Of a stretch of 64,000 nucleotides of DNA, positions 1 through 64,000 are shown one piece after another (within the stretch, counting starts at the first letter, position 1; each line of letters opens with the position of its first letter). The notes under the pieces are model-generated. The model ran no database searches, was not told the DNA's origin, and worked only from the letters and a program-made list of their open reading frames with translations. Source of the stretch: a virus. A program made the position numbers and the translations under genes. Location of the stretch: the IMG/VR virus record IMGVR_UViG_3300045412_000261, positions 78,582-142,581 of that record. One strand, given 5' to 3'.

Positions 1-2328
1 TGTTGGTGTAATGTTTATTTTATTACCTTCATCTAAAGATCCCGAACCGCCACTATGTCCATAAGCTATACTAAATTGAATAGAAGCTGTTAAGGACGTT
101 TTTGGATTTTCATCATATACATGTGTATAATATCTGCTGTAATTTTCAGAAGTACTTCCTGTAAAGAATGTAACTAAATTTCTTACATTGTTTGAGAATA
201 GCCCTTCTGTTATATCAAACACATATTTTCTATTATCTATTTGATTTATTTGCTTCAACCATGAAGCTCTAGGTATAAATCTAGTAGTTGTTGGAGGTGG
301 GGGCGGCGGAGGTGGGGGCGGGGGCGGGGATACTGGTCCTGGTCCGCTAGGTACTGGAGGTGGGGGCAGTGTTCCAGGGTCAATTGGTCCTGTAGGTCCA
401 GTAGGTCCTGTAGGTTCGGTAGGTCCTGTAGGTCCAGTAGGGGGAGTTCCTGTAAATCTAGTATAAGTAACTCTTAAATAATTTCCGAACTCTCTCCGCC
501 CAGGAGGTACATTATCTTCAACTCTGTTTAAAACAAAAGTAGCCTGGGGAGGTGTTTCCCACCCTGTAACAGGGCTAAAAGTTATTGTATTTACCGAAGT
601 TGATTTACTAAAATATTGTTTATTACCTATTTCGTAAGTATAGGAAGATGCAGAAGGTCCGAGTTGAGATAAAGTAATGTCTGTAAATGAAGGGACAGAT
701 AGACGCGTTGTTTTATCATTAGATATTGTTACAATAGGCTTCGGAAAACTAGATGCGTTTAATATACGACCATTTTCTACAAATTGAACTTGAATTCTTA
801 AAGTACCATCTTCTGAATAAATAGAACTTCCTCCTGTTTCTGTTCCTCCCCCTGGAGTTCCACAACTAGGATCAGGTGGATTAGAATCAAATCTATAATT
901 AAACCCAGGTAAGTTTTGATAGTCTTTTAAAAAATCATCTAATGTTTTTTGAGTTAAAGCGGGTTGATTTCCATCATAATATAAAGCTCTTGAAACTCTT
1001 TTAACCATACCTCCTTCGCAGTATACAACGTATATTGTTTTAGTATCCGGGATACATATAGGATTTTCTGGTTCTTTATCTATGGCAAAAGTGTAATTGC
1101 CTCTAATTAAAAAATCTTTGCTGTTTAATTCTCTAGATTTAAACTCTTGTAATTTAGCATTAAAATTAGATTCGCTTCCGTCAAAAGGAATATATGATGA
1201 TGCTACATCATAATTTTTTATAATTCCGTCTTCACAATACTTAACATTTACTTTTCTAAAAACAGGAGGGGGTGGAGTCCCTGTTCCAGTTGCACAAACA
1301 GCTTTAACCGGTTTTACGTCATAACTAGTAGCGAGTCCTCTACCAAAGCCTAAATTTTTAGCTGTATTTTCATAATCTATTTTCTTTTTTTCTAATTCAG
1401 ATTCATTGTTATATTGTATTGTTACAGAACTTTCTACCGCCCCTGATTCAGTACAATATGTAACATATAAAATTTTAGATTTTGATAAACAAGAAGGTAT
1501 GGAAACAGGCTGAGTATCTACTATGGCGTTTGGATCTATTAATCTATACTCTCTTTGAATAGAAGCTATTTTATTATTTCTATCATCATTTGAACTGACA
1601 GATATTGTTCTTATTCCAAATCTTGGTTGACCGCCTTCACAATATGCGTAATATAAATTTACATTTGAACTAGATGGAGGCGAGCTAGGAGGAGTAGATG
1701 AAGTTCCAGGTCCAGTAGGTCCTTGTGGCGGTGAAACTATAGGTACGCAAGAAGATGGAGATGCAGGAGATAAAGTTACGGATACTTCTGTGAAACCTAA
1801 ATTTTCTAAAGATCTCTGTATGCCCCGTATTTTAACGGATCTATCATTTAAATCTGTATATGTTATTGTATCTCGAGTAAATACTGGTGTTGTATTATTA
1901 CAATAGGTTATGTATATTGTAGATGATGTTGAACGTGATATATCTTCTATACCACCAAGATTTCCAAAATCAGGAGTAAAACATGTTATAGGGGGAGCGG
2001 GTGAATTTATTCCTATAGTGTAAGGAATGTTCGCAGCTCTATAATTACTAGTAGCTTGATCAATAGCATTTTGTATAGCATTAGGATCATTTGTATTTAT
2101 ATTATAGGTAAAACTAATATTATTTGAATTATTATTTATGCAATAACTTATATTAACGGTTAAACTAGTTGTGCTTGGAGTTTTGGTTATAGGATTATTT
2201 GGATCATAAAACCATTGGTCATAGTTATTTTGATAATTCTGCCTATCAAAAAAAGATAAACTATTTAAAAAAGTTTGTTGATCTTGTTCAGATAGGTAAT
2301 AAAATACTGCGTAATCTATAAAATCCAT
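1..2328 (-). CDS. Giant modular virion protein, partial (C-terminus beyond left edge)
   Basis: The frame is open from an ATG at 2328 to base 1 (776 codons, no stop), so the C-terminus lies outside the window. After an N-terminal segment (MDFIDYAVFYYL) come about six modules of 75-110 residues. Each opens with a YxxYC-type strand (SYC, TYC, AYC, TYC, KYC, VYC) and closes with another Cys. A Gly-Pro-Thr collagen-like stretch and a poly-proline run (bases about 290-440) follow, then a domain clearly related to the next gene downstream (2363-3460): both have LFSNN, LVTFF/LTTFF, QFSIAYG and a Gly-Ser-Gly loop. It is last in the minus-strand structural operon, so it is probably an exposed baseplate or fibre component. 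Receptor or surface binding is inference. Confidence 0.75.
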   Translation of the reverse strand, partial: MDFIDYAVFYYLSEQDQQTFLNSLSFFDRQNYQNNYDQWFYDPNNPITKTPSTTSLTVNISYCINNNSNNISFTYNINTNDPNAIQNAIDQATSNYRAANIPYTIGINSPAPPITCFTPDFGNLGGIEDISRSTSSTIYITYCNNTTPVFTRDTITYTDLNDRSVKIRGIQRSLENLGFTEVSVTLSPASPSSCVPIVSPPQGPTGPGTSSTPPSSPPSSSNVNLYYAYCEGGQPRFGIRTISVSSNDDRNNKIASIQREYRLIDPNAIVDTQPVSIPSCLSKSKILYVTYCTESGAVESSVTIQYNNESELEKKKIDYENTAKNLGFGRGLATSYDVKPVKAVCATGTGTPPPPVFRKVNVKYCEDGIIKNYDVASSYIPFDGSESNFNAKLQEFKSRELNSKDFLIRGNYTFAIDKEPENPICIPDTKTIYVVYCEGGMVKRVSRALYYDGNQPALTQKTLDDFLKDYQNLPGFNYRFDSNPPDPSCGTPGGGTETGGSSIYSEDGTLRIQVQFVENGRILNASSFPKPIVTISNDKTTRLSVPSFTDITLSQLGPSASSYTYEIGNKQYFSKSTSVNTITFSPVTGWETPPQATFVLNRVEDNVPPGRREFGNYLRVTYTRFTGTPPTGPTGPTEPTGPTGPTGPIDPGTLPPPPVPSGPGPVSPPPPPPPPPPPPTTTRFIPRASWLKQINQIDNRKYVFDITEGLFSNNVRNLVTFFTGSTSENYSRYYTHVYDENPKTSLTASIQFSIAYGHSGGSGSLDEGNKINITPT

Positions 2329-2362
2329 TTCACACTATGTTTTCGCTATTAAATATTGATTC

Positions 2363-3460
2363 TTAGAAATCTAATTTCACCTTCAAAAGAGCTTCTCTAG
2401 TGAAACTTTTTTGTAGAGGCTTTGACAGTTTAGCTACTGCAAGTAATTCATAAGAATCGGAATACATACCTACTGTTGTAATATACACTTTAGGATCATT
2501 TATAAAAGTAGGTTGAGCAAAATCTCCCTCCGACCCAGTTATGAAAGTTGGATTGTTACTAAAATTATATCTATCATTTCTGACTCTAACAAAATAATGG
2601 GTAGATTTTACTTTTTCAGAACTTCTAGCTTGGAATCCTAAATAATCCCCTGATAAATCTTGAAATTTAGCAGATCCAGACATAGACCTATATAATTTAA
2701 AAGCATTATCTCCGGCAATTTCAGAACCAGAAACGGTACCAAACGAAGCTGATTTATCTAATGCTGCTCCATCCATTACAATAATGCCTAAATTTGGATA
2801 CACTAAACCAAATTTTTTAGGACTGTTAGGGTTATGTATGCCAGATTCCAAAGATCCTGATACTAAATTATAAACTTTACCAGCGGTAGTTACAGAAGCG
2901 GGGTTAGATTTTGAATCGTCTATTAATCTTAAATATTTACTATTTCCAGCTAGTTTTACGTTTGAGCCAGTATGAGTAGCATTACTTCCAGGACCAGCAA
3001 TAAATTGTGAGCCTGATAGATGTGCTAAATTAATTTCTAGAGTTCCTACATCTAAGGATTCCCTTAATCTAGCTCTATTTACGTTAATTACATAAATACT
3101 ATCAGAAGTTTTTCCGTTGATTGTAAATTTCCTTTCTCCGGGATCTAAACATAATTGTTTATATTGTCCATAAATAGCTCTAGTTGGCGTATCATTTATT
3201 TGACCACCTTCATCAGCCGATCCGGAACCATTGTATTGACCATAAGCAATACTAAATTGGGCTTCTGAACCTAATGCGTTTGAAGAGCTATTGAATATTT
3301 CATAATAATATCTCTTTTGTGTAGCCGTTTGTCCAGAAGATGTAAAAAAGGTAGTTAGGTTACCGTCATTATTAGAAAACAAGGCTCTAGTAATTACTTC
3401 CTCTTGGTTAGGTACAATATCGGCTGTATTGAATGTAGTAAATATATCTGTGTTTGCCAT
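2363..3460 (-). CDS. Virion structural protein, paralogous to the end of the neighbouring giant protein
   Basis: 365 residues, no signal peptide or membrane segment. Residues about 25-100 (RALFSNN, LTTFF, YYYEIF, QFSIAYGQY) have a counterpart at the C-terminal end of the 1-2328 product. The rest is a beta-rich, Ser/Gly-containing sequence. Its place between baseplate genes and the giant modular protein, with 14-34 bp gaps, argues for a baseplate or tail-surface component. I cannot assign a T4 equivalent. Confidence 0.7.
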   Translation of the reverse strand: MANTDIFTTFNTADIVPNQEEVITRALFSNNDGNLTTFFTSSGQTATQKRYYYEIFNSSSNALGSEAQFSIAYGQYNGSGSADEGGQINDTPTRAIYGQYKQLCLDPGERKFTINGKTSDSIYVINVNRARLRESLDVGTLEINLAHLSGSQFIAGPGSNATHTGSNVKLAGNSKYLRLIDDSKSNPASVTTAGKVYNLVSGSLESGIHNPNSPKKFGLVYPNLGIIVMDGAALDKSASFGTVSGSEIAGDNAFKLYRSMSGSAKFQDLSGDYLGFQARSSEKVKSTHYFVRVRNDRYNFSNNPTFITGSEGDFAQPTFINDPKVYITTVGMYSDSYELLAVAKLSKPLQKSFTREALLKVKLDF

Positions 3461-3475
3461 TTTTTAATTTATTAT

Positions 3476-4159
3476 TTATTCAGTTATACCAGCTCCAGGA
3501 GTTGTTCCTGTAGTAATTCTATTCACTGTTATGCTAATTGACACTCTACCTCCTGTTTCATTTCCTACAATCGATAATGTAGCCTTCCTTTGATTTAAAG
3601 TAGAACCTTTTGCTTTTAATGTGAAAGCAAGTCCTGTAACACTTATTGCTTGTGCTGCCTCTGTGTCTGTAATAATTCTTGGAGTAGACGGAGCTACATC
3701 CTGACCGTTATTTTGAGCAGGAGTTCTAGTAACACCAACAAAAGAAGCTACATCGCTATCAGATAAAGTTGCAGTATATCCAAAAGTAGTATTTCCGCCT
3801 TCAAAATTTATAGTTCTTGGGGAAATCGTAATTTCTTCTCCGTTAGTTAAAGTCACTGCTGTTTGACCTACGGATATAATAGGTATTCTAACTGTTCTTT
3901 TTGGTAGTGTGACTAACTTATACTTCATCATTTGAGTTTCATCCACTACAGCTTCGGTTAGTGGCATGTTCTCTAAAGTAATGCCATAATATGCAGTACC
4001 TAATGGATGATCTGTGTTCCACAATGAATAGTCAATTTCATCATCAGCTAATGCAAAATGTGTAATTTGAAACTCATTTCTGCCTCTTGCGAGTAATTCC
4101 CGTCCTCTACGGGTTAAAATAGCATCTACTGTTATTTGGTTATTATTTAGATATCCCAT
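3476..4159 (-). CDS. Conserved T4-like virion structural protein
   Basis: 227 residues. The N-terminus, MGYLNNNQITVDAILTRRG followed by ELLARG and ITHFALADDEIDY, is a signature I associate with a structural protein family of T4-like aquatic phages; the precise role is not known to me. The C-terminal half is a Ser/Thr/Gly beta-rich domain. An AT-rich element TATTTATTATAAA (4169-4181) lies just before the start, as it does before some other late genes here. Confidence 0.65.
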   Translation of the reverse strand: MGYLNNNQITVDAILTRRGRELLARGRNEFQITHFALADDEIDYSLWNTDHPLGTAYYGITLENMPLTEAVVDETQMMKYKLVTLPKRTVRIPIISVGQTAVTLTNGEEITISPRTINFEGGNTTFGYTATLSDSDVASFVGVTRTPAQNNGQDVAPSTPRIITDTEAAQAISVTGLAFTLKAKGSTLNQRKATLSIVGNETGGRVSISITVNRITTGTTPGAGITE

Positions 4160-4198
4160 TTTGTTTGTTTTATAATAAATACTTTGAAATATAATATT

Positions 4199-7100
4199 TT
4201 AAACTATTATTTGGTTTGCGCTAACTTCTCTGTATTCTACTACAGGTCCACCATCAATTGTATCTGTTGTGTCTACATTAAAATCTAATCCGGTTAATTT
4301 ACAGCCAGTAAATCTAATTCTATTAGATACGGAGTCTTCGACATATTGATAATTAGCAGGTACTAAGGAAGATGAATAGTAATTTTTAGTGTTTATCAAT
4401 GTTGCTAAATTTAAATTTTTTTGATATTGTGAGGAATAATTTACGGCGGTACTAGATGAATAATGATATACTACTTTCTTATATTTTAAATTAGATTTTT
4501 CAGATTGTATAATAGATTGAGTAACATATGAACTATTCCTATAAATGTTTCCAGCATCATTTATCACATATTCATTTTTATATAAATATTCTTTTAGCTG
4601 TAATTTAGTTAATGTAGAATTAAAATTATGGAAACTAGATGAAAGAACATAATTATATGAATTATTATCATTGTAAAAATTATCAATATTAAAATTAGTA
4701 ACTTTACCCACTATGTTTTCTATCTTATAAAATGAGGAATCCAATTTAAAATCATTAGATATTACATTTGTATTTCCATCATAAAAATTAATCTTTCTTC
4801 TATTTAATACTCTATTCTTATATGTTCCATTTCTTTTAAATCTATATGCAATGTTTTCTTCTATAGATCCACTTCCATGTAACACATTGCCTATAAACGA
4901 TAAATGTCTGTTTAAAGTTGCATATGATTCAATTAATTTTCTTTCATTATCAAAATAGTATAAGGATTCCATGTTTGATGTAATATCATTTTCTTCATTT
5001 GTATTAAGTAGATGTATATTACCTTTTATATGTTCTAATGTTCCTAAATCTGAAATAGAGTATATGTTTGACATGTCTCTATTTATTTCTGAGATGTCAA
5101 TTAGATTTTCATATTTATATAAGTACGTGTCCCCGCCAAATTCATATAAATTACCTTTTTGATTTACTTTGTGAGATTCTAAATCTGAGAATACTAAAGA
5201 ATAATCTCCATAGTAATTCAATGTAGATGTTATTTTTTCATGCTTAAAATCTGGAGTTATGGATATAGGTAATTCTGATTTATACTTCCTGTACTCTAAT
5301 TCTAAATCAGGAGGCATTTCTGTATTTGTACTATATTTTATTTGTTCAAAATCAGGTGCTATATCAAATTCTAAAGATGACGTATATTTTTTATGTGATA
5401 TTTCGACAGGAGGGGCATAGCTTATAGAACCTGTATACAAAATATATTCTCCTACCTGACTATCGGTTTTTATAATTGTTTTCTCATATTGTGGATTAGT
5501 TAGAGATGGATTTTTTCTAGCAACTTTAGCTCTCTCCAATACATTCTCTTCTAATAATATCCCTGCTATAAGATTTGCTCTAGCTGGAACTAATTGTTTT
5601 ATCTGTTCAAATATGGAATAATCATACAATGAAAATATCTCTATGTACTTGTTGTAATTATTTCTGTTTTTATATTTTTTCCAATAATTTTCCCTGTTTA
5701 GCCTAAGATTATTATACTCGTCTCTATATAAATCGGAAGGGTCTCCAATTAAATTATCTAAATCTATTCCTCCATATTGATTTGCTATATCTCTATTTAC
5801 TTGGTCTGTAGGGCTAAATACTACAGCTAATTTATTTGAATCTACAGGGTCTGTATCAAAAGTATTTATTTGAACTCTTTTTTCCGAGGATAGTTGGTTT
5901 GTATAAAAAGATTCTTCTATTCGTATTTTATCACTTTTAACTATACTCGCACCAATTGAAGGAGAATAGCTGTAGTAAATTTCTGAATATGGCTTGTATT
6001 GATTTTCTTGAGAACCTGTAAAACCTATAAAACTAGCTGTTGTATATTGTGATTTTACTCTATTTGGATGACTTGATGATACAAACTTATATGCAGAATG
6101 ATTATATCTGAGAGCATCTACGCCCATTGGGTAAAATCTATTTAACGTATCAAAAGAGGAAGTGTAAGAAGAACCATGATATGCAGCAGGGTTAAGTGTG
6201 TGTTCTTCAAATATTTTTTCAGAGTATATATCACTATAATCCTTATAAGCTTGTAAAAATCCTCTATATCTACTAGAATTTACTCCTGCAAATTGACTTC
6301 CCGTAGAACCCCCTAATATTATATTATGAGGTATCAATAAGGAACTAGTTGATCCCCATGTAAATGATATATCAGCTGACGAAGTCACAATCATAGATCC
6401 AGAAAAACTAATCCAATTCTCAAAGTCACCACTAGATTTTTTCCACTCTATGTGTATAGAACCTGTTTTTTTAGTATTCGATATATTTCTATCTGTGTAT
6501 ATTCGAACATTCCAAGCATCTCCGTCAAAAAAAGGATAGTACTTAGATTGTATTGTTTTTATTGTGAAAGAAGATGTTGAATTTGAAGTACTTTGAGCGC
6601 TTTTATATCTTAAATAGCCATAAGCATAACTACCACTCCTTGATGAAGTAGAAAATGCTCTGTAACTTACTAGCTCTAAATTATTATATACTTTGTTACT
6701 ATTTTTAGAATCCTCTATAGACCATAAACTCATACTAAGGCTAGATGAATTTGTTGTCCTAAACCTAAATTCAGATACACGAGGTGCGGAAACCTGATTT
6801 TCATTTGGAGGGATTGATTGTCCCCACGGAATTTTTACAAATTGATTTCCGTCAAATTTTAGTAAATACTGATATCTGTAACTTTTATGCGTCGGGTTGT
6901 ACTTAGGAGGTCTTGCTCCACCGTATTCCTTTATGCTAATTAATGTCTGAGGTATTCCATATATAGACAATAGCGTTTTTAAACTACGTTCTGTGCCCTT
7001 TGTTTTTAAAAGAGTCGGTATGTTATTTACTATTCTTCTCCAAATCTGATGTGTGAGATATTCATGAGCCTGAGAAGCTAAAGTACCGGTTTCTAAAAAA

Positions 7101-8656
7101 CTTCCTGTATTATCAGTACCTAGTTTATATAGCCAAAGATTACTTAATTGATATCCATTATTTACTTCCCATCCTAATGATTTCGCATAAGTTTTTAAAA
7201 GCTCATTAGGAATTCCTCTTTTAGGATGTTCATCTCTTCTATGAATAGAAGTAAGTTCTTTAGTAAAAGCATATAAATTATCAAAGTGCTGTCCTATCAT
7301 ATCAAGAAAAACAAAATATTCGGAGTTGTCCGGATTGTTTACGATATGACCAGGAGTAGCTTCATATAAGGTATTATAATTTCTACTATCGAATCTACTA
7401 GCTTTTGATAAAGAAGATGAATACCAATAATTGTATGCAGAAGATGTTATATGATAGTTATAATACTTATTGTTTGATATATACTTAGGAGCCGGGGTAA
7501 TGCTTCCTGTTATGTCATAAGAAAAAATACTACCAGAAGAATAGTACAAATAATTCTCAAATTCATCAAAACTATTTTTAACCTGATAAGACCTTTTTAT
7601 TATTTTGTTATAATCAGCAATACCAAACAGACTCCCCGAACCATTGCTATTTTTTATCGCATTACTTTGGCTATTATAAAATTCTATTAACTGTAATTTA
7701 TAATTATAATTCTTTAATCTTTCTTGAGCAGATCCATAAAATACAAAATTAGAAAAATCAGAATAGTCTATATTTAAAGGAACAGAAGCGGAGGATGATA
7801 TAACTCTGTTTATTATAGTGTTGGCTGTTTCATACTTTGAATCCAATAAAGTATCCCAATAGTGATAAATATTTTCATCTTTTGAAGGCAATAAACTATT
7901 CCATGTACTATAATTAGTAGATTCTCCGCTAGTTGTATTTATCGAATAATTTGGAGTTAAAGTTCTAGGTTCACTAACTACTTCAGGGGATGTAACAGTA
8001 AATGAATCAAAATAATCTTCTGCTACTTTATAGCATATATGAAGTAGATTTCCTGTTTTTAAATTTTCTACAGGATTAAATAATTTAACATAAATTACAT
8101 ATTCATCTTCACAATCTACTTTTATATTTATAATTGAATAAATTTTATTCTCCCCTAAATTTATTACAATATTATTAATAAATCCTAATGTTCTTAAATA
8201 AGATGCTTTTTCTTTAAATAACTCTAATTTATTTATTATATCGGGATTATTTTTTAGGTAATTAGGCCTTATTGCTAATTTTAATTCTAACTCATCCGGA
8301 CTTATTTCTTGAATATAAAAATATTGATTATCTATATCACCAAAAATATTATACAAAAAATTAAAACATAATTTATAAGTTCCTTCAAATATTTCAGAAT
8401 CAAAAAATAATTTACATACATCAAAATTTATATCATCATAAGTAGAATCAAAATCATTTCTTACATTATAAGCAGATTTAACTAAATCATAGTTTGTATT
8501 ATAAATGTGAGAATCTATTGAAAATGGATTTTTTATATCATCCACTATTCCTTTTGATATATCTAAACTCATAAATGGTTCATAATCAAATGATACTCCT
8601 TCAATTAATGATGATGAATCCTTTATTTTATCTTTATTTATGAATCTATCTATCAT
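4199..8656 (-). CDS. Large baseplate/tail structural protein with LamG-like insert
   Basis: 1485 residues. Residues about 450-500 carry a conserved helix pair (MIGQHFDNLYAFTKEL, then PKRGIPNELLKTYAKSLGWEV). Residues about 540-575 carry IPTLLKTKGTERSLKTLLS and YGIP, resembling tail-protein-I/baseplate wedge proteins. A beta-rich concanavalin/LamG-like region (about 600-790) follows, then a block ending LVPARANLIAGILLEENVLER, which I recall from large structural proteins of T4-like phages. The last 400 residues are Tyr/Asn/Ser-rich. ATG overlaps the stop of the upstream gene (ATGATAG), suggesting coupled translation. A gp7-like wedge role is inference. Confidence 0.7.
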   Translation of the reverse strand: MIDRFINKDKIKDSSSLIEGVSFDYEPFMSLDISKGIVDDIKNPFSIDSHIYNTNYDLVKSAYNVRNDFDSTYDDINFDVCKLFFDSEIFEGTYKLCFNFLYNIFGDIDNQYFYIQEISPDELELKLAIRPNYLKNNPDIINKLELFKEKASYLRTLGFINNIVINLGENKIYSIINIKVDCEDEYVIYVKLFNPVENLKTGNLLHICYKVAEDYFDSFTVTSPEVVSEPRTLTPNYSINTTSGESTNYSTWNSLLPSKDENIYHYWDTLLDSKYETANTIINRVISSSASVPLNIDYSDFSNFVFYGSAQERLKNYNYKLQLIEFYNSQSNAIKNSNGSGSLFGIADYNKIIKRSYQVKNSFDEFENYLYYSSGSIFSYDITGSITPAPKYISNNKYYNYHITSSAYNYWYSSSLSKASRFDSRNYNTLYEATPGHIVNNPDNSEYFVFLDMIGQHFDNLYAFTKELTSIHRRDEHPKRGIPNELLKTYAKSLGWEVNNGYQLSNLWLYKLGTDNTGSFLETGTLASQAHEYLTHQIWRRIVNNIPTLLKTKGTERSLKTLLSIYGIPQTLISIKEYGGARPPKYNPTHKSYRYQYLLKFDGNQFVKIPWGQSIPPNENQVSAPRVSEFRFRTTNSSSLSMSLWSIEDSKNSNKVYNNLELVSYRAFSTSSRSGSYAYGYLRYKSAQSTSNSTSSFTIKTIQSKYYPFFDGDAWNVRIYTDRNISNTKKTGSIHIEWKKSSGDFENWISFSGSMIVTSSADISFTWGSTSSLLIPHNIILGGSTGSQFAGVNSSRYRGFLQAYKDYSDIYSEKIFEEHTLNPAAYHGSSYTSSFDTLNRFYPMGVDALRYNHSAYKFVSSSHPNRVKSQYTTASFIGFTGSQENQYKPYSEIYYSYSPSIGASIVKSDKIRIEESFYTNQLSSEKRVQINTFDTDPVDSNKLAVVFSPTDQVNRDIANQYGGIDLDNLIGDPSDLYRDEYNNLRLNRENYWKKYKNRNNYNKYIEIFSLYDYSIFEQIKQLVPARANLIAGILLEENVLERAKVARKNPSLTNPQYEKTIIKTDSQVGEYILYTGSISYAPPVEISHKKYTSSLEFDIAPDFEQIKYSTNTEMPPDLELEYRKYKSELPISITPDFKHEKITSTLNYYGDYSLVFSDLESHKVNQKGNLYEFGGDTYLYKYENLIDISEINRDMSNIYSISDLGTLEHIKGNIHLLNTNEENDITSNMESLYYFDNERKLIESYATLNRHLSFIGNVLHGSGSIEENIAYRFKRNGTYKNRVLNRRKINFYDGNTNVISNDFKLDSSFYKIENIVGKVTNFNIDNFYNDNNSYNYVLSSSFHNFNSTLTKLQLKEYLYKNEYVINDAGNIYRNSSYVTQSIIQSEKSNLKYKKVVYHYSSSTAVNYSSQYQKNLNLATLINTKNYYSSSLVPANYQYVEDSVSNRIRFTGCKLTGLDFNVDTTDTIDGGPVVEYREVSANQIIV

Positions 8657-10797
8657 ATTTGATTATTGAATTGATTTTGATTATTTACAATATTTGAATA
8701 ATCTGCAAACTCTATAGTATTACCGGGAATCCCAGAACCGTAAACTCTATCTCCTGTTCTGTCAGACCCGCCGGTTCCTCCTGTATCTCCTCCTCCTGTA
8801 CTTCCACCTGTTCCCCCACCGGTATTACCTCCTGTTCCATTACCACCACCAGTATTACCTCCTGTTGTAGAACATTCTAAATTGCCTATTTCTATATTAA
8901 CACTAGTTACTTTTCTACTTCCTAATTCTGTTTCATTGATAGTCATTGAGCCACCTCTATATTGATAAGTTTTATAGGAAGTCAGACCTGTAGTTAGTGT
9001 TGCTATTTGACCTACTATATCTATTTTTTGATATGTGTAAATAACTTCTCCTTGTCCGTCACATGGATGTAACGCATATATAGTTACATCTTTTCCACCA
9101 GAAGGTCCGGAACCACCACCGACTTGAAGACAACTAGTTATCCCTTCCGCTTTTCTAAGTGATGTAAATAAAGTAATTCCATTAACTGTCTTTAAAAATT
9201 CAGGATTTGATCCGTCCCAATAATAAAAACCCTGATTAATAATATTGAAATATATTTGATTTCTTAATGGCTCAACAGAAGTATAGCCAGGACCTTTACT
9301 AGGATCACAAGAATAAACTTTCCAATATCTATTACCTGCTCCGGTACCAGTACCTGTTCCTGTGCCTACATTTATTGTAGTAGTGGTACTTGTGGTAGAA
9401 GTAGTACTTGTAGTAGAAGTAGTACTTGTAGTAGAAGTAGTACTTGTAGTATTTCCGGTACCTACATTTATTGTAGTTGTGCTTGTAGTAGATGTAGTAC
9501 TTGTATTATCTTTTGGACATTCAGGACAAATAGAATTAGTTCCGGATGCTCCAGTTGGTCCAGCAGGTCCTTGAGGGCCTAGCCCGCCAGGTTGACCATT
9601 CTGTCCGGGTTGTCCATTTTGCCCACTTGGTCCTGTTGGTCCTGTGTTACCAGGCTGTCCGATTGGTCCAATAGGTCCTGTTGGTCCAATAGGTCCAGCA
9701 GGTCCAGCAGGTCCGGGTTGCCCGTCCCTTCCATCTCTTCCATCTCTTCCAGCAGGTCCAGGTAATCCACTACCTCCACCAATTACATTCAATCCATCTT
9801 TACCATCTTTGCCAGGTCTTCCTTCAGAACCGCTAACAATTATAACAATAGGTTCCTTGTCTTCGCAGCAGTTGGACGGTATGTTGTTTATAATTGGAAC
9901 AACAGGGTCAATAATGTTTCTTACTTTTTTCCTAACCGCAGGTGTCCATGATGAAGATAAATCAACACAATTTCCATTATTGTTAGTGTTTATAAAATAG
10001 TATGTATATCCTTCTAATGGTCTTGCTCCAACTTCTGCAATCTTAACAAAAGTTCCTAATGGGTAAGTAGATAATTCAGAGAAATCTACTCGTTCAATAG
10101 ATATTACATCGTTATATGTTTTATTTCTCTCAAACATCATAACTTCCAATGTCTCGTTATTTGGAATAAGACATACAGAAATATCAGTCAATGCTTGTTC
10201 ATTTGCTCCAATAAAATAGTTGAAATTTGCGTCGATTAATTTAGATATAACAAAGTCAGAAACAATTACTTTTTCAGGCCTAACAAAATAATACCCGGGG
10301 TCTACCGATAGACTTGTTCCTTGTAATTTATAGCTTATAGGAACGTATTTTATTCCTTTGAGATTTACTTTTAATTTTGGTTTGTTTGCTTTACTTATAT
10401 CTTCGGAGGAGTATCTATTTTTATTCTGTCCTTCGATTTCAGGAATTCTTTCATTTATTGTTCCAAATATTACTTTTTCTACATTTCCCTCATATCTTCT
10501 AATAATCTTATAATTTATGTAATCATCATTTGAGTCAGATGTCAATATAACATTTTTAGGGATTGGAAGAGTTATTTCTAATTTATTATTTACATTTAAT
10601 GCATCTCCAATTTTTATTAATTCTTTAGATTCTGCCGTGGTAAATCTTCCAGACATATATTTCACAAACTCATCTACATGATATTGACCTTTATAGATGT
10701 CTCCATTTAAATAAGTAAATTCACCATTAGATAAATTAGGACCTGTTCTTCTATTATTAGGGTCAGATACTCTATGTATGTCTTTCTTTTCCTCCAC
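8653..10797 (-). CDS. Collagen-like virion protein
   Basis: 714 residues, GTG start overlapping the TAG stop of the gene before it. Order: an N-terminal beta-rich head (1-310); a collagen-like G-x-y region (about 325-430, PGPAGPAGPIGPTG type); a Thr/Ser spacer of TST repeats and GTG repeats (about 440-480); two Cys-containing modules (KVYSC...SC; YALHPC...EC) like those in the 1-2328 product; and a Gly/Thr-rich tail. The collagen part should make a trimeric rod. Location next to baseplate genes suggests a short fibre or spike-attached protein. Confidence 0.7.
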   Translation of the reverse strand: MEEKKDIHRVSDPNNRRTGPNLSNGEFTYLNGDIYKGQYHVDEFVKYMSGRFTTAESKELIKIGDALNVNNKLEITLPIPKNVILTSDSNDDYINYKIIRRYEGNVEKVIFGTINERIPEIEGQNKNRYSSEDISKANKPKLKVNLKGIKYVPISYKLQGTSLSVDPGYYFVRPEKVIVSDFVISKLIDANFNYFIGANEQALTDISVCLIPNNETLEVMMFERNKTYNDVISIERVDFSELSTYPLGTFVKIAEVGARPLEGYTYYFINTNNNGNCVDLSSSWTPAVRKKVRNIIDPVVPIINNIPSNCCEDKEPIVIIVSGSEGRPGKDGKDGLNVIGGGSGLPGPAGRDGRDGRDGQPGPAGPAGPIGPTGPIGPIGQPGNTGPTGPSGQNGQPGQNGQPGGLGPQGPAGPTGASGTNSICPECPKDNTSTTSTTSTTTINVGTGNTTSTTSTTSTTSTTSTTSTTSTTTTINVGTGTGTGTGAGNRYWKVYSCDPSKGPGYTSVEPLRNQIYFNIINQGFYYWDGSNPEFLKTVNGITLFTSLRKAEGITSCLQVGGGSGPSGGKDVTIYALHPCDGQGEVIYTYQKIDIVGQIATLTTGLTSYKTYQYRGGSMTINETELGSRKVTSVNIEIGNLECSTTGGNTGGGNGTGGNTGGGTGGSTGGGDTGGTGGSDRTGDRVYGSGIPGNTIEFADYSNIVNNQNQFNNQI

Positions 10798-11921
10798 TAT
10801 TTACTGACTTTAAAATATATAGAATCATCAATTGTTTTTTCAATGTCTCCTCCATCCATTTTCACTTTAATTAAAACTTTATAATATCGATTTGGAAGAA
10901 ATGTATTAAAATTTACTTTAAAATAATTTCCTTTACTATCACAGCTTATTACATTATTATCATCAAATGGGACAACATACATAGATGTTTGTTCATCTTG
11001 TATAGCATAGTAAGAAGATGTTGGTAATCTTTTACTTGATATATAATTAGATGATGTAGAATATGTTTTAACTGGGATTCTATCTCTTACTAAGAATCTA
11101 AATTTTGTTTTATCTGTTGGGTAGTAAGATGCTTTTTTATTTTTTAAATGTATGATGAAGTCTTCATTAGGTACTTGAGTGAATGAAGATGTTCCGGAGA
11201 AGTCTGCATCATTCCATACGATATCTATTCTTGGTATGAATATAGTGTGAGTTTCCCTGCCGAAAAATTTGATTGAGCCCATTTCTTCTGAACTCTTTTC
11301 ATCAACATCACTTCTTTTTATTATAAGTCCATTATTTTGAATAGAACCTGAAATCCATTTGTGAACAATGTTAGTTATGTCCATTCTAATATCAGGAATT
11401 TCTTGATCAAATGACTGTGATGCAACATAACCACTTTGGTAGTACCAATTACCACCTCCTTTTTGAGTAACATAAGAACCTGTAGTTCCAGCAACAAAAG
11501 AACCAGTAGTCCATTTTTTACCTGTATTGTTAAAATAACCATCTCTATATGTCCACGAGACTCCTTCTTTTATATAAGGTGCAGCAATAAAATATCCTTT
11601 TCCTTGATTCCACGATTGACTCACTGGATAAGCATATAAAGAATATGATAAAGATAAATTTTCTGCTTGAGCGGAGAATAAATTAAGGTAATATTTACTA
11701 GATTTTTTTATAGTTCCATTTTGAATTAATTTATTTATCTCAGCAGTATCTAGTTGCAATAATATTCTAGAATTGTAGTTATAATCCCAATAGATATTAT
11801 CAGAATCTATTGTTTTTGCTGTTATTTTTTCCAACTCAATTATTTGATCTAAACCTGTATTCATATCAGGTTTTCTCTCATAAATAGTTGCGTCTCTTGT
11901 TGGATATACTGAATATTGCAT
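10797..11921 (-). CDS. DNRLRE-like baseplate/fibre protein
   Basis: 374 residues. The N-terminus YPTRDATIYERKPDMNTGLD resembles DNRLRE-type carbohydrate-associated domains (the pattern is Asp-Ala-Thr-Ile-Tyr followed by an Asn-Thr-Gly loop). The middle (VHKWISGSIQNNGLIIKR) matches the second half of that fold. A second beta-domain follows. It sits directly after the gp6-like gene in transcription order. Exact position in the particle is unknown. Confidence 0.65.
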   Translation of the reverse strand: MQYSVYPTRDATIYERKPDMNTGLDQIIELEKITAKTIDSDNIYWDYNYNSRILLQLDTAEINKLIQNGTIKKSSKYYLNLFSAQAENLSLSYSLYAYPVSQSWNQGKGYFIAAPYIKEGVSWTYRDGYFNNTGKKWTTGSFVAGTTGSYVTQKGGGNWYYQSGYVASQSFDQEIPDIRMDITNIVHKWISGSIQNNGLIIKRSDVDEKSSEEMGSIKFFGRETHTIFIPRIDIVWNDADFSGTSSFTQVPNEDFIIHLKNKKASYYPTDKTKFRFLVRDRIPVKTYSTSSNYISSKRLPTSSYYAIQDEQTSMYVVPFDDNNVISCDSKGNYFKVNFNTFLPNRYYKVLIKVKMDGGDIEKTIDDSIYFKVSK

Positions 11922-11922
11922 T

Positions 11923-13809
11923 TTATGATAGATTTACTACTCTTCCTAATATGTCTTTATTTTTAAATTTAACTTCAAAAATAGATGGGTCTAAAGCAGG
12001 ATATAAAATATTATTTCTAGTCGCTGTAGCTATATCGTAATAATTTCCTGAATATCCCTCATCTTCTTTGTATTTATTATGTATATCAAAATTCAATATA
12101 TTTTTTACACCGGGTACATCCTTAATTAAACACATAACTTCACTTATATAAATAGGTTGACCTATCTGCATTTTATCATTAGAAAAATAATCTCTAAGAT
12201 TTGATAAACATTGTAAAAGAACTTCATTTGAATTATAAGTAGGGGATGTCAATATTTCAAAACTTATTGCTATATTAATAATGAAAGCATCTCTAATATT
12301 TATAGCGTCTGTCAACATCCTATATTGAAGTAAATAATTTTTAAGATTCATTTTTACTGCCATGTTTAAAGGAGTAAAATTCTTATTATTATCATATCCT
12401 AATAAATATAAATTTAAAGATAATGGATTTGGAACAAAATCAAATGTTCCATAGGCTCTAGTTTGTGCATCTCTTTCAATATGAGATTTAGCAATAGCTC
12501 CAAATTTAGGTGGCATAGTGTAACATCTTACCATATAGTCGTCTTTTGTCACCGCCCTATTTTGTGATGCAAAGTGATTTATAGCCTCCTCTCTTAAAAC
12601 TTCTATGGGCTTGTCAGAAATACCTCCTCTTGCTGGTTCTGGGTTATTTATAGCAAGAGATCCTATAGCTGCATTATATAGAGTAGAATCTAAAGCACCT
12701 AAAGGAGTAAGTACATTTATTGATGATATAGTAGTTATAGAATTAGCCGGAACATTATCAGGAATTCCTCCTCCTATTGTATATCGAACAGTTAAAGTAG
12801 TATTTGATGGAGCACTACCATAAGTCTTCGTGTACAAAAAGTTTTCAGGAGATATGCTTAAATCTACAATTCTTTCAAAATAGTTTAAACCAGATCCTAC
12901 ATTGAAAGGATTTGGTACAATTTCTTCGTCTACTTCACTACTAACACCTCCTCCAAATTGTATTTCAGTTCTGTCATCTAATCTAAGTCTAGTAACAAAT
13001 CTTTTTTCAGTTTGTAAATATGTCAATAAGTATGGAGCCGAGTCTCTATATTGAGATAAATTTTGATCATTATGCGGTAAATTCTGGACTGGAATAGGTA
13101 TTGTGTCTTGAGCTAAATAAGGAACTTCGTACCATTTATTTCCGTCCGAATCTGTTATGCTTAGTATTTCTAATACATTAGTTTCTGGTAAAGTTATCTT
13201 ATTGTAAGGTTTAGGTGTAGCAAACGTATATTCTCTAGATATAATAGTCCCAGAAACAGCTTTTACTTTTTTTCTAAACAAGTAGTTTTCAACTTCTCCT
13301 GTATTATCAATAGAATATACAGATATTTCAGTAGGGTCTAATGAAGAACTATATCTAAAATCAATAGAATCTATAGCCCTAAAAGTTACAGCTTCGTCAC
13401 TAGAAGCTATCATATTAGCATCTATAGCTAATGCATATTTAAAATCAGGTTTATTATTAGGTCCAGTTCCAGTAGCAGGAACTATTTGATATATATCCAA
13501 ATCTACAGATGCTCCTGTTATAAGGGCAGGTTTAAAACCTAAAGAATTAGCTATATTATATAAATTAATTTTTTCTTGTACAGTAGATAAAAGAGATTCT
13601 CTTAATTGTATATCAGTGTAAAAAGATAGAACATCTCCAACATAAGATGCTAACTCTATAAACATCATACCCGGGGAGGCTTCATTGAAATCATTATAAG
13701 TATCTGGAAAATAGTTTTTAGAAAAATCTATAAGAGATTGCCTAAATTCTCCAAAATCTTTATTTACATATTTTACATCCTTGCTAATTAAATTACTTCT
13801 TTTACTCAT
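11923..13809 (-). CDS. Baseplate wedge protein, gp6 / baseplate J-like
   Basis: 628 residues. N-terminal FSKNYFPDTYNDFNEASPGMM followed by ELASYVGDVLSFYTDIQLRES is the classic start of T4 gp6/J-like baseplate proteins. The central region has the alternating beta structure of that family, and the C-terminal part (PIYISEVMCLIKDVPGVKNI) matches the conserved end. It works as the wedge protein that joins around the hub and, with gp25, nucleates the sheath. Order gp25 then gp6 is the common myovirus arrangement. Confidence 0.88.
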   Translation of the reverse strand: MSKRSNLISKDVKYVNKDFGEFRQSLIDFSKNYFPDTYNDFNEASPGMMFIELASYVGDVLSFYTDIQLRESLLSTVQEKINLYNIANSLGFKPALITGASVDLDIYQIVPATGTGPNNKPDFKYALAIDANMIASSDEAVTFRAIDSIDFRYSSSLDPTEISVYSIDNTGEVENYLFRKKVKAVSGTIISREYTFATPKPYNKITLPETNVLEILSITDSDGNKWYEVPYLAQDTIPIPVQNLPHNDQNLSQYRDSAPYLLTYLQTEKRFVTRLRLDDRTEIQFGGGVSSEVDEEIVPNPFNVGSGLNYFERIVDLSISPENFLYTKTYGSAPSNTTLTVRYTIGGGIPDNVPANSITTISSINVLTPLGALDSTLYNAAIGSLAINNPEPARGGISDKPIEVLREEAINHFASQNRAVTKDDYMVRCYTMPPKFGAIAKSHIERDAQTRAYGTFDFVPNPLSLNLYLLGYDNNKNFTPLNMAVKMNLKNYLLQYRMLTDAINIRDAFIINIAISFEILTSPTYNSNEVLLQCLSNLRDYFSNDKMQIGQPIYISEVMCLIKDVPGVKNILNFDIHNKYKEDEGYSGNYYDIATATRNNILYPALDPSIFEVKFKNKDILGRVVNLS

Positions 13810-13811
13810 TA

Positions 13812-14324
13812 TTATAGTATTTGAGCTGCCAAATCATTATTGGAATTATATATTATTATGGTTCGATTAGCACCTCTTTCTGTTACGGAAAAATTTATTC
13901 TAACATTAACGGAATTTTCTGCTTCAGAATATCCGTAATTTTGATTCCCTCCAATAACAACATCTAGACTTATAAGTACTATATAAGGTAGCCAAAAACC
14001 GATATCCTCTTCTAAAGATGTTTCTAAAAAACCTCTATTAAAAGAACTATTTTGCTCAAATACAAAATCTCTTAAGATAGTTCCAAAAGTAGGATGCATA
14101 TATCTCTCTCCTTTTCTAGTCATTAGTAAATTTATTAAATTACTAATAGCTTGATCTTCTGTTGTATAAGATAATTGAAAAGCTCCAACATCTCTAGCGG
14201 GTTTTTTATTATAAGCTTCTAATGGACTTTTAACATAAGTATTTCGATTAAAAGGAAGTAGTATGCCTACTGCTTTATCTAATTTTACATCAGGTGGATA
14301 TGCCTTATATATTATTCTAGCCAT
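13812..14324 (-). CDS. Baseplate wedge protein gp25-like (GpW/gp25 family)
   Basis: 170 residues. The gp25-like core is residues about 50-110: TEDQAISNLINLLMTRKGER, then MHPTFGTILRDFVFE and a conserved acidic helix before WLPYIVL. gp25-like proteins link the wedge to the first sheath ring. Slightly longer than the usual 120-140 residues because of an N-terminal extension. Two bases separate it from the gp6-like gene, consistent with coupled expression. Confidence 0.88.
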   Translation of the reverse strand: MARIIYKAYPPDVKLDKAVGILLPFNRNTYVKSPLEAYNKKPARDVGAFQLSYTTEDQAISNLINLLMTRKGERYMHPTFGTILRDFVFEQNSSFNRGFLETSLEEDIGFWLPYIVLISLDVVIGGNQNYGYSEAENSVNVRINFSVTERGANRTIIIYNSNNDLAAQIL

Positions 14325-14743
14325 TATTTTATTTTTTCCGCTTTCTTAAGCACAGGAGTATAATTTCTAGAAAGTAGCTTATTCATTAAATTACCTCCTT
14401 CCGATGAAGGTAATACTACTTTTCCATCCATATCAATAACAGGTTCATTTAGATAAGAATTTGATACGTTCGTATTTTCTGTGGTAACAGAAGGGCCGTA
14501 ATCCATTTCAGAACTATTAAAAGGAGAAGTACCTGAAAGTAAGGAATCTAAAGACTTATAAGTTTTTGACTTATCGTTTTCATTTTTATATATAGGGGTT
14601 GTAATCTTATTTGAATTTATAGAAGTGCTAAAATTACTATATGATAATTTATTAAATTCATCCCTAATAATAGATCTTACTTCTTTTTTTAGTTCTTGGG
14701 ATATCTCTTTTATTAAAAATTTTATAAGTGAGTTCTTATCCAT
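14324..14743 (-). CDS. Small tail-region protein of unknown function
   Basis: 139 residues. An amphipathic N-terminal helix (about 1-35, Lys/Glu-rich) is followed by a Ser/Asn-rich, probably flexible segment and a short basic C-terminus. It overlaps the gp25-like start by one base. The late-type AT element TATTTATTATAAA (14745-14757) is immediately upstream. I do not recognise the family; position suggests a baseplate or tail assembly role. Confidence 0.6.
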   Translation of the reverse strand: MDKNSLIKFLIKEISQELKKEVRSIIRDEFNKLSYSNFSTSINSNKITTPIYKNENDKSKTYKSLDSLLSGTSPFNSSEMDYGPSVTTENTNVSNSYLNEPVIDMDGKVVLPSSEGGNLMNKLLSRNYTPVLKKAEKIK

Positions 14744-14769
14744 GTTTATAATAAATATTTATTTTGTTA

Positions 14770-16722
14770 TCAATTTAAAAAATTAACTTGAACTATTTTA
14801 CTAAGGTCAACTAATTCATGAGATATATGAGCATAATTATCTTTATATAAATAAATTTCTAATTCTTTTCTTATGCAATCAGAATTAACTAATAATTTTT
14901 TCTCTACGAGCATAGAATCTTCTAATATAAATAAATTAGTATTAAGTAATTTGTTTATATCAGTATTGTATTTAAACTTATTCCCTACAATATACCAACC
15001 CGGCTTACAGTTTTCTCTTATTATTAATATCAAATAAACTACATCTGAAATAATAGCTTGAGTTCTTTTACTTTTTATTATCGAGACTATTTTATAAAAA
15101 TGACCATAACATCTTCCATCAGGATATATGTAATTAATTGGTATGCTTATTAAATCTAATTCAGGATTATAGGGGATTCCAGGGTTTCCAGGTCCACCTG
15201 GTCCATTAGGCCCTCCAGGCCCTCCAGGTTGTCCTGGCGGATTACCTGCACTTGGTCCTTCCGAAGGTGAAGAATTACCTTCACCTTGTGGTGTTCCGGG
15301 TAAATTTGCAGGAGTACCATCTGGTTCTGTAGCATTTCCACCAACTTCGGGAGTAGGATTTGTATTAGTATTACTAGCACCTCCTAGAGTTCCTGGTAGT
15401 TTTACATTAATTGAATTTATATAAGAGTCGATAGATAAATCAGGTAAATTACTAGATGGATTACCTATTGAATTAGTTTCAGATTCAGAACCTCCGGGCA
15501 TATCAGGAGAAGATGTTATAGAGCCTCCCACTTTACCGTCCATTCCGGGTATGCTATTTGTGAAGCCCGTAGGAGCAACTCTTGATAATCCATCAGTACC
15601 TAATTTGTAATTTGCAGGTAGTGCAGGAGGTTGTGGAAATCCTTGTGGACATCCTCCTTGCCAAAAAGGACTTATCGTATATCTTTGAAGAGCTAATATG
15701 CTAGGAAGCCATTGAGAAACTAAAGAGGGTCCAGCAGCTGTCGCTATTCCAGATATTCCGGCTACATTTTTTAATTGTTCCCATAACCCTTGAACAAAGT
15801 CAATAAGATCATCAAAATCAACATCATGTATATCTGTAGTTAATCTTATTTTAGATGCAGATAAATATAATGTTTTTTTAGCAATTAGCATCATATCATC
15901 TTTTTTTGCCTGCATAACAATCCTATCCGCATTTGTAGCAGATTGAGCTTTACTAAAACTTGGAATACTAGATAAAGGAGCGGGACAAGCTCTTACAGAA
16001 ACAAACCTAGATAATGCTTGATCAGAGGTCCAGTAAGTTGTGGAAAAATCATTTGCAGCATCCTCTATCGCATAAGATAATGAATCTTTTATTTGTCTAT
16101 TTGGTATATCTTTAACTTCGTTTGGTAATGGTTTATTAGGACCTAAAGGTTTATTTGCCACTATCGTTATTGGATTCCCTGCCTTACCGGATTTCCATGT
16201 AGGTTGAACAGCATGTTGTGGATGATTTCCAGTTCCAATACCTAATCTAATTGAAGATCCTCCTCTCCCCGTAAAAGTTGTATCTCCTTCAAACGGTTGC
16301 ATAAAATTAAAAGTGTAAGGCCTAGTAGGAAATGTATTACCGGGTTTTACAAATTCGGGTGCAGGTTTATTATCTTTAATTTTAGACCTATTAGTTACAT
16401 GAGGGATTTGATTTATTACCGGATCATTCGTGGTATTTATCGGGAGAGGAATATAATACATTACTTTATCCAAATTGGGAGCATCTGTACCATCATATCC
16501 AGTTAACTCAAATACAACTACATGCTCTCCTTTTAATGGAATATTTCTAAAATTTGTAAATAAAGGTCTAGCATAATGAGCTCTAACATTACCTATTAAT
16601 GATTCCGGATGCAATTTTACTTTTACGGATCCTAGTGGAAGAATTCTACCTTTATCGTCTTTTTGATTTTTACCATACGCCTTAAAGGTCTCTATCACTT
16701 CCGCCGATACTAAATAGCCCAT
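14770..16722 (-). CDS. Baseplate hub protein, gp5-like OB-fold/beta-helix type
   Basis: 650 residues. The N-terminal 110 residues look like an OB-fold (VKVKLHPESLIG, GEHVVVFELTGYDG). Next comes GDTTFTGRGGSSIRLG with a PITIVANKP segment and YAIEDAANDFSTTYWTSDQ, a pattern I know from hub/spike proteins of T4-like phages. A Gly/Pro/Asn collagen-like linker (about 470-540) then leads to a separate C-terminal domain (about 545-650, DGRCYGHFYKIVSI). No lysozyme motif is visible. The linker and end domain are unusual additions. Overlaps the upstream gene by 41 bases. Confidence 0.65.
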   Translation of the reverse strand: MGYLVSAEVIETFKAYGKNQKDDKGRILPLGSVKVKLHPESLIGNVRAHYARPLFTNFRNIPLKGEHVVVFELTGYDGTDAPNLDKVMYYIPLPINTTNDPVINQIPHVTNRSKIKDNKPAPEFVKPGNTFPTRPYTFNFMQPFEGDTTFTGRGGSSIRLGIGTGNHPQHAVQPTWKSGKAGNPITIVANKPLGPNKPLPNEVKDIPNRQIKDSLSYAIEDAANDFSTTYWTSDQALSRFVSVRACPAPLSSIPSFSKAQSATNADRIVMQAKKDDMMLIAKKTLYLSASKIRLTTDIHDVDFDDLIDFVQGLWEQLKNVAGISGIATAAGPSLVSQWLPSILALQRYTISPFWQGGCPQGFPQPPALPANYKLGTDGLSRVAPTGFTNSIPGMDGKVGGSITSSPDMPGGSESETNSIGNPSSNLPDLSIDSYINSINVKLPGTLGGASNTNTNPTPEVGGNATEPDGTPANLPGTPQGEGNSSPSEGPSAGNPPGQPGGPGGPNGPGGPGNPGIPYNPELDLISIPINYIYPDGRCYGHFYKIVSIIKSKRTQAIISDVVYLILIIRENCKPGWYIVGNKFKYNTDINKLLNTNLFILEDSMLVEKKLLVNSDCIRKELEIYLYKDNYAHISHELVDLSKIVQVNFLN

Positions 16723-17134
16723 CTTGTAATTCTTTATCTATGCCTGTAAATTCTTTTAATAAGTCATCATCCCCTTTTTGTAACATCTTTAATTCCGTCA
16801 ATTCTTTTTGTGTTTCTAGAGATAATTCTTGAAGTAAATGCTCTTTTTCCTCCTCAGTTAAATTAAAATCACCATTAGATATAGACGATGCTCTACTATG
16901 CATTCTTTGTACAATAGCTGCCATTTTTATAAGTTGGTCATCATTTTTAACCATAACATCAAAAAATTCTTTAACAACAGGTAAAACAACAACAGCATCA
17001 TTTATACTTTGTACAACTCCATCTAATCCTTTTAGCGTCTTATCTAATTCTTTCCCTCTTTTCTTTGAGTTACTGTAAATCTCTTTTAATAGATTTGACA
17101 TGCTAAAATCATCAAATAATTTTATATCATCCAT
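16682..17134 (-). CDS. Conserved helical phage protein in baseplate operon
   Basis: 150 residues, nearly all helical, acidic C-terminus. The N-terminal part (FSMSNLLKEIYSNSKKRGKE and DAVVVLPVVKEFFDVMVKND) resembles a small conserved protein next to hub genes in T4-like phages of aquatic bacteria. Its last 41 bases overlap the start of the gp5-like hub gene, so the two are probably translationally coupled. Function unknown; a hub assembly or tape-associated chaperone is a guess. Confidence 0.6.
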   Translation of the reverse strand: MDDIKLFDDFSMSNLLKEIYSNSKKRGKELDKTLKGLDGVVQSINDAVVVLPVVKEFFDVMVKNDDQLIKMAAIVQRMHSRASSISNGDFNLTEEEKEHLLQELSLETQKELTELKMLQKGDDDLLKEFTGIDKELQDGLFSIGGSDRDL

Positions 17135-17135
17135 A

Positions 17136-17795
17136 TTATTTTTTCATGTATTTATTAAATTGTAAATCAAAATCATCTTTAAATATTTTTACTATTTTAG
17201 TGATTCTATTAGTATTAGTCATAGGGATGTTAGATCGTTCTCTTATTAATACATATAATGCTTTCTTATTAAATGCATATAAAGATTTTCGATGTTTAAA
17301 GATGTCTATAATAGAATCTGCAATAGATTTATCTAAATTGTTTTTAAATGTATGTCTAAATTTTTCATATAAATCATCTGTCCATAAATTCATAAAGTCA
17401 TCTAAAGATTCTTTATAATGTTTAATCACCACCTCATTTATTATATCTCTTTCTTCATCTATCTCCCATAACTCTGCTTCTCCTACTCTATTTTTATAAC
17501 CTTTTTTATTCTCCATAATAAGATAATTTATGGCAATACGGGTAAAAAAAGAATAGGCTTTAGCTCTTTCTTCATTATATCGATGCATTTTTATAGTCAA
17601 CATGGAAACTAATTGACAATGTAAATCTTCGTAAGGTAAATCAATGTACATGTATTTACCCATGTTTATTAAATTCTCCGCTAGTTTACAAAATGCAGGA
17701 TAAATGTTAGTTTCATATATTATATTTTTTTCTTTTTGTGAGTTTGAATTATTATAGTTTACTATAGAATTTTGTACGGTTTCATCAAAATACAT
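17136..17795 (-). CDS. Late-transcription sigma factor, T4 gp55-like
   Basis: 219 residues. Residues about 45-110 show sigma-70 region 2: LPYEDLHCQLVSML, then MHRYNEERAKAYSFFTRIAINYL and a basic stretch (NKKGYKNR). This matches the layout of T4 gp55, where region 2 binds the core polymerase coiled coil and reads late promoters. A C-terminal helical part (about 125-219) is longer than in T4 gp55 (185 residues). The gene follows a terminator (17828-17855), so it may be transcribed on its own. No TAnnTTTG promoter is seen before it. Confidence 0.75.
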   Translation of the reverse strand: MYFDETVQNSIVNYNNSNSQKEKNIIYETNIYPAFCKLAENLINMGKYMYIDLPYEDLHCQLVSMLTIKMHRYNEERAKAYSFFTRIAINYLIMENKKGYKNRVGEAELWEIDEERDIINEVVIKHYKESLDDFMNLWTDDLYEKFRHTFKNNLDKSIADSIIDIFKHRKSLYAFNKKALYVLIRERSNIPMTNTNRITKIVKIFKDDFDLQFNKYMKK

Positions 17796-17827
17796 TTTTT
17801 CTTTAATTTTATAATTTTATATTAAAT

Positions 17828-17855
17828 AAAAAAGTCACCCTAAAAGGTGACTTTT
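17828..17855 (-). terminator. Intrinsic terminator
   Basis: On the minus strand the hairpin AAAAGTCACC / GGTGACTTTT with a short loop is followed by a T-run. It lies just after the stop of the 17864-18166 gene and before the gp55-like sigma gene, separating the two transcripts. Confidence 0.75.
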
Positions 17856-17863
17856 CATGTTGA

Positions 17864-18166
17864 TTATTTTTTTTCCGAAGTGAAAAGTAAATCTAAATCT
17901 TCTATTGTCTTACTTAACTCTTTAAAAACTACCCCTACTTCGTCATCTGATTCAAAAGCTCCAATCCTATCTAAGGTTCTCATTGTTGCTAGTGAATCTC
18001 TTACTCTTGCTCTTATTGATAATATTACATTAAAATAATTATCATTTTCTTTCTCTAAATCATTTAAGTACTTTTCTGTTTCTTTTAGTAATTTTTCATT
18101 TTTAGAGAAATTTATTATGGCTATATATAAAAGTATTACGTTTAATATTATTGATGCTATTAACAT
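17864..18166 (-). CDS. Small membrane-anchored coiled-coil protein
   Basis: 100 residues: one N-terminal membrane segment (about 2-20, IASIILNVILLYIAII), then a charged coiled coil and the segment MRTLDRIGAFESDDEVG followed by VFKEL, which I associate with a conserved short protein of T4-like phages. The following terminator ends this transcription unit. Function unknown. Confidence 0.65.
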   Translation of the reverse strand: MLIASIILNVILLYIAIINFSKNEKLLKETEKYLNDLEKENDNYFNVILSIRARVRDSLATMRTLDRIGAFESDDEVGVVFKELSKTIEDLDLLFTSEKK

Positions 18167-18177
18167 GTATTTATTTT

Positions 18178-18777
18178 TTATGGAGAAATCATTTGTCTTG
18201 CTGCGTCTGTGGAAGCCATAATGATTGATCCCAATGTTACTTTTTTAGTTTCTGGGATTTGTAAATATTTGGATGCAGTGTCATCGTATAGCCCCGCCTG
18301 AATTTTTATTGATACGTATTCATTGTAAGATAAAGTCACATATTTCTGTAAAAGATATAAAGATTTATCGGAGGCTACTAGAAATTTAGCTCCGTCATTA
18401 AATTTATATCCTCTGTTTAGATTTTTTCTATGCCAATCCGAAGTTTCTTCTACAAAGAATGGATCCTCGTCAACTCCACATAAACCAATAGAATTAAATA
18501 AAGCAGCAACTGTAAACTCCTCTAAATTAAAATCTAAAGCAATTTCTGTAGACTTATACAATTTGCATAGACCTAACCCAAAATTATAAGTGTTAATTGC
18601 AAAATGTAGTAAACCTCCTTCGTAGCAGTAATTGTTGTCCAAAAACATAGAAGCAGGCGAACTTTTTAATGTAGTTTCATAGTCGGTTAATAACTTCAAG
18701 AACTTTTCTTTTCTTTCGCCTACTACTCGCAATTCTAATAAATCCGTAAATTCTTTAAACAACTCTTGTGATTTCAT
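18178..18777 (-). CDS. HD-domain-like protein with lost catalytic residues
   Basis: 199 residues. The layout is that of a phage HD phosphohydrolase: GGLLHFAINTYNFGL at about 54-68, then AALFNSIGL where active relatives have LFHDLGK, DP..F and WHRKNLNRGYKF, and a late block SLYLLQKYVTLSYNEYVSIK with GLYDD. The His-Asp pair is replaced by Phe-Asn, so metal-dependent hydrolysis is doubtful; it may be a structural or regulatory relic. It lies 11 bases before the small membrane protein gene. Confidence 0.65.
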   Translation of the reverse strand: MKSQELFKEFTDLLELRVVGERKEKFLKLLTDYETTLKSSPASMFLDNNYCYEGGLLHFAINTYNFGLGLCKLYKSTEIALDFNLEEFTVAALFNSIGLCGVDEDPFFVEETSDWHRKNLNRGYKFNDGAKFLVASDKSLYLLQKYVTLSYNEYVSIKIQAGLYDDTASKYLQIPETKKVTLGSIIMASTDAARQMISP

Positions 18778-18859
18778 AAAAACTTTTTTGGTGTAACAAT
18801 TTATTTATTATTTTTGTTTATTTTGTGCCATTCTTTTATTTGAGCCGGGGACATATTTC

Positions 18860-20371
18860 TTAACTCCGATTCAGAGAGTTTTTTTTTACATTTGATTTTG
18901 GTTCTCTATAATTTCTACTTTTTGCTTGATTTGTAGGAGGAGGGAGTATAATTTCTTCTTCTTGCTCACCTGAAGAAATATCATAATCCTCATCTATAGG
19001 TTCAAAAGTAATATCTTCAACCATTTCTAATTCCTCTTCATTTATACTTGAGCTATTAAAACTACTAATTACTTCCGTTTTTATTTTAGGTTCGTAAATA
19101 TCAAATGAGTTAGTATCTTCATAAACTTCATTATCTATTTGTAGAGATCCTGCCATAACAGGAATATCAATAAGTTCATTTGTAGATTCTATACTATTAT
19201 TTTTTACCTTATTCTTACTTCCTGTAGGTCTACCTCTTCTTTTTGGTTTTGGTAAGTCTACAAATTTAGACCATGAAAAAGGACCTTGTAAATTATGTGG
19301 ATTTGTAGGTACTATTGAACCAATTATAGGCTCTCCAAAATAACTATTATTTTCTACAAAAGAACTAGTAAATTTTACTTTTTCATCAAAGTGTTTAATA
19401 TACTCTGCATCTTCTGGTGTCAAATCATCTGAATAAAATTCCGCTAAAGGGCTTCTCTTTTTTTGTTTTTCTGGGGTAGGATTTTCTTCAATAGTATTAT
19501 TATCTTTCTCATTATCTTCTAATATTACTTTTTGAGTATAGTGATAAGCAGTCAAAAGAGCGATAGCTAATGGGTCTGCTAAAAATACGATAACTAATAA
19601 AAACCAAAATAGTACTTTATCTAAACTTGTATTAGTTACTTCAGAAAGGTAAATGAGAGGACCTAATTCTACAGCTACATCATTACTTGACTTTATTTCA
19701 ATAATCTTTGTCTCATAATAAAAGATAGAATCGGAGATATTTGTAATGTCCACATATACTCCATCTCTCCTATTTTCCATTTTTCCAATGTCAGAATTAA
19801 GACCCTCAACTTGCTTTAAATAATCTTTTCTGGTAGATGCATTTGATCTTGTTGATGTTCTTCCTCTACTATCTGTATAAACATCTTTAGAATCATTCAT
19901 CATCCCGGAAGATGTCGTATTTCTTTGTAATCTTGTTTGAGCAATGTCTGAAATTATTTGCTTGTATTCATTTTGTAAGTCATTTTTCTTATCCTCGAAG
20001 AATTTCTTTTTCTCTTCAACCAATGCGACTTCTGATTTAGAAGCCATTAATTTATTCTTATTTTCAGTATATGCTTGAGATAGGATACCATAAACTCCAG
20101 AAGATGTTACAAAGATGACAAGAATCAAAAAAATTAATCCTCCTACTTTATATCCGAATGTCAATTTATCCCAATATCTATGAAGGAATGATGCGATTAC
20201 AAGTTTTGATACTTCTATACCGGCTCCTAAAAGAACAATAGCTATTCCTGCTCCGGCGAAAACTTGCGCTAGTCCTTTAACTGAAAAAAAACCTACGACA
20301 GATGCAAGAAAAATAGCGCAGGTTAAAAGAAGATATGATATTCTCTTTTGTGTTTTAATGTCTTTGGTCAT
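18860..20371 (-). CDS. Multi-pass membrane protein with coiled coil; possible -1 frameshift at its 3' end
   Basis: 503 residues. Three membrane segments lie in residues 10-100, a long charged coiled-coil part at about 105-215, another membrane segment at about 235-265 (FWFLLVIVFLADPLAIALL), then an acidic cytoplasmic tail with an AT-hook-like PKRRGRPTGSKNK. The frame ends at 18860, but the slippery A AAA AAC lies 25 bases before the stop. A -1 shift there extends the protein by a coding-looking tail (LSESELRNMSPAQIKEWHK) to 18801, filling the gap to the next gene. First gene of the minus late operon, preceded by a host-type promoter. Function unknown. Confidence 0.75.
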   Translation of the reverse strand: MTKDIKTQKRISYLLLTCAIFLASVVGFFSVKGLAQVFAGAGIAIVLLGAGIEVSKLVIASFLHRYWDKLTFGYKVGGLIFLILVIFVTSSGVYGILSQAYTENKNKLMASKSEVALVEEKKKFFEDKKNDLQNEYKQIISDIAQTRLQRNTTSSGMMNDSKDVYTDSRGRTSTRSNASTRKDYLKQVEGLNSDIGKMENRRDGVYVDITNISDSIFYYETKIIEIKSSNDVAVELGPLIYLSEVTNTSLDKVLFWFLLVIVFLADPLAIALLTAYHYTQKVILEDNEKDNNTIEENPTPEKQKKRSPLAEFYSDDLTPEDAEYIKHFDEKVKFTSSFVENNSYFGEPIIGSIVPTNPHNLQGPFSWSKFVDLPKPKRRGRPTGSKNKVKNNSIESTNELIDIPVMAGSLQIDNEVYEDTNSFDIYEPKIKTEVISSFNSSSINEEELEMVEDITFEPIDEDYDISSGEQEEEIILPPPTNQAKSRNYREPKSNVKKNSLNRS

Positions 20372-20384
20372 GTTATTTTTTTTA

Positions 20385-20414
20385 CAAAGGTAGTCAATTT
20401 TTTTATATAATCAA
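20385..20414 (-). promoter_or_regulatory. Bacteroidota-type promoter for the minus-strand operon
   Basis: Minus strand: TACCTTTG (-7 type TAnnTTTG, 20392-20385) with TTG 19 nt upstream (20414-20412). It is 14 bases from the ATG at 20371. Confidence 0.6.
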
Positions 20415-20804
20415 CTTTTTGCATATTTTTTTTACATGTTTTTTACATGAATGCTATGTAATATAAAGAAAACAATTATGTATATAATTATGTTAAAATT
20501 ACATGTTTATTGTTTTAACATTTTGTTTTAAAGATATTAATGAGCATTAACATGAATATACATTTATACATGAATGTATGTCAACATATTTTTTTTGACA
20601 AAGGTTGAATATTTGAATGAAAGCATATAATTTTAACATTTTATTAACATGTATAGATTTTTGGCAGGGAAAACTTGATAAGACATCCCAGCAAAAAATA
20701 AAAAATTTAAAAAAACATGAAAAATACATGTAAAATCTATTTATAATAAACATGTAACAAACATTTATTGATAATTGATTATAAATTAAAACACATTATA
20801 CATT
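20415..20804. promoter_or_regulatory. Divergent AT-rich control region with ACATG repeats
   Basis: About 390 bases without a credible gene, between the divergent structural and fibre operons. It holds about nine ACATG copies, several in palindromic ACATGT form, plus TTAACAT repeats and the late-type element TATTTATAATAAA (20738-20750). Probably the divergent promoter/operator region; a replication role cannot be excluded. A 68-codon frame on the minus strand here is not convincing. Confidence 0.5.
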
Positions 20805-21164
20805 ATGACAACAATGATAAAAGCAATATCAGATTTTGAACATACCGGACATATGGTTTACTTAAAAAAAATATTTCCGGAAGCATTCTTTAAAATCAAA
20901 GCATTAACTGTACATTTTAAAGAAAAAGAAACATTAATTCCCATTGGAGGAGATGATGGGGAGATGAAAGCAGAAATTACATTATGCCCCACAATAAAAT
21001 GTCAATTCTACATCTATGCAAATAAAGATGTTTTCGATAATAAAGGAAATGCTTTAGTTCCTTACATTATAGATTTAGATGTTGATGAAACCAATGATGT
21101 AGAAGATTTGTTAGATAAATTAAAACAAATGCTACAGGATGAATTTAAAGAAAAGATTGAATGA
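20805..21164 (+). CDS. Hypothetical phage protein
   Basis: 119 residues, no membrane segment. A mixed alpha/beta sequence with an acidic C-terminal helix (DLDVDETNDVEDLLDKLKQM). Not recognised. It overlaps the next gene by 26 bases, so they form one unit. First gene of the rightward operon. Confidence 0.6.
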   Translation: MTTMIKAISDFEHTGHMVYLKKIFPEAFFKIKALTVHFKEKETLIPIGGDDGEMKAEITLCPTIKCQFYIYANKDVFDNKGNALVPYIIDLDVDETNDVEDLLDKLKQMLQDEFKEKIE

Positions 21165-21720
21165 CACATTGTCTTTTATGTCAGAACATGATAGGGTGAT
21201 GTTTTTGTATAATAACATCTTGCTAAAGAATCCCGATGACAATTTTGATTTAAATAAGGAAACATTTAACATGCTATTTTCTAATGATTCTACCAATTCT
21301 GACATTTTTGGTAATATGTTGCATGATTCAAGAGAAATGAATGACTTTTTTTCATTTTTAGACAATAATGAAAATTTTATAAGTCCCGAGGATGAAAACT
21401 TCGATGCTTTTTCTTATTCCGATGAAGAAATGGATAGCATGTTAGATGAATTAGGAGATGAAGAACATTTATTTAATTCGGATGATAGCTTAGAAGTAGA
21501 AGTTATTATAAATGATGATATCTTATTGGTGTTTTCTAATACTGAGGAGGATATACATACTTATATCTACAATTATTGTTTTTTAGATGGTTACATATAT
21601 ACTAAAATACCTGATCAAGAAATAGATAAGATAAAAACATTAGACATAGTAACTGGTTATAAGTTTAAGAAAGTATATAAGATTCTTGGGAAATTAGAAA
21701 ATGATATTTGTTACAATTAA
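21139..21720 (+). CDS. Acidic hypothetical phage protein
   Basis: 193 residues, strongly acidic in the middle (SYSDEEMDSMLDELGDEEHL). An alternative ATG at 21178 would remove the overlap with the preceding gene. The last 70 residues are beta-rich with aromatic residues. No family recognised. Confidence 0.55.
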   Translation: MNLKKRLNDTLSFMSEHDRVMFLYNNILLKNPDDNFDLNKETFNMLFSNDSTNSDIFGNMLHDSREMNDFFSFLDNNENFISPEDENFDAFSYSDEEMDSMLDELGDEEHLFNSDDSLEVEVIINDDILLVFSNTEEDIHTYIYNYCFLDGYIYTKIPDQEIDKIKTLDIVTGYKFKKVYKILGKLENDICYN

Positions 21721-21793
21721 TTTAACATAAAATGGCACATATTTTGAAGATTTGATGATATATATTATTAGTTAACTCTTTAAAATAAATAAA

Positions 21794-22174
21794 ATGGCAA
21801 ATTTTGATGATTTAGGTTACGACGAAGTGGTAGATACTATCTGCGACGTAATTGAACTAGGTAAAAATGTAAAAAACGTATTTGCTGACGGATTCCAATT
21901 AATTCCTGATCTTATTGCGTTGACACCTGAATTCTTTAAAGTTCAAGAGATTATTTCTGATGCTCCTATGGCAATCAACCAACTTAAAAACTTGAGTGTT
22001 GAAGAAGCTAAAAAAGCACACGCAGAAATCGCAAAGCGCACCGGCGTAGCTCAAGACAAGGTAGTTGACACGGTAACTAAGGGCTTCGGAATTATCGTAG
22101 AATTGTATGAAGTATTTGCTTGGAATCAGGCAAAATTCTTCGCAATCAAGCAAAAAGTTCAAGACCTAGTGTAA
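21794..22174 (+). CDS. Small, codon-biased, probably abundant phage protein
   Basis: 126 residues, helical, without signal peptide. Codon use differs from all neighbours: many G/C-ending codons (GAC, GCC, CGC, ACC, GTA/GTT mix) in an AT-rich genome. It stands alone between an upstream AT-rich leader and a strong terminator (22196-22225). These traits suggest very high expression, as for a major virion or internal protein. I do not recognise the family. Confidence 0.65.
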   Translation: MANFDDLGYDEVVDTICDVIELGKNVKNVFADGFQLIPDLIALTPEFFKVQEIISDAPMAINQLKNLSVEEAKKAHAEIAKRTGVAQDKVVDTVTKGFGIIVELYEVFAWNQAKFFAIKQKVQDLV

Positions 22175-22195
22175 TTGTAAACTATTCGATTTTTC

Positions 22196-22225
22196 GCCCC
22201 GCTAAAAAAATTGGCGGGGCTTTTT
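22196..22225 (+). terminator. Strong intrinsic terminator
   Basis: Perfect 7-bp GC-only stem GCCCCGC (22196-22202) / GCGGGGC (22214-22220) with 11-base loop and TTTTT directly after. It closes the 21794-22174 gene and insulates the fibre array. Confidence 0.9.
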
Positions 22226-22243
22226 AATTAATACAAAATGCAA

Positions 22244-22256
22244 TATTTATAATAAA
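22244..22256 (+). promoter_or_regulatory. Late-type AT element upstream of the fibre array
   Basis: TATTTATAATAAA, 8 bases before the ATG at 22265. The same 13-mer occurs at 20738-20750 and 42036-42048, a variant at 33946-33958, and TATTTATTATAAA upstream of the minus-strand genes starting at 4159 and 14743. Candidate gp55-dependent late promoter or translation-initiation element; direct proof is lacking. Confidence 0.4.
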
Positions 22257-22264
22257 GGTTAATC

Positions 22265-25200
22265 ATGCTAATTTACAGGCCTACGATTATTTCTGGATCA
22301 GGATATTACTCCGGGTCTTTCGATGGAGACGGGTCTAGGTTATATAACATAAGATCCTCCTCTTATGCTCTAACTGCATCTTACGCTCTAAATGGAGGAG
22401 GTGGTGGTGGCACAGGAGCTGGCTTTCCTTTTTCCGGAGCAGCAGTAATAACAGGATCTTTGACCGTTTCTGGTTCTTATGTTGACTTTTCCGATGTAGT
22501 TTATATAACAGGTTCTAGATTAAGAGTTTCTAAATTAAATGTATTATCTGAATTAACTGCGAGTGGACTTAAATATCCGAAGATAGATGGTATTGCTGGT
22601 CAAATTATAGAGACAGATGGAGCTGGTAATTTGTCATTTGGTAATATTGATACTATTGTAGAGAATGTAAAAAACGTATCTGGATATACCTTGTATAAAG
22701 GAACGCCTGTACATGCAACGGGTTCCGGAACATCTGGTAATGTTGTTGGAGTTATTGCTGCTAGTGCTTCCGTAGCTTCTACAATGCCTGCAACTTTTAT
22801 ATTAGCTCAAACATTAGCAGCAGGAGCTGAAGGTCTAGGTATAATATCTGGATTAATAACAGGAGTAAATACATCTGCCTTTAAAAATGGAGAAGTTATA
22901 TATGTTGGAGCTAGAGGGGGATACACTAATGTTGCACCTACTGGTTCAAATCTAGTACAAAATTTAGGTATTGTAACTAAAGTACACCCTACAAATGGCG
23001 GAGGTGTTGTTCTTGGTGCGGGTAGAGCAAATGCAACTCCTAATTTATTAAACGGTCAAATTTTTTACGGAGTAGGAAATAAATCTGTAGCTAGACCTTT
23101 GAGAGATGTTATATCAGGAAGTGCTTTTGTTTTCTCCGGATCTTTTAAGGGAGATGGTAGTGGATTGACAAATGTTTCAGGAGAAAAAGGGCAGAAAGGA
23201 GAGGCGGTAGCGTATATTTATACATCTTCTTTACAGGGAGTTGTAGTTAGTGTAAATCATAATTTAGACCTTGCTTACCCCGTTTACAATATATATGACA
23301 ATTTAGGTAATGAAACAATACCAAAGTCTTTTTCTATAATAAATAATAACACTGTAGAAATAGATTTCGGAGTTCCTTTTACCGGCTCTCTAACCATATC
23401 TTCCGGGGATAAAGGATTAAAAGGAGACAAAGGAAATTTCAAAGGGCAAAAAGGAGAGAAAGGAGATAATAAAGGAAGTAAAGGAAATATAGGACCCAAA
23501 GGAAATATTGGACAAAAAGGAGCTACAGGAAATAAAGGACAAAAAGGAGATATAGGACAGAAAGGTTCTGTAGGTTCAACTGGATTAAAAGGTTCTATCG
23601 GTGAAAAAGGATATAAGGGAGATTTAGGATATAAAGGGGAGATAGGACTAAAAGGTCAAAAAGGAGAAATAGGAGCTTCTGGAAGTAAGGGAAATGCTAG
23701 TACAGTACAAGGACCTAAAGGTATAAAGGGAGATATAGGCCCTTCTGGTAGTAAAGGTAATGCTAGCTCTATCCCAGGACCTTTGGGACCAAAAGGACAA
23801 AAAGGTGAACTTGGTTATAAAGGAAGTAAAGGTAATGCTAGCTCAGTCCAAGGACCTTCGGGAAGTAAAGGCAATAAAGGAGATAATGGTTCTCTATTTA
23901 CGAGTCCGTTATCTGGTTCTTTAGTTACTCTTAATCATGGATTAAACAATAAGTACCCAGTATTTGTAGTTTATGATATTACAGGTTCCGCAATATTCCC
24001 CAACTCTTTTGTTTCTGTAAATTCTAATACATCCCAAGTTTCTTTTGTTGATACTTTTTCCGGCTCTATCAGTATAATGTCAGGAGGACAAAAAGGAGTA
24101 AAAGGAGAAAAAGGAGAATTTAAAGGAGAAAAAGGAACAAAAGGACAAAAAGGATTAAAAGGTGAAGGTACTTTATATACAACTTCTATTAGTGGGTCTA
24201 TAGTAACTATAAATCACAATACAGGACATTTATATCCTATATTTTCTGCTTATAATAAAAATAAAATAGCTGTTCAACCAAAAACCGTACTTGTTATTGA
24301 TTCAAATACGTTACAAGTTGATTTTGGAACTTCTTTTAGCGGGTCTATTTCCGTCGGAAGCGGAGGATTAAATGGATTAAATGGATTAAAAGGAGAGAAA
24401 GGAAATTTCAAAGGAGAGAAGGGAACAAAAGGACAAAAAGGAAACAACGGTCTTTTTCCTTTTTCTGGAGCAGCTTCTATAACCGGGTCTTTAAGCGTAA
24501 CTAATTCTAGTTCATTTTCTCATGTACTTCCTAAACAAAATAATTTATATGATTTAGGAAGCTCAAGTAATAGATGGAGAGATTTGTACTTAACAAGTGC
24601 CTCGATATATTTAGGCAGAACAAAAATAACATCTGGCCCAAATGGTAAGATATCTTTTGTAGATTCTCAGAATCCAAATCAAAAAATAACAGGAAATTAT
24701 ACAGGATCTTTCTCCGGTAGTTTTAACATATCAGGAATAAGACAAGGATCAAATGAAAATAAAGTTTTACTTTTAGATAGCAATAATAACATTATATATA
24801 GAAATAATTTAGCTCTCACGGGATCTAAAGGAAATAAAGGAGATATGGGCCCATCGGGTTCAAATGCAGGAATTCAAACTTATACAAATCCATCTAATAA
24901 TAGAGTTATAACATCAGTTTCATCAACAGAAATAAATGCTGAATCAAATTTAACTTTTGATGGCTCTATTTTGTCTGTAAATTCTAATTCAGCAATAAAA
25001 TTACCTTCTGGAACAACTAATCAAAGACCTGTAAGCTCATCAGCTGGTATGATTAGACTAAATTCCACAAACAGTAGTGTGGAATCCTATATCAGTGGAT
25101 CTTGGCACTCGGTACCATCTTTTCCGGGGCTTAATTCTCAAGTTACTATTATAGGTGGTGGAAGTAGGGGTGGTGTCGGAATTGGTTACTTCTCTATAGG

Positions 25201-25828
25201 TTCTGGAGGAGGAGGAGGAGGAGGAGGAGAGGTAATAAATTTAGATTATTTGTTGTATCCGGGTAGTTATACAGTTATAGTTGCAGCAGGAGGTGGAAAT
25301 TCTTCTTTCGGAAATATAATAGCCACCTCAGGAAGTGTTGGAGGAAATGCATCAGTGTATATTGGCGGATCTGGTGGAGCGGGTAGCTTAACAAAATCAA
25401 CAGGTGGACCCGGAGGTAGCACAAGTGGAGATTTTTATCCATACGATATTTCATTTCCCGGAGTTGGATGCACTGGGCTCTTCTCTGTTTGCACTGGGGA
25501 TACGAGAGCTGGAGGAGGAGGAGGAGGAGGAGCTAGCACTGCTAATCAACTCAATGGAAACACGATATACTCTGGACCGGGAGCAATAGGTTCTTCTGGC
25601 GGTGGTGCGGGAGGAGATGCTTATGTAAATGGAGGCAATGGAGTTGGTAATACAGGAGGAGGAGGAGGAGGAGGAGGTAGTCAAGGAGCTATAGGAGGTA
25701 ACGGAGGTAGTGGTATAGTTGTTATAAAATACGTGGGAAATCCTAAAGCAACCGGAGGTACTATAAGTACTTCAAACGGTTATACAAAACACACATTTAC
25801 TATGACGGGAACATTAGTAGTTTATTAA
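22265..25828 (+). CDS. Long tail fibre with collagen-like GxK stalk and glycine-rich tip
   Basis: 1187 residues. N-terminal docking motif (YRPTIISGSGYYSGSFDGDG) shared with three other fibre genes here. A beta domain follows, then collagen-like G-x-y blocks rich in Lys (GQKGEKGDKGSKGN type, about residues 310-550, 610-650 and 700-730), separated by three small repeated beta modules (SL..LNHGL..YPVF.VYD). The last 240 residues are a glycine-rich domain with poly-Gly runs ending SGIVVIKYVG, as in phage adhesin tips built of polyglycine helices. Probable receptor-binding fibre. Confidence 0.75.
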   Translation: MLIYRPTIISGSGYYSGSFDGDGSRLYNIRSSSYALTASYALNGGGGGGTGAGFPFSGAAVITGSLTVSGSYVDFSDVVYITGSRLRVSKLNVLSELTASGLKYPKIDGIAGQIIETDGAGNLSFGNIDTIVENVKNVSGYTLYKGTPVHATGSGTSGNVVGVIAASASVASTMPATFILAQTLAAGAEGLGIISGLITGVNTSAFKNGEVIYVGARGGYTNVAPTGSNLVQNLGIVTKVHPTNGGGVVLGAGRANATPNLLNGQIFYGVGNKSVARPLRDVISGSAFVFSGSFKGDGSGLTNVSGEKGQKGEAVAYIYTSSLQGVVVSVNHNLDLAYPVYNIYDNLGNETIPKSFSIINNNTVEIDFGVPFTGSLTISSGDKGLKGDKGNFKGQKGEKGDNKGSKGNIGPKGNIGQKGATGNKGQKGDIGQKGSVGSTGLKGSIGEKGYKGDLGYKGEIGLKGQKGEIGASGSKGNASTVQGPKGIKGDIGPSGSKGNASSIPGPLGPKGQKGELGYKGSKGNASSVQGPSGSKGNKGDNGSLFTSPLSGSLVTLNHGLNNKYPVFVVYDITGSAIFPNSFVSVNSNTSQVSFVDTFSGSISIMSGGQKGVKGEKGEFKGEKGTKGQKGLKGEGTLYTTSISGSIVTINHNTGHLYPIFSAYNKNKIAVQPKTVLVIDSNTLQVDFGTSFSGSISVGSGGLNGLNGLKGEKGNFKGEKGTKGQKGNNGLFPFSGAASITGSLSVTNSSSFSHVLPKQNNLYDLGSSSNRWRDLYLTSASIYLGRTKITSGPNGKISFVDSQNPNQKITGNYTGSFSGSFNISGIRQGSNENKVLLLDSNNNIIYRNNLALTGSKGNKGDMGPSGSNAGIQTYTNPSNNRVITSVSSTEINAESNLTFDGSILSVNSNSAIKLPSGTTNQRPVSSSAGMIRLNSTNSSVESYISGSWHSVPSFPGLNSQVTIIGGGSRGGVGIGYFSIGSGGGGGGGGEVINLDYLLYPGSYTVIVAAGGGNSSFGNIIATSGSVGGNASVYIGGSGGAGSLTKSTGGPGGSTSGDFYPYDISFPGVGCTGLFSVCTGDTRAGGGGGGGASTANQLNGNTIYSGPGAIGSSGGGAGGDAYVNGGNGVGNTGGGGGGGGSQGAIGGNGGSGIVVIKYVGNPKATGGTISTSNGYTKHTFTMTGTLVVY

Positions 25829-25839
25829 AAAATTATTTT

Positions 25840-26265
25840 ATGGCACATTTCGCACAAATAAATGAAAATAATAAAGTTATAAATATTGTTGTCGTTTCTG
25901 ATATTGACTTACAAAGTGGTCTTCATTTAGATATAGAAGAATTAGGAGTTCAATACCTTAAGTCTCTTGTAGGAAACGATACAAATTGGGTAAAAACATC
26001 CTATAACACTAAAGGCGGCATACATTATAACCCGATAACAAATAAACCAAACGAAAATCAATCAAAAGCGTTTAGAAAAAATTATGCTCAGTACGGATAT
26101 ACTTACGACAATCAAAGAGATGCTTTTATTCCTCCAAAACCATACCCATCTTGGATACTAAATGAATTCTCTTGTTTATGGGAACCTCCTATACCCTATC
26201 CTAATGATGGTAATCTGTATGAATGGAATGAAGACACTAAATCATGGGATTTATACACGCCTTAA
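25840..26265 (+). CDS. Conserved fibre-associated protein (MAHFA family), copy 1
   Basis: 141 residues beginning MAHFAQINENNKVINIVVV, with WVKTSYN, RKNYAQYGYTYD, AFIPPKPYPSW and a Trp/Pro-rich end (WEPPIPYPNDG). A family I know from T4-like cyanophages and related phages near structural genes; role unproven. Copy 2 is at 34012-34374. It could be a fibre-bound cap or attachment protein. Confidence 0.65.
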   Translation: MAHFAQINENNKVINIVVVSDIDLQSGLHLDIEELGVQYLKSLVGNDTNWVKTSYNTKGGIHYNPITNKPNENQSKAFRKNYAQYGYTYDNQRDAFIPPKPYPSWILNEFSCLWEPPIPYPNDGNLYEWNEDTKSWDLYTP

Positions 26266-26277
26266 ACATAAAGTAAA

Positions 26278-26733
26278 ATGGATTTATATTTTCCTAACAT
26301 AATTACAGGTTCCGGGTATTTCTCTGGTTCTTTTATTGGGGATGGCTCTCAATTATCCGGGGTTACGTCATACACGAATACAGATACATTAAACTATATA
26401 AATTCTATAGGTGTATTATCCGGTTCTTTACCAGCAAATATAATATCAGGCAGTGGGACTAATTCTTACATTCCAAAATACATAGGATCTAAATACATAG
26501 GAAATAGTACAATTCAACAAGTAGGAAATAATGTAAGAGTTACAGGAAGTCTACAGATAACAGGTTCTGTTTTAGCAGAAACCTATTTAGCAAGTAAAAT
26601 ATTCTACAGGAATGCAGTAACAATTAGTTTTAATTACACTATACCATCATCAGAAAATGCTATGAGTGCAGGTGATATTTATATAAAGAGTGGATCTACT
26701 GTGACGGAAAATGGTAATTGGTCAATCGTATAA
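26278..26733 (+). CDS. Short tail-fibre protein
   Basis: 151 residues with the fibre docking motif (YFPNIITGSGYFSGSF) and GDGSQLSGV, followed by NTDTLNYINS and a short beta-rich end. It resembles the first half of the longer fibres in the array and may be a minimal or alternative fibre. Confidence 0.65.
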   Translation: MDLYFPNIITGSGYFSGSFIGDGSQLSGVTSYTNTDTLNYINSIGVLSGSLPANIISGSGTNSYIPKYIGSKYIGNSTIQQVGNNVRVTGSLQITGSVLAETYLASKIFYRNAVTISFNYTIPSSENAMSAGDIYIKSGSTVTENGNWSIV

Positions 26734-26742
26734 TACAAATAG

Positions 26743-27342
26743 ATGAGTTCAAAATTAAAAGTAGATACAATAACAAACCAAAGTGAGAGTCAAACATTGA
26801 TGTCTAATGGTGTAATAACAGTAGGAAATAATGTATTAGAGGATTTTACATTACTTTGCGATGGAGGTTCTTACGTTGGAAAAAATGGAACATTCACATC
26901 TCAAAATGTTACTTCTCAATATTCTATTACATCAACTTATACTGATTTAAATGGTTCTTCCATATCATATTTACCTCCCATCGGCACTACATGTGTCGTG
27001 TATTCTTTTCACTATACTCTATATTGGCAAGGTACTAATGCTCATTCTATATCTCACGCTAAATTTTTTATAGATGGAGTTGAAGTAGTGTTCTCAAGAT
27101 TTTCCCACTCTGCACAATACTTAGAATCTTTGCTTACTTTCACCTGGCCTATTTTTATTGGGGGGATAACAAACAATAATACAGGAAGACAATCTACATG
27201 GACAACCCAGAAAACATTAAAATTGCAAATGAGAGAATATGGAGCATCTAATAACATGGATGCACACGGAACTGTCTATTGGGATGGAGGAGGAGGAAAT
27301 CAATTTCACATGCCATCTATAAGCATAAAAGCAATAAAATGA
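26743..27342 (+). CDS. Fibre-tip protein, SxLKVDTI class
   Basis: 199 residues. Starts MSSKLKVDTITNQSE, the second N-terminal type in this array (K-x-D/N-K/T-I). The remainder is a jelly-roll-like beta domain with many aromatic residues and an end GGGNQFHMPSISIKAIK. Its stop overlaps the next ATG (ATGA). Probable small receptor-binding or capping protein. Confidence 0.6.
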   Translation: MSSKLKVDTITNQSESQTLMSNGVITVGNNVLEDFTLLCDGGSYVGKNGTFTSQNVTSQYSITSTYTDLNGSSISYLPPIGTTCVVYSFHYTLYWQGTNAHSISHAKFFIDGVEVVFSRFSHSAQYLESLLTFTWPIFIGGITNNNTGRQSTWTTQKTLKLQMREYGASNNMDAHGTVYWDGGGGNQFHMPSISIKAIK

Positions 27343-27896
27343 GTACATTAATTGTAGATAAAATAACATCATTAAATAATAACATAACAATAGATGGAAA
27401 TCTAAATGTTAGTGGATCAATTAATGTAAATGGAACAAACATCATTACTCCATTAGCTAACGAGATAGTTCAACAAGTATATGTTCAAACTTATAATCCA
27501 AATCACATAACTGTTACATCTACATCTGAAGTAGCATTATCCACAACTATTTCAATTACTCCAAAATATTCAAATAGCATTATAAGAGTTGAATTTTATT
27601 CTACCATGATGTACGGAGCAGCTAACGCAATAGTAGCAGCATTATACAGGAAAATAGGAGCAGGATCATTTACATCTATAATTGCCATAACTCAAACAAA
27701 TCCTTTAACTTATTATGGCTGGTTTTATCATACTAGTAGTTGGGGCCCTTATAAAGCTATATATTTTGATTCACCTGCAACAACGCAACAAGTTACTTAC
27801 GAATTAAGATACCGAAACATATCAACTACAGCAACAAATTATTTAGTTCATGCTACACAATATTATGGTTGGATATTAACAGAAATAAAAGTATAA
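27339..27896 (+). CDS. Fibre-tip protein with ITPKYS domain, copy 1
   Basis: 185 residues from the ATG at 27339, which overlaps the previous TGA and gives the expected MSTLIVDKIT start. The domain SISITPKYSNSIIRVEF, ALYRKIG, YGWFYH and a closing YYGWILTEIKV is repeated in the next gene. Likely beta-sandwich tip protein. Confidence 0.6.
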   Translation: MSTLIVDKITSLNNNITIDGNLNVSGSINVNGTNIITPLANEIVQQVYVQTYNPNHITVTSTSEVALSTTISITPKYSNSIIRVEFYSTMMYGAANAIVAALYRKIGAGSFTSIIAITQTNPLTYYGWFYHTSSWGPYKAIYFDSPATTQQVTYELRYRNISTTATNYLVHATQYYGWILTEIKV

Positions 27897-27897
27897 T

Positions 27898-28461
27898 ATG
27901 GGAAATACAAGTTTAAATAAAATAGACCCATTATATAATAACACCTTAAATATAAAATCAAATATTAATTTATCTGGTTCGGTATCTTTAAATTCATATA
28001 GCTTAAATAAATCATCTCCCGGAGAAATAGTACAAGTAAGATATGTTCAATCTACAAGTCCCACTCATATAGAGACAACAACTACTAATGAAGCCATTCT
28101 TGATTTAACCGTTTCTATAACACCAAAATATAAAGACAGTACTATAAAAGTAGAGTTTAATTCCTCGATGATGCACGGAGGAAATTCCGAAGCCATAGTT
28201 GTAGCCTTATATAGAAAAATAGGAAAAGATGTCTTTTTTCCTATATTACCTATAAATGGTTCTGGCCCCTTAACTATTTATGGCTGGTTTTATGATTCTA
28301 ACACATGGAGAAATATGGAAATACCTTATTTTGATATGCCTAATACTACAGAGCAAGTTACTTATCAAATAAGATATAGAAAATGGGGTGGAACAATCGT
28401 AAATTATCTAGTACATCAAACAATGTATTATGGGTGGATATTAACTGAAATAAAATCATAG
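27898..28461 (+). CDS. Fibre-tip protein with ITPKYS domain, copy 2
   Basis: 187 residues. Same domain as the preceding gene: VSITPKYKDSTIKVEFNSSM, VALYRKIGKD, YGWFYDS and YYGWILTEIKS. Divergence is spread along the gene, so this is an old tandem duplication. Ends with TAG, one of few TAG stops in the window. Confidence 0.6.
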   Translation: MGNTSLNKIDPLYNNTLNIKSNINLSGSVSLNSYSLNKSSPGEIVQVRYVQSTSPTHIETTTTNEAILDLTVSITPKYKDSTIKVEFNSSMMHGGNSEAIVVALYRKIGKDVFFPILPINGSGPLTIYGWFYDSNTWRNMEIPYFDMPNTTEQVTYQIRYRKWGGTIVNYLVHQTMYYGWILTEIKS

Positions 28462-28463
28462 AA

Positions 28464-29024
28464 ATGGGAACACTTAGCGTAAACAAATTACAAGCTCAAG
28501 TAGGTAGCAATATAGAATTAACAGGTAACATGGTAGCATCCGGGGCGATAACTGACAGCCATGCTAAAGTTGTTCAATATCTATATGCTATTAGCGGTCC
28601 CGCACGTCAAACAATAAGTAGCCTAACCCCTGTTACTATAAGCGGATTATCATTAACGATTACTCCAAAATATTCAAACAGTTTAATTGTTATAGAAGGC
28701 GTAATTCTTAGCTCTAATACTCACGTATCTTCGTATGGGGTTTTCAAGGATGGTGTCGCTACTGTGTCTACTACTGGACAGACAAATTCTAACGAGCCCA
28801 ATATGCAAGTAACTAATTATATAGGAAGTGCTACTACTGATGAACTATGGACAATTCCTATTAGACATCATGAAATATCTTCTACTTTACTTGCTAGAAC
28901 CTATGATATTAGAGCTACGGCAGGATGGTCCGGAACTGCTTATGCTCTATACATAAATAACAGGTCATCTAATGATATGGCAGGATTTAGTTATATGATT
29001 GTAAAAGAGATAAAAATAAGCTAA
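28464..29024 (+). CDS. Fibre-tip protein with distant ITPKYS domain, copy 3
   Basis: 186 residues. N-terminus MGTLSVNKLQAQVGSNIEL, then LSLTITPKYSNSLIVIEG, and an end MAGFSYMIVKEIKIS. Related to the two genes before it but much more divergent in the second half. Probably another alternative tip. Confidence 0.6.
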   Translation: MGTLSVNKLQAQVGSNIELTGNMVASGAITDSHAKVVQYLYAISGPARQTISSLTPVTISGLSLTITPKYSNSLIVIEGVILSSNTHVSSYGVFKDGVATVSTTGQTNSNEPNMQVTNYIGSATTDELWTIPIRHHEISSTLLARTYDIRATAGWSGTAYALYINNRSSNDMAGFSYMIVKEIKIS

Positions 29025-29025
29025 C

Positions 29026-29397
29026 ATGAAATATCAAATAGAACATGCTTTAAAAATATTATCTCCGAATGCTCAATATAGTATAATAGGAGACGATTAT
29101 GAAAATATATATTGGATTGATGAAAATGAATATAAGCCCTCTATAAATGAAATACAAAATAAAATAGAGGAATTACATGTAGAAGAACCTATGAGATTAC
29201 TTCGCATTGAAAGGAATAAATTATTGGCAGATGTAGATTGGGAAGTTATAAAATCAATTTCGAGAGGTGAGCAAATAAGCATAGAATTATCCACTTACAT
29301 GCAGGAGTTAAGAGATTTACCCAATAACTCAAATCCAACATTAGACAATACTTATAATTTAGACATGTCATCTGTAAATTGGCCAATAAAACCTTAA
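29026..29397 (+). CDS. Tail-fibre assembly chaperone-like protein
   Basis: 123 residues. The C-terminal half contains EEPMRLLRIERNKLLADVDW and YMQELRDLPNN, the hallmark of phage tail-fibre assembly (APC/DUF4376-like) proteins: an RN-LL-DW segment followed by a Q-LRDLP helix. Such proteins help fold or attach fibres encoded next to them, which suits its place inside the fibre array. Confidence 0.65.
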   Translation: MKYQIEHALKILSPNAQYSIIGDDYENIYWIDENEYKPSINEIQNKIEELHVEEPMRLLRIERNKLLADVDWEVIKSISRGEQISIELSTYMQELRDLPNNSNPTLDNTYNLDMSSVNWPIKP

Positions 29398-29400
29398 TAA

Positions 29401-30120
29401 ATGAAATTTTTATATCCTACTATAATATCGGGTTCTGGTAATTTTAAAGGACATTTTACAGGTTCTTTTTCTGGTGACGGATCTAATTTATTGAATGTCA
29501 TATCATATACTAATTCCGATACTTTAAGTTATATAAATTCTAGAAATGTTGTATCTGGATCATCTCAAATATCATATCCATCAATATCTAATAGACCTCC
29601 ATTCATAATATCTGGAAGTGGCATGTATTTTAATGGAAACAATATTGGGATAGGTGTAAAAAATCCATCATCTAAATTTCAAATATCTGGATCTTCGTCA
29701 TCTTTAGTCAATGTAACAAGAGGTGGTAATTCATATTTTTACATTAGCGGTAGCGGAAATATTGGAGTATCTACAACATCTCCTACTCATAAATTTACTA
29801 TAAGCGGTTCTTTAAAAACTACAACTATAGCGGATTCATCTAACTCTATAGGTTCTTTAAATCAAGTTCTAACATCTACCGGAAATTCATTATCCTGGAT
29901 TAATCCACTAATAAAACAAATTCAAATAGGTTCCACCTTAATAGGAACTACTTCTAGCGATATTAATTTTTCTACACCTTTTACTAATACTCCGGTAGTT
30001 GTATTGTCATCTGCCGTAGGAGCAGCTATTTCTATAACATCAATAACAACTACTTTTTTTAGGGTAACTAATCCGACATCGGCTCATACAATATACTGGA
30101 TAGCTGTTACATTAAACTAA
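29401..30120 (+). CDS. Tail-fibre protein
   Basis: 239 residues with docking motif LYPTIISGSG, FSGDGSNLLNV, SYTNSDTLSYINSRNVVSGS, then a GIGVKNPSSKFQISGS trimeric-fibre type repeat and a beta-rich tip ending HTIYWIAVTLN. Modules are shared with the fibres at 26278 and 37887. Confidence 0.65.
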   Translation: MKFLYPTIISGSGNFKGHFTGSFSGDGSNLLNVISYTNSDTLSYINSRNVVSGSSQISYPSISNRPPFIISGSGMYFNGNNIGIGVKNPSSKFQISGSSSSLVNVTRGGNSYFYISGSGNIGVSTTSPTHKFTISGSLKTTTIADSSNSIGSLNQVLTSTGNSLSWINPLIKQIQIGSTLIGTTSSDINFSTPFTNTPVVVLSSAVGAAISITSITTTFFRVTNPTSAHTIYWIAVTLN

Positions 30121-30140
30121 GTAAATATAAAATTTAAAAA

Positions 30141-33100
30141 ATGAGAATACTTTTTCCTACTATTTTTTCTGGTTCAGGCTACTTCTCTGGTTCTTTAGAG
30201 GGAGACGGGTCTAGGTTATATAATATTGTATCCTCATCTTATGCACTAACCGCATCATACGCTTTAAATAATAACGGAGTTGGATTTCCTTTCATAGGTA
30301 ATGCTAAAATAACAGGTTCTTTGAGTATTTCCGGTTCTAATGTAGATTTTACCAATGTGAGAGCTATATCCGGTTCTATATTTTCCGGGTCATTTGTAGG
30401 AGATGGTAGTGGATTAACAGGTATTACAGTATCTCAAGTCGCAACAGCTAAGTCTAATTTTCATGCAGTATATAGCGCATCTGTATACCATAATTTTAAT
30501 TCTAGGAATGTAAATGTATCAGTTTACGATAATAACAATAGATTATTTTTCCCTGATTCTATAGTTTTATCTACGCCAAATAGAGTTGACATAACTTTTT
30601 CTGGTCCTTCTACTGGATATGCAGTAGTATCTAAAGGCGGACATATAATAGAGCCTGCATCTGGTAGTGGTATAGGCTTCCCCTTTTCTGGGAGTGCTGT
30701 TATAACGGGTTCTTTTCTTGTATCCGGCTCTAAAGTAGATTTTACAAAAGTACAAGTAATATCCGGTTCCATATTCTCCGGTTCTTTCGTAGGAGATGGA
30801 AGTGGTTTGACAGGACTAACAGTATCTCAAGTAGCCACAGTTCAACATAGTTTTGTATCTACTTATAGTGCTTCTATAAATCACAACTTTAATTCTAGGA
30901 ATGTAAATGTAGCAGTTTACGATAATAATAATAAACTATTCTTTCCTGATTCGATAACTCTAGCCACTCCGGACAGAGTAGATTTAAGATTTTCGGGTAT
31001 ATCTTCTGGATATGCTGTTGTATCTAAAGGAGGACATTTAGTGACAGGAGTATATCCTATTTCAGGTAGCGGAATCGGTTTCCCCTTCTCTGGTAGTGCA
31101 GTTATAACAGGATCTTTATTAGTATCAGGTTCACACGTAGATTTCACTAATGTAAAAGCTATATCAGGTTCTATATTCTCCGGTTCTTTTGTAGGAGATG
31201 GAAGTAACCTAACTGGACTAACAATATCTCAAATAGCTACAGTACAACATACTTTTACTTCTGTTTTAAGTGCTTCTATAAATCATAACTTTAATTCTAG
31301 GAATGTAAATGTAGCAGTTTACGATACTAATAATAAACTATTCTTTCCCGATTCAATAAGATTAACCACACCAAATATAGTTGATGTAACTTTTTCCGGT
31401 TTATCTTCCGGATATGTTGTTATTTCAAAAGGTGGTCATTTAGTAACAGGAGTAGCTATACCTTCCGGTAGTGGGGTAGGATTTCCATTTTCCGGTAGTG
31501 CGGTTATAACAGGTTCATTATTTGTATCAGGTTCACACGTAGATTTAACTAATGTAAAAGCTATATCAGGTTCTATCTTCTCGGGATCTTTTGTAGGAGA
31601 TGGAAGTGGTTTAACGGGTTTAACAATATCTCAAGTAGCTACAGTACAAAGTAATTTTACTTCTGTATTTAGCGCTTCGGTAAATCACAACTTTAATTCT
31701 AGGAATGTAAACGTATCAGTTTATGATACTAACAATAAATTGTTTTTCCCGGACTCAATAACTTTAACTACGCCTAATAGAGTAGATATAATATTCTCCG
31801 GATTATCTTCTGGGTATGTAGTGGTATCTAAAGGAGGTCACCTCATAGCTCCATCCTCAGGTAGCGGAATCGGTTTCCCCTTCTCTGGTAGTGCGGTTAT
31901 AACAGGATCTTTACTAGTATCAGGTTCACACGTAGATTTCACTAATGTAAAAGCTATATCAGGTTCTATATTCTCCGGTTCTTTCGTAGGAGACGGAAGT
32001 AACCTAACTGGAATTACTGTATCCCAAGCTACTACAGTACAAAGTAATTTTACTTCTGTATATAGTGCCTCTGTAAATCATAACTTTAATTCTAGGAATG
32101 TAAACGTAGCAGTTTATGATACGAATAACAAGTTATTTTTCCCTGACTCAATAACCCTATCTACACTTAATAGAGCTGATATTATATTTTCAGGTCTGTC
32201 TTCCGGATATGTGGTGGTTTCTAAGGGAGGACATATACTAAGCGGGTCTTTACAAAACGCAGTAACTTTAGATAACCAACTACCTTCTTATTATTTAGAC
32301 TATAATAATCTTACTAATGTTCCCCCAACAAGTAGTGGTGATGGTTTTCCTTTTGCCGGAGACGCGGTTATAACAGGTTCATTATTAGTATCAGGATCTA
32401 AGGTAGATTTTTCAAAAGCTAAAGTAATATCAGGTTCTTTATTTTCCGGCTCATTTGTTGGAGACGGAAGCGGGTTAACAGGAATAACGGTATCTGAAAT
32501 AGCAACCATACAATCTACTTTTAATTCTGTATATAGCGCTTCTATAAATCATAACTTTAATTCCAAAAATATAAACGTAGCTGTATATGATAATAATGAT
32601 AAGTTATTTTTTCCTGATTCGATAACTTTAGCTACTCCCAATAGAGTTGACATAATATTCTCAGGATTATCCTCCGGATATGTCGTAGTCTCTAAAGGAG
32701 GCCATATTGTTACAGGAACATATCCAATTTCAGGGAGTGGTATTGGATTTCCATTCTCAGGTAAAGCAGTTATAACTGGATCTTTGTTTGTATCTGGGTC
32801 AAAAGTAGATTTCACTAATGTAAAAGCTATATCAGGTTCTATATTCTCCGGTTCTTTCGTAGGAGACGGAAGTAACCTAACTGGAATTACTGTATCCCAA
32901 GCTACTACAGTACAAAGTAATTTTACTTCTGTATATAGTGCCTCTGTAAATCATAACTTTAATTCTAGGAATGTAAACGTAGCAGTTTATGATACGAATA
33001 ACAAGTTATTTTTCCCTGACTCAATAACCCTATCTACACTTAATAGAGCTGATATTATATTTTCAGGTCTGTCTTCCGGATATGTGGTGGTTTCTAAGGG

Positions 33101-33899
33101 AGGACATATACTAAGCGGGTCTTTACAAAACGCAGTAACTTTAGATAACCAACTACCTTCTTATTATTTAGACTATAATAATCTTACTAATGTTCCCCCA
33201 ACAAGTAGTGGTGATGGTTTTCCTTTTGCCGGAGACGCGGTTATAACAGGTTCATTATTAGTATCAGGATCTAAGGTAGATTTTTCAAAAGCTAAAGTAA
33301 TATCAGGTTCTTTATTTTCCGGTTCATTTGTTGGAGACGGAAGCGGGTTAACAGGAATAACGGTATCGGAAGTTGCTACAATTCAAGCAACTTTTGTATC
33401 TATATATAGCGCTTCTATAAATCATAACTTTAATTCTAGAAATGTAAACGTAGCAGTTTATGATAGTAGCAATAGACTATTTTTCCCTGATTCAATAACT
33501 CTTCCAACATTAAATAGAGTTGATATAACTTTTTCTGGTCCTACTTCCGGATATGCAGTAATATCTAAAGGAGGACATATTGTTTCTGCTATATCATCCA
33601 TATCAGGTAGTGGAACCGACGGTAGATTAGCAAAGTTCAAAGGTTCTAACTATGTAACAGGTAGTTTAATACAAGAAAGTACAGCTGGTATAAAATTAGT
33701 TGGTAATATGCAATTAACAGGATCTTTTGCTGTTTCCGGTAGTAGAACTTCGGGCGGGGCTAGATTTTTAGCATCAATGACTATCCCAGTGGGAACAACA
33801 GCACAAAGACCCATAAGTCCACTAGCAGGATCCATTAGATTTAACACAAGTACAAATTTATTGGAGATATATACAGGTACTACATGGAGAACTATTTAA
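30141..33899 (+). CDS. Long tail fibre with eight tandem repeats
   Basis: 1252 residues. Docking motif LFPTIFSGSGYFSGSLEGDG as in the 22265 fibre. Then eight copies of a module of about 130-160 residues: FPFSG.AVITGSL, VSGS.VDF, IFSGSFVGDGSGLTG, NHNFNSRNVNV.VYD, LFFPDSI and SSGY.VVSKGGH. The end has the VGTTAQRP...GSIRFNTSTNLLEIYTG motif common at phage fibre tips. Two 291-residue units are nearly identical in DNA. Repeat number may control fibre length. Confidence 0.75.
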   Translation: MRILFPTIFSGSGYFSGSLEGDGSRLYNIVSSSYALTASYALNNNGVGFPFIGNAKITGSLSISGSNVDFTNVRAISGSIFSGSFVGDGSGLTGITVSQVATAKSNFHAVYSASVYHNFNSRNVNVSVYDNNNRLFFPDSIVLSTPNRVDITFSGPSTGYAVVSKGGHIIEPASGSGIGFPFSGSAVITGSFLVSGSKVDFTKVQVISGSIFSGSFVGDGSGLTGLTVSQVATVQHSFVSTYSASINHNFNSRNVNVAVYDNNNKLFFPDSITLATPDRVDLRFSGISSGYAVVSKGGHLVTGVYPISGSGIGFPFSGSAVITGSLLVSGSHVDFTNVKAISGSIFSGSFVGDGSNLTGLTISQIATVQHTFTSVLSASINHNFNSRNVNVAVYDTNNKLFFPDSIRLTTPNIVDVTFSGLSSGYVVISKGGHLVTGVAIPSGSGVGFPFSGSAVITGSLFVSGSHVDLTNVKAISGSIFSGSFVGDGSGLTGLTISQVATVQSNFTSVFSASVNHNFNSRNVNVSVYDTNNKLFFPDSITLTTPNRVDIIFSGLSSGYVVVSKGGHLIAPSSGSGIGFPFSGSAVITGSLLVSGSHVDFTNVKAISGSIFSGSFVGDGSNLTGITVSQATTVQSNFTSVYSASVNHNFNSRNVNVAVYDTNNKLFFPDSITLSTLNRADIIFSGLSSGYVVVSKGGHILSGSLQNAVTLDNQLPSYYLDYNNLTNVPPTSSGDGFPFAGDAVITGSLLVSGSKVDFSKAKVISGSLFSGSFVGDGSGLTGITVSEIATIQSTFNSVYSASINHNFNSKNINVAVYDNNDKLFFPDSITLATPNRVDIIFSGLSSGYVVVSKGGHIVTGTYPISGSGIGFPFSGKAVITGSLFVSGSKVDFTNVKAISGSIFSGSFVGDGSNLTGITVSQATTVQSNFTSVYSASVNHNFNSRNVNVAVYDTNNKLFFPDSITLSTLNRADIIFSGLSSGYVVVSKGGHILSGSLQNAVTLDNQLPSYYLDYNNLTNVPPTSSGDGFPFAGDAVITGSLLVSGSKVDFSKAKVISGSLFSGSFVGDGSGLTGITVSEVATIQATFVSIYSASINHNFNSRNVNVAVYDSSNRLFFPDSITLPTLNRVDITFSGPTSGYAVISKGGHIVSAISSISGSGTDGRLAKFKGSNYVTGSLIQESTAGIKLVGNMQLTGSFAVSGSRTSGGARFLASMTIPVGTTAQRPISPLAGSIRFNTSTNLLEIYTGTTWRTI
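31932..32494 (+). repeat. Direct repeat unit A (873-bp period) inside fibre gene
   Basis: Near-identical to 32805-33367: by direct comparison the only difference I see is c32450 versus t33323. Neighbouring modules encode similar protein but differ in many synonymous sites, so this pair is a recent duplication or conversion. Confidence 0.9.
32805..33367 (+). repeat. Direct repeat unit B (873-bp period) inside fibre gene
   Basis: Second copy of 31932-32494. Identity ends at 33368 (g against t32495). The repeat is in frame (873 = 3 x 291). Confidence 0.9.
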
Positions 33900-34011
33900 T
33901 TTGTTTAAAACATGGAAATAAATATCATAAACAACAAAAAAAAACTATTTATGATAAATAACATTATTTGATTTTTAACATCAATAATTATATATAGTAA
34001 AAAGAATAAAC

Positions 34012-34374
34012 ATGGCACATTTTGCAAGATTAGGATTAGATAATATAGTTGAAGAAGTTGTAGTAGTTAATAATGTGGATATAATGACACCTCAAGGTGT
34101 TGAAACCGAGTCAATAGGAATAGAATACTTAAAAAAATTATTTGGACAGGGTACTATATGGGTTCAAACATCATATAATGGATCCTTTAGAAAAAATTTT
34201 GCGGGGAAAGGATATGTATATAATTCAACATTAGACGCTTTCATTCCTCCAAAAAATAATAGTACATGGATATTAGATGAAAGTACATGTCAATGGATTC
34301 CTCCAATTCCTTATCCTAATGATGGAAATACATATAATTGGAGTGAAGAAAATCAAGAATGGTATTTAGTTTAA
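34012..34374 (+). CDS. Conserved fibre-associated protein (MAHFA family), copy 2
   Basis: 120 residues, MAHFARLGLDNIVEEVVVV start, WVQTSYNGSFRKNFAGKGY, AFIPPKN and QWIPPIPYPNDGNTYNW. Paralogue of the gene at 25840-26265, lacking that copy's insertion. Preceded by 112 AT-rich bases with a late-type element variant (33946-33958). Confidence 0.65.
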   Translation: MAHFARLGLDNIVEEVVVVNNVDIMTPQGVETESIGIEYLKKLFGQGTIWVQTSYNGSFRKNFAGKGYVYNSTLDAFIPPKNNSTWILDESTCQWIPPIPYPNDGNTYNWSEENQEWYLV

Positions 34375-34416
34375 ATATTAGTTTCAAAATGATAACTAAT
34401 GAAATAATACATAAAA

Positions 34417-37400
34417 ATGAGAATAGACAAATTAACAGTATCTAGTTCAATACAAATAATAGATAGTAATAAGAATCCATTACAAATAAATGATAATGTT
34501 CTATTTGTTTCTAGTAGTGGAAATGTAGGTATAGGAACATTAAATCCAAAACATAAATTACAAGTACATGGAGTGGTATCTGCTTCTGTATTTTTAGGAG
34601 ATGGAAGTGGACTAACTGGAATATCAAATATAACTTTTGCTAGTTTAACGGGAAAACCAACAGGACTTGTTAGTAGTTCAGCCCAATTAGCTAACACTAC
34701 AATTCCGGGTAATTTAACTATATCTGGTAAATTAACTGCTGAGGAATATTTTACTGAATTTGTTAGCGCATCTATTATATACAAATCAGGTTCTTCTAAG
34801 TTTGGTAATAGTCTTAATGATAAGCATCAATTTACTGGATCTATGTATGTTACAGGTTCAGTTAGAGCCACTAGTTTTATAGGTGACGGAAGCGGATTAA
34901 CAGGAGTTTTACTAGAGGGAGATTTTACACATACTGCATCTTTTACTAATACTACTAACGCAACAGTAGTACATAACCTAAATACTAAAAATGTTGTAGT
35001 ATCTGTTTATGATACTACTAACAAATTAATTATTCCTGATGAGATTATATTAACAAACGATAATACGGTTAATGTATTATTTGTTAATCCTCGTTCTGGA
35101 TTTGCAGTAGTTAATACCGGAGGTCATATTGTATCCGGAACTTCATATAATATAACTGAGTATAATAATATTTTAAATAAGCCAGTAGGTATAGTATCAG
35201 GTTCGTCTCAAATACTATATTCCGGCATATCTAATAAACCTACAAATTTAATATCAGGATCTTCTCAAGTATCTTATTCCGGAATAATAAACAAACCAAC
35301 AGGGATTATTAGTAGCTCCGCTCAATTAGCAAATGCTACCATTCCTGGAAATTTGACAGTTTCAGGAAAAATAACAGCAGAAGAGTTTCACACAGAATTT
35401 GTAAGCGCGTCAATAGTTTATAAATCGGGGTCATCTAAATTTGGAAACAGTTTAGATGATAGGCACCAGTTTACCGGTTCTGTAAGTATCACAGGTTCTT
35501 TAAGAGCTTCTTCCTTTATAGGTGATGGTAGTGGTTTAATAAATGTCCCTAATGCAAATATAGGTTCTAACTTTGGAAGATTGAACAGTTATGCAATATA
35601 TAATACCACATCCTCATTAACTAGAGCTAGATTATACGATGCTCCGATAACTTGGGAAATGAGAGATGATTTTGGAATTGTAGTATCAGAAAATGTTAGA
35701 AAGGCAGGACCTTCTACATACTTAAAAATTGCTCCTACTACATCATCTTATAATGCCACATTACATTCTATACAAGCGTATGGTACATCATCTTATGTTT
35801 CAGCTAAAGCAACTAGTGTATCATCAATAGCTGCTTTTGGATTGAATAATGACCCAAGAGCTAATACTCTTTTTACTAGTATAGATTACGCATGGTTATT
35901 AGCTACAGGATCTTCTAGAATCTACGAAGGAACTACTTTTGTCGGTACCTTTGGAACTCACACAACAGATACAGAACACAGTATTGAGTTTGCGGGCTCT
36001 AATGTAATTTATAAAAAAGCAGGAGTAGTTCAAAGATCTGTATTTAGAAATACTAGACATGCCCTAGCCTTAGACACAGCTTTTACTAATAACAATGAAC
36101 AAGGATTAAAGAATCTTATATTTTCGGCATCTGGTAGTATAGAAGATAATAATTGGACATCTGTAACATGGTCTCCACAATTAGAAAGATATGTTGCAGT
36201 AGCAGAGTCCGGATTATACCCTATAGCATATTCTACAGATGCTACCAACTGGATTCCGGCAAGTTTAGACGAGCCTATAACTTGGACTAGAAATTTTTTA
36301 GGCACAGGAGTAGTTGAGTCTGGAAGTAATCATTTTAGAAAAACTTCGGGTACAACTGCCTTTAATGCCTCTGTTTATTCTTCGGAGAGATACCCTAGAT
36401 TGGTATACACTCAAGCAAGATATAGTGCACAATCAACCGTAGGATCTCTGATGTTTGGATTAAATACTGATCCGGCGGTATCTGCAAATTATGAGTCTAT
36501 AGATTACGCTTTTTATGTTATTGATGGGACACTCCAAATATATGAGAGTAGTGTGGTGAGTAATCTTTCTGCTTCATTTAATACTTATACATCAACTACA
36601 GTACTTAGAATAGAATATGATGGAACATACGTGAGTTATTTAAGAGATGGAGTTACAGTAAGAAGAGTACAAAGAAATCTATCCGGATCTTTAGGATTTG
36701 ACACGTCTTTTAATTCCGTTACTCCTACTGGCGGGATAAGAGATGTGGAATTTGGACTCAGATATACTCCAAACCATCAATGGTCTTCAGTTACTTGGTC
36801 TCCGCAACTAGGTCTATTTGTTGCAGTATCAAAAACAGGTACTAGAAGAATTAGAACTTCATCAAACGGTATAAATTGGAATAGAATACAAGAACCTGAA
36901 TCAAACGCATGGGAATCTGTTATATGGTCGCCTGAATTAGCTTTGTTTGTAGCCGTTTCGAGTACAGGAACAAGTAGAGTAATGACCTCTTCTGATGGAG
37001 TAACATGGACATCTAGAACCGCCGCCGAGCAAAACAGCTGGGTTTCTGTAGCATGGTCTCCTTCTTTGTCTTTATTTGTTGCAGTGTCTAGTGACGGTAC
37101 AAATAGAGTAATGACTTCTTCTAATGGAATAACATGGGCTACTAGATCAGCAGCTCAACAAAATAGTTGGGATTCAATCGCATGGTCTCCTGAATTAGGT
37201 TTATTTGCAGCGGTTTCCACAGATGGTGTAAATAGAGTTATGACCTCAACTAATGGTATAAATTGGATTGCTAGATTAGCAGCAGAGCAAAATAGCTGGA
37301 AATCTATTACATGGTCTCCGGACATACTAATGTTTATGGCTGTAGCTAGTAGTGGGACTAATAGGAGCATGTATTCCCGAGATGGGATTACCTGGGTATC

Positions 37401-37869
37401 TTTAGCAACTCCTAGACAAAACGAATGGACATCCGTCGTATGGTCTCCTAGAAATAGTTCTTTTGTAGCCGTTGCTAGAACAGGTATTCAAAGAGTTATG
37501 GAGTCTGTTCAAAAAACGTCTTTAAATTCATTAAATCCGACAACAGGCTTTGTTGTATCAGCGACTGACGCAATACAATTACCTGCTGGTACGGAAGGAC
37601 AAAGACCGGAGCTTGCAGGTAGGGGCATGATTAGATATAATACGAGTAGAGATAGAATGGAGTACTATGGTAGTAGATGGACAGGTTTATCTGACGATAA
37701 TAACTCTGGAATCCTCCCAATAGGATCTACCGCTCAAAGAGTTGCTTTACCACAAACAGGATCTATAAGATTTAATACTCAAACTAGAAGAGTAGAAGTA
37801 TTTACAGGATTTGGAGGATTTGATGGTAGAGGATGGAATACTTTAGTTTTCTCAGGTAGTGCTGTATAA
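34417..37869 (+). CDS. Tail fibre with WSP (Asp-box-like) repeat domain
   Basis: 1150 residues. N-terminus MRIDKLTVSSSIQI, then two GDGSGLTG modules with repeated KLTAEEYFTEFVSASI / KITAEEFHTEFVSASI units. Two jelly-roll-like segments (PITWEMRDDFGIV; PITWTRNFLGTGVV) follow, then about six consecutive 42-residue repeats with W.S..WSP.L.LFVAVS..G..R.MTS..G..W, plus one copy upstream. S-x-x-G-x-x-W recalls the Asp-box of beta-propellers. Two QRP...IRYNT tip motifs close the protein. Likely glycan-binding fibre; propeller fold is inference. Confidence 0.7.
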   Translation: MRIDKLTVSSSIQIIDSNKNPLQINDNVLFVSSSGNVGIGTLNPKHKLQVHGVVSASVFLGDGSGLTGISNITFASLTGKPTGLVSSSAQLANTTIPGNLTISGKLTAEEYFTEFVSASIIYKSGSSKFGNSLNDKHQFTGSMYVTGSVRATSFIGDGSGLTGVLLEGDFTHTASFTNTTNATVVHNLNTKNVVVSVYDTTNKLIIPDEIILTNDNTVNVLFVNPRSGFAVVNTGGHIVSGTSYNITEYNNILNKPVGIVSGSSQILYSGISNKPTNLISGSSQVSYSGIINKPTGIISSSAQLANATIPGNLTVSGKITAEEFHTEFVSASIVYKSGSSKFGNSLDDRHQFTGSVSITGSLRASSFIGDGSGLINVPNANIGSNFGRLNSYAIYNTTSSLTRARLYDAPITWEMRDDFGIVVSENVRKAGPSTYLKIAPTTSSYNATLHSIQAYGTSSYVSAKATSVSSIAAFGLNNDPRANTLFTSIDYAWLLATGSSRIYEGTTFVGTFGTHTTDTEHSIEFAGSNVIYKKAGVVQRSVFRNTRHALALDTAFTNNNEQGLKNLIFSASGSIEDNNWTSVTWSPQLERYVAVAESGLYPIAYSTDATNWIPASLDEPITWTRNFLGTGVVESGSNHFRKTSGTTAFNASVYSSERYPRLVYTQARYSAQSTVGSLMFGLNTDPAVSANYESIDYAFYVIDGTLQIYESSVVSNLSASFNTYTSTTVLRIEYDGTYVSYLRDGVTVRRVQRNLSGSLGFDTSFNSVTPTGGIRDVEFGLRYTPNHQWSSVTWSPQLGLFVAVSKTGTRRIRTSSNGINWNRIQEPESNAWESVIWSPELALFVAVSSTGTSRVMTSSDGVTWTSRTAAEQNSWVSVAWSPSLSLFVAVSSDGTNRVMTSSNGITWATRSAAQQNSWDSIAWSPELGLFAAVSTDGVNRVMTSTNGINWIARLAAEQNSWKSITWSPDILMFMAVASSGTNRSMYSRDGITWVSLATPRQNEWTSVVWSPRNSSFVAVARTGIQRVMESVQKTSLNSLNPTTGFVVSATDAIQLPAGTEGQRPELAGRGMIRYNTSRDRMEYYGSRWTGLSDDNNSGILPIGSTAQRVALPQTGSIRFNTQTRRVEVFTGFGGFDGRGWNTLVFSGSAV

Positions 37870-37886
37870 AAATAAAAAATTAAAAA

Positions 37887-39140
37887 ATGAAAGTAGAAAA
37901 ATTAACTGGGATATTTACAGGTTCTTTTATTGGAGATGGCTCTCAATTGTCCGGAGTTGTATCCTATACTAATACAGATACTCTAAATTATATAAATTCT
38001 AGAAATGTTATTTCCGGATCTACCCAAGTTTCTTTTACAGGACTTAGAAATAGACCTACTTTAGTTTCCGGTTCATCTCAAATATCTTTCGCAGGTATAA
38101 CAAATAAACCGTCTATTATATCTGGAAGTGGTGTTAATGCATACATACCAGTATATCAAGGTAAGAATTTTATAGCTTCTAGTTCTTTATTTCAGACAGG
38201 AAGTAATATTAGAATCCAATCAACAGGTTATTTACAAATACCTGTAGGAACAACTGGACAAAGAATATTTTCCCCTCCCGGTTCAATAAGATATAATACA
38301 ACATTAGGAGTAGCCGAAATATACAGCGGAACTAGCTGGGTTTCGTTTGCGGAGGGGTCTTATACAATAGAATATATAGTAGTTGCCGGGGGAGGTAGTG
38401 GTGGTCAAGGTGGAGGAGGAGGAGGAGGTGCCGGCGGATTTCTCTCAGGATCCTTGGTTGTGCAAAAAAATAGAACTTATCCAATAACGATAGGTGCAGG
38501 AGCAGCAGCAACACCAAACTCAGCAGGTCCTGGTGATGTAAATGGTTTAAGTGGAAATAACTCTAGTATATCAGATATAATAGTATGTATAGGCGGTGGA
38601 GGAGGTGGAGCTTTCGTTACTAATAACTCAGGTCTTTCAGGAGGTTCCGGTGGCGGTGGAGGAGCTACAGTAGGATCCACAGGAGGAGCCGGTAATAGTC
38701 CACAAGGGAAAAGAGGTGGAGACACTGTTTCAAGCAATCTTGGAGCAGGCGGAGGCGGTGGCGCTATGGTTAACGGAGGCGCAGGGCAGCCAACCGCGGG
38801 TACAGGAGGCGCAGGAGCTACAACTAGATTCACAGGACCTATAACCTCATACGCAGGAGGAGGTGGAGGTGGAGAGTATGGAGGCACGGCTGCCGCAGGT
38901 GGTGTTGGAGGAGGTGGTACAGGGAATAGTAACTCAAATGGAACCGCTGGTACAGTAAATACAGGTGGAGGCGGTGGTGGTGGTTCTTTCAACACTACTT
39001 TCTTTGGAGGGGGTGCCGGAGGTTCGGGTATAGTAATCTTAAAGTATTACGGAGGACCAAAAGGAATAGGAGGCATAGCTACAACATGGTCCGGTTCTAC
39101 TATTCATACTTTTACAGGAGCAGGTTCCTTTACAGCATAA
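37887..39140 (+). CDS. Tail fibre with glycine-rich tip
   Basis: 417 residues. N-terminus MKVEKLTGIFTGSF, GDGSQLSGVVSYTNTDTLNYINSRNVISGS, a VGTTGQRIFSPPGSIRYNT motif, and a Gly-rich domain (about 160-395) with poly-Gly runs, YPITIGAGA and an end SGIVILKYYGG. The tip is the same type as at the end of the 22265 fibre; its other modules match the 26278 and 29401 fibres. Confidence 0.7.
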   Translation: MKVEKLTGIFTGSFIGDGSQLSGVVSYTNTDTLNYINSRNVISGSTQVSFTGLRNRPTLVSGSSQISFAGITNKPSIISGSGVNAYIPVYQGKNFIASSSLFQTGSNIRIQSTGYLQIPVGTTGQRIFSPPGSIRYNTTLGVAEIYSGTSWVSFAEGSYTIEYIVVAGGGSGGQGGGGGGGAGGFLSGSLVVQKNRTYPITIGAGAAATPNSAGPGDVNGLSGNNSSISDIIVCIGGGGGGAFVTNNSGLSGGSGGGGGATVGSTGGAGNSPQGKRGGDTVSSNLGAGGGGGAMVNGGAGQPTAGTGGAGATTRFTGPITSYAGGGGGGEYGGTAAAGGVGGGGTGNSNSNGTAGTVNTGGGGGGGSFNTTFFGGGAGGSGIVILKYYGGPKGIGGIATTWSGSTIHTFTGAGSFTA

Positions 39141-39166
39141 TTTATATAACATAATAAAAAAACAAA

Positions 39167-39700
39167 ATGCCAGCAAAATCAGAAAAACAACAAAAATTCT
39201 TTCAGTTAGTAAAAGCATATAAAGATAAAAAAATGTCGGCAGCGGATGTAGGAAAGAATGTAGAAGATGTAGCTAAAAATATGTCAGATAAAGAAATTGA
39301 GAAATTTACGAAATTGACAAAAGAAGATATCCAAGAACTAAAAGAATTATTAAACATAAAAAAAGAAAATGCAATGTCGGATGTAAAACCTAATGATGTG
39401 GAGAATGCGGAAGAAGGTAAGATGGCAAAATATCAAGCTAAAGACATTATGAAATATGCTTTAGAGATTCATAAGATGATAAATGAAAGAGATGATTTAC
39501 CAGAATGGGTAGAATCTAAAATAACAAAAGCTCATGATTACATGTCAACTTTATGTCAGTATATGTCAAATGAATTAGAGAATGATCCTAATGCATTTAA
39601 GAAAACAGATGAAGGGTATTATAGTAGAAAACCTAAGTCAGGAAAAGTAGGAGGCATTGGAAGATTGGTTGGTGCTGCAATGTCAATAGGAAAGAGGTAA
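39167..39700 (+). CDS. DUF3008-like / prohead-core-like protein
   Basis: 177 residues. N-terminus MPAKSEKQQKFFQLVKAYK matches the DUF3008 start. The C-terminal half has KYALEIHKMINERDDLPEW then VESKITKAHDYMSTLCQYM, a pattern I know from prohead-core/scaffold-linked proteins of T4-like phages. Basic glycine-rich end. The fusion is plausible for a scaffold or protease-processed head protein, but this is inference. Confidence 0.6.
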   Translation: MPAKSEKQQKFFQLVKAYKDKKMSAADVGKNVEDVAKNMSDKEIEKFTKLTKEDIQELKELLNIKKENAMSDVKPNDVENAEEGKMAKYQAKDIMKYALEIHKMINERDDLPEWVESKITKAHDYMSTLCQYMSNELENDPNAFKKTDEGYYSRKPKSGKVGGIGRLVGAAMSIGKR

Positions 39701-39741
39701 ATGTTTTATATATTTTTTCGATTTTAAAATAATGTAATAAA

Positions 39742-40626
39742 ATGCAAGACATGGAATTAATAAAAAAAATTCAAGAGTTTTTTGGATTTACTAAGACTGG
39801 AGAATATGATTCATTAACTGAAGCAGCAGTAAAGAATGTGCAAAGAAGTAATGAAGTTTATCCCGACGGAAAATTAGATGATTATACGGTTAACCTTATT
39901 TTCGAAGGAGAACTCACAACTGATTTTCTAAGTAGAGTAGAAGTGTCCGGCGATTTAGTTATTGATAGAAGACATATGCCCGAAAAGGAATATATAAAAA
40001 CAGAAACAAAAAAAGAGTATATTTTCCTACATCATACAGCCGGATGGGATAATCCATATAATGTTATAAATGGATGGGCTACAGATACTAGGGGTAGAGT
40101 AGGAACTCAATATGTTATAGGTGGACAAAATATTACAAATGTTTCCCATAAATACGATGGTATTATTGTTGAAGCATTTCCAAAAGAGTATTATGCTTAT
40201 CATTTAGGCATTGGAGCTACTTACATGCATTCAAGATCAGTAGGGATTGAATTATGTAATTTCGGATACCTAACAAAAGAGGGTACTAAATTTTACACCT
40301 ATACAAGAAGGGAAGTGCACCCAAGTCAAGTAGTAACATTGAAGAAAGATTTTAGAGGATTTAGATATTTCCATAAATATTCTGACAATCAAATATCTGC
40401 ATTGAAAAAATTACTTATAAAAATATCTAACGATCATTCTATTGATTTAAAAAGCGGGCTACACACATATTTCAATTCACAAGATCCATTTATAGCTTTA
40501 GATTATAAAGATGACGTAAAGAAAGGTCTTGTGAAAGGTGTATTCTCTCATACTAATGTTATCATGTCCGGCAAATGGGATATTTTCCCGCAGGATGAAA
40601 TAGTAGATATGATGAGAAGTATTTAA
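39742..40626 (+). CDS. Endolysin: N-acetylmuramoyl-L-alanine amidase with peptidoglycan-binding domain
   Basis: 294 residues. Residues about 5-55 form a peptidoglycan-binding-1-like helical domain (FGFTKTGEYDSLTEAAVKNVQ). From about 90 comes an amidase-2 domain: HHTAG (H97/H98), YHLG (H154), SVGIELCNFG (E170) and a late SHTNVIMSGKWDIFPQ (H270, D280), giving a complete set of likely zinc and catalytic residues. It cuts the bond between muramic acid and L-alanine at lysis. No signal peptide, so export would need a holin. None is obvious nearby. Confidence 0.85.
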   Translation: MQDMELIKKIQEFFGFTKTGEYDSLTEAAVKNVQRSNEVYPDGKLDDYTVNLIFEGELTTDFLSRVEVSGDLVIDRRHMPEKEYIKTETKKEYIFLHHTAGWDNPYNVINGWATDTRGRVGTQYVIGGQNITNVSHKYDGIIVEAFPKEYYAYHLGIGATYMHSRSVGIELCNFGYLTKEGTKFYTYTRREVHPSQVVTLKKDFRGFRYFHKYSDNQISALKKLLIKISNDHSIDLKSGLHTYFNSQDPFIALDYKDDVKKGLVKGVFSHTNVIMSGKWDIFPQDEIVDMMRSI

Positions 40627-41201
40627 ACAACAGGATCATAAGTCTCTGTTTCTTTAGGATTTCTTATTTTTTTGGAAAGAGGTATAAAGAATTTGTCTTC
40701 CTTACCATCTATATCTTTTGACAGGTCATAAATATTTCCCATGACTTCAAAAGGGCATATTAAATCAGTTAAATCTTCATTAGAGAAATTATGTCCTATT
40801 ATTTTTTGTATCTCCTTTAGTTTATCTTTTGTTATGTTACTAATGATATTTAATCTTTTGAGTTCTTGGTATCTATATAATGGATAGTCCCCGCAGAAAA
40901 ATTGTAAAGTGATTGGATTCCATCTTACCCTTTCTAGCTTTATATATAGCTTGTAATCATCACCAATAAATCTACTAAGTATGTTATCATTTTCGTAGAT
41001 TCTATTCCCTAAAGAGTCCCTAAAGCCAGTCCATGCATCACAGGATTCGAGAGAAAATCCTCTATGTGTTCCTGTATAAACATATCCTAAATCCTTATTG
41101 TCATTATCAAATATGTTCTCAAATACCTCAATGATTTCTCCTTTTTTTAATTCAGCAAAACTTTTTTCCGCTCTAAATCTCAGTCTAAAAATAGTCTCCA
41201 T
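40623..41201 (-). CDS. YopX-like phage protein
   Basis: 192 residues from the ATG at 41201 (METIFRLRFRAEKSF); an upstream in-frame start at 41258 would include the promoter and is unlikely. DSLGNRIYENDNI at about 85 is the YopX-family motif (D-x-x-G-x-x-IYE-x-D), followed by W-NP. YopX-like proteins are small phage proteins of unknown biochemical role. Convergent with the endolysin gene; the ends overlap by four bases. Confidence 0.7.
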   Translation of the reverse strand: METIFRLRFRAEKSFAELKKGEIIEVFENIFDNDNKDLGYVYTGTHRGFSLESCDAWTGFRDSLGNRIYENDNILSRFIGDDYKLYIKLERVRWNPITLQFFCGDYPLYRYQELKRLNIISNITKDKLKEIQKIIGHNFSNEDLTDLICPFEVMGNIYDLSKDIDGKEDKFFIPLSKKIRNPKETETYDPVV

Positions 41202-41235
41202 AGTGTGTTCGTGTTTTAAATAGTAATAATAAGCG

Positions 41236-41266
41236 CAAATATAATAAAAACAATCCACTTACGCAA
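41236..41266 (-). promoter_or_regulatory. Bacteroidota-type promoter for the YopX-like gene
   Basis: Minus strand TATATTTG (41243-41236) with TTG 20 nt upstream (41266-41264). It lies about 35 bases before the ATG at 41201. Confidence 0.65.
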
Positions 41267-41315
41267 CTATTTTTTTAATTTTTACGTTAAATAATTGTTT
41301 ATAACATTGTATATC

Positions 41316-41993
41316 ATGATTATATCTCACAAATATAAATGTATCTTCATAAGAATTCCAAAGACCGGTTCAACTAGTGTAGAGACATATTTAAAAGAAG
41401 TTGACCCGGATTGTATTTCATCAGGGGATAAACCTCCGTATGGGCACGACACATGTTCTCAATTACTAGAACAGCATGGTCATACAATATGGAACTCTTA
41501 TTATAAATTTACTTTCATTCGAGAGCCTTATCAGTGGTACAAATCCTACTACTCGGATCTTTTGAATTATTCATGGGATAAAGATAGTGAACTAGCAAAA
41601 AAAAGTTTAGGTTTAATATTGACAGATGATAATACTTTACCCGAACCTGTTAATTACACATTATATGAAAAGCACATAATTATAATTCAATTACTCAATG
41701 ATTTTTGGTTTTATCCTACTATAAATGAAAATATAATGGATAGTCATGTAACTCAAGTATCTTGGATAGATAAACCCATTAATTTTATTGGAAGAACAGA
41801 ATTTTTAGATGAAGATTTTAGGGATATATGTAATAAATTAAGTATTCCATTTACAGAATTAAAAAGATTGAATACATCAGATTCACATAAATTAAGTCAT
41901 AGTGAAGGATCTAAAAGACTGATAAAATGTTTAGCGGAAAAAGATTTAGAATTATACTACAATCTAAAACCTTTAACAAATAATCGTTATTAA
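41316..41993 (+). CDS. Sulfotransferase-family protein
   Basis: 225 residues from the ATG at 41316 (MIISHKYKCIFIRIPKTGST). IRIPKTGSTSVETYL is the 5'-phosphosulfate-binding loop of PAPS-dependent sulfotransferases, and FTFIREPYQWYKSYYSDLL (about 63-81) fits the 3'-phosphate-binding region. FIGRTEFLDEDF near 165 is also typical. It would transfer sulfate from PAPS to a sugar, lipid or small molecule; the substrate is unknown. No signal peptide. Host-acquired metabolic genes of this kind are known in marine phages. Confidence 0.75.
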   Translation: MIISHKYKCIFIRIPKTGSTSVETYLKEVDPDCISSGDKPPYGHDTCSQLLEQHGHTIWNSYYKFTFIREPYQWYKSYYSDLLNYSWDKDSELAKKSLGLILTDDNTLPEPVNYTLYEKHIIIIQLLNDFWFYPTINENIMDSHVTQVSWIDKPINFIGRTEFLDEDFRDICNKLSIPFTELKRLNTSDSHKLSHSEGSKRLIKCLAEKDLELYYNLKPLTNNRY

Positions 41994-42035
41994 TGTGTAA
42001 TTATACAAAAGAGTAAGTTTATAGCAAAATAACAC

Positions 42036-42048
42036 TATTTATAATAAA
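42036..42048 (+). promoter_or_regulatory. Late-type AT element
   Basis: TATTTATAATAAA, 10 bases upstream of the ATG at 42059, identical to the element before the first fibre gene. Confidence 0.4.
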
Positions 42049-42058
42049 AGCAAATATT

Positions 42059-42337
42059 ATGGGAAGACCTAAAAAAACAGAAGTAGATTCTAAAATAGAG
42101 AATCCGGAAACAAAAAAACCGAGAAAAGCATCTACTAAATCTAAAGAATTTATGGATGCCTCAGGTTTTAGAACTACAATACCTCCAGGGGATGCTTATA
42201 AATTAAAAATGACTACTTCAGAAGGTGAAAAAATTATTATTAGCGAAAATTTGTCACAGATAGTGGATGCGATAAAAAAATTAAAACAAGATTTTAAAAA
42301 GGTTAAAATAGATTTTAGTAAAGTTATTAAGACTTAG
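42059..42337 (+). CDS. Small AT-hook-like protein; TAG end with in-frame extension
   Basis: 92 residues, MGRPKK AT-hook-like start, Lys-rich, C-terminal helix NLSQIVDAIKKLKQDFKKVK. It ends in TAG; the frame stays open for another 32 codons to a TGA at 42434-42436 that overlaps the next ATG. Either a TAG stop followed by a separate mini-gene, or a read-through product of about 125 residues. No recognised family. Confidence 0.6.
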   Translation: MGRPKKTEVDSKIENPETKKPRKASTKSKEFMDASGFRTTIPPGDAYKLKMTTSEGEKIIISENLSQIVDAIKKLKQDFKKVKIDFSKVIKT

Positions 42338-42343
42338 CCTAGA

Positions 42344-42436
42344 ATGATTAATGAGAATCTCGGTAAATCTATATTATATAAATTAAAAGATGCTACACTA
42401 AATTTTTTAGATGTTTTAAAAAATAGTTTTACATGA
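42344..42436 (+). CDS. Possible 30-residue mini-gene or read-through tail
   Basis: ATG at 42344, product MINENLGKSILYKLKDATLN..., an amphipathic helix. It is in frame with the preceding gene across its TAG, and its TGA overlaps the next ATG (ATGA), the usual sign of translational coupling. Supported by position and composition only. Confidence 0.4.
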   Translation: MINENLGKSILYKLKDATLNFLDVLKNSFT

Positions 42437-42942
42437 GTGGTATTATTATTACTGATTATTTGAGGAGGTATTTACGAAAAGATTTAGATAATTTTCATAA
42501 GTATTTACAGATTATAGCGGAAGAAGGTGCTGATTATAGTGATAGATTAATTCGCCGCAGGGATAAACTACATTTAGATGCAATTAAAGGATTGTTTGCA
42601 TTTGTTGTAGATTCCAAAACATTTAATGATATTTCTTCCGCAGATAGAATATATTTTTTAATTGATGCCATGTATTATTATTTTCCATTCGGAAGACATG
42701 AAAAAATGAGAAAAGATGAAGCATTCATTTATGATGTGTTTATAAAAGAATGTAGAAAAGAAGATGTATTAAGAAGACAAGAATATGAGAAATGGTTAGT
42801 TAAAAAAAAGGGCGGGGATTATTGGAAATGGATGCACCAGATATTAGGAGCTGATTGGGAAGAATCCAAAAAAGAATCAATGAAAATGAAAAAAGCATAT
42901 AAAGAAAGAGTTAAAAGAAAAGAATTAAGAAATGAATCTTAA
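42433..42942 (+). CDS. Hypothetical phage protein upstream of the small-terminase-like gene
   Basis: 169 residues, helical and basic at the C-terminus (KMKKAYKERVKRKELRNES). Contains ADRIYFLIDAMYYYFPFGRHEK and WMHQILGADWEE. No family recognised. First of a compact group leading to the ParB-like genes. Confidence 0.6.
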   Translation: MSGIIITDYLRRYLRKDLDNFHKYLQIIAEEGADYSDRLIRRRDKLHLDAIKGLFAFVVDSKTFNDISSADRIYFLIDAMYYYFPFGRHEKMRKDEAFIYDVFIKECRKEDVLRRQEYEKWLVKKKGGDYWKWMHQILGADWEESKKESMKMKKAYKERVKRKELRNES

Positions 42943-42957
42943 AAATAAATAAACAAC

Positions 42958-43275
42958 ATGAATTATAATGATGAAGATTTTTTAAGAAGAATAGTAGGAG
43001 TAGGAACATTAGGATACTCATTAGAAAAAATAATAAATGTATTAGACATTCCTACATCTGAAATAACAACATTTAGCAACGAATTTTATAATAAAAATAG
43101 TGAAGTATATAGAGCATACAAAAAAGGAATAGATAAAGCAGACTACGTCATAGACATGAAACTATTTGAAGAAGCTAAAAGTGGAAACATAAGAGCTTTA
43201 AAAAAATATGAAGAAAGAAAAGATAAAGAAATATATAGACAAAGAAGAGCACAAACATTAAAAGATGAAGAATAA
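42958..43275 (+). CDS. Small-terminase-like / HTH protein
   Basis: 105 residues. The N-terminal half reads as a helix-turn-helix (GYSLEKIINVLDIPTSEITTF); the second half (VYRAYKKGIDKADYVIDMKL, FEEAKSGNIRALKKYEERK) matches the helical end of small terminase subunits and terminase-associated HTH proteins. Overlaps the ParB-like gene by 11 bases. No large subunit is in the window. Confidence 0.55.
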   Translation: MNYNDEDFLRRIVGVGTLGYSLEKIINVLDIPTSEITTFSNEFYNKNSEVYRAYKKGIDKADYVIDMKLFEEAKSGNIRALKKYEERKDKEIYRQRRAQTLKDEE

Positions 43276-43879
43276 TATTGAATATATAGATGTAAATAGA
43301 TTATCGGAGAATCCAAGAAATAGTAAAATACATCCGGATGAGCAGATAGGTAAATTAATGAAGAGCATTACAGAGTTTGGGTTTAACATTCCCATTCTCA
43401 TTGATAAAAAAAACATGATTATTGCTGGACATGCTAGATTTACAGCAGCTAAGGCATTACATATAGAATCAATCCCATGTATCCGCATTGAGAATTTAAC
43501 AGATGATCAAATAAGAGCTTATTCCATAGCAGATAATAAATTAACAGAATTAGGGGAATGGGACTACACAAAACTAAGCGATGAATTAGAATATCTCAAT
43601 TCTATTGACATAGATGCAATGGCCATGGGATTTGATTATGAAGATTTTGAAATGCTTAATGAATCTTTTCAAAATGATACTGACATCTTATCCACAAATA
43701 AATCTGAATCTTCTCCTGCATCTAAAAATAAAAAAAGCATTGTCTTCTCATATAACATAGAAGATTATACAAACATGATGAAGAAATTCAAGACAGTAAT
43801 GAATGAGAACGACCTAAAAGCTAATTCTGAAGTTATAAGATTATTGATTGAACATTACAATGAAAGACATCATGAGTAA
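43265..43879 (+). CDS. ParB/Srx-like nuclease-domain protein, copy 1
   Basis: 204 residues. ParB-like domain at about 8-95: LSENPRNSKIHPDEQIGKLM, FGFNIPILIDKKNMIIAGHAR with RFTAAKAL, then LTDDQIRAYSIADNKLTELG. IxAGHxR is the nucleotide/phosphate-binding core of the fold. In phages such proteins sit by terminase or DNA-modification genes. The C-terminus overlaps the next start (ATGAGTAA). Confidence 0.75.
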   Translation: MKNNIEYIDVNRLSENPRNSKIHPDEQIGKLMKSITEFGFNIPILIDKKNMIIAGHARFTAAKALHIESIPCIRIENLTDDQIRAYSIADNKLTELGEWDYTKLSDELEYLNSIDIDAMAMGFDYEDFEMLNESFQNDTDILSTNKSESSPASKNKKSIVFSYNIEDYTNMMKKFKTVMNENDLKANSEVIRLLIEHYNERHHE

Positions 43880-44450
43880 ATTAAATATAGAAATTGTCAA
43901 AATAGATGAAATAAAAGAATCAAATTATAATTCGAGAATACACAGCGAAGTTCAAATAGAGAAGATTGCCAACAGTATTAATGAATTTGGTTTTGTTAAT
44001 CCCATTATTGTAGATGAAAACAATGAAATAATAGCTGGACATGGTAGATATAGAGCAGCACTATTTAATAAATTAAAAGAAGTTCCTATTATACGTCTAA
44101 TCCATCTCACCGAAGATAATAAGAGAGCATTTATCATAGCGGATAATAAAATAGCGCTTTCCGGAGAATGGGATTATGATATGTTGAAAGATGAATTTGA
44201 TATTATACTTAAGAGTGAAATGGATATTGACTTGTTAGGATTCAATAAAAAGTTTATAGATTCAATGTTTAAAGAAAAAAATCCGGATGCTTTAGTTGTA
44301 CATAAGTTAAAGACATTGAAAATAAATTTCGATGCTGACGATTATGATACTACAATTGATTCAATAAATGATATTATGGATAAAGAGGGTTGCGTAGATC
44401 ATGAAGAAGTCTTAGTTAGATTACTTGATTTTTATTTAGCAAAAGCATAG
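43872..44450 (+). CDS. ParB/Srx-like nuclease-domain protein, copy 2
   Basis: 192 residues from the ATG at 43872 (MSKLNIEIVKIDEIKESNYN), which overlaps the previous stop; an upstream ATG at 43848 is possible but adds only eight residues. Core: FGFVNPIIVDENNEIIAGHGR, YRAALFNKLKEVP, LTEDNKRAFIIADNKIALSG. Tandem paralogue of copy 1. Ends in TAG, with the next ParB-like start in the same frame six bases on. Confidence 0.75.
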   Translation: MSKLNIEIVKIDEIKESNYNSRIHSEVQIEKIANSINEFGFVNPIIVDENNEIIAGHGRYRAALFNKLKEVPIIRLIHLTEDNKRAFIIADNKIALSGEWDYDMLKDEFDIILKSEMDIDLLGFNKKFIDSMFKEKNPDALVVHKLKTLKINFDADDYDTTIDSINDIMDKEGCVDHEEVLVRLLDFYLAKA

Positions 44451-44456
44451 TACAAT

Positions 44457-44579
44457 ATGAAATTATCCGATATAAAACCAAATCCTAAGAATCCGCACAC
44501 AATATCAGAGGAAAAATTAGAAAAATTAAAAAATAGTATTGTAGAAATGCCCAAGGGTCTTTCTATAAAGCCAAAGTAA
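44457..44579 (+). pseudogene. Truncated ParB-like gene, copy 3
   Basis: 40 codons, MKLSDIKPNPKNPHTISEEK then LEKLKNSIVEMP and LSIKP, i.e. only the first third of a ParB domain; the frame stops at 44577-44579 before any AGHxR core. It is in frame with copy 2 across that gene's TAG. The break at about 44574 runs out of frame into the ADDT-like frame, so a deletion joined the two. Confidence 0.6.
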
Positions 44580-45130
44580 TTTATATAAAAAATAGAAGAA
44601 AAGTTTTTTTGGACTTTTACGAATTTCACTTAAAAAACAAGGCTCACGCAGGAGCCATATATTATGCATTTCCATATATTTTTGAATCATTAAATATGAG
44701 TATGAATCAAAAACTTTGGTTCTCCTTTATAAATGGATGCACTTAGAATGTAGTAAGTACTTATTTAATATATAAAGAATTCCTAGACTTAGATAATATA
44801 GATGTATTTAAATTATATGATTTTTTTAGAAAAAATTATACTAAATTTGGCTAGGATATAGATAGAAGATATGCAAAAAATAAATTTGAAGATTGTATAA
44901 AAAATTATATAAAAAAACAGAATAAAATAGCAATTTTTGAAGGTGATAGATTTTCTAATTCAAAATTTATAAATAAATCTAACCCGTGTATCCTTAAGAT
45001 ACTAGGAGATGGAGAAAAAGGAAGAATTATAAGAAAAAGTAATCAATCCCTTAGACATATAAAAAGTATATCTACTAGGGTGAACAATATAAAAGCACAT
45101 AAAAACTTTAGTAATTCATCAGATTTTTAA
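44576..45130 (+). pseudogene. ADDT-like (amino acid:DNA transferase) frame with two in-frame TAG codons
   Basis: A 185-codon frame without TAA or TGA until 45128, interrupted only by TAG at 44744-44746 and 44852-44854. The protein reads VFLDFYEFHLKNKAHAGAIY, YAFPYIFESLNMSMNQKLWF, SFINGCT-[TAG]-NVVSTYLIYKEF, then KFG-[TAG]-DIDRRYAKNKFEDC. The order GA.YY..P, ..LW...ING and a D-R-Y-x-K block resembles the putative amino acid:DNA transferases proposed for thymine hypermodification in phages; I give this family from memory. No ATG start is found, so the 5' end is probably lost. Decay or TAG recoding are both open. Confidence 0.5.
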
Positions 45131-45190
45131 TTCTATATACAAAATTTAATTTCAGAAATAGAAAATAAATAATACTTATATAAAAAAACT

Positions 45191-45556
45191 ATGATAAACG
45201 AATATATTGGATTTTTACTACATTCTAGTACCCAAACAAGAATTTATCATTTACAAACATCATCTTACGCAAAACATAAAGCCTTAAATAAATATTATGA
45301 TACTATTTTAGACCTCGTAGATTCTTTGGCAGAAGCATATCAAGGTAAATATGGTATTATAAAAGATATTAAAGTGCCTGGAAGTATCAAAAATATAGAA
45401 ACAGATGATGATATTGTAAAATATTTTGGAACTCTATCCAATTATGTAGATAATAAAGTTAAAGACTTACCCGAAGACACATATCTTAGAAATATCTGTG
45501 ACGAAATAGCAAGTTTAATATACCAAACGACTTACTTACTTAAGAATCTTGATTAA
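45191..45556 (+). CDS. DUF5856-like small helical phage protein
   Basis: 121 residues, all helical: FLLHSSTQTRIYHLQTSSYA, HKALNKYYDTILDLVDSLAE with a conserved-looking AKHKALNKYYD, and a second helix pair. The pattern of ferritin-like/DUF5856 phage proteins (short four-helix, His and Glu/Asp in helix 1-2) fits, but this is only a suggestion. Last plus-strand gene before the early block. Confidence 0.5.
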   Translation: MINEYIGFLLHSSTQTRIYHLQTSSYAKHKALNKYYDTILDLVDSLAEAYQGKYGIIKDIKVPGSIKNIETDDDIVKYFGTLSNYVDNKVKDLPEDTYLRNICDEIASLIYQTTYLLKNLD

Positions 45557-45791
45557 ATAGGGATTCATAGTAGTGGCTACCTCTACCATCCCCTGTTTTA
45601 CCATTTTCATAAGCATTTTCAATCATTTCTTTTTCTTCTGGTAGTTTTTTATAAATCAAAGCTATTAACTCTAATAGTACATCTAATCTACCTAAATAAA
45701 AAGAAGGATTATTAGACACTTCCGATAATGTATTATATTGGTCTTTCTTTTTTTCCGCCCAATATAAAATATGTTCTAAAGGTGTTTCCAT
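45540..45791 (-). CDS. Hypothetical phage protein
   Basis: 83 residues, helical, WAEKKKDQYNTLSEVSNNPS and LPEEKEMIENAYENG. Overlaps the convergent plus-strand gene by 17 bases. Not recognised. Confidence 0.55.
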   Translation of the reverse strand: METPLEHILYWAEKKKDQYNTLSEVSNNPSFYLGRLDVLLELIALIYKKLPEEKEMIENAYENGKTGDGRGSHYYESLFNQDS

Positions 45792-45805
45792 AAAAAAATA
45801 AATGT

Positions 45806-45834
45806 AAAAGGCCCGCTAAAAGCAGGCCTTTTTT
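45806..45834 (-). terminator. Intrinsic terminator (possibly bidirectional)
   Basis: Hairpin AAAAGGCCTGC / GCGGGCCTTTT on the minus strand (one G.U pair) with T-run, directly after the stop of the 45836-46270 gene. Confidence 0.7.
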
Positions 45835-45835
45835 G

Positions 45836-46270
45836 TTATTTAAATTTAAATTTGCTAGCATAACCACCTTGTTCCAGGAAAAATGAGAACCCACTAATTT
45901 CTATTGGAGGAGATGTGATAAAAGCATCACAGAAACCAACTCTCTTTAATTTTTCTAAATCGATAGCAGCTTTGCCATAAGAATTATACATACGAGCATA
46001 GTAGTAATAATTCTGAATCCCTAATTTTATTTTAATTATTTCTGGACCTGACTTTATGGATCTGTCATATAGTCCAACTCTAATCATGTAAATAGGAACT
46101 TCGTATGTGTCCATTTCTATACTGCAAGGAGCTGGAGCTCTTTTTTTGTATTCTATGGTTATACAAATAATACTGTCAATTGATTTTCTAACAGGGTTGT
46201 TGAAATTGTAATACTGGGAAAAACCCTTTAAACTCAACAACAAAAACATAAAAACAAATACTTTTTTCAT
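45836..46270 (-). CDS. Secreted small protein with signal peptide
   Basis: 144 residues. N-terminal signal peptide (KKVFVFMFLLLSLKGFSQ, cleavage probably after FSQ, typical of Bacteroidota). The mature part is beta-rich with two Cys residues. No recognised domain. A phage-encoded exported protein acting on the host envelope is likely; superinfection exclusion is one guess. Confidence 0.65.
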   Translation of the reverse strand: MKKVFVFMFLLLSLKGFSQYYNFNNPVRKSIDSIICITIEYKKRAPAPCSIEMDTYEVPIYMIRVGLYDRSIKSGPEIIKIKLGIQNYYYYARMYNSYGKAAIDLEKLKRVGFCDAFITSPPIEISGFSFFLEQGGYASKFKFK

Positions 46271-46271
46271 T

Positions 46272-46565
46272 TTAGTTATTTTTTAACATATATAAATAAG
46301 CGTCATAAAAATTCGGCACTTTTTTTTCTATACAAACGTAAGAACCAGACGAATAAGAATTAATAACATCTTCTTTTGATTCCCAATTTTTATCTCCCCA
46401 TCTTTTTGCTAATCCGGTTAATTCTTCAATCCCTCCCCATCTTGTTGTTTTAGGATGGCCTTTTGCGTTCTCTGCTTCAAATATAAATGTTTCTTCTGCT
46501 AAATAAGACGTAGAGACAATGATAAATTTAGGTAAATCCCTTTTTAAATTTGGTGATTGTAACAT
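46272..46565 (-). CDS. Hypothetical phage protein
   Basis: 97 residues, FIIVSTSYLAEETFIFEAEN, GWGD-like WGDKNWESKEDVI and a short aromatic C-terminus. Overlaps the upstream gene by 22 bases. Not recognised. Confidence 0.55.
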   Translation of the reverse strand: MLQSPNLKRDLPKFIIVSTSYLAEETFIFEAENAKGHPKTTRWGGIEELTGLAKRWGDKNWESKEDVINSYSSGSYVCIEKKVPNFYDAYLYMLKNN

Positions 46566-47047
46566 AATAAATTTAAGTTTGTGAATTTATAACGGTCTTT
46601 TACTTTTAGAGAACTGTCTATAAATAGACGAAGATACTTTGAATCAAAGAATAGTAAATCGTCTATATCGTTTGGATTCTCTGAATCTAAATACTTGAAA
46701 TCAAAAATGACTTGTTCAACTTCTCCATGCTCATCTAAATGTATTTCGCTATCATACCAGCCTGTAGGAGGATATAGAAAATATACATTCTCTATTTTAT
46801 CCGAAACAAGTCCAATTTTTTTAATTCCTTTCTTGTCAAACTCATTTTGCTGAATTATCTTAGCATCTTTTCCCGGGTAAACTAAAGATTCTATTCTTAT
46901 TTCTCCATCTATTTTATGCATGATTTCATCAAAAATTATAGTCTTATCATAATTTTCCTTACCATACAGATTTTTTCTGAATACAGAAGCATACTCTTTG
47001 CTTCCTATAACTCCTTCAATGTAAAAAATACCTTTAGATCTTTTCAT
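46544..47047 (-). CDS. Hypothetical phage protein
   Basis: 167 residues, mixed alpha/beta, no membrane segment, no recognised motif. Overlaps the ThyX gene end by 14 bases, so it belongs to the same unit. Confidence 0.55.
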   Translation of the reverse strand: MKRSKGIFYIEGVIGSKEYASVFRKNLYGKENYDKTIIFDEIMHKIDGEIRIESLVYPGKDAKIIQQNEFDKKGIKKIGLVSDKIENVYFLYPPTGWYDSEIHLDEHGEVEQVIFDFKYLDSENPNDIDDLLFFDSKYLRLFIDSSLKVKDRYKFTNLNLLCYNHQI

Positions 47048-47897
47048 AACTTCCGTCTAATCCTATTTTTGTGATAAATAATGTTTTAAAATTGTTCTGC
47101 AAAGATAAAGAAGTTTTATCAAAAATCCAACCTTTATTCGAGAAATGTTTTTTTAATTTTCGTAGACTAGTAAATACAGATATAATATCTCCGTTATTAT
47201 TTGTCACAATAAACGCTTCTTCTTTTCTTTCCAAGAGTTCTAAAGATTTCTTAAAAGGATTACCTGGCATGTTTTTTACTTGTTCCAACATATCTGCAAC
47301 TAAATCTCTAGTTTCTTTTTGAACATCTTTCTTAATTCTCAATTTAACTAAGTGTATAAAAGCTAAAAAACTCATAGTCCAAATAAAGGTGGTCTCCAAA
47401 GATAGAGGAAGTATCGACCTAGCCTGTTCTTTACTTACTCCTAATTCAATTAACTCTTGATAAGCTGTTTTAGCATTATCTATTATATCATCTTGAATAA
47501 TATTAGCTATTGTGTTACTTGTTTCATCTAAATCTTCACCACTACCTTGCTTTGAATCTTTTGACTGTAATCTAAATGTTTGAATAGCATAATAAAAATC
47601 AGAGAAATCTACATATCTTCCTGATATAGAATTTACAGACATATTCTCTATTGGTAAATTAACTTCAACGCCAATTTCATGCTTTCTTAGCTGCCTTTCT
47701 ACATATAGTGGACACGATATCCTAAATTGCAATTGCGCATGTCTAAAGGGAGATACATGCCCTTCTTCCCATAAAAACTCTAATAAATTTTCATTTTGGC
47801 TATCTAGATAATTTGAAGCATCTTTGTCATAAGAAACTCTAGCAACATTAGCAATCTTAAGATCACTTCCCATAAAATCAATTAATTCTGCTTTCAT
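47034..47897 (-). CDS. thyX: Flavin-dependent thymidylate synthase ThyX
   Basis: 287 residues. HVSPFRHAQLQFRI (47-60), RQLRKH (68-73) and SVNSISGRY (87-95) form the ThyX signature (RHRxxSxNxxSxRY), here with about 13 extra residues between the His and SVN. LPLSLETTFIWTMSF and LRIKKDVQKETRDLVADM match the FAD/dUMP-binding C-terminal helices. It makes dTMP from dUMP with methylene-tetrahydrofolate and NADPH. About 60 C-terminal residues (from about 228, SVFTSLRKLKKHF) go beyond the usual end. Host-type promoter upstream. Confidence 0.82.
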   Translation of the reverse strand: MKAELIDFMGSDLKIANVARVSYDKDASNYLDSQNENLLEFLWEEGHVSPFRHAQLQFRISCPLYVERQLRKHEIGVEVNLPIENMSVNSISGRYVDFSDFYYAIQTFRLQSKDSKQGSGEDLDETSNTIANIIQDDIIDNAKTAYQELIELGVSKEQARSILPLSLETTFIWTMSFLAFIHLVKLRIKKDVQKETRDLVADMLEQVKNMPGNPFKKSLELLERKEEAFIVTNNNGDIISVFTSLRKLKKHFSNKGWIFDKTSLSLQNNFKTLFITKIGLDGSYEKI

Positions 47898-47955
47898 TGG
47901 TTGAAACTTTTTAGTAAACTAAATTTTGTGTAATAAACCAATTAAGTTTATTGTG

Positions 47956-47985
47956 CAAATATAACTATATTATTTTGTATTTCAA
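47956..47985 (-). promoter_or_regulatory. Bacteroidota-type promoter for thyX
   Basis: Minus strand TATATTTG (47963-47956), TTG 19 nt upstream (47985-47983), about 60 bases before the thyX ATG; overlaps the 3' end of the PAP2 gene. Confidence 0.65.
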
Positions 47986-48690
47986 CATTAATTTGAACAA
48001 TTCTTCACTTCCATCTCCATCCGACGGATAATGAACTCCTGATAACTCTCTAACATCTTTTATTTTATTGTAGAGATTTACAAAATATTTTCTAGATGAT
48101 GGTTTCAATTTCATTAATTGGTAAATCATAACTAGGAAATCCATGGTATGCCCTGAAGGATAGGCAGCTGAATTTGCATCTGTTCTAGTTATAGGATGCA
48201 GCTTAATACCATACTCTCCGGCTAATTCGTTTGGCCTAGGTCTATTGAAGTAATCTTTAAGGTAGTACACTATAGGAAAAGCCTCATCAGACCAAGAGTT
48301 AACTTTTTTCCGGTCTACACCTTTAATACCCAATTTTTCCGCCGTTTTCACGAAGAAATCTAAATGATGATGCTCCATATAAAAACACATACTTCTTTCT
48401 TTATCCGTAACATTATCAGAAATTTTTTTAAGATGTTCAAGTTCATTCCTTGTGGTATCGGAAGAATTCTTTGGAGGATGGAACTTTTTTATAAATTCGT
48501 CTATCATACCAGAATCTTTTGCTTTTTCAAGAGTTCCGTATTCATCTTTCTCAATCTTTCTTACATACTCTTCTGGTTGATTTCCAAATTTAACCGAGTC
48601 TATTTTCTTAGAATCCATAATATCTTTTAAATAAATATGATTTTTTTGTAAAAAGGACTCATACTTGATTATTTTATTTGTCCTTTTCAA
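47965..48690 (-). CDS. PAP2-family phosphatase, soluble type
   Basis: 241 residues, apparent TTG start (48690) overlapping the upstream gene. Complete acid-phosphatase motif: KDYFNRPRP (145-153, KX6RP), PSGH (178-181), and RELSGVHYPSD (R214-X5-H220-X3-D224). There are no membrane spans or signal peptide, unlike bacterial PAP2 enzymes. Substrate may be a nucleotide or another phosphomonoester. Ends in TAG. Confidence 0.8.
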   Translation of the reverse strand: MKRTNKIIKYESFLQKNHIYLKDIMDSKKIDSVKFGNQPEEYVRKIEKDEYGTLEKAKDSGMIDEFIKKFHPPKNSSDTTRNELEHLKKISDNVTDKERSMCFYMEHHHLDFFVKTAEKLGIKGVDRKKVNSWSDEAFPIVYYLKDYFNRPRPNELAGEYGIKLHPITRTDANSAAYPSGHTMDFLVMIYQLMKLKPSSRKYFVNLYNKIKDVRELSGVHYPSDGDGSEELFKLMLKYKII

Positions 48691-48898
48691 ACTGATTTGT
48701 CACCTCTATATTTATAGGATTGTCTAGGATAATTCTTAACATGACATAGAATCCAAAAGATTGAAGGAAAGATAAATCTTTTAATTCAAAATAATCAGCA
48801 ATTGAAAAATTCCAACATACCATAACCATTAAAGACCCAATACAATTTGTTATTAAGAAAAACAATAAAACTAATAAATTAACATAAACTTTTCTCAT
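48674..48898 (-). CDS. Small membrane protein
   Basis: 74 residues with two hydrophobic segments (about 5-30 and 42-60). No motif. Overlaps the PAP2 gene start by 17 bases. Confidence 0.55.
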   Translation of the reverse strand: MRKVYVNLLVLLFFLITNCIGSLMVMVCWNFSIADYFELKDLSFLQSFGFYVMLRIILDNPINIEVTNQFEKDK

Positions 48899-48922
48899 AT
48901 TTTGTGATATAATTGTGATTGA

Positions 48923-50056
48923 TTAGTGTGAATCCCCGACATTATTTTTTTCACTGTATATTAAATAATCTGGGTTTATTACTTTAGCTACTTTCGATCT
49001 ATTTCCATCAACAGCTTTTATAACAATACCTTCGTGAGGAACTTTAGTATTGTTTATAAAATTATTGAATACAAATGAATTTTTTATTTCTTCTGAGTAA
49101 AGTCCTTTATATAGGACTTCAACATAAGGTAATTTTAAATATTTTTCAGTTACATGTTTAGTAGCAGATAAATTTAAATATTTTTTATCTAATTCGATAT
49201 CAAAAATACAAAGTTGTATGTCATCTAATCCGTACTCATAATTTTTTTGGATTCCTTTTCCGTATATTTCACCATATATTATAAAACCGGTCCCTATGCT
49301 CATTTCACCTATTCTAGAATTTTTATTAACAAGGTTCCATAGTTTACTTTTGATATCGTATTTTGTTTCAATATCATACCAAATATTAGTATCATAAAAA
49401 CCTTGGCTATCAGATCCTTTTTCTACATTATGAGAACCTACTACGAATTCGTATTCATCCAAACCTAGTTCAAAACCAAAAAACTTTTTAATTTTATTCC
49501 ACAAGGACAACTTACTCTTTTTTACAATTCCATATCTTGCGTTTGTTCCATGTATTTTTCTAGTGATTTCTACATAATCATTTTCGTCAAAAATATTGGG
49601 AACATTTTTAAAATTGGGGAATTTATAATAAATAGGAAAATTTGGATTTTCACAGTATTTTATTTTTTTTCCATTTGACAAGTTAATCATTTTAGCTGGA
49701 GGCTCATATTTATATATTTTAAGAACATCCATTACATCTTCTCCATCTTTCTTATTGCATTCTGGAATCAAGTCAATAGGCATAATTAAGCAATCACTAT
49801 AAACACCTCTTAGCTTAATTGTCCTAACCCTTTCTTTGTTACGTAGATAATTGGTTATATCTAATTTCTCTGAAATTTCTAAAGGTATCATAGCATCTGT
49901 AATAGCACAAATAACTAAATCTCCAATTGAGTGAGAACCTTTTTTTATAATACAGTTCCAGCCGTTTATAGTAGCCAATTCTATATTATCAGCATCCGGA
50001 ATAGATTGAATATCATTTATCACGGACACGAAACAAACACTATTTTCATTTTTCAT
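48923..50056 (-). CDS. RNA ligase (nucleotidyltransferase superfamily, Rnl2/Rnl5-like)
   Basis: 377 residues. N-terminal OB-like half (about 1-115), then ligase motif I KIHGTNARYG (K167 as adenylated lysine), motif III FIIYGEIYG (about 258-266), motif IV HEGIVIKA (about 343) and motif V KVAKVINPDYL. The N-terminal OB plus ligase domain recalls the Deinococcus-type RNA ligase. It seals RNA nicks with ATP and could repair tRNAs cut by host defences; that last role is inference. Confidence 0.8.
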   Translation of the reverse strand: MKNENSVCFVSVINDIQSIPDADNIELATINGWNCIIKKGSHSIGDLVICAITDAMIPLEISEKLDITNYLRNKERVRTIKLRGVYSDCLIMPIDLIPECNKKDGEDVMDVLKIYKYEPPAKMINLSNGKKIKYCENPNFPIYYKFPNFKNVPNIFDENDYVEITRKIHGTNARYGIVKKSKLSLWNKIKKFFGFELGLDEYEFVVGSHNVEKGSDSQGFYDTNIWYDIETKYDIKSKLWNLVNKNSRIGEMSIGTGFIIYGEIYGKGIQKNYEYGLDDIQLCIFDIELDKKYLNLSATKHVTEKYLKLPYVEVLYKGLYSEEIKNSFVFNNFINNTKVPHEGIVIKAVDGNRSKVAKVINPDYLIYSEKNNVGDSH

Positions 50057-50077
50057 AAACTATGATTTAATGGCACA

Positions 50078-50106
50078 AAGATAAGCAATTATTTCGTAAT
50101 TTCCAA
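50078..50106 (-). promoter_or_regulatory. Bacteroidota-type promoter for the RNA ligase gene
   Basis: Minus strand TATCTTTG (50085-50078) with TTTG/TTG 18 nt upstream (50106-50104), about 21 bases before the ATG at 50056. Confidence 0.65.
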
Positions 50107-50388
50107 ATTAATTAGAGATTTTTTTAATTCTTTTTCTCTCTTTCTTTTATTTCTGGCGTACTCTACATATATTTCTCTATTTTTAGCATAGTACTCTTTT
50201 TGTTTTTCAATTAATTTTTCTTTGTTTTTTATGTAATATTTTTGCCTTCGTTTTCTTTCCTTTTGTCTAGCATATTCAGACATTGAATGATAATCAGCCA
50301 GTCTTTTTTTTCTGTGCTCTTCTTTTTTTTCTTCAGATAGATTAGCAAATCTATTTTTAAGATATTCTTTTTTGTCTTTTATAACCAT
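50089..50388 (-). CDS. Small basic helical protein
   Basis: 99 residues, almost wholly Lys/Arg/Glu/Tyr helix (KRRQKYYIKNKEKLIEKQKE). Probably nucleic-acid binding or a coiled coil. No family can be stated. One base separates it from the upstream gene. Confidence 0.55.
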   Translation of the reverse strand: MVIKDKKEYLKNRFANLSEEKKEEHRKKRLADYHSMSEYARQKERKRRQKYYIKNKEKLIEKQKEYYAKNREIYVEYARNKRKREKELKKSLINLEITK

Positions 50389-50389
50389 G

Positions 50390-50947
50390 TTAATAAGCTT
50401 CTAGATGTGGGTTAATTAAGTTTTCTACTTTTTTTAATTCATCGTCTACTTCTTTAGAAAAATAACCATATACTCTGAGTGTACCGTATTTTATTTTTAT
50501 ATCAGTTATAAATAATCCTTTAGTAATATATTTAAAAGCAGAATGCAAGTGTTGGTCTCTGCATCTTACTATTGAGTTATCATTAGCAAACAAATGAAGA
50601 AGATTCAACACGAAGGCAGGACACCACCATGGTTTAGCTTTTTTTGCAACAAATATAATAAAATTTTCTAAGTATTCATATAAATCGGTCTCTTCTTTAA
50701 ATATGTTCCAGGAAACACCTATGTAGTTATATCTATATTCTCTGTCATTAGAGAAACATCTTAGGATATCTTTGAAGGCTACGGGAGGAAATTTATATCT
50801 TGCACCTCTGCTTGACATCGACCCAAACTTTTTTCTTAATTTATAAAATCCTATTTTATAAGTCACATAGGATTTAATATAGTAATACAGAATTATCGCG
50901 GGGATATAACCAATTACAACAATGAATAAAATAATTAAAATGTACAT
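50390..50947 (-). CDS. Membrane-anchored hypothetical protein
   Basis: 185 residues, an N-terminal membrane helix (about 2-25, ILIILFIVVIGYIPAIILYY) and a mostly cytoplasmic part with WWCPAFVLNLLH. Unrecognised. Confidence 0.55.
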   Translation of the reverse strand: MYILIILFIVVIGYIPAIILYYYIKSYVTYKIGFYKLRKKFGSMSSRGARYKFPPVAFKDILRCFSNDREYRYNYIGVSWNIFKEETDLYEYLENFIIFVAKKAKPWWCPAFVLNLLHLFANDNSIVRCRDQHLHSAFKYITKGLFITDIKIKYGTLRVYGYFSKEVDDELKKVENLINPHLEAY

Positions 50948-51040
50948 AATAATAAATTTAAGTTAAACAATATCATTACACCGGATAGGAGTTTGTACTC
51001 CTGTCATAATTTTAAGAATAACGGCACATAAAGATGGCTT

Positions 51041-51352
51041 TTAGAGAGTTAATTTATTTAACAATTCCAATAAAACATCTCCATGGCATGCTTGTGGCTT
51101 ACACCAACATCCAAGAATTTTTCCACCTTTTAATTCATGTAAATCATCCAATAAATGTTTTCCTTCTCCATTTGTAATCCATTCCTTATAAGCATTGACA
51201 GCAGCATCCCTATCTTCCACTACATACTTAGCAAGCGTTTTTCCATCTTGTTTATGCGTGAAAGGATTCCCCCATTTACTAGGTCTTCCAATATATACAT
51301 CATATTTTTCTTTTTTACAATGAACAACTTTTGATTTAATTATCATATTCAT
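51041..51352 (-). CDS. DUF4326 phage protein
   Basis: 103 residues. VVHCKKEKYDVYIGRPSKWG followed by NPFTHK and a C-terminal LGCWCKPQACHGDVLLELL is the DUF4326 pattern, with conserved Cys and His residues that could bind metal. Function unknown; common in phages. Confidence 0.75.
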   Translation of the reverse strand: MNMIIKSKVVHCKKEKYDVYIGRPSKWGNPFTHKQDGKTLAKYVVEDRDAAVNAYKEWITNGEGKHLLDDLHELKGGKILGCWCKPQACHGDVLLELLNKLTL

Positions 51353-51705
51353 TATTTATTTACAAGTTTACAATGCTCATTTATATAATCATATAATGAA
51401 TCAATATTATAACATATTGGAGTACCATCGACATCCCAAGCACCTGGTTCTTTATCTGGATACATCCATTTTTCAAAATTTAACTCATCAGGTGGAGAAT
51501 ACTCATATATATACCATGATATCCATTCTAATCCTTCTTCATTGTATTGAGATTTCATAGTTTCGATAAACATATCATAAACTAAATTATTTATTGGAAA
51601 TTTTTTATTATCTGTAATATCAAAACCGATAAAATATAAGTCGTATATATAATAGGTGATTTCGTAGTATTTTTTTACTATAAATTTAAAACTATCTTTA
51701 TTCAT
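51352..51705 (-). CDS. Hypothetical phage protein
   Basis: 117 residues rich in Tyr and Trp (GLEWISWYIYEYSPPDELNF). Ends at the start of the DUF4326 gene (one-base overlap). Not recognised. Confidence 0.55.
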   Translation of the reverse strand: MNKDSFKFIVKKYYEITYYIYDLYFIGFDITDNKKFPINNLVYDMFIETMKSQYNEEGLEWISWYIYEYSPPDELNFEKWMYPDKEPGAWDVDGTPICYNIDSLYDYINEHCKLVNK

Positions 51706-51750
51706 GTTTTTATATAAATTTATAAAGTATAAAAATCACTTTTTAAAAAC

Positions 51751-52515
51751 CTATAATAGTTTACAAGAATCTTCATTGCGATTGTAATTACCTATTAATT
51801 TACCCGAACCGACTTTTCCATCTTCGATAATTAAATATTCTTGACTGGTACCTAGAGTATCAATATAGTAATATCTACCTCCTGTAGTTACTCCCTTAAT
51901 ATCTATGTTTTTTTGTTGAGTATGTCCTACAACCTGGATGTATTTTTTCCTAAAGGTGTCATAATTAGATTCTTGTAATGACTTAGGCCGAATCCATATA
52001 GGAGAAGATTCAACACTGTCTCCGTAAGGATCCCACCCTGCAAATTTAAAAGCTCGGGGGGAATTAATAAATAAATCATTAACAATAACATCAATATCAT
52101 TATTCATATCCACCTTCATCTTCTTACCCCAATACTCCAACCATTTATAACTAATTCCGGCATGACTAAATAAAAAATTATCCATCTTATAACACATAGA
52201 TAACTCTTTTATATTTTCCATTAATAACATTTGAATAGTATAATGATGTCCTCTTTGATGTCCTGAATATGTCTCATTAGCAAAAGGCATATAATGAAAG
52301 TCATGATTACCAATTAACATAATAACATCTGCCTTTGATTTATTCTTAAATTCAATTAAACGTTTAAAATTATCTAATTGAATTATAACTCTTATAGATT
52401 CATGTGTATCAAAGTAATCTCCTGCAAATATAAATTTATCTGCATCATTTTCTTTTTCAACAATTTTTTCCCATGATGTTCTACCATGAATGTCTCCAAT
52501 AATTACACTTTTCAT
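51751..52515 (-). CDS. Calcineurin-like metallophosphoesterase
   Basis: 254 residues. Motifs in order: GDIHG (7-11), GDYFDT (about 32), GNHDFHY (about 69), HAG (about 117) and GHTQQ near 190, a full two-metal phosphoesterase set. Substrate could be a protein phosphate, nucleotide or RNA end. Nearby RNA ligase makes an RNA-end role possible, but this is inference. Ends with TAG. Confidence 0.82.
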   Translation of the reverse strand: MKSVIIGDIHGRTSWEKIVEKENDADKFIFAGDYFDTHESIRVIIQLDNFKRLIEFKNKSKADVIMLIGNHDFHYMPFANETYSGHQRGHHYTIQMLLMENIKELSMCYKMDNFLFSHAGISYKWLEYWGKKMKVDMNNDIDVIVNDLFINSPRAFKFAGWDPYGDSVESSPIWIRPKSLQESNYDTFRKKYIQVVGHTQQKNIDIKGVTTGGRYYYIDTLGTSQEYLIIEDGKVGSGKLIGNYNRNEDSCKLL

Positions 52516-52516
52516 A

Positions 52517-52702
52517 TCATCTTTTTAAAACAAACCAATCATCAGTAAAAAACTTAACGATAGGCTTTGCTAGATTACTAAAACATTTTTCATACATTTC
52601 GTGTCTTGACTTCTTAATTTCCATTTTAATCTCAAATAGTCGATTAGGATTATCTGTATCGACTAATTCATTATTTATAGCTTTGCAATCTCTTTCATCC
52701 AT
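52517..52702 (-). CDS. Small hypothetical protein
   Basis: 61 residues, helical (LFEIKMEIKKSRHEMYEKCF). One base before the phosphoesterase start, so co-translated. Not recognised. Confidence 0.5.
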   Translation of the reverse strand: MDERDCKAINNELVDTDNPNRLFEIKMEIKKSRHEMYEKCFSNLAKPIVKFFTDDWFVLKR

Positions 52703-52772
52703 AATATTTTAATTTAATTTTAGTAATATAAATACGCTACTGAAAGTAAGTCGTAAACCAATAGATAGAACC

Positions 52773-53039
52773 TTAACTACCATCGTCAAGAAATTCATTA
52801 GCTACTCTTATGGCAACTTGTTCAGAATTTATTTCTATTTTTTGCTTGTAGTTTGTATTAACCACCCAATCCCCAAACATACCTTTTGTAAGCACTTGCA
52901 AAAAGTATTCATACCCTTTTTGTATTAGGCTTTTTTGTCTAAATATCTGAACTTTACGGTTGTTATTTTTTATTTCTCTGTACAACATTTTTATATTTGT
53001 TTGTGAACAGGTTGAGATTCTAACCCTTTTAGTATTCAT
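52773..53039 (-). CDS. Small hypothetical protein
   Basis: 88 residues, basic N-terminal half, FLQVLTKGMFGDWVVNTNYK in the middle. Not recognised. Flanked by about 70 and 130 bases in which I see no gene. Confidence 0.5.
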   Translation of the reverse strand: MNTKRVRISTCSQTNIKMLYREIKNNNRKVQIFRQKSLIQKGYEYFLQVLTKGMFGDWVVNTNYKQKIEINSEQVAIRVANEFLDDGS

Positions 53040-53169
53040 TTTGTGTATAATTATAAATATACCTCAATCATCTCTTATTACTATTAACTTTTTGAAACCG
53101 AAAAATAAAGATGCAAATCACGATTCTTTTTTTGGTTAGAGTTTATGGCTTGCATTTTAAATTTATGTC

Positions 53170-53796
53170 TTATTCGTCGAAATGTCTTATTAGTCGAATA
53201 ACATCCCATGCATCCAATAAAGAATTATGACTAACATCATCATCCATATCAGCTCTCATCTTACATATATCTAAAGAAGGCAACATATCAGAATCTTTCA
53301 TTACATCAAAATATAAAATTGCGGGGTCAATCACTCTTTTATTAACATAAATAGATTCCTTCCATCCAGGAACATTATTCAAAAATAACATGTCAAACAT
53401 AGCAAAGTTTTTTCCAGCTACATTTATAACATATTTTTTAGATTTACAATCAGCTTTAATTCCATTAGCATGTAAAAATGAAGTAAAAGATGAAGCCAAT
53501 GAAAAATATTCTACGAAAATGTAATTCCAATTAAGGTGAACATTATGTAAATCCTTTAACTTATAATAATCCTCATTTTCTAAATAATTCGAAATGTTTT
53601 TAATTAAATCTACATTCATCAATAATGCTTTCGGAGATCCTTTAATACGTCTATGAATAACAGTAGCATAAAACTTAGGACAATCATCAAATGATAACAT
53701 TTTACTTGTATCTTCAATGATTGCTCCAAATGATAGGATTTGATCTTTCTTAGGATTCAACCCACTTGTTTCAATATCAATACTAACATACAACAT
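53170..53796 (-). CDS. DnaQ-like 3'-5' exonuclease (DEDDh)
   Basis: 208 residues. VSIDIETSGL (D7, E9), GKNFAMFDMLFL (third Asp at about 133) and VSHNSLLDAWDVIRLI (His and Asp near 190-195) make a complete DEDDh set. Acts on DNA or RNA 3' ends; oligoribonuclease/RNase T-like proteins share this layout. Start right at ATG 53796. Confidence 0.8.
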   Translation of the reverse strand: MLYVSIDIETSGLNPKKDQILSFGAIIEDTSKMLSFDDCPKFYATVIHRRIKGSPKALLMNVDLIKNISNYLENEDYYKLKDLHNVHLNWNYIFVEYFSLASSFTSFLHANGIKADCKSKKYVINVAGKNFAMFDMLFLNNVPGWKESIYVNKRVIDPAILYFDVMKDSDMLPSLDICKMRADMDDDVSHNSLLDAWDVIRLIRHFDE

Positions 53797-53810
53797 GATA
53801 TAAGATTTAA

Positions 53811-54083
53811 TTAGTTATATTCTGGAAGCCTACAAATGTGAGGAGGTAAAACCGTGGGGGCTAACAATACATTATGATACTTACATGCTTGTCCCAATCC
53901 ATTACCTCTAAAATCAATAAAAATATATCTATCATTAAATGAAGTAATGGTACCATGCTCATATTGAACATTAACATTTTTCCAATCTTCTTTATACCAA
54001 ACCTTTCTCCCAATAAGACTTTCATTTATAGAATCTGGAAAAACTCTTTTAGGCGTTAAACCATGATAATCAAAATCGTCCAT
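53811..54083 (-). CDS. Hypothetical phage protein
   Basis: 90 residues, beta-rich (SLIGRKVWYKEDWKNVNVQY, GTITSFNDRYIFIDF), an SH3-like barrel is conceivable. Not recognised. Confidence 0.55.
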   Translation of the reverse strand: MDDFDYHGLTPKRVFPDSINESLIGRKVWYKEDWKNVNVQYEHGTITSFNDRYIFIDFRGNGLGQACKYHNVLLAPTVLPPHICRLPEYN

Positions 54084-54089
54084 AATTAT

Positions 54090-54287
54090 TTATTTTTTTG
54101 TACTTTTAACATACATAATAACAGATATTAGTCCCGCAAATATTAATAGAACAACTAGCGGAAGCCACAGAGGAGACATAACCCACCACCAAGACCAATC
54201 TATATAATTAGTAAGTTTTAAGGCAATGAATAAAATAGTTAACATACCTAGGAAACTAATGCCTGAACTAGAGGAGTTTTTAGACAT
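54090..54287 (-). CDS. Small two-span membrane protein
   Basis: 65 residues with two hydrophobic spans around WSWWWVMSPLWLPL, a motif common in small phage/bacterial membrane proteins of unknown function. Host-type promoter precedes it. Confidence 0.65.
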   Translation of the reverse strand: MSKNSSSSGISFLGMLTILFIALKLTNYIDWSWWWVMSPLWLPLVVLLIFAGLISVIMYVKSTKK

Positions 54288-54319
54288 GATAAAAAATTTA
54301 AAGGTGAAATAATAATATG

Positions 54320-54350
54320 CAAATATATGAATAAAAATGACAAAAACAAA
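54320..54350 (-). promoter_or_regulatory. Bacteroidota-type promoter
   Basis: Minus strand TATATTTG (54327-54320) with TTTG 19 nt upstream (54347-54350), about 33 bases before the ATG at 54287. Confidence 0.6.
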
Positions 54351-54365
54351 TTATTTTACAATTTT

Positions 54366-54857
54366 TTAATTAATTCCTCCTTTGTCGATTGTAGAGAAGA
54401 ATATTAAATCATTGAATGACCTATGATTTTCAATAGCCTCTCGCTTGAATGGTCTCGTAGATTCAATGTATTTTATTAACATGTGATTCTTTACTATAAA
54501 ATGTATAGCTTCAATGTCTGTACCCCCGAAAGACAGAATCCAATCTTTATACTGTAAGACATACTCTGCTGATTTATGTTCATGGCCATAAGCAGTTGGC
54601 TGTCCTGTTTTTTCGTTTATACCATAGGTTTCCATTTTTCCTAAATCGTGAAACAGAGCTGCCATTATTATATTAGGATTATCCGGATACTTTTCATAAG
54701 CTCTTCGCAATACTACAATAATATGCTTTAATGTATTTCCCTCTGGGTGCCATATTACGTTTTGTTTAGCACCCCATTGATTGAACAATAGCTCTTTCAA
54801 TGTCCTAGGTGATTCTGAAATTAAATGCTTATAAGATGCTGGAAGTTCTTTTTTCAT
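54366..54857 (-). CDS. HD-domain metal-dependent phosphohydrolase
   Basis: 163 residues from the ATG at 54857; a GTG at 54899 would add 14 basic residues. Complete HD set: HPEGNTLKH (H45), ALFHDLGK (H70, D71), GHEH (about 92-94) and KNH (about 125), typical of phage nucleotidase-type HD proteins. Could hydrolyse nucleotides or a second messenger. First gene after the non-coding repeat region. Confidence 0.75.
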   Translation of the reverse strand: MKKELPASYKHLISESPRTLKELLFNQWGAKQNVIWHPEGNTLKHIIVVLRRAYEKYPDNPNIIMAALFHDLGKMETYGINEKTGQPTAYGHEHKSAEYVLQYKDWILSFGGTDIEAIHFIVKNHMLIKYIESTRPFKREAIENHRSFNDLIFFSTIDKGGIN

Positions 54858-55744
54858 AATTTTACCATTAATTTTTTTACTTTTGCGCGGGGAACTCACA
54901 TAATATCATCACCCCAGCAATATGATTAATAATAATAACAATCATTACATCAATAACATGAACACAAATATACAACATAAAAAAATAATATCCAAATAAA
55001 ACATAATAAAAAAAATAAAAAACATTAAAATAATAACATGATAATCTAAATCAATACATTAATAAAACATGATAATCTAAATTAAATAAAAAAAATATTA
55101 TTATAAAATAACATCCCTATCCCAATCAAGACAACATTTTAATAAGATATATAATGATAAATGAAATCTTGATGAACATGATAGTCACATGAATGGATAT
55201 ATGATAAATGAAATAAAATGATAAAAATAAAATCAATAAATCAATCACATGTAAGAGCATTACTGGAAATGAAATGCAGACATGAGGAAATGAGCAACAA
55301 AAAATGCGTTCTATAATGTAAGTTAAATTGTAGTGCATTGTGTTTTTGTATGGGGGCAATCTCGAGGTTTTGAGCCAAATTTTTTCATCGACCTCCTCTA
55401 TTTCGCACATATTTGGCTTCTAACAGACTTTGTACTGTACCCTTACTTAAGTTCCACTCACTATGAGAAGATGCAGCAGAATGAACGATAGATGCCTTAG
55501 AAATGATTTTTAGATGTCTCATTAAAAAGCATTGTAAACATATATTTAATTTCATAATATCACTTGTTTAGATGATAAAAAGCATGAATAATGATGGATT
55601 TTTGCTACATTGCGTACATTTTTTCATCGTTTTGTTCATTTTTTCCATCATTTTGTTTAATTTTTAATCATTTTGTGCATTTTTTAGGCATTTTGCTGTG
55701 CATTTTTAAGAATATTGATAAAAAACATCATTGATTATCAACAT

Positions 55745-55785
55745 TTTACATTTTTTTATATTTTTTTGTGGCCAGTGAGATAGAA
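55745..55785. repeat. 41-base direct repeat, copy 1
   Basis: Ends with GTGGCCAGTGAGATAGAA; copy 2 at 55849-55890 differs by one extra T in a T-run. 63 bases separate them. Confidence 0.85.
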
Positions 55786-55848
55786 TAAAATGCATCTTTT
55801 TGGTTTAATTGGCATGTTTGAAATTAAGATGCCATTGAAAATCAATCA

Positions 55849-55890
55849 TTTACATTTTTTTTATATTTTTTTGTGGCCAGTGAGATAGAA
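55849..55890. repeat. 42-base direct repeat, copy 2
   Basis: Second copy of 55745-55785, followed directly by the terminator of the SSB-like operon. Confidence 0.85.
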
Positions 55891-55893
55891 CTT

Positions 55894-55928
55894 ATAAAAA
55901 AAGGAGACCAACTTGCGTCGGTCTCCTT
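55894..55928 (-). terminator. Intrinsic terminator of the SSB-like operon
   Basis: Minus strand: perfect 9-bp stem AAGGAGACC / GGTCTCCTT with a 10-base loop and a T-run (TTTTTTT). Follows the 55943-56128 stop. Confidence 0.85.
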
Positions 55929-55942
55929 CCCACACGCAACCA

Positions 55943-56128
55943 TTAACCAATTATGTCTATGATACATGCGATGGATAGAGCCACTCCGGAGAACAATAGC
56001 AATGTTCCGGGTACTTTCTTTTCCCATGGAGAACTTACTTTAGCTTTGTCGGCCAAGATAACTAATCCCATAATCATAAAGATAACAGAAAAGATAGCTA
56101 AAACAATTAAAACAGTTGTCGGTAACAT
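55943..56128 (-). CDS. Small two-span membrane protein
   Basis: 61 residues: hydrophobic segments at about 3-26 and 41-60 with a charged loop (DKAKVSSPWEKKVPG). Last gene of the SSB-like operon. Function unknown. Confidence 0.6.
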   Translation of the reverse strand: MLPTTVLIVLAIFSVIFMIMGLVILADKAKVSSPWEKKVPGTLLLFSGVALSIACIIDIIG

Positions 56129-56172
56129 TTGAAAAAGATTTAATGGTTATGTTAAAATTAATTCATGTGATA

Positions 56173-56580
56173 TTAGAATGGAAGATCGTCATCACTTAGA
56201 GTAGATGAAGATTCTACCGGTGCTGTTAGAAATACATCATCGAACTTATTTTCTTTTGGGGCTGTCTTTTGTTTTGGAGCCGGAGCTGATTTTGCTATAG
56301 TTGATGTTTGGCCTTTAGCTTCGTCTTTCTTATAGGTGTCGATACTAATGGCATGGGTCCTGTACTTATCATCTTCTCTTACTTCTTTTAGAGGCCATGC
56401 GATAAGCGGGAGATATTTCTTGCCGGTCTTCTCTGACACATAAATGAATTGAGTTACATCCGGATCATTCATACACATTTCGAACAGGTCTGTGATACAT
56501 ATACTCATACCAAAGCCGGTCGAATCTTTTGTTGTGATTAGTCTGCCATTACCTACAAACTTTTTGCTTTTCTGTTCCAT
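56173..56580 (-). CDS. SSB-like protein with acidic DDDLPF tail
   Basis: 135 residues. The beta-rich first 80 residues could be an OB-like fold (VGNGRLITTKDSTGFGMSIC), then a Pro/Ala/Lys linker and the C-terminal SDDDLPF, nearly identical to the SSB-Ct tail (DDDIPF) that recruits partner proteins. Likely binds single-stranded DNA in replication. The OB-fold itself is not certain from sequence. Confidence 0.6.
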   Translation of the reverse strand: MEQKSKKFVGNGRLITTKDSTGFGMSICITDLFEMCMNDPDVTQFIYVSEKTGKKYLPLIAWPLKEVREDDKYRTHAISIDTYKKDEAKGQTSTIAKSAPAPKQKTAPKENKFDDVFLTAPVESSSTLSDDDLPF

Positions 56581-56589
56581 GATAGTTTA

Positions 56590-56898
56590 TTAATGGGTTG
56601 CACCCTGTTTATTAATGTTTTTAAATTTCTCAATCTCTTTAATCATTCTTTGAGTAATCCATGGGTATAATTTACCATTCTCTTCCATGCTTACTATGTT
56701 TATGTTACCGGTTGGGGTATGAATCATTCCCATGTACTCCATGTATTGTTTAAGAACCGGATTAAAGTCACCGGTTAAAACATACAATTCAATTCCGTCG
56801 GTTTGAAGTCGTTTACCGCAGTATCTAACGCCGTTCATCCTAATTGAAAGTGCGTCGTTGAATCTTTCTTTAAATGTCTCCGAAGTCATCGTATTCAT
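56590..56898 (-). CDS. Hypothetical replication-operon protein
   Basis: 102 residues, ATG at 56898 overlapping the previous gene by 28 bases. Contains GVRYCGKRLQTDGIELYVLT and GKLYPWITQRM. Not recognised; its position next to the SSB-like gene suggests a DNA-metabolism role. Confidence 0.55.
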   Translation of the reverse strand: MNTMTSETFKERFNDALSIRMNGVRYCGKRLQTDGIELYVLTGDFNPVLKQYMEYMGMIHTPTGNINIVSMEENGKLYPWITQRMIKEIEKFKNINKQGATH

Positions 56899-57214
56899 CT
56901 TTTACGAATTCTTTATTGAGTGAGTACATGTAGTAAGACTTAGTCGTTTCTTTAGCTACACCGTATATTTCCTCCTGGCTTTTCTTTAGCTTTAGTTCCT
57001 TCTCCATGTTCTGTACTTCCGGAGAATAGGAATAAGTATTTCTGTTCACTTTAGATACCGTTACTAATGAAGTAGTAAAGGAGTCGACGTTGTCTTTACT
57101 AAGTGCCTCTTGTATCTGTTTCTTATAGACCTCTTCCTTAGCTTCTAGATCCTTCCTCTGTCGGATTATTAGAGCCGTTCTATTTACTAGGTCTTTTAAT
57201 TCTTGTTCTCCCAT
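56870..57214 (-). CDS. Helical phage protein of the SSB operon
   Basis: 114 residues from the ATG at 57214 (MGEQELKDLVNRT); reading further upstream would run into the promoter. Helical first part, then VDSFTTSLVTVSKVNRNTYSYS and a charged helix. Family not named with confidence; it resembles small proteins linked to phage SSB genes. Confidence 0.6.
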   Translation of the reverse strand: MGEQELKDLVNRTALIIRQRKDLEAKEEVYKKQIQEALSKDNVDSFTTSLVTVSKVNRNTYSYSPEVQNMEKELKLKKSQEEIYGVAKETTKSYYMYSLNKEFVKDEYDDFGDI

Positions 57215-57235
57215 GTTTATCATTTTAATATGCTG

Positions 57236-57266
57236 CAAAGATAATACATTCTTTTGACATATGCAA
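57236..57266 (-). promoter_or_regulatory. Bacteroidota-type promoter for the SSB-like operon
   Basis: Minus strand TATCTTTG (57243-57236) with TTG 20 nt upstream (57266-57264); start codon about 22 bases downstream. Confidence 0.7.
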
Positions 57267-57364
57267 GCCCCGGCGAATATTTTTTTCCATATATTTTTTC
57301 GAGTCTGTTCTAAATGCGTTCCTTAATTTTCCGCGGGGACATATTTTCCATCCCAGCTATTAAT

Positions 57365-57775
57365 TTATTCCGGTAGGGTTAATATTCCTTTACATGATTT
57401 ATAATATTTTCCTTTTTCAGAATCAATATTAATCTCATGATTTATTTCATCTATGAATTCTTTTAATTTTGGAACTTTTACATTTTCAGATACTTTCTTC
57501 ATGTAATCTAAAAATGCTTTTGTTTCATCTTTCGTTTTAACTAAGAATGCCTGCATGTTTTTATCATCATCTTCGAACAATGGAAAGAAGAATACATTTG
57601 TTTCATCATTTGGATCTTCTAATAGTAAGTAAGCCGTACATAGATAATTGGAATCTGGAAATGTTTTAATAGATGTAATGACATGATTGAATATCTGCAT
57701 ATCACTATCTATAGCATCTCCTAATGATAATGAATCTAATGATAGAAGATTTTCTACTCTTAAATTTTTTGACAT
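57365..57775 (-). CDS. Hypothetical phage protein
   Basis: 136 residues, mixed alpha/beta, acidic. NVFFFPLFEDDDKNMQAFL in the middle. Not recognised. Separate from the SSB-like operon, which has its own promoter. Confidence 0.55.
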   Translation of the reverse strand: MSKNLRVENLLSLDSLSLGDAIDSDMQIFNHVITSIKTFPDSNYLCTAYLLLEDPNDETNVFFFPLFEDDDKNMQAFLVKTKDETKAFLDYMKKVSENVKVPKLKEFIDEINHEINIDSEKGKYYKSCKGILTLPE

Positions 57776-57787
57776 GTAAGGAATGTT

Positions 57788-58126
57788 TTAATTGGTTAAT
57801 AAAAAGAATTTCACCGCCGAAAGTAGATCTCGGAAAGACTTGTAGGTTCCTCCATCGAAGTCATACCGTTTCTTCTTTGGATCATACATAACTTCTCTCT
57901 CCTTACCGTTGAAAGACATTATGATATTATTTCTTTTTGGTACCACATAGGCTAACATGTAATTTATACTGGTTACAAATTCTTGGTGCCTACTTACTAT
58001 AACGTACTCGCGTCTATCTTCATCGGGCACAAACAGAACCGTATTGTTTACTACACAATTGATCGGTTCCTGTCCGTATGATATAAACGATAGTAGGACT
58101 AAAAAGGTTGAAAGAATTGATTTCAT
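57788..58126 (-). CDS. Secreted small protein with signal peptide
   Basis: 112 residues. Signal peptide KSILSTFLVLLSFISYGQ (cleavage likely after YGQ), then a beta-rich mature part with one Cys. Second exported protein in the early region. Function unknown. Confidence 0.6.
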   Translation of the reverse strand: MKSILSTFLVLLSFISYGQEPINCVVNNTVLFVPDEDRREYVIVSRHQEFVTSINYMLAYVVPKRNNIIMSFNGKEREVMYDPKKKRYDFDGGTYKSFRDLLSAVKFFLLTN

Positions 58127-58149
58127 ATAATTGTTTGGTTGTTTTTAAA

Positions 58150-58197
58150 AAGGAAGACAGGAGTAACCGGGGAGGTCAGAGCCCGTCTTCTAAAATG
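58150..58197 (-). terminator. Possible imperfect terminator
   Basis: Minus strand GAAGAC ... GTCTTC with a GC-rich, partly paired interior, followed by CTTTTT. Between the epimerase-like gene and the secreted protein gene. Confidence 0.35.
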
Positions 58198-58216
58198 CAC
58201 CACTTAAACTTTGTTC

Positions 58217-59209
58217 TTACTCACCGGTCTGTTCCATTATAATCCGGTGATCTGTATCGTCTATTGAATCATACCATTTTAAAAACCGTTTGATTCCTTC
58301 TTTGTATTCTACTTTAGGTTCGTAGCCAAGTCTTCTTAGAGGTGTTATGTCGGATGCGGTGAAGTAAACGTCTCCGTCTTGCATAGGTTGAAAATTCCGG
58401 CGGGCCTCCTTTCCAATCTCTTTCTCCAGAACATCAATAACATCTAAAATTTTAACACTCTCATTACTCCCTACATTATATAACATGTACTTAACATCTG
58501 TTTCATTTTTAATCACAATATTAATCCCATCAATAATATCATCAATGTAAGTAAATCCTCTATACATCTCTCCATTATTATAAATGTCAATAGGAATGTT
58601 ATTATGAATCCTATATGCAAATTTATACATCATCATATCAGGCCTACCCCATGGACCATACACTGTAAAGAATCTAAGACCTGTAGTACGCATGTTGAAC
58701 AAATGACTATATACATGTGCCGTCAATTCATTCATCTTCTTAGTTGCTGCATAAAATGATACCGGCACATCTGTTCTATCATCTGTACTAAATGCTATAT
58801 CCATGTTATTTCCCATTCCATATACACTTGAACTAGATGCATACACTAAATGATTTACTTCATATTTCTTACATGCTTCTATAATGTTCAAGAATCCCTG
58901 GACATTTGATCGGGCAAATAAATCCGGATTCTTGACGCTGGCTCTAACTCCGGCCTGGCCTGCTAAGTTCACTACTATATCAAACTTGTGCAGAGAGAAA
59001 ATAATTTCTACTTTCTTCTTATCTGCTATGTCCAAGTTATAATAGCTTATGTCTCTTAGCTCTGGGCGATTGAATCTCATAGAGTTTAATAACTGGGTAT
59101 CGCTACCATCAAAGAAGTCCACACCTATCACTTTGTGGCATTGGGTTAACATAGAATGCGCTATATGACTTCCAATGAATCCTGCGACACCCGTTATTAG
59201 TACTTTCAT
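58217..59209 (-). CDS. NAD-dependent sugar epimerase, UDP-glucuronate 4-epimerase-like
   Basis: 330 residues from the ATG at 59209 (MKVLITGVAGFIGSH); an in-frame start at 59230 lies within the end of the methylase gene. GVAGFIGSH binds NAD, SSSSVYG and FYAATKK give the catalytic Ser/Tyr/Lys of extended SDRs, and LRFFTVYGPWGRPDM is typical of UDP-glucuronate epimerases (CapI/LpsL type). Product UDP-galacturonate would feed a surface glycan. A host-like metabolic gene; role in infection unknown. Confidence 0.8.
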   Translation of the reverse strand: MKVLITGVAGFIGSHIAHSMLTQCHKVIGVDFFDGSDTQLLNSMRFNRPELRDISYYNLDIADKKKVEIIFSLHKFDIVVNLAGQAGVRASVKNPDLFARSNVQGFLNIIEACKKYEVNHLVYASSSSVYGMGNNMDIAFSTDDRTDVPVSFYAATKKMNELTAHVYSHLFNMRTTGLRFFTVYGPWGRPDMMMYKFAYRIHNNIPIDIYNNGEMYRGFTYIDDIIDGINIVIKNETDVKYMLYNVGSNESVKILDVIDVLEKEIGKEARRNFQPMQDGDVYFTASDITPLRRLGYEPKVEYKEGIKRFLKWYDSIDDTDHRIIMEQTGE

Positions 59210-59219
59210 GCTACTGCTA

Positions 59220-59927
59220 CTATTGAACATTTGTGATAGAAAATTTAAAAAGTTTTTCCACCGCTTTCTTACTACCTGTATCTTGGGTCAAAGAACTTAC
59301 TATTTCCTTTTGCCAAACGCACTCAAAATCATTAGGTGCATTATATTCAGATACAAATACAATGTGTCCTTTACTTGCCATATCCCTGCACCATTGCCAA
59401 AAAACAACATGATTAAAGTCGTCTTTGTATTTTGTTGTTCCCTCGTATGGTGGGTCGCAATAAATCAAGCTGTTGTCAGGTATCTGTAAATCTAAATAGC
59501 TTTCGTTTACAAATTTTACACCTTGCAATAAAGGGCTTTGATTTATTGCGTTTTTGTAACTTTCATGTACATAATCACGTTTACCAAGTCCATCTCTACA
59601 CCATCCGCCAAGCCATTTACCGCTATAAGAAAAAGCAAAACCTGCATATCCTTTGTATTTATAATTATCGCTTTTTCTTAATTGCTTGTAATCTTCTTCA
59701 GTAAATTCTTTGTTGTTTTTTGGCAAATCTACAACACAATCTCTAATGGCAATTAAGGCATTAATCAAATAAGGGTTTATATCTGCACCTATTCTTTTGC
59801 CTTGTACCTTATCAATCATATTTGCTCCGCCAACAAAAGGTTCAACCCAAGTTCTTTGCCCTCGTTCTTTTAACATTATCGGTAGTATTTCTTTTGCTAT
59901 CCGATTTTTACTTCCCATATATTTCAT
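59220..59927 (-). CDS. D12-class N6-adenine DNA methyltransferase (Dam-like)
   Basis: 235 residues. MKYMGSKNRIAKEI start, FVGGANM (AdoMet-binding motif I, 32-38), GADINPYLI and IYCDPPYEGTTKY (about 155, catalytic DPPY). Orphan modification enzyme protecting phage DNA or regulating it; no restriction partner is nearby. Ends in TAG, followed by further TAG-rich bases before the epimerase ATG. Confidence 0.85.
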   Translation of the reverse strand: MKYMGSKNRIAKEILPIMLKERGQRTWVEPFVGGANMIDKVQGKRIGADINPYLINALIAIRDCVVDLPKNNKEFTEEDYKQLRKSDNYKYKGYAGFAFSYSGKWLGGWCRDGLGKRDYVHESYKNAINQSPLLQGVKFVNESYLDLQIPDNSLIYCDPPYEGTTKYKDDFNHVVFWQWCRDMASKGHIVFVSEYNAPNDFECVWQKEIVSSLTQDTGSKKAVEKLFKFSITNVQ

Positions 59928-59964
59928 ACTCTAAAACTTTTTAATTTTTCTTTTCGTTTTCAAA

Positions 59965-60051
59965 TTAAAATCCTGCTAAATAAACCGCACCATCAAGTAA
60001 CACGGGTTTGGCAAAATTGCCGTTTTCGTTTTCAAATGAACTTTCTGTCAT
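59965..60051 (-). CDS. Mini-ORF containing the NFAKPVL repeat peptide
   Basis: 28 codons from the ATG at 60051. The middle encodes NFAKPVL, from a diverged copy of the dispersed repeat (59998-60024). Probably repeat-derived, not a selected gene. Confidence 0.25.
   Translation of the reverse strand: MTESSFENENGNFAKPVLLDGAVYLAGF
59998..60024 (-). repeat. Dispersed repeat, diverged copy
   Basis: 27 bases with two differences from the shared part of the 32-base repeat (core ACGGGTTTGGCAAAAT on the plus strand). Confidence 0.8.
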
Positions 60052-60129
60052 AATACCATCTTTTGTTTTTCAATTAAACTTTTCGTTTCGGCAACTTCGC
60101 CAAGCCTGAAAACGTTAGCGGTAATGCCG

Positions 60130-60267
60130 TCAGAACTCTGACTTAAAATACCACCTTCCGCATTTATCACATTGTTTTTGTTCTTTACCTTGTTTATATT
60201 TTTTCTCTGCCCATTCGTGCCAAGCAACGTATCCAAGTTTTTTTGGTTTATGACGTTTACAAGGCAT
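60130..60267 (-). CDS. Small Cys/His phage protein
   Basis: 45 residues from MPCKRHKPKKLGYVAWHEWA. HKPKKL, WHEWA and CDKCGRWYF form a small zinc-ribbon-like protein common in phages. A longer in-frame start at 60312 exists, but its first 15 residues come from the dispersed repeat; MPCKRH looks like the native start. Confidence 0.65.
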   Translation of the reverse strand: MPCKRHKPKKLGYVAWHEWAEKKYKQGKEQKQCDKCGRWYFKSEF

Positions 60268-60268
60268 T

Positions 60269-60300
60269 GCCGATAACACGGGTTTGGCAAAATGGCTGTT
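60269..60300 (-). repeat. Dispersed 32-base repeat, copy 1
   Basis: Identical to 61074-61105. Both read NSHFAKPVLSA in the minus-strand frame at a gene start. Confidence 0.9.
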
Positions 60301-60427
60301 GTAGTGCTTCATTTATTTTTTGTTTTTCCATTTTACTTTAGTTTAAAATGTGAGCGTTTGTGCATCTATTTATTATTCGTGGTAGGCTGAAAGGGATTGC
60401 ATCTTAACCCCTGCCTTCGTATAGCGT

Positions 60428-60441
60428 CAGCCGTTATCGGC
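60428..60441. repeat. Inverted partner of the dispersed repeat edge
   Basis: CAGCCGTTATCGGC, inverted relative to the GCCGATAAC edge of the 32-base repeat; together they flank about 150 bases. It contains the stop of the methylase-like gene. Confidence 0.55.
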
Positions 60442-61123
60442 AAGCGTAAGACGACCACTGCACAGCCATAGCCTTTGCAATTCCATCAAACGTTTTGCTT
60501 CTTAACTTTGCTCTTTCTTCTTTTGGTAATTTCCAAGCATCGACATACCAAGTAGGCATACTTTTACCACTTGCAAACTTTGTTCTTTTTGGTGGATTAA
60601 CAATATTTGTCGGTTCTAATTTTGGTAATCCTTTAAGCCATAAGCAGGTTTTCTTTTCAAATGGATCGCCAAATTGGTATGGGTTAATTATTTGGTCCGG
60701 TTTTCTCCATTCGCTGCTCATTATGCCTACCGGGTTTTCAATAGCTATATAATCGCAATCAGCATCAGCAAACATTTTAAAGAATTTAATTGCAAACTCT
60801 CTGTCTTTATGCCTTTGTATTGCTTGTTCGCCATAGCGTTGAATATTAAACCATCTATTACCAGTTACAGTCAAGTATGTACAAGGAGGAAACGCAATTA
60901 TCATATCCCATTTTAGCTTTAATAATTCGGTTACATCGTGCTGTAAATGCCATTCAGGGTGTCCGCCACTTTCAGGTAGTAAATCACAACTAAATGCTTC
61001 GTGTCCTAATTTGCGTAATTCCTTTGTAACCGCTTGACTTTCCTCACAAGCAACAAGCACTCGGAGAACGTTAGCCGATAACACGGGTTTGGCAAAATGG
61101 CTGTTCAGTTCTTCTATTCTCAT
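60434..61123 (-). CDS. DNA cytosine methyltransferase-like protein with repeat-derived N-terminus
   Basis: 229 residues. RVLVACEESQAVTKELRKLG (AdoMet motif), FSCDLLP, IIAFPPCTYLT (PPC), then IENPVGIM and an end TFDGIAKAMAVQW match the phage C5-methylase-like family. The usual start lies near residue 20; residues 1-18 (MRIEELNSHFAKPVLSAN) come from the dispersed repeat. Modification activity is likely but the recognition domain is short. Confidence 0.7.
   Translation of the reverse strand: MRIEELNSHFAKPVLSANVLRVLVACEESQAVTKELRKLGHEAFSCDLLPESGGHPEWHLQHDVTELLKLKWDMIIAFPPCTYLTVTGNRWFNIQRYGEQAIQRHKDREFAIKFFKMFADADCDYIAIENPVGIMSSEWRKPDQIINPYQFGDPFEKKTCLWLKGLPKLEPTNIVNPPKRTKFASGKSMPTWYVDAWKLPKEERAKLRSKTFDGIAKAMAVQWSSYACR
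61074..61105 (-). repeat. Dispersed 32-base repeat, copy 2
   Basis: Identical to 60269-60300; lies in the 5' end of the methylase-like gene. Flanked by CGTTAGC motifs (61069 and, upstream, 61181). Confidence 0.9.
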
Positions 61124-61182
61124 TCGTTCTTAGTTTTAAGATTAGTAATTCTATTACGGCACTGACGCAAATGTGCAAAACG

Positions 61183-61542
61183 TTAGCGGCTATTTCGAAC
61201 CGCCTCCAAAAGATACGCATCTAATAATTGACATAAAGAAGCGAAGGCGTTTCTATCCATCAATTCGGTAAGCGTGATACCTGTTGGTTCTAAGTACTCT
61301 TTTATCAAATCTACTTTTTGAGAAGCAACGGACGCTAACAATCGGTTAGTGTCATTGCCGTTTTCGTAGGTTGTTGAAGTTTTGTTTTCCATATAAAATT
61401 CATTTTCAAGCGATGGTTCATGTTCAATCGCTTCAATGATTTTTCTTTGGGTTAAATCTATTGAATAATCAAATAGTTCACCACCTACGCCAGATGACCT
61501 ATGTAAGCCATCGTTAAAGCCGTTTAATAAATTATTATCCAT
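61183..61542 (-). CDS. Hypothetical phage protein
   Basis: 119 residues, mostly helical, acidic N-terminal half. Its stop (TAA) falls inside a CGCTAACG motif that recurs in the cassette region. Not recognised. Confidence 0.55.
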   Translation of the reverse strand: MDNNLLNGFNDGLHRSSGVGGELFDYSIDLTQRKIIEAIEHEPSLENEFYMENKTSTTYENGNDTNRLLASVASQKVDLIKEYLEPTGITLTELMDRNAFASLCQLLDAYLLEAVRNSR

Positions 61543-61559
61543 TTTGTTAAATTATAAGT

Positions 61560-61790
61560 TTATTTTTCTTCATAACATAATAATGCTTCACAATCTCTTT
61601 CATCTAACCACTCTGCAATGTTTTGGCTTTCTTCCAATTTTTTTTGAACTTCAAAACTGACATCTTTTTTTGCCTGTTCAAGTTCATCAATTTGTTTTTG
61701 CAGTCGTTTATATTCTTGTTGTTTAGCTTTTATTTCAGCCCAGACAACCTTTTTTCTGATTATCTTATTTATTGTTTCGTTATCTATCAT
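61560..61790 (-). CDS. Small coiled-coil protein
   Basis: 76 residues from the ATG at 61790 (MIDNETINKIIRKKVVWAEI); a TTG further up gives a longer frame but is less likely. Central coiled coil (KQQEYKRLQKQIDELEQAKK). Not recognised. Confidence 0.55.
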   Translation of the reverse strand: MIDNETINKIIRKKVVWAEIKAKQQEYKRLQKQIDELEQAKKDVSFEVQKKLEESQNIAEWLDERDCEALLCYEEK

Positions 61791-61820
61791 TTTTTTTAAA
61801 TTTTTCGCGGTGAACAACAA

Positions 61821-62051
61821 TTACTCATCATTATCATCAATACAATCTAAATGAAATGATATAACATCTTCATCATCTTTTGTTAATTCATTCCTCTTAG
61901 CTCTACCCAGTAACTTTACTAACTCATGATAATCATTCAACATCAACTCCTCATCATCTTCATCTATATCAAATGAATATAACATACTCTCAGGATTGTA
62001 AGTCTCAATCCAAGATTCTAACTTACTTAACATTTCTTTATCTAACTGCAT
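61821..62051 (-). CDS. Small acidic protein
   Basis: 76 residues, very acidic (DIDEDDEELMLNDYHELVKL), helical. Could be a protein-interaction or DNA-mimic inhibitor; no direct evidence. Driven by the repeated early promoter. Confidence 0.55.
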   Translation of the reverse strand: MQLDKEMLSKLESWIETYNPESMLYSFDIDEDDEELMLNDYHELVKLLGRAKRNELTKDDEDVISFHLDCIDDNDE

Positions 62052-62084
62052 GATTTAAAATTTAAAGTGATGATTAATATGATA

Positions 62085-62115
62085 CAAATATAGGGAGAAT
62101 AATTGAGAAATCCAA
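62085..62115 (-). promoter_or_regulatory. Early promoter, repeated family member 1
   Basis: Minus strand TATATTTG (62092-62085), TTTG/TTG 20 nt upstream (62115-62113), then a conserved leader CATATTAATCATCACTTTAAA. An imperfect inverted repeat (GGGAG/CTCCC) spans it. Confidence 0.75.
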
Positions 62116-62137
62116 ATCCTCCCATGTTAAAATTTTA

Positions 62138-62338
62138 TTAATTACAGTAAACATTTGTATTCCTTCTAACTTCCTTACTAATCTTATATGTACCGAAGTA
62201 GTATAATTTAGCCTTAGAAAGTAATCTTATTGCAGCCTTCTTATTGTATGCAGTTACACAAGCATGACCCGAATAAAATCCATTAGAATCAATCCTTTTG
62301 CCATTTAATATAGCTATCCATTCTTTTTCTTTTTTCAT
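62138..62338 (-). CDS. Small hypothetical protein
   Basis: 66 residues, AYNKKAAIRLLSKAKLYYFG in the middle, basic. Not recognised. It follows the 110-bp promoter region of the next gene. Confidence 0.55.
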   Translation of the reverse strand: MKKEKEWIAILNGKRIDSNGFYSGHACVTAYNKKAAIRLLSKAKLYYFGTYKISKEVRRNTNVYCN

Positions 62339-62343
62339 TTCTA

Positions 62344-62640
62344 TTATTTTGAAAAGTGATTTAAGAAACTAATGAAAACATAATCATATAACATTTCATC
62401 ATGTCCTTCTAAGATGTCGGTAGAAACATTCTCTACTATCTTACATGTCAATGAATCTAAGCTTTCCATGATTGACTCAAATGAACCCATCATGTGAGTG
62501 TATTCTAAAATGTCTTTAGCTTTCTTTGTTCCATACCTTTCTGATTTTTCATCATCATCATCATTAAGAATTTTATTACAGATGTTTGACACATGATAGG
62601 AAACAATCTTGAATAAATAAGAACTTCTGTCAACGTTCAT
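62344..62640 (-). CDS. Hypothetical early protein
   Basis: 98 residues from the ATG at 62640 (MNVDRSSYLFKIVSYH); a longer frame would start inside the promoter. Helical, one acidic stretch (NDDDDEKSERYG). Not recognised. Confidence 0.55.
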   Translation of the reverse strand: MNVDRSSYLFKIVSYHVSNICNKILNDDDDEKSERYGTKKAKDILEYTHMMGSFESIMESLDSLTCKIVENVSTDILEGHDEMLYDYVFISFLNHFSK

Positions 62641-62673
62641 TTTTGTAGTTTTAAAGTGGTGAATAATATGATA

Positions 62674-62704
62674 CAAATATAGGGGGGATAAACAAGAAAT
62701 CCAA
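62674..62704 (-). promoter_or_regulatory. Early promoter, repeated family member 2, with inverted repeat
   Basis: Minus strand TATATTTG (62681-62674), TTG 20 nt upstream (62704-62702), leader as in the other members. A perfect 10-bp inverted repeat (62679-62688 / 62706-62715, ATAGGGGGGA type) brackets the promoter, an operator candidate. Confidence 0.75.
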
Positions 62705-62727
62705 GTCCCCCCTATGTTAAACTTTTC

Positions 62728-63297
62728 TTAATTTTCCGCGGGGCTCTTCTCACGATATATTGAAATCAAAGTCTCCATATCATCATCACTAACATATGAA
62801 TACTCCCTTCTTATTTGTTCTTCACTATCAATCCAATCATTCTCAACATTCATACGAAAATCATAGTAGAAACTATCAAGATCTTCAACATACTGATATT
62901 CCATATAAGACATCTCTTTCTCATCTATCCTGTATCCTTTTTCATCAATATCTACAAATCCTCCAAAATCATTACCTGATTCAGCGTAAGTAATCCTTGC
63001 ACCTATTCCGTACTTCTTACATACCTTCTCTACAAACCCTATACAAGGACTCCAAGCCGTTTCACAATTAAAATAGTCATTGGTAGATATCGAGCATCTA
63101 ATATCTTCATCCATCTCTACACCCCATTTAGTCCCAAACTCTTTTACCCAATCGTTACAATCCCATTCTCCCTTGTAATCAGTCAATGCAGTAAATATAC
63201 ATTGCCCATTCTCAATACTTTCAACATCTTTTCTAAATGATTTCATAGCTTTCTCGCTACCATCAAACTCAATACAATTTGAACACCAATTTGGCAT
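62728..63297 (-). CDS. Api92-like (DUF1281-type) phage protein
   Basis: 189 residues starting MPNWCSNCIEFDG, with EFGTKWGVE and AWSPCIGFVEKVCKKYG, the pattern of the Api92-like ferredoxin-fold phage protein family. Acidic C-terminal part. Its role is not established in the family. Early promoter directly upstream. Confidence 0.75.
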   Translation of the reverse strand: MPNWCSNCIEFDGSEKAMKSFRKDVESIENGQCIFTALTDYKGEWDCNDWVKEFGTKWGVEMDEDIRCSISTNDYFNCETAWSPCIGFVEKVCKKYGIGARITYAESGNDFGGFVDIDEKGYRIDEKEMSYMEYQYVEDLDSFYYDFRMNVENDWIDSEEQIRREYSYVSDDDMETLISIYREKSPAEN

Positions 63298-63332
63298 GAT
63301 TCTAAAAATTTAAAGTGGTTAATAATATGATG

Positions 63333-63363
63333 CAAAATTAATAACATTCTATCTAATATCCAA
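63333..63363 (-). promoter_or_regulatory. Early promoter, repeated family member 3
   Basis: Minus strand TAATTTTG (63340-63333), TTTG/TTG 20 nt upstream (63363-63361), leader CATATTATTAACCACTTTAAA. Confidence 0.65.
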
Positions 63364-63582
63364 ATAATAAAATGTTAAAGTAATGTTAAAACTCAATGTA
63401 GTAAAATGTAATCAATTCCTAAATCCATCTATACCACATCAACTAATCAACGCCACAAAGATACAACCCATCTATCACATTTCATAATTTAAAATGTTAA
63501 AAGAATCTAAAAAAATGTTAAAAAATGTTAACGCCTAGATTTTCCCCATAGATTCCTGATTATCCCGGAAAGGAGGATGGCA

Positions 63583-63625
63583 AAATTTTACTCAGGCAAG
63601 GCGGAGCCTTGCCTGAGTAAAATTT
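63583..63625. other. Perfect 20-bp hairpin with GGA loop
   Basis: Arms 63583-63602 and 63606-63625 are exact reverse complements (core CTCAGGCAAGGC / GCCTTGCCTGAG with AAATTTTA ends), loop 3 bases. The strongest inverted repeat in the window. It follows the tRNA terminator on the minus strand. Confidence 0.85.
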
Positions 63626-63634
63626 ACTAGCAAC

Positions 63635-63662
63635 AAAAAACTCCTGACATAATTGCCAGGAG
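63635..63662 (-). terminator. Intrinsic terminator after the tRNA
   Basis: Minus strand CTCCTG / CAGGAG stem with about 10-base loop and TTTTTT directly after; about 30 bases beyond the tRNA 3' end. Confidence 0.8.
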
Positions 63663-63693
63663 CCAAACCACTTAAACATCTATTAATCTTTTG

Positions 63694-63778
63694 ACGTCAG
63701 GACAGGAATCGAACCTGCAAGTTTTTAACAACTATCATTACTACTATCATTGTGCGTCTACCATTTCGCCACCTGACT
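63694..63778 (-). tRNA. Type-II tRNA, Leu-like body, anticodon uncertain
   Basis: About 85 nt. D-arm GCG AAATGGTAGA CGC is Leu-like; T-arm GCAGG TTCGATT CCTGT is intact; a long variable arm AGTT-GTTAAA-AACT is present; acceptor (A)GTCAGG / CCTGAC(G) pairs except the end base. The anticodon stem CAATG/TAATG has one mismatch and its loop ATAGTAG would give AGU, unusual for a Leu-like body. CCA is not encoded. May be degenerate or an odd specificity; the upstream gene ends 6 bases away. Confidence 0.6.
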
Positions 63779-63784
63779 TACTTT

Positions 63785-63955
63785 TTAGTTATCGTTAACG
63801 TTTTCCTTGTAGAAAATAGCTGCATTAATTATAGACCTAATGAGTTCTTCTTCGGTAAGGTAGACAAGTTCTGATGAATCAAATTCGTCTGAAAGTAATA
63901 ACTCTAAAGCATCTACTAAATCTCTTCTTGAAATTTGCTTCAATTCTACTAACAT
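63785..63955 (-). CDS. Small hypothetical early protein
   Basis: 56 residues from the ATG at 63955 (MLVELKQISRRDLVDALELL); a longer frame to 63991 lies in the promoter leader. Helical, acidic. Probably in the same transcript as the tRNA. Confidence 0.55.
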   Translation of the reverse strand: MLVELKQISRRDLVDALELLLSDEFDSSELVYLTEEELIRSIINAAIFYKENVNDN

Positions 63956-63988
63956 TTTTTTAATTTTTAAGTGGTCAATAATATGTTG

Positions 63989-63996
63989 CAAAGATA
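63989..63996 (-). promoter_or_regulatory. Early promoter, repeated family member 4 (partly off edge)
   Basis: Minus strand TATCTTTG (63996-63989) followed by the same leader (CATATTATTGACCACTTAAA). The -33 part lies beyond the window. Confidence 0.65.
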
Positions 63997-64000
63997 AGGG

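Follow-up and report, generated by a model that had tools for sequence, protein, structure and literature searches.

The locus examined here raises a simple question: why should two genes of one virus begin with the same 32 bases? We addressed it in a 64,000-nucleotide stretch of the IMG/VR record IMGVR_UViG_3300045412_000261 (positions 78,582 to 142,581 of the record; hereafter the window, in whose numbering coordinates are given). A preliminary description of this DNA had reported an identical 32-base element at the 5' ends of two genes, a diverged copy in a mini-ORF and an in-frame reading of all of them, and these observations were reproduced. The 32-mer GCCGATAACACGGGTTTGGCAAAATGGCTGTT occurs exactly at two positions and at no other place in the 142,581-base record, and shuffled sequence gave a count of zero. 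The copies are the following.

60269 to 60300, minus strand: exact 32-mer, copy 1, coding for NSHFAKPVLSA of a 60-aa ORF
61074 to 61105, minus strand: exact 32-mer, copy 2, coding for NSHFAKPVLSA of a methyltransferase
59993 to 60024, minus strand: diverged copy (81% identity), the 3' arm of a complete site

The diverged copy reads GNFAKPVLLDG in a 28-aa mini-ORF on the minus strand. All three copies are the 3' arms of hairpin sites of approximately 120 nt, the element being completed by a complementary second half about 80 nt upstream of the 32-mer. We consider it very probable that the repeat is the 3' arm of an attC-like cassette recombination site belonging to an integron-like system that is common in Bacteroidia and in phages. 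At the level of sequence, this reading is carried by a covarying hairpin, one-way arrays, complementary unit ends, a recombinase at the array end and unit-wise insertions and deletions in phages; that the cassettes recombine is what we infer.

The exact 32-mer was also found in 15 other viral contigs, and each time the gene with the element at its 5' end was that of the same methyltransferase. In these relatives it forms (minus strand, AACAGCCATTTTGCCAAACCCGTGTTATCGGC) the second half of an imperfect palindrome, the first half of which, TAACGTTTTCGGGCTTGGCGAAGTGGC, lies approximately 80 nt upstream in all but one. A gapped pattern of the two arms matched at least 119 stretches in viral contigs and at least 116 in Bacteroidota genome contigs; the exact 26-mer core had no match in the genome collection because the inner stem has another sequence in the bacterial copies. 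The layout of the site is TAACG...GGCTTGGCGAAG...(start codon in the loop)...TTTTGCCAAACCC...GTTA, its ends being TAAC or CAAC and GTTA or GTTG.

Covariation was evaluated in 60 diverse copies of the site (set A1). Compensatory changes were present in 18 of the 24 stem pairs, and 239 cells were changed on both sides, versus 69 when shuffled and at most 52 when slid. With column 15 excluded, the wobbles of the A1 stem were 120 G.T versus 7 A.C on the strand as oriented, and the oriented strand folded better than its complement in 50 of the 60 copies. This strand asymmetry may bear, indirectly, on recombination through a folded strand. The covariation indicates a hairpin with conserved structure, and in this and in the AAC/GTT boxes at its ends the site agrees with the attC sites of integrons. 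A covariance model, R1, served as the search model for the element. Window positions 59900 to 61600 matched no Rfam model at E values of up to 1, and a literature search with 12-mers of the element returned matches only in unrelated papers.

Three cassettes stand head to tail on the minus strand of the window, one with a paired site and two with sites whose arms are mismatched.

59998 to 60117, minus strand: complete attC-like hairpin site with arms that pair (R1, 104.7 bits, and fold)
60274 to 60437, minus strand: degenerate site with unpaired arms (sequence; fold of 60274-60420; partial R1 match, 22 bits)
61079 to 61185, minus strand: degenerate site of the methyltransferase cassette (R1, 35 bits, fold and relatives)
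60435 to 61182, minus strand: cassette 1, predicted unit from TAA^C to TAA^C, with its site and the DNA methyltransferase gene 60434-61123
60434 to 60442, plus strand: 3' arm of cassette 1, GTTATCGGC, complementary to the 5' arm at 61074-61082 and holding the stop codon
60115 to 60434, minus strand: cassette 2, predicted unit, with its site and the 60-aa ORF 60130-60312, which has a CDKCGRWYF motif
60114 to 60128, plus strand: 3' arm of cassette 2, complementary to the 5' arm at 60263-60277
59220 to 60114, minus strand: cassette 3, with a provisional 3' end, comprising the site, the mini-ORF and then a methyltransferase, as called from ORFs

The site at 59998-60117 contains the ATG of the mini-ORF and lies upstream of a Dam-type methyltransferase gene; its single-sequence folding z-score was weak (-0.8), and the case for a hairpin rests on covariation. 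The boundaries of cassette 1 were inferred from the phage indels described below, and its ends carry GTTATCGGC at 61074-61082 (minus strand) and 60434-60442 (plus strand) as complementary arms, the latter being the inverted motif noted earlier at the edges of the element. The unit ends of cassette 2, GTTATCGGCAATGCC and GTTAGCGGTAATGCC, are likewise complementary. Cassette 3 holds the 28-aa mini-ORF (59965-60051, MTESSFENENGNFAKPVLLDGAVYLAGF), followed by a D12-class adenine methyltransferase (59220-59927, PF02086).

Both mismatched sites join the 5' arm of one stem type to the identical 32-mer 3' arm. At 60274-60437 the 5' half is of another stem type (TAACGGCTGACGCTATACGAAGGCAGGGG), and at 61079-61185 the 5' arm TAACGTTTTGCACATTTGCGTCAGTGCCG is unpaired with the 32-mer; in relatives of this methyltransferase cassette, the 5' arm matches and the two arms fit each other. 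Loop exchange or gene conversion would account both for arms that do not match and for two 32-mers that are identical. The mismatched arms of the methyltransferase and 60-aa-ORF cassettes probably arose by exchange inside a shared loop, and these two cassettes are likely frozen; the site at 59998-60117 looks still intact. As for the CGTTAGC sites previously placed at gene boundaries, those at 60113 and 61181 are true unit boundaries, and the one at 61069 is a coincidence because it lies inside the methyltransferase reading frame and is CGCCAGC in relatives. As a bare 7-mer, CGTTAGC is not enriched (5 in the window versus 1.9 expected; 7 of 100 shuffles reached 5).

No match to PF00589 (tyrosine recombinase) was found in the window's 142,581-base record, which is possibly incomplete, and its cassettes would thus need a trans-acting enzyme to move. 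When the integron-integrase model was compared with element-bearing genomes, the best ORF in most of them was 348 to 395 aa long and matched model positions 3-178 and 238-315 but not the part between them. In one set of genomes searched with profile A2, each had one full-length match of at least 321 bits, the next best scoring below 245, and the expected catalytic residues are invariant in A2. The closest relatives of solved structure are XerC-like, XerA and IntI4. Residues 181-243 of IntI4 correspond to only about 21 profile positions, so that the I2 segment has no counterpart. The score against TIGR02249 was approximately 207 bits or less, below the IntI cut-off of 265, and the nearest curated family, NF040815, gave 218.7 bits, just under its cut-off of 220; one relative carries the NCBI name "site-specific tyrosine recombinase/integron integrase." The recombinase usually has an extra N-terminal domain of approximately 70 residues. 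The Flavobacterium silvisoli recombinase (L240:595-2334) is 580 aa long, and toward its N-terminus (..DYD..KYSK..CWYL..) it seems to repeat, several times over, the short N-terminal segment present in the other recombinases, for which there was no Pfam match.

We next considered how recombinase and elements are distributed. Elements were detected in 112 of the 149 sampled Bacteroidia genomes and in 2 of 145 Patescibacteria genomes, one of these 2 being a genome chosen as a sample center for having a match. The full-length recombinase was present in 81 of the 149 Bacteroidia genomes, and elements accompanied it in 78 of these 81, versus 34 of the 68 genomes negative for it (P value = 1.9 × 10−11). 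Those 34 genomes, which carry elements and have no full-length recombinase, count against the proposed system. The elements stand in tandem in a single orientation, mostly 0.2 to 4 kb apart. On the complete Bacteroidota chromosome CP058707 (G002; loci L166, L176 and L250) there are at least 150; those listed lie on one strand over approximately 0.5 Mb, the last found about 3.3 kb from the stop codon of the recombinase. A blastn search of plasmids with the bacterial consensus gave no match; by covariance model, a Chryseobacterium sp. SNU WT5 plasmid (L315, NZ_CP041688.1) has six sites, all pointing to the preceding recombinase. Neighboring genes on this plasmid encode Crp/Fnr, RidA and a restriction endonuclease.

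At 21 loci, picked because recombinase and elements share one contig, all 84 flanking elements were on one side only and pointed at the recombinase. A further 20 recombinase loci, taken in score order regardless of elements, often end at contig breaks; elements occur at 8 of them, with 7 agreeing in polarity and 1 (L299) disagreeing. In all, the recombinase is at the array end with the elements directed toward it at 28 of 29 loci. L299 (G049 contig 88) is the only locus with elements pointing away; they lie approximately 7 kb from the recombinase on a contig of 12 kb. Two gene orders exist, with the array 3' of the recombinase (most loci) or 5' of it (e.g., L281-L283). At many loci, though not at every one, a conserved inverted repeat approximately 50 to 130 nt past the stop codon of the recombinase is followed by an attI-like boundary, ...TATAAACAA/GTTA (...AAACAA/GTTA). 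Furthermore, a short relative of the recombinase (267 to 289 aa) lies at the end of the record's own array in 3 of the 15 element-bearing virus records checked.

L278, 10703 to 11572 (G165): phage recombinase
L279, 8286 to 9119 (G176): phage recombinase
L280, 9785 to 10588 (G174): phage recombinase

One alternative is an ordinary integron, with canonical attC sites, possibly in a cluster without integrase, served by a canonical IntI. The plan is indeed the same, with TAAC/GTTA hairpins, complementary ends, polar arrays, an attI-like boundary and an IntI-related enzyme. However, the enzyme is without the I2 region and scores under the IntI cut-offs, and GTTRRRY, from the R box consensus RYYYAAC/GTTRRRY, is present in only 6 to 15% of copies, in line with the poor fit to the classical attC core already recorded in the preliminary description. 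Moreover, R1 had no confident match in Polaribacter phage P12002L, a carrier of experimentally tested canonical attC, and for Bacteroidetes proper the IntegronFinder 2 survey of complete genomes (PMC9024848) named a single complete integron, that of Salinibacter, so that the arrays described here, in three quarters of the sampled Bacteroidia, evidently went unrecognized. We regard an ordinary integron as improbable.

The system appears to work like an integron. Two features keep us from classing it as one in the strict sense: when looked for, the I2 segment was missing and the GTTRRRY core was not kept. With integrons and superintegrons it shares hairpin AAC/GTT sites, units whose ends are complementary, polar arrays that have the recombinase at one end, an attI-like boundary at many loci and the gain and loss of whole cassettes; its bacterial genes, too, are directed away from the recombinase and have the site at their 3' end. 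It differs in a recombinase that has no I2 and usually the additional N-terminal domain, in sites of approximately 126 nt that have a long open loop and, beyond the core, complementary arms of about 15 nt, and in phage genes that start within the site. Compared with XerA, XerC and XerD (NF040815, TIGR02224 and TIGR02225), to which its nearest curated family and best solved relatives belong, the recombinase is array-linked and has an additional N-terminal domain; it is not a copy of the chromosome-dimer resolvase, since separate Xer-like genes score far lower. Qi et al. (2023) described phage attC clusters without integrase and with methyltransferase cargo, the sites being canonical and five of six being recombined by IntI1 (PMC9892861). 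Phage cassettes, DNA methyltransferase cargo and a phage without recombinase recur here, whereas their sites are canonical, and identity with the published clusters was rejected for the one phage checked (P12002L, with R1). A rough text search of P12002L for canonical attC also gave no match, a result to which we attach no weight.

The phage form of the site departs from the bacterial one in its relation to the gene. Gene and element run in opposite directions in bacteria (62 of 67, the attC convention) and in the same direction in phages (48 of 50). In approximately 100 of 131 phage copies, a frame of 30 codons or more begins at an ATG within the element and continues through the 3' arm, which is read as FAKPVL (60) or CQTRV (39) according to element subtype, so that the predicted phage protein starts read M..FAKPVL or M..CQTRV. 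The N-terminus of the phage gene is thus coded by its own recombination site, which supports the earlier proposal that the repeat supplies gene N-termini, and site-encoded stretches such as the predicted peptides MIDRITEQPFCQTRV and MLIEELNSHFAKPVL would be translated as the first residues of the protein. The window methyltransferase (phrog_757) matches its family from residue 20 on only. In class 1 integrons, ORF-11/ORF-18 is a short ORF in attI1, upstream of the first cassette, that aids translation of cassette genes. There, too, the recombination site contains translation-initiation signals; in the phages, unlike in attI1, the start codon is in the cassette's own site and in most phage cassettes is continuous in frame with the gene. 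To our knowledge, a recombination site that doubles as a protein-coding start is unusual. The 121 phage cassettes yielded 49 protein clusters, the largest of which are DNA methyltransferases. In a Muminvirus collection, poorer plating on strain LMO6 went together with the absence of one particular methyltransferase gene (PMC7077304).

Cultured Flavobacterium phages allowed us to place the unit boundaries. Sequence identity between phages mumin6-1 and mumin6-4 is 99.9% in the region, the difference between them amounting to exactly one unit of 506 bp (gp008 and its site), and the junctions ...GCGGTTAACGTTTGG, ...TTGCATAACGTTATC and ...GCGGTTAACGTTATC put the crossover within TAACGTT. Comparing filifjonk9-1 with mumin6-1 revealed two further insertions, with junctions within CTTATAAC and TAACGTT. 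All three indels among these Muminvirus genomes are compatible with TAAC (GTTA on the other strand), and each consists of a site plus a gene, never a site alone. A start codon lent by the neighboring cassette was considered and dropped: the breakpoints set the boundary at the TAACG side, and the tag therefore belongs to the gene's own cassette. Such exact unit-wise gain and loss agrees with the cassette boundaries and gene-capture repeat suggested at the outset, and looking for the cassettes in other phages, as had also been suggested, recovered the same cassette with the same borders and different neighbors. The suggestion of a small mobile element did not hold, the repeat being one arm of a recombination-site hairpin that is owned by each cassette and tied to an array-linked tyrosine recombinase. 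mumin6-1 has approximately ten R1 sites between kb 2.3 and kb 8.2. In mumin6-1 (L268:1620-1690) and filifjonk9-1 (L272:1620-1690), the last array unit ends in CTTATAAC/TACAATATTAC, where the usual G is missing; read on the opposite strand, this end resembles the bacterial attI-like boundary and is perhaps an orphan attI.

These phage data also bear on the view that the element is a conserved translation leader spread among phages by homologous recombination, with no site-specific system acting on the phage copies. The start codon and N-terminus inside the phage element are what a leader would have, and the hybrid sites of the window suggest exchange within the shared loop. Against this, bacterial copies are antisense to the genes, the stem covaries, the indel breakpoints fall at TAAC, where just 7 to 8 bp are shared, rather than in the longer shared loop, and three phages have a recombinase beside their own array. 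We judge the leader explanation very unlikely.

The ends of the units provided a separate line of evidence. When the 5' end (GTTAnnnnn...) of the unit between neighboring elements was compared with the reverse complement of the unit's own 3' end, a mean of 7.0 of 12 positions matched, versus 3.9 for the flanks on either side of a single element and 4.1 for random pairs, and the observed mean was never reached in 2,000 permutations of either the viral or the bacterial set. The form of the arm is fixed: about ten paired bases, one constant nonmatch (G opposite T, a wobble), four more and then nothing. Complementary unit ends are a hallmark of integron cassettes. Among 121 sampled array units, 31 scored 4 or less or had no visible complementarity, some of them from a missed diverged site in between. 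An inverted-repeat element (a MITE or one derived from an IS) that had inserted between genes with a preference for palindromic targets would be palindromic, dispersed, sharp-edged and present in many copies, as this element is, but insertion in a palindromic target is excluded by unit ends that are complementary while single-element flanks are not, and with head-to-tail arrays polarized to a tyrosine recombinase and phage indels of site plus gene, we find this explanation scarcely tenable.

Returning to the cassette recombination site, the mechanism that we propose is as follows. One DNA strand would fold, and the recombinase would cut at TAA^C, which is G^TTA on the complementary strand, and move the cassette between arrays; where a phage record has no recombinase, the host or a coinfecting phage would supply it in trans. 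Because the start codon is carried in the site, a cassette would be translatable wherever it is inserted. Judging from sequence comparisons, we think it likely that this is a class-wide integron-type capture system of Bacteroidia, with an Xer/IntI-like recombinase that has no I2 and with sites missed by attC models, and that phages took it over in inverted form, the hairpin serving as translation start and N-terminal coding sequence, so that anti-restriction genes could be swapped ready to translate, partly by host recombinases.

Integrons are regarded as rare in the main Bacteroidota classes. No published description of the site or the arrays was found in the literature searched, which comprised few subscription papers and no preprints, and the best reading of our data is an integron-like system that has been unrecognized so far, in which the site of the phage variant doubles as the 5' coding end of the gene. 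With arrays of up to approximately 0.5 Mb, such a system would rank among the largest unannotated gene-capture platforms, and its phage form would be a concrete mechanism for the exchange of methyltransferase genes among flavobacterial phages.

Two minor observations concern the end of the window. A single tRNA-Thr of 86 nt with anticodon AGT was predicted at 63693-63778; this is unusual and possibly a false call. A 76-nt repeat is present in three copies (62061-62136, 62650-62725 and 63309-63384; 66 to 80% identity), each before minus-strand genes, and two of the copies contain TATATTTGTATC on the minus strand, which resembles a Bacteroidota promoter.
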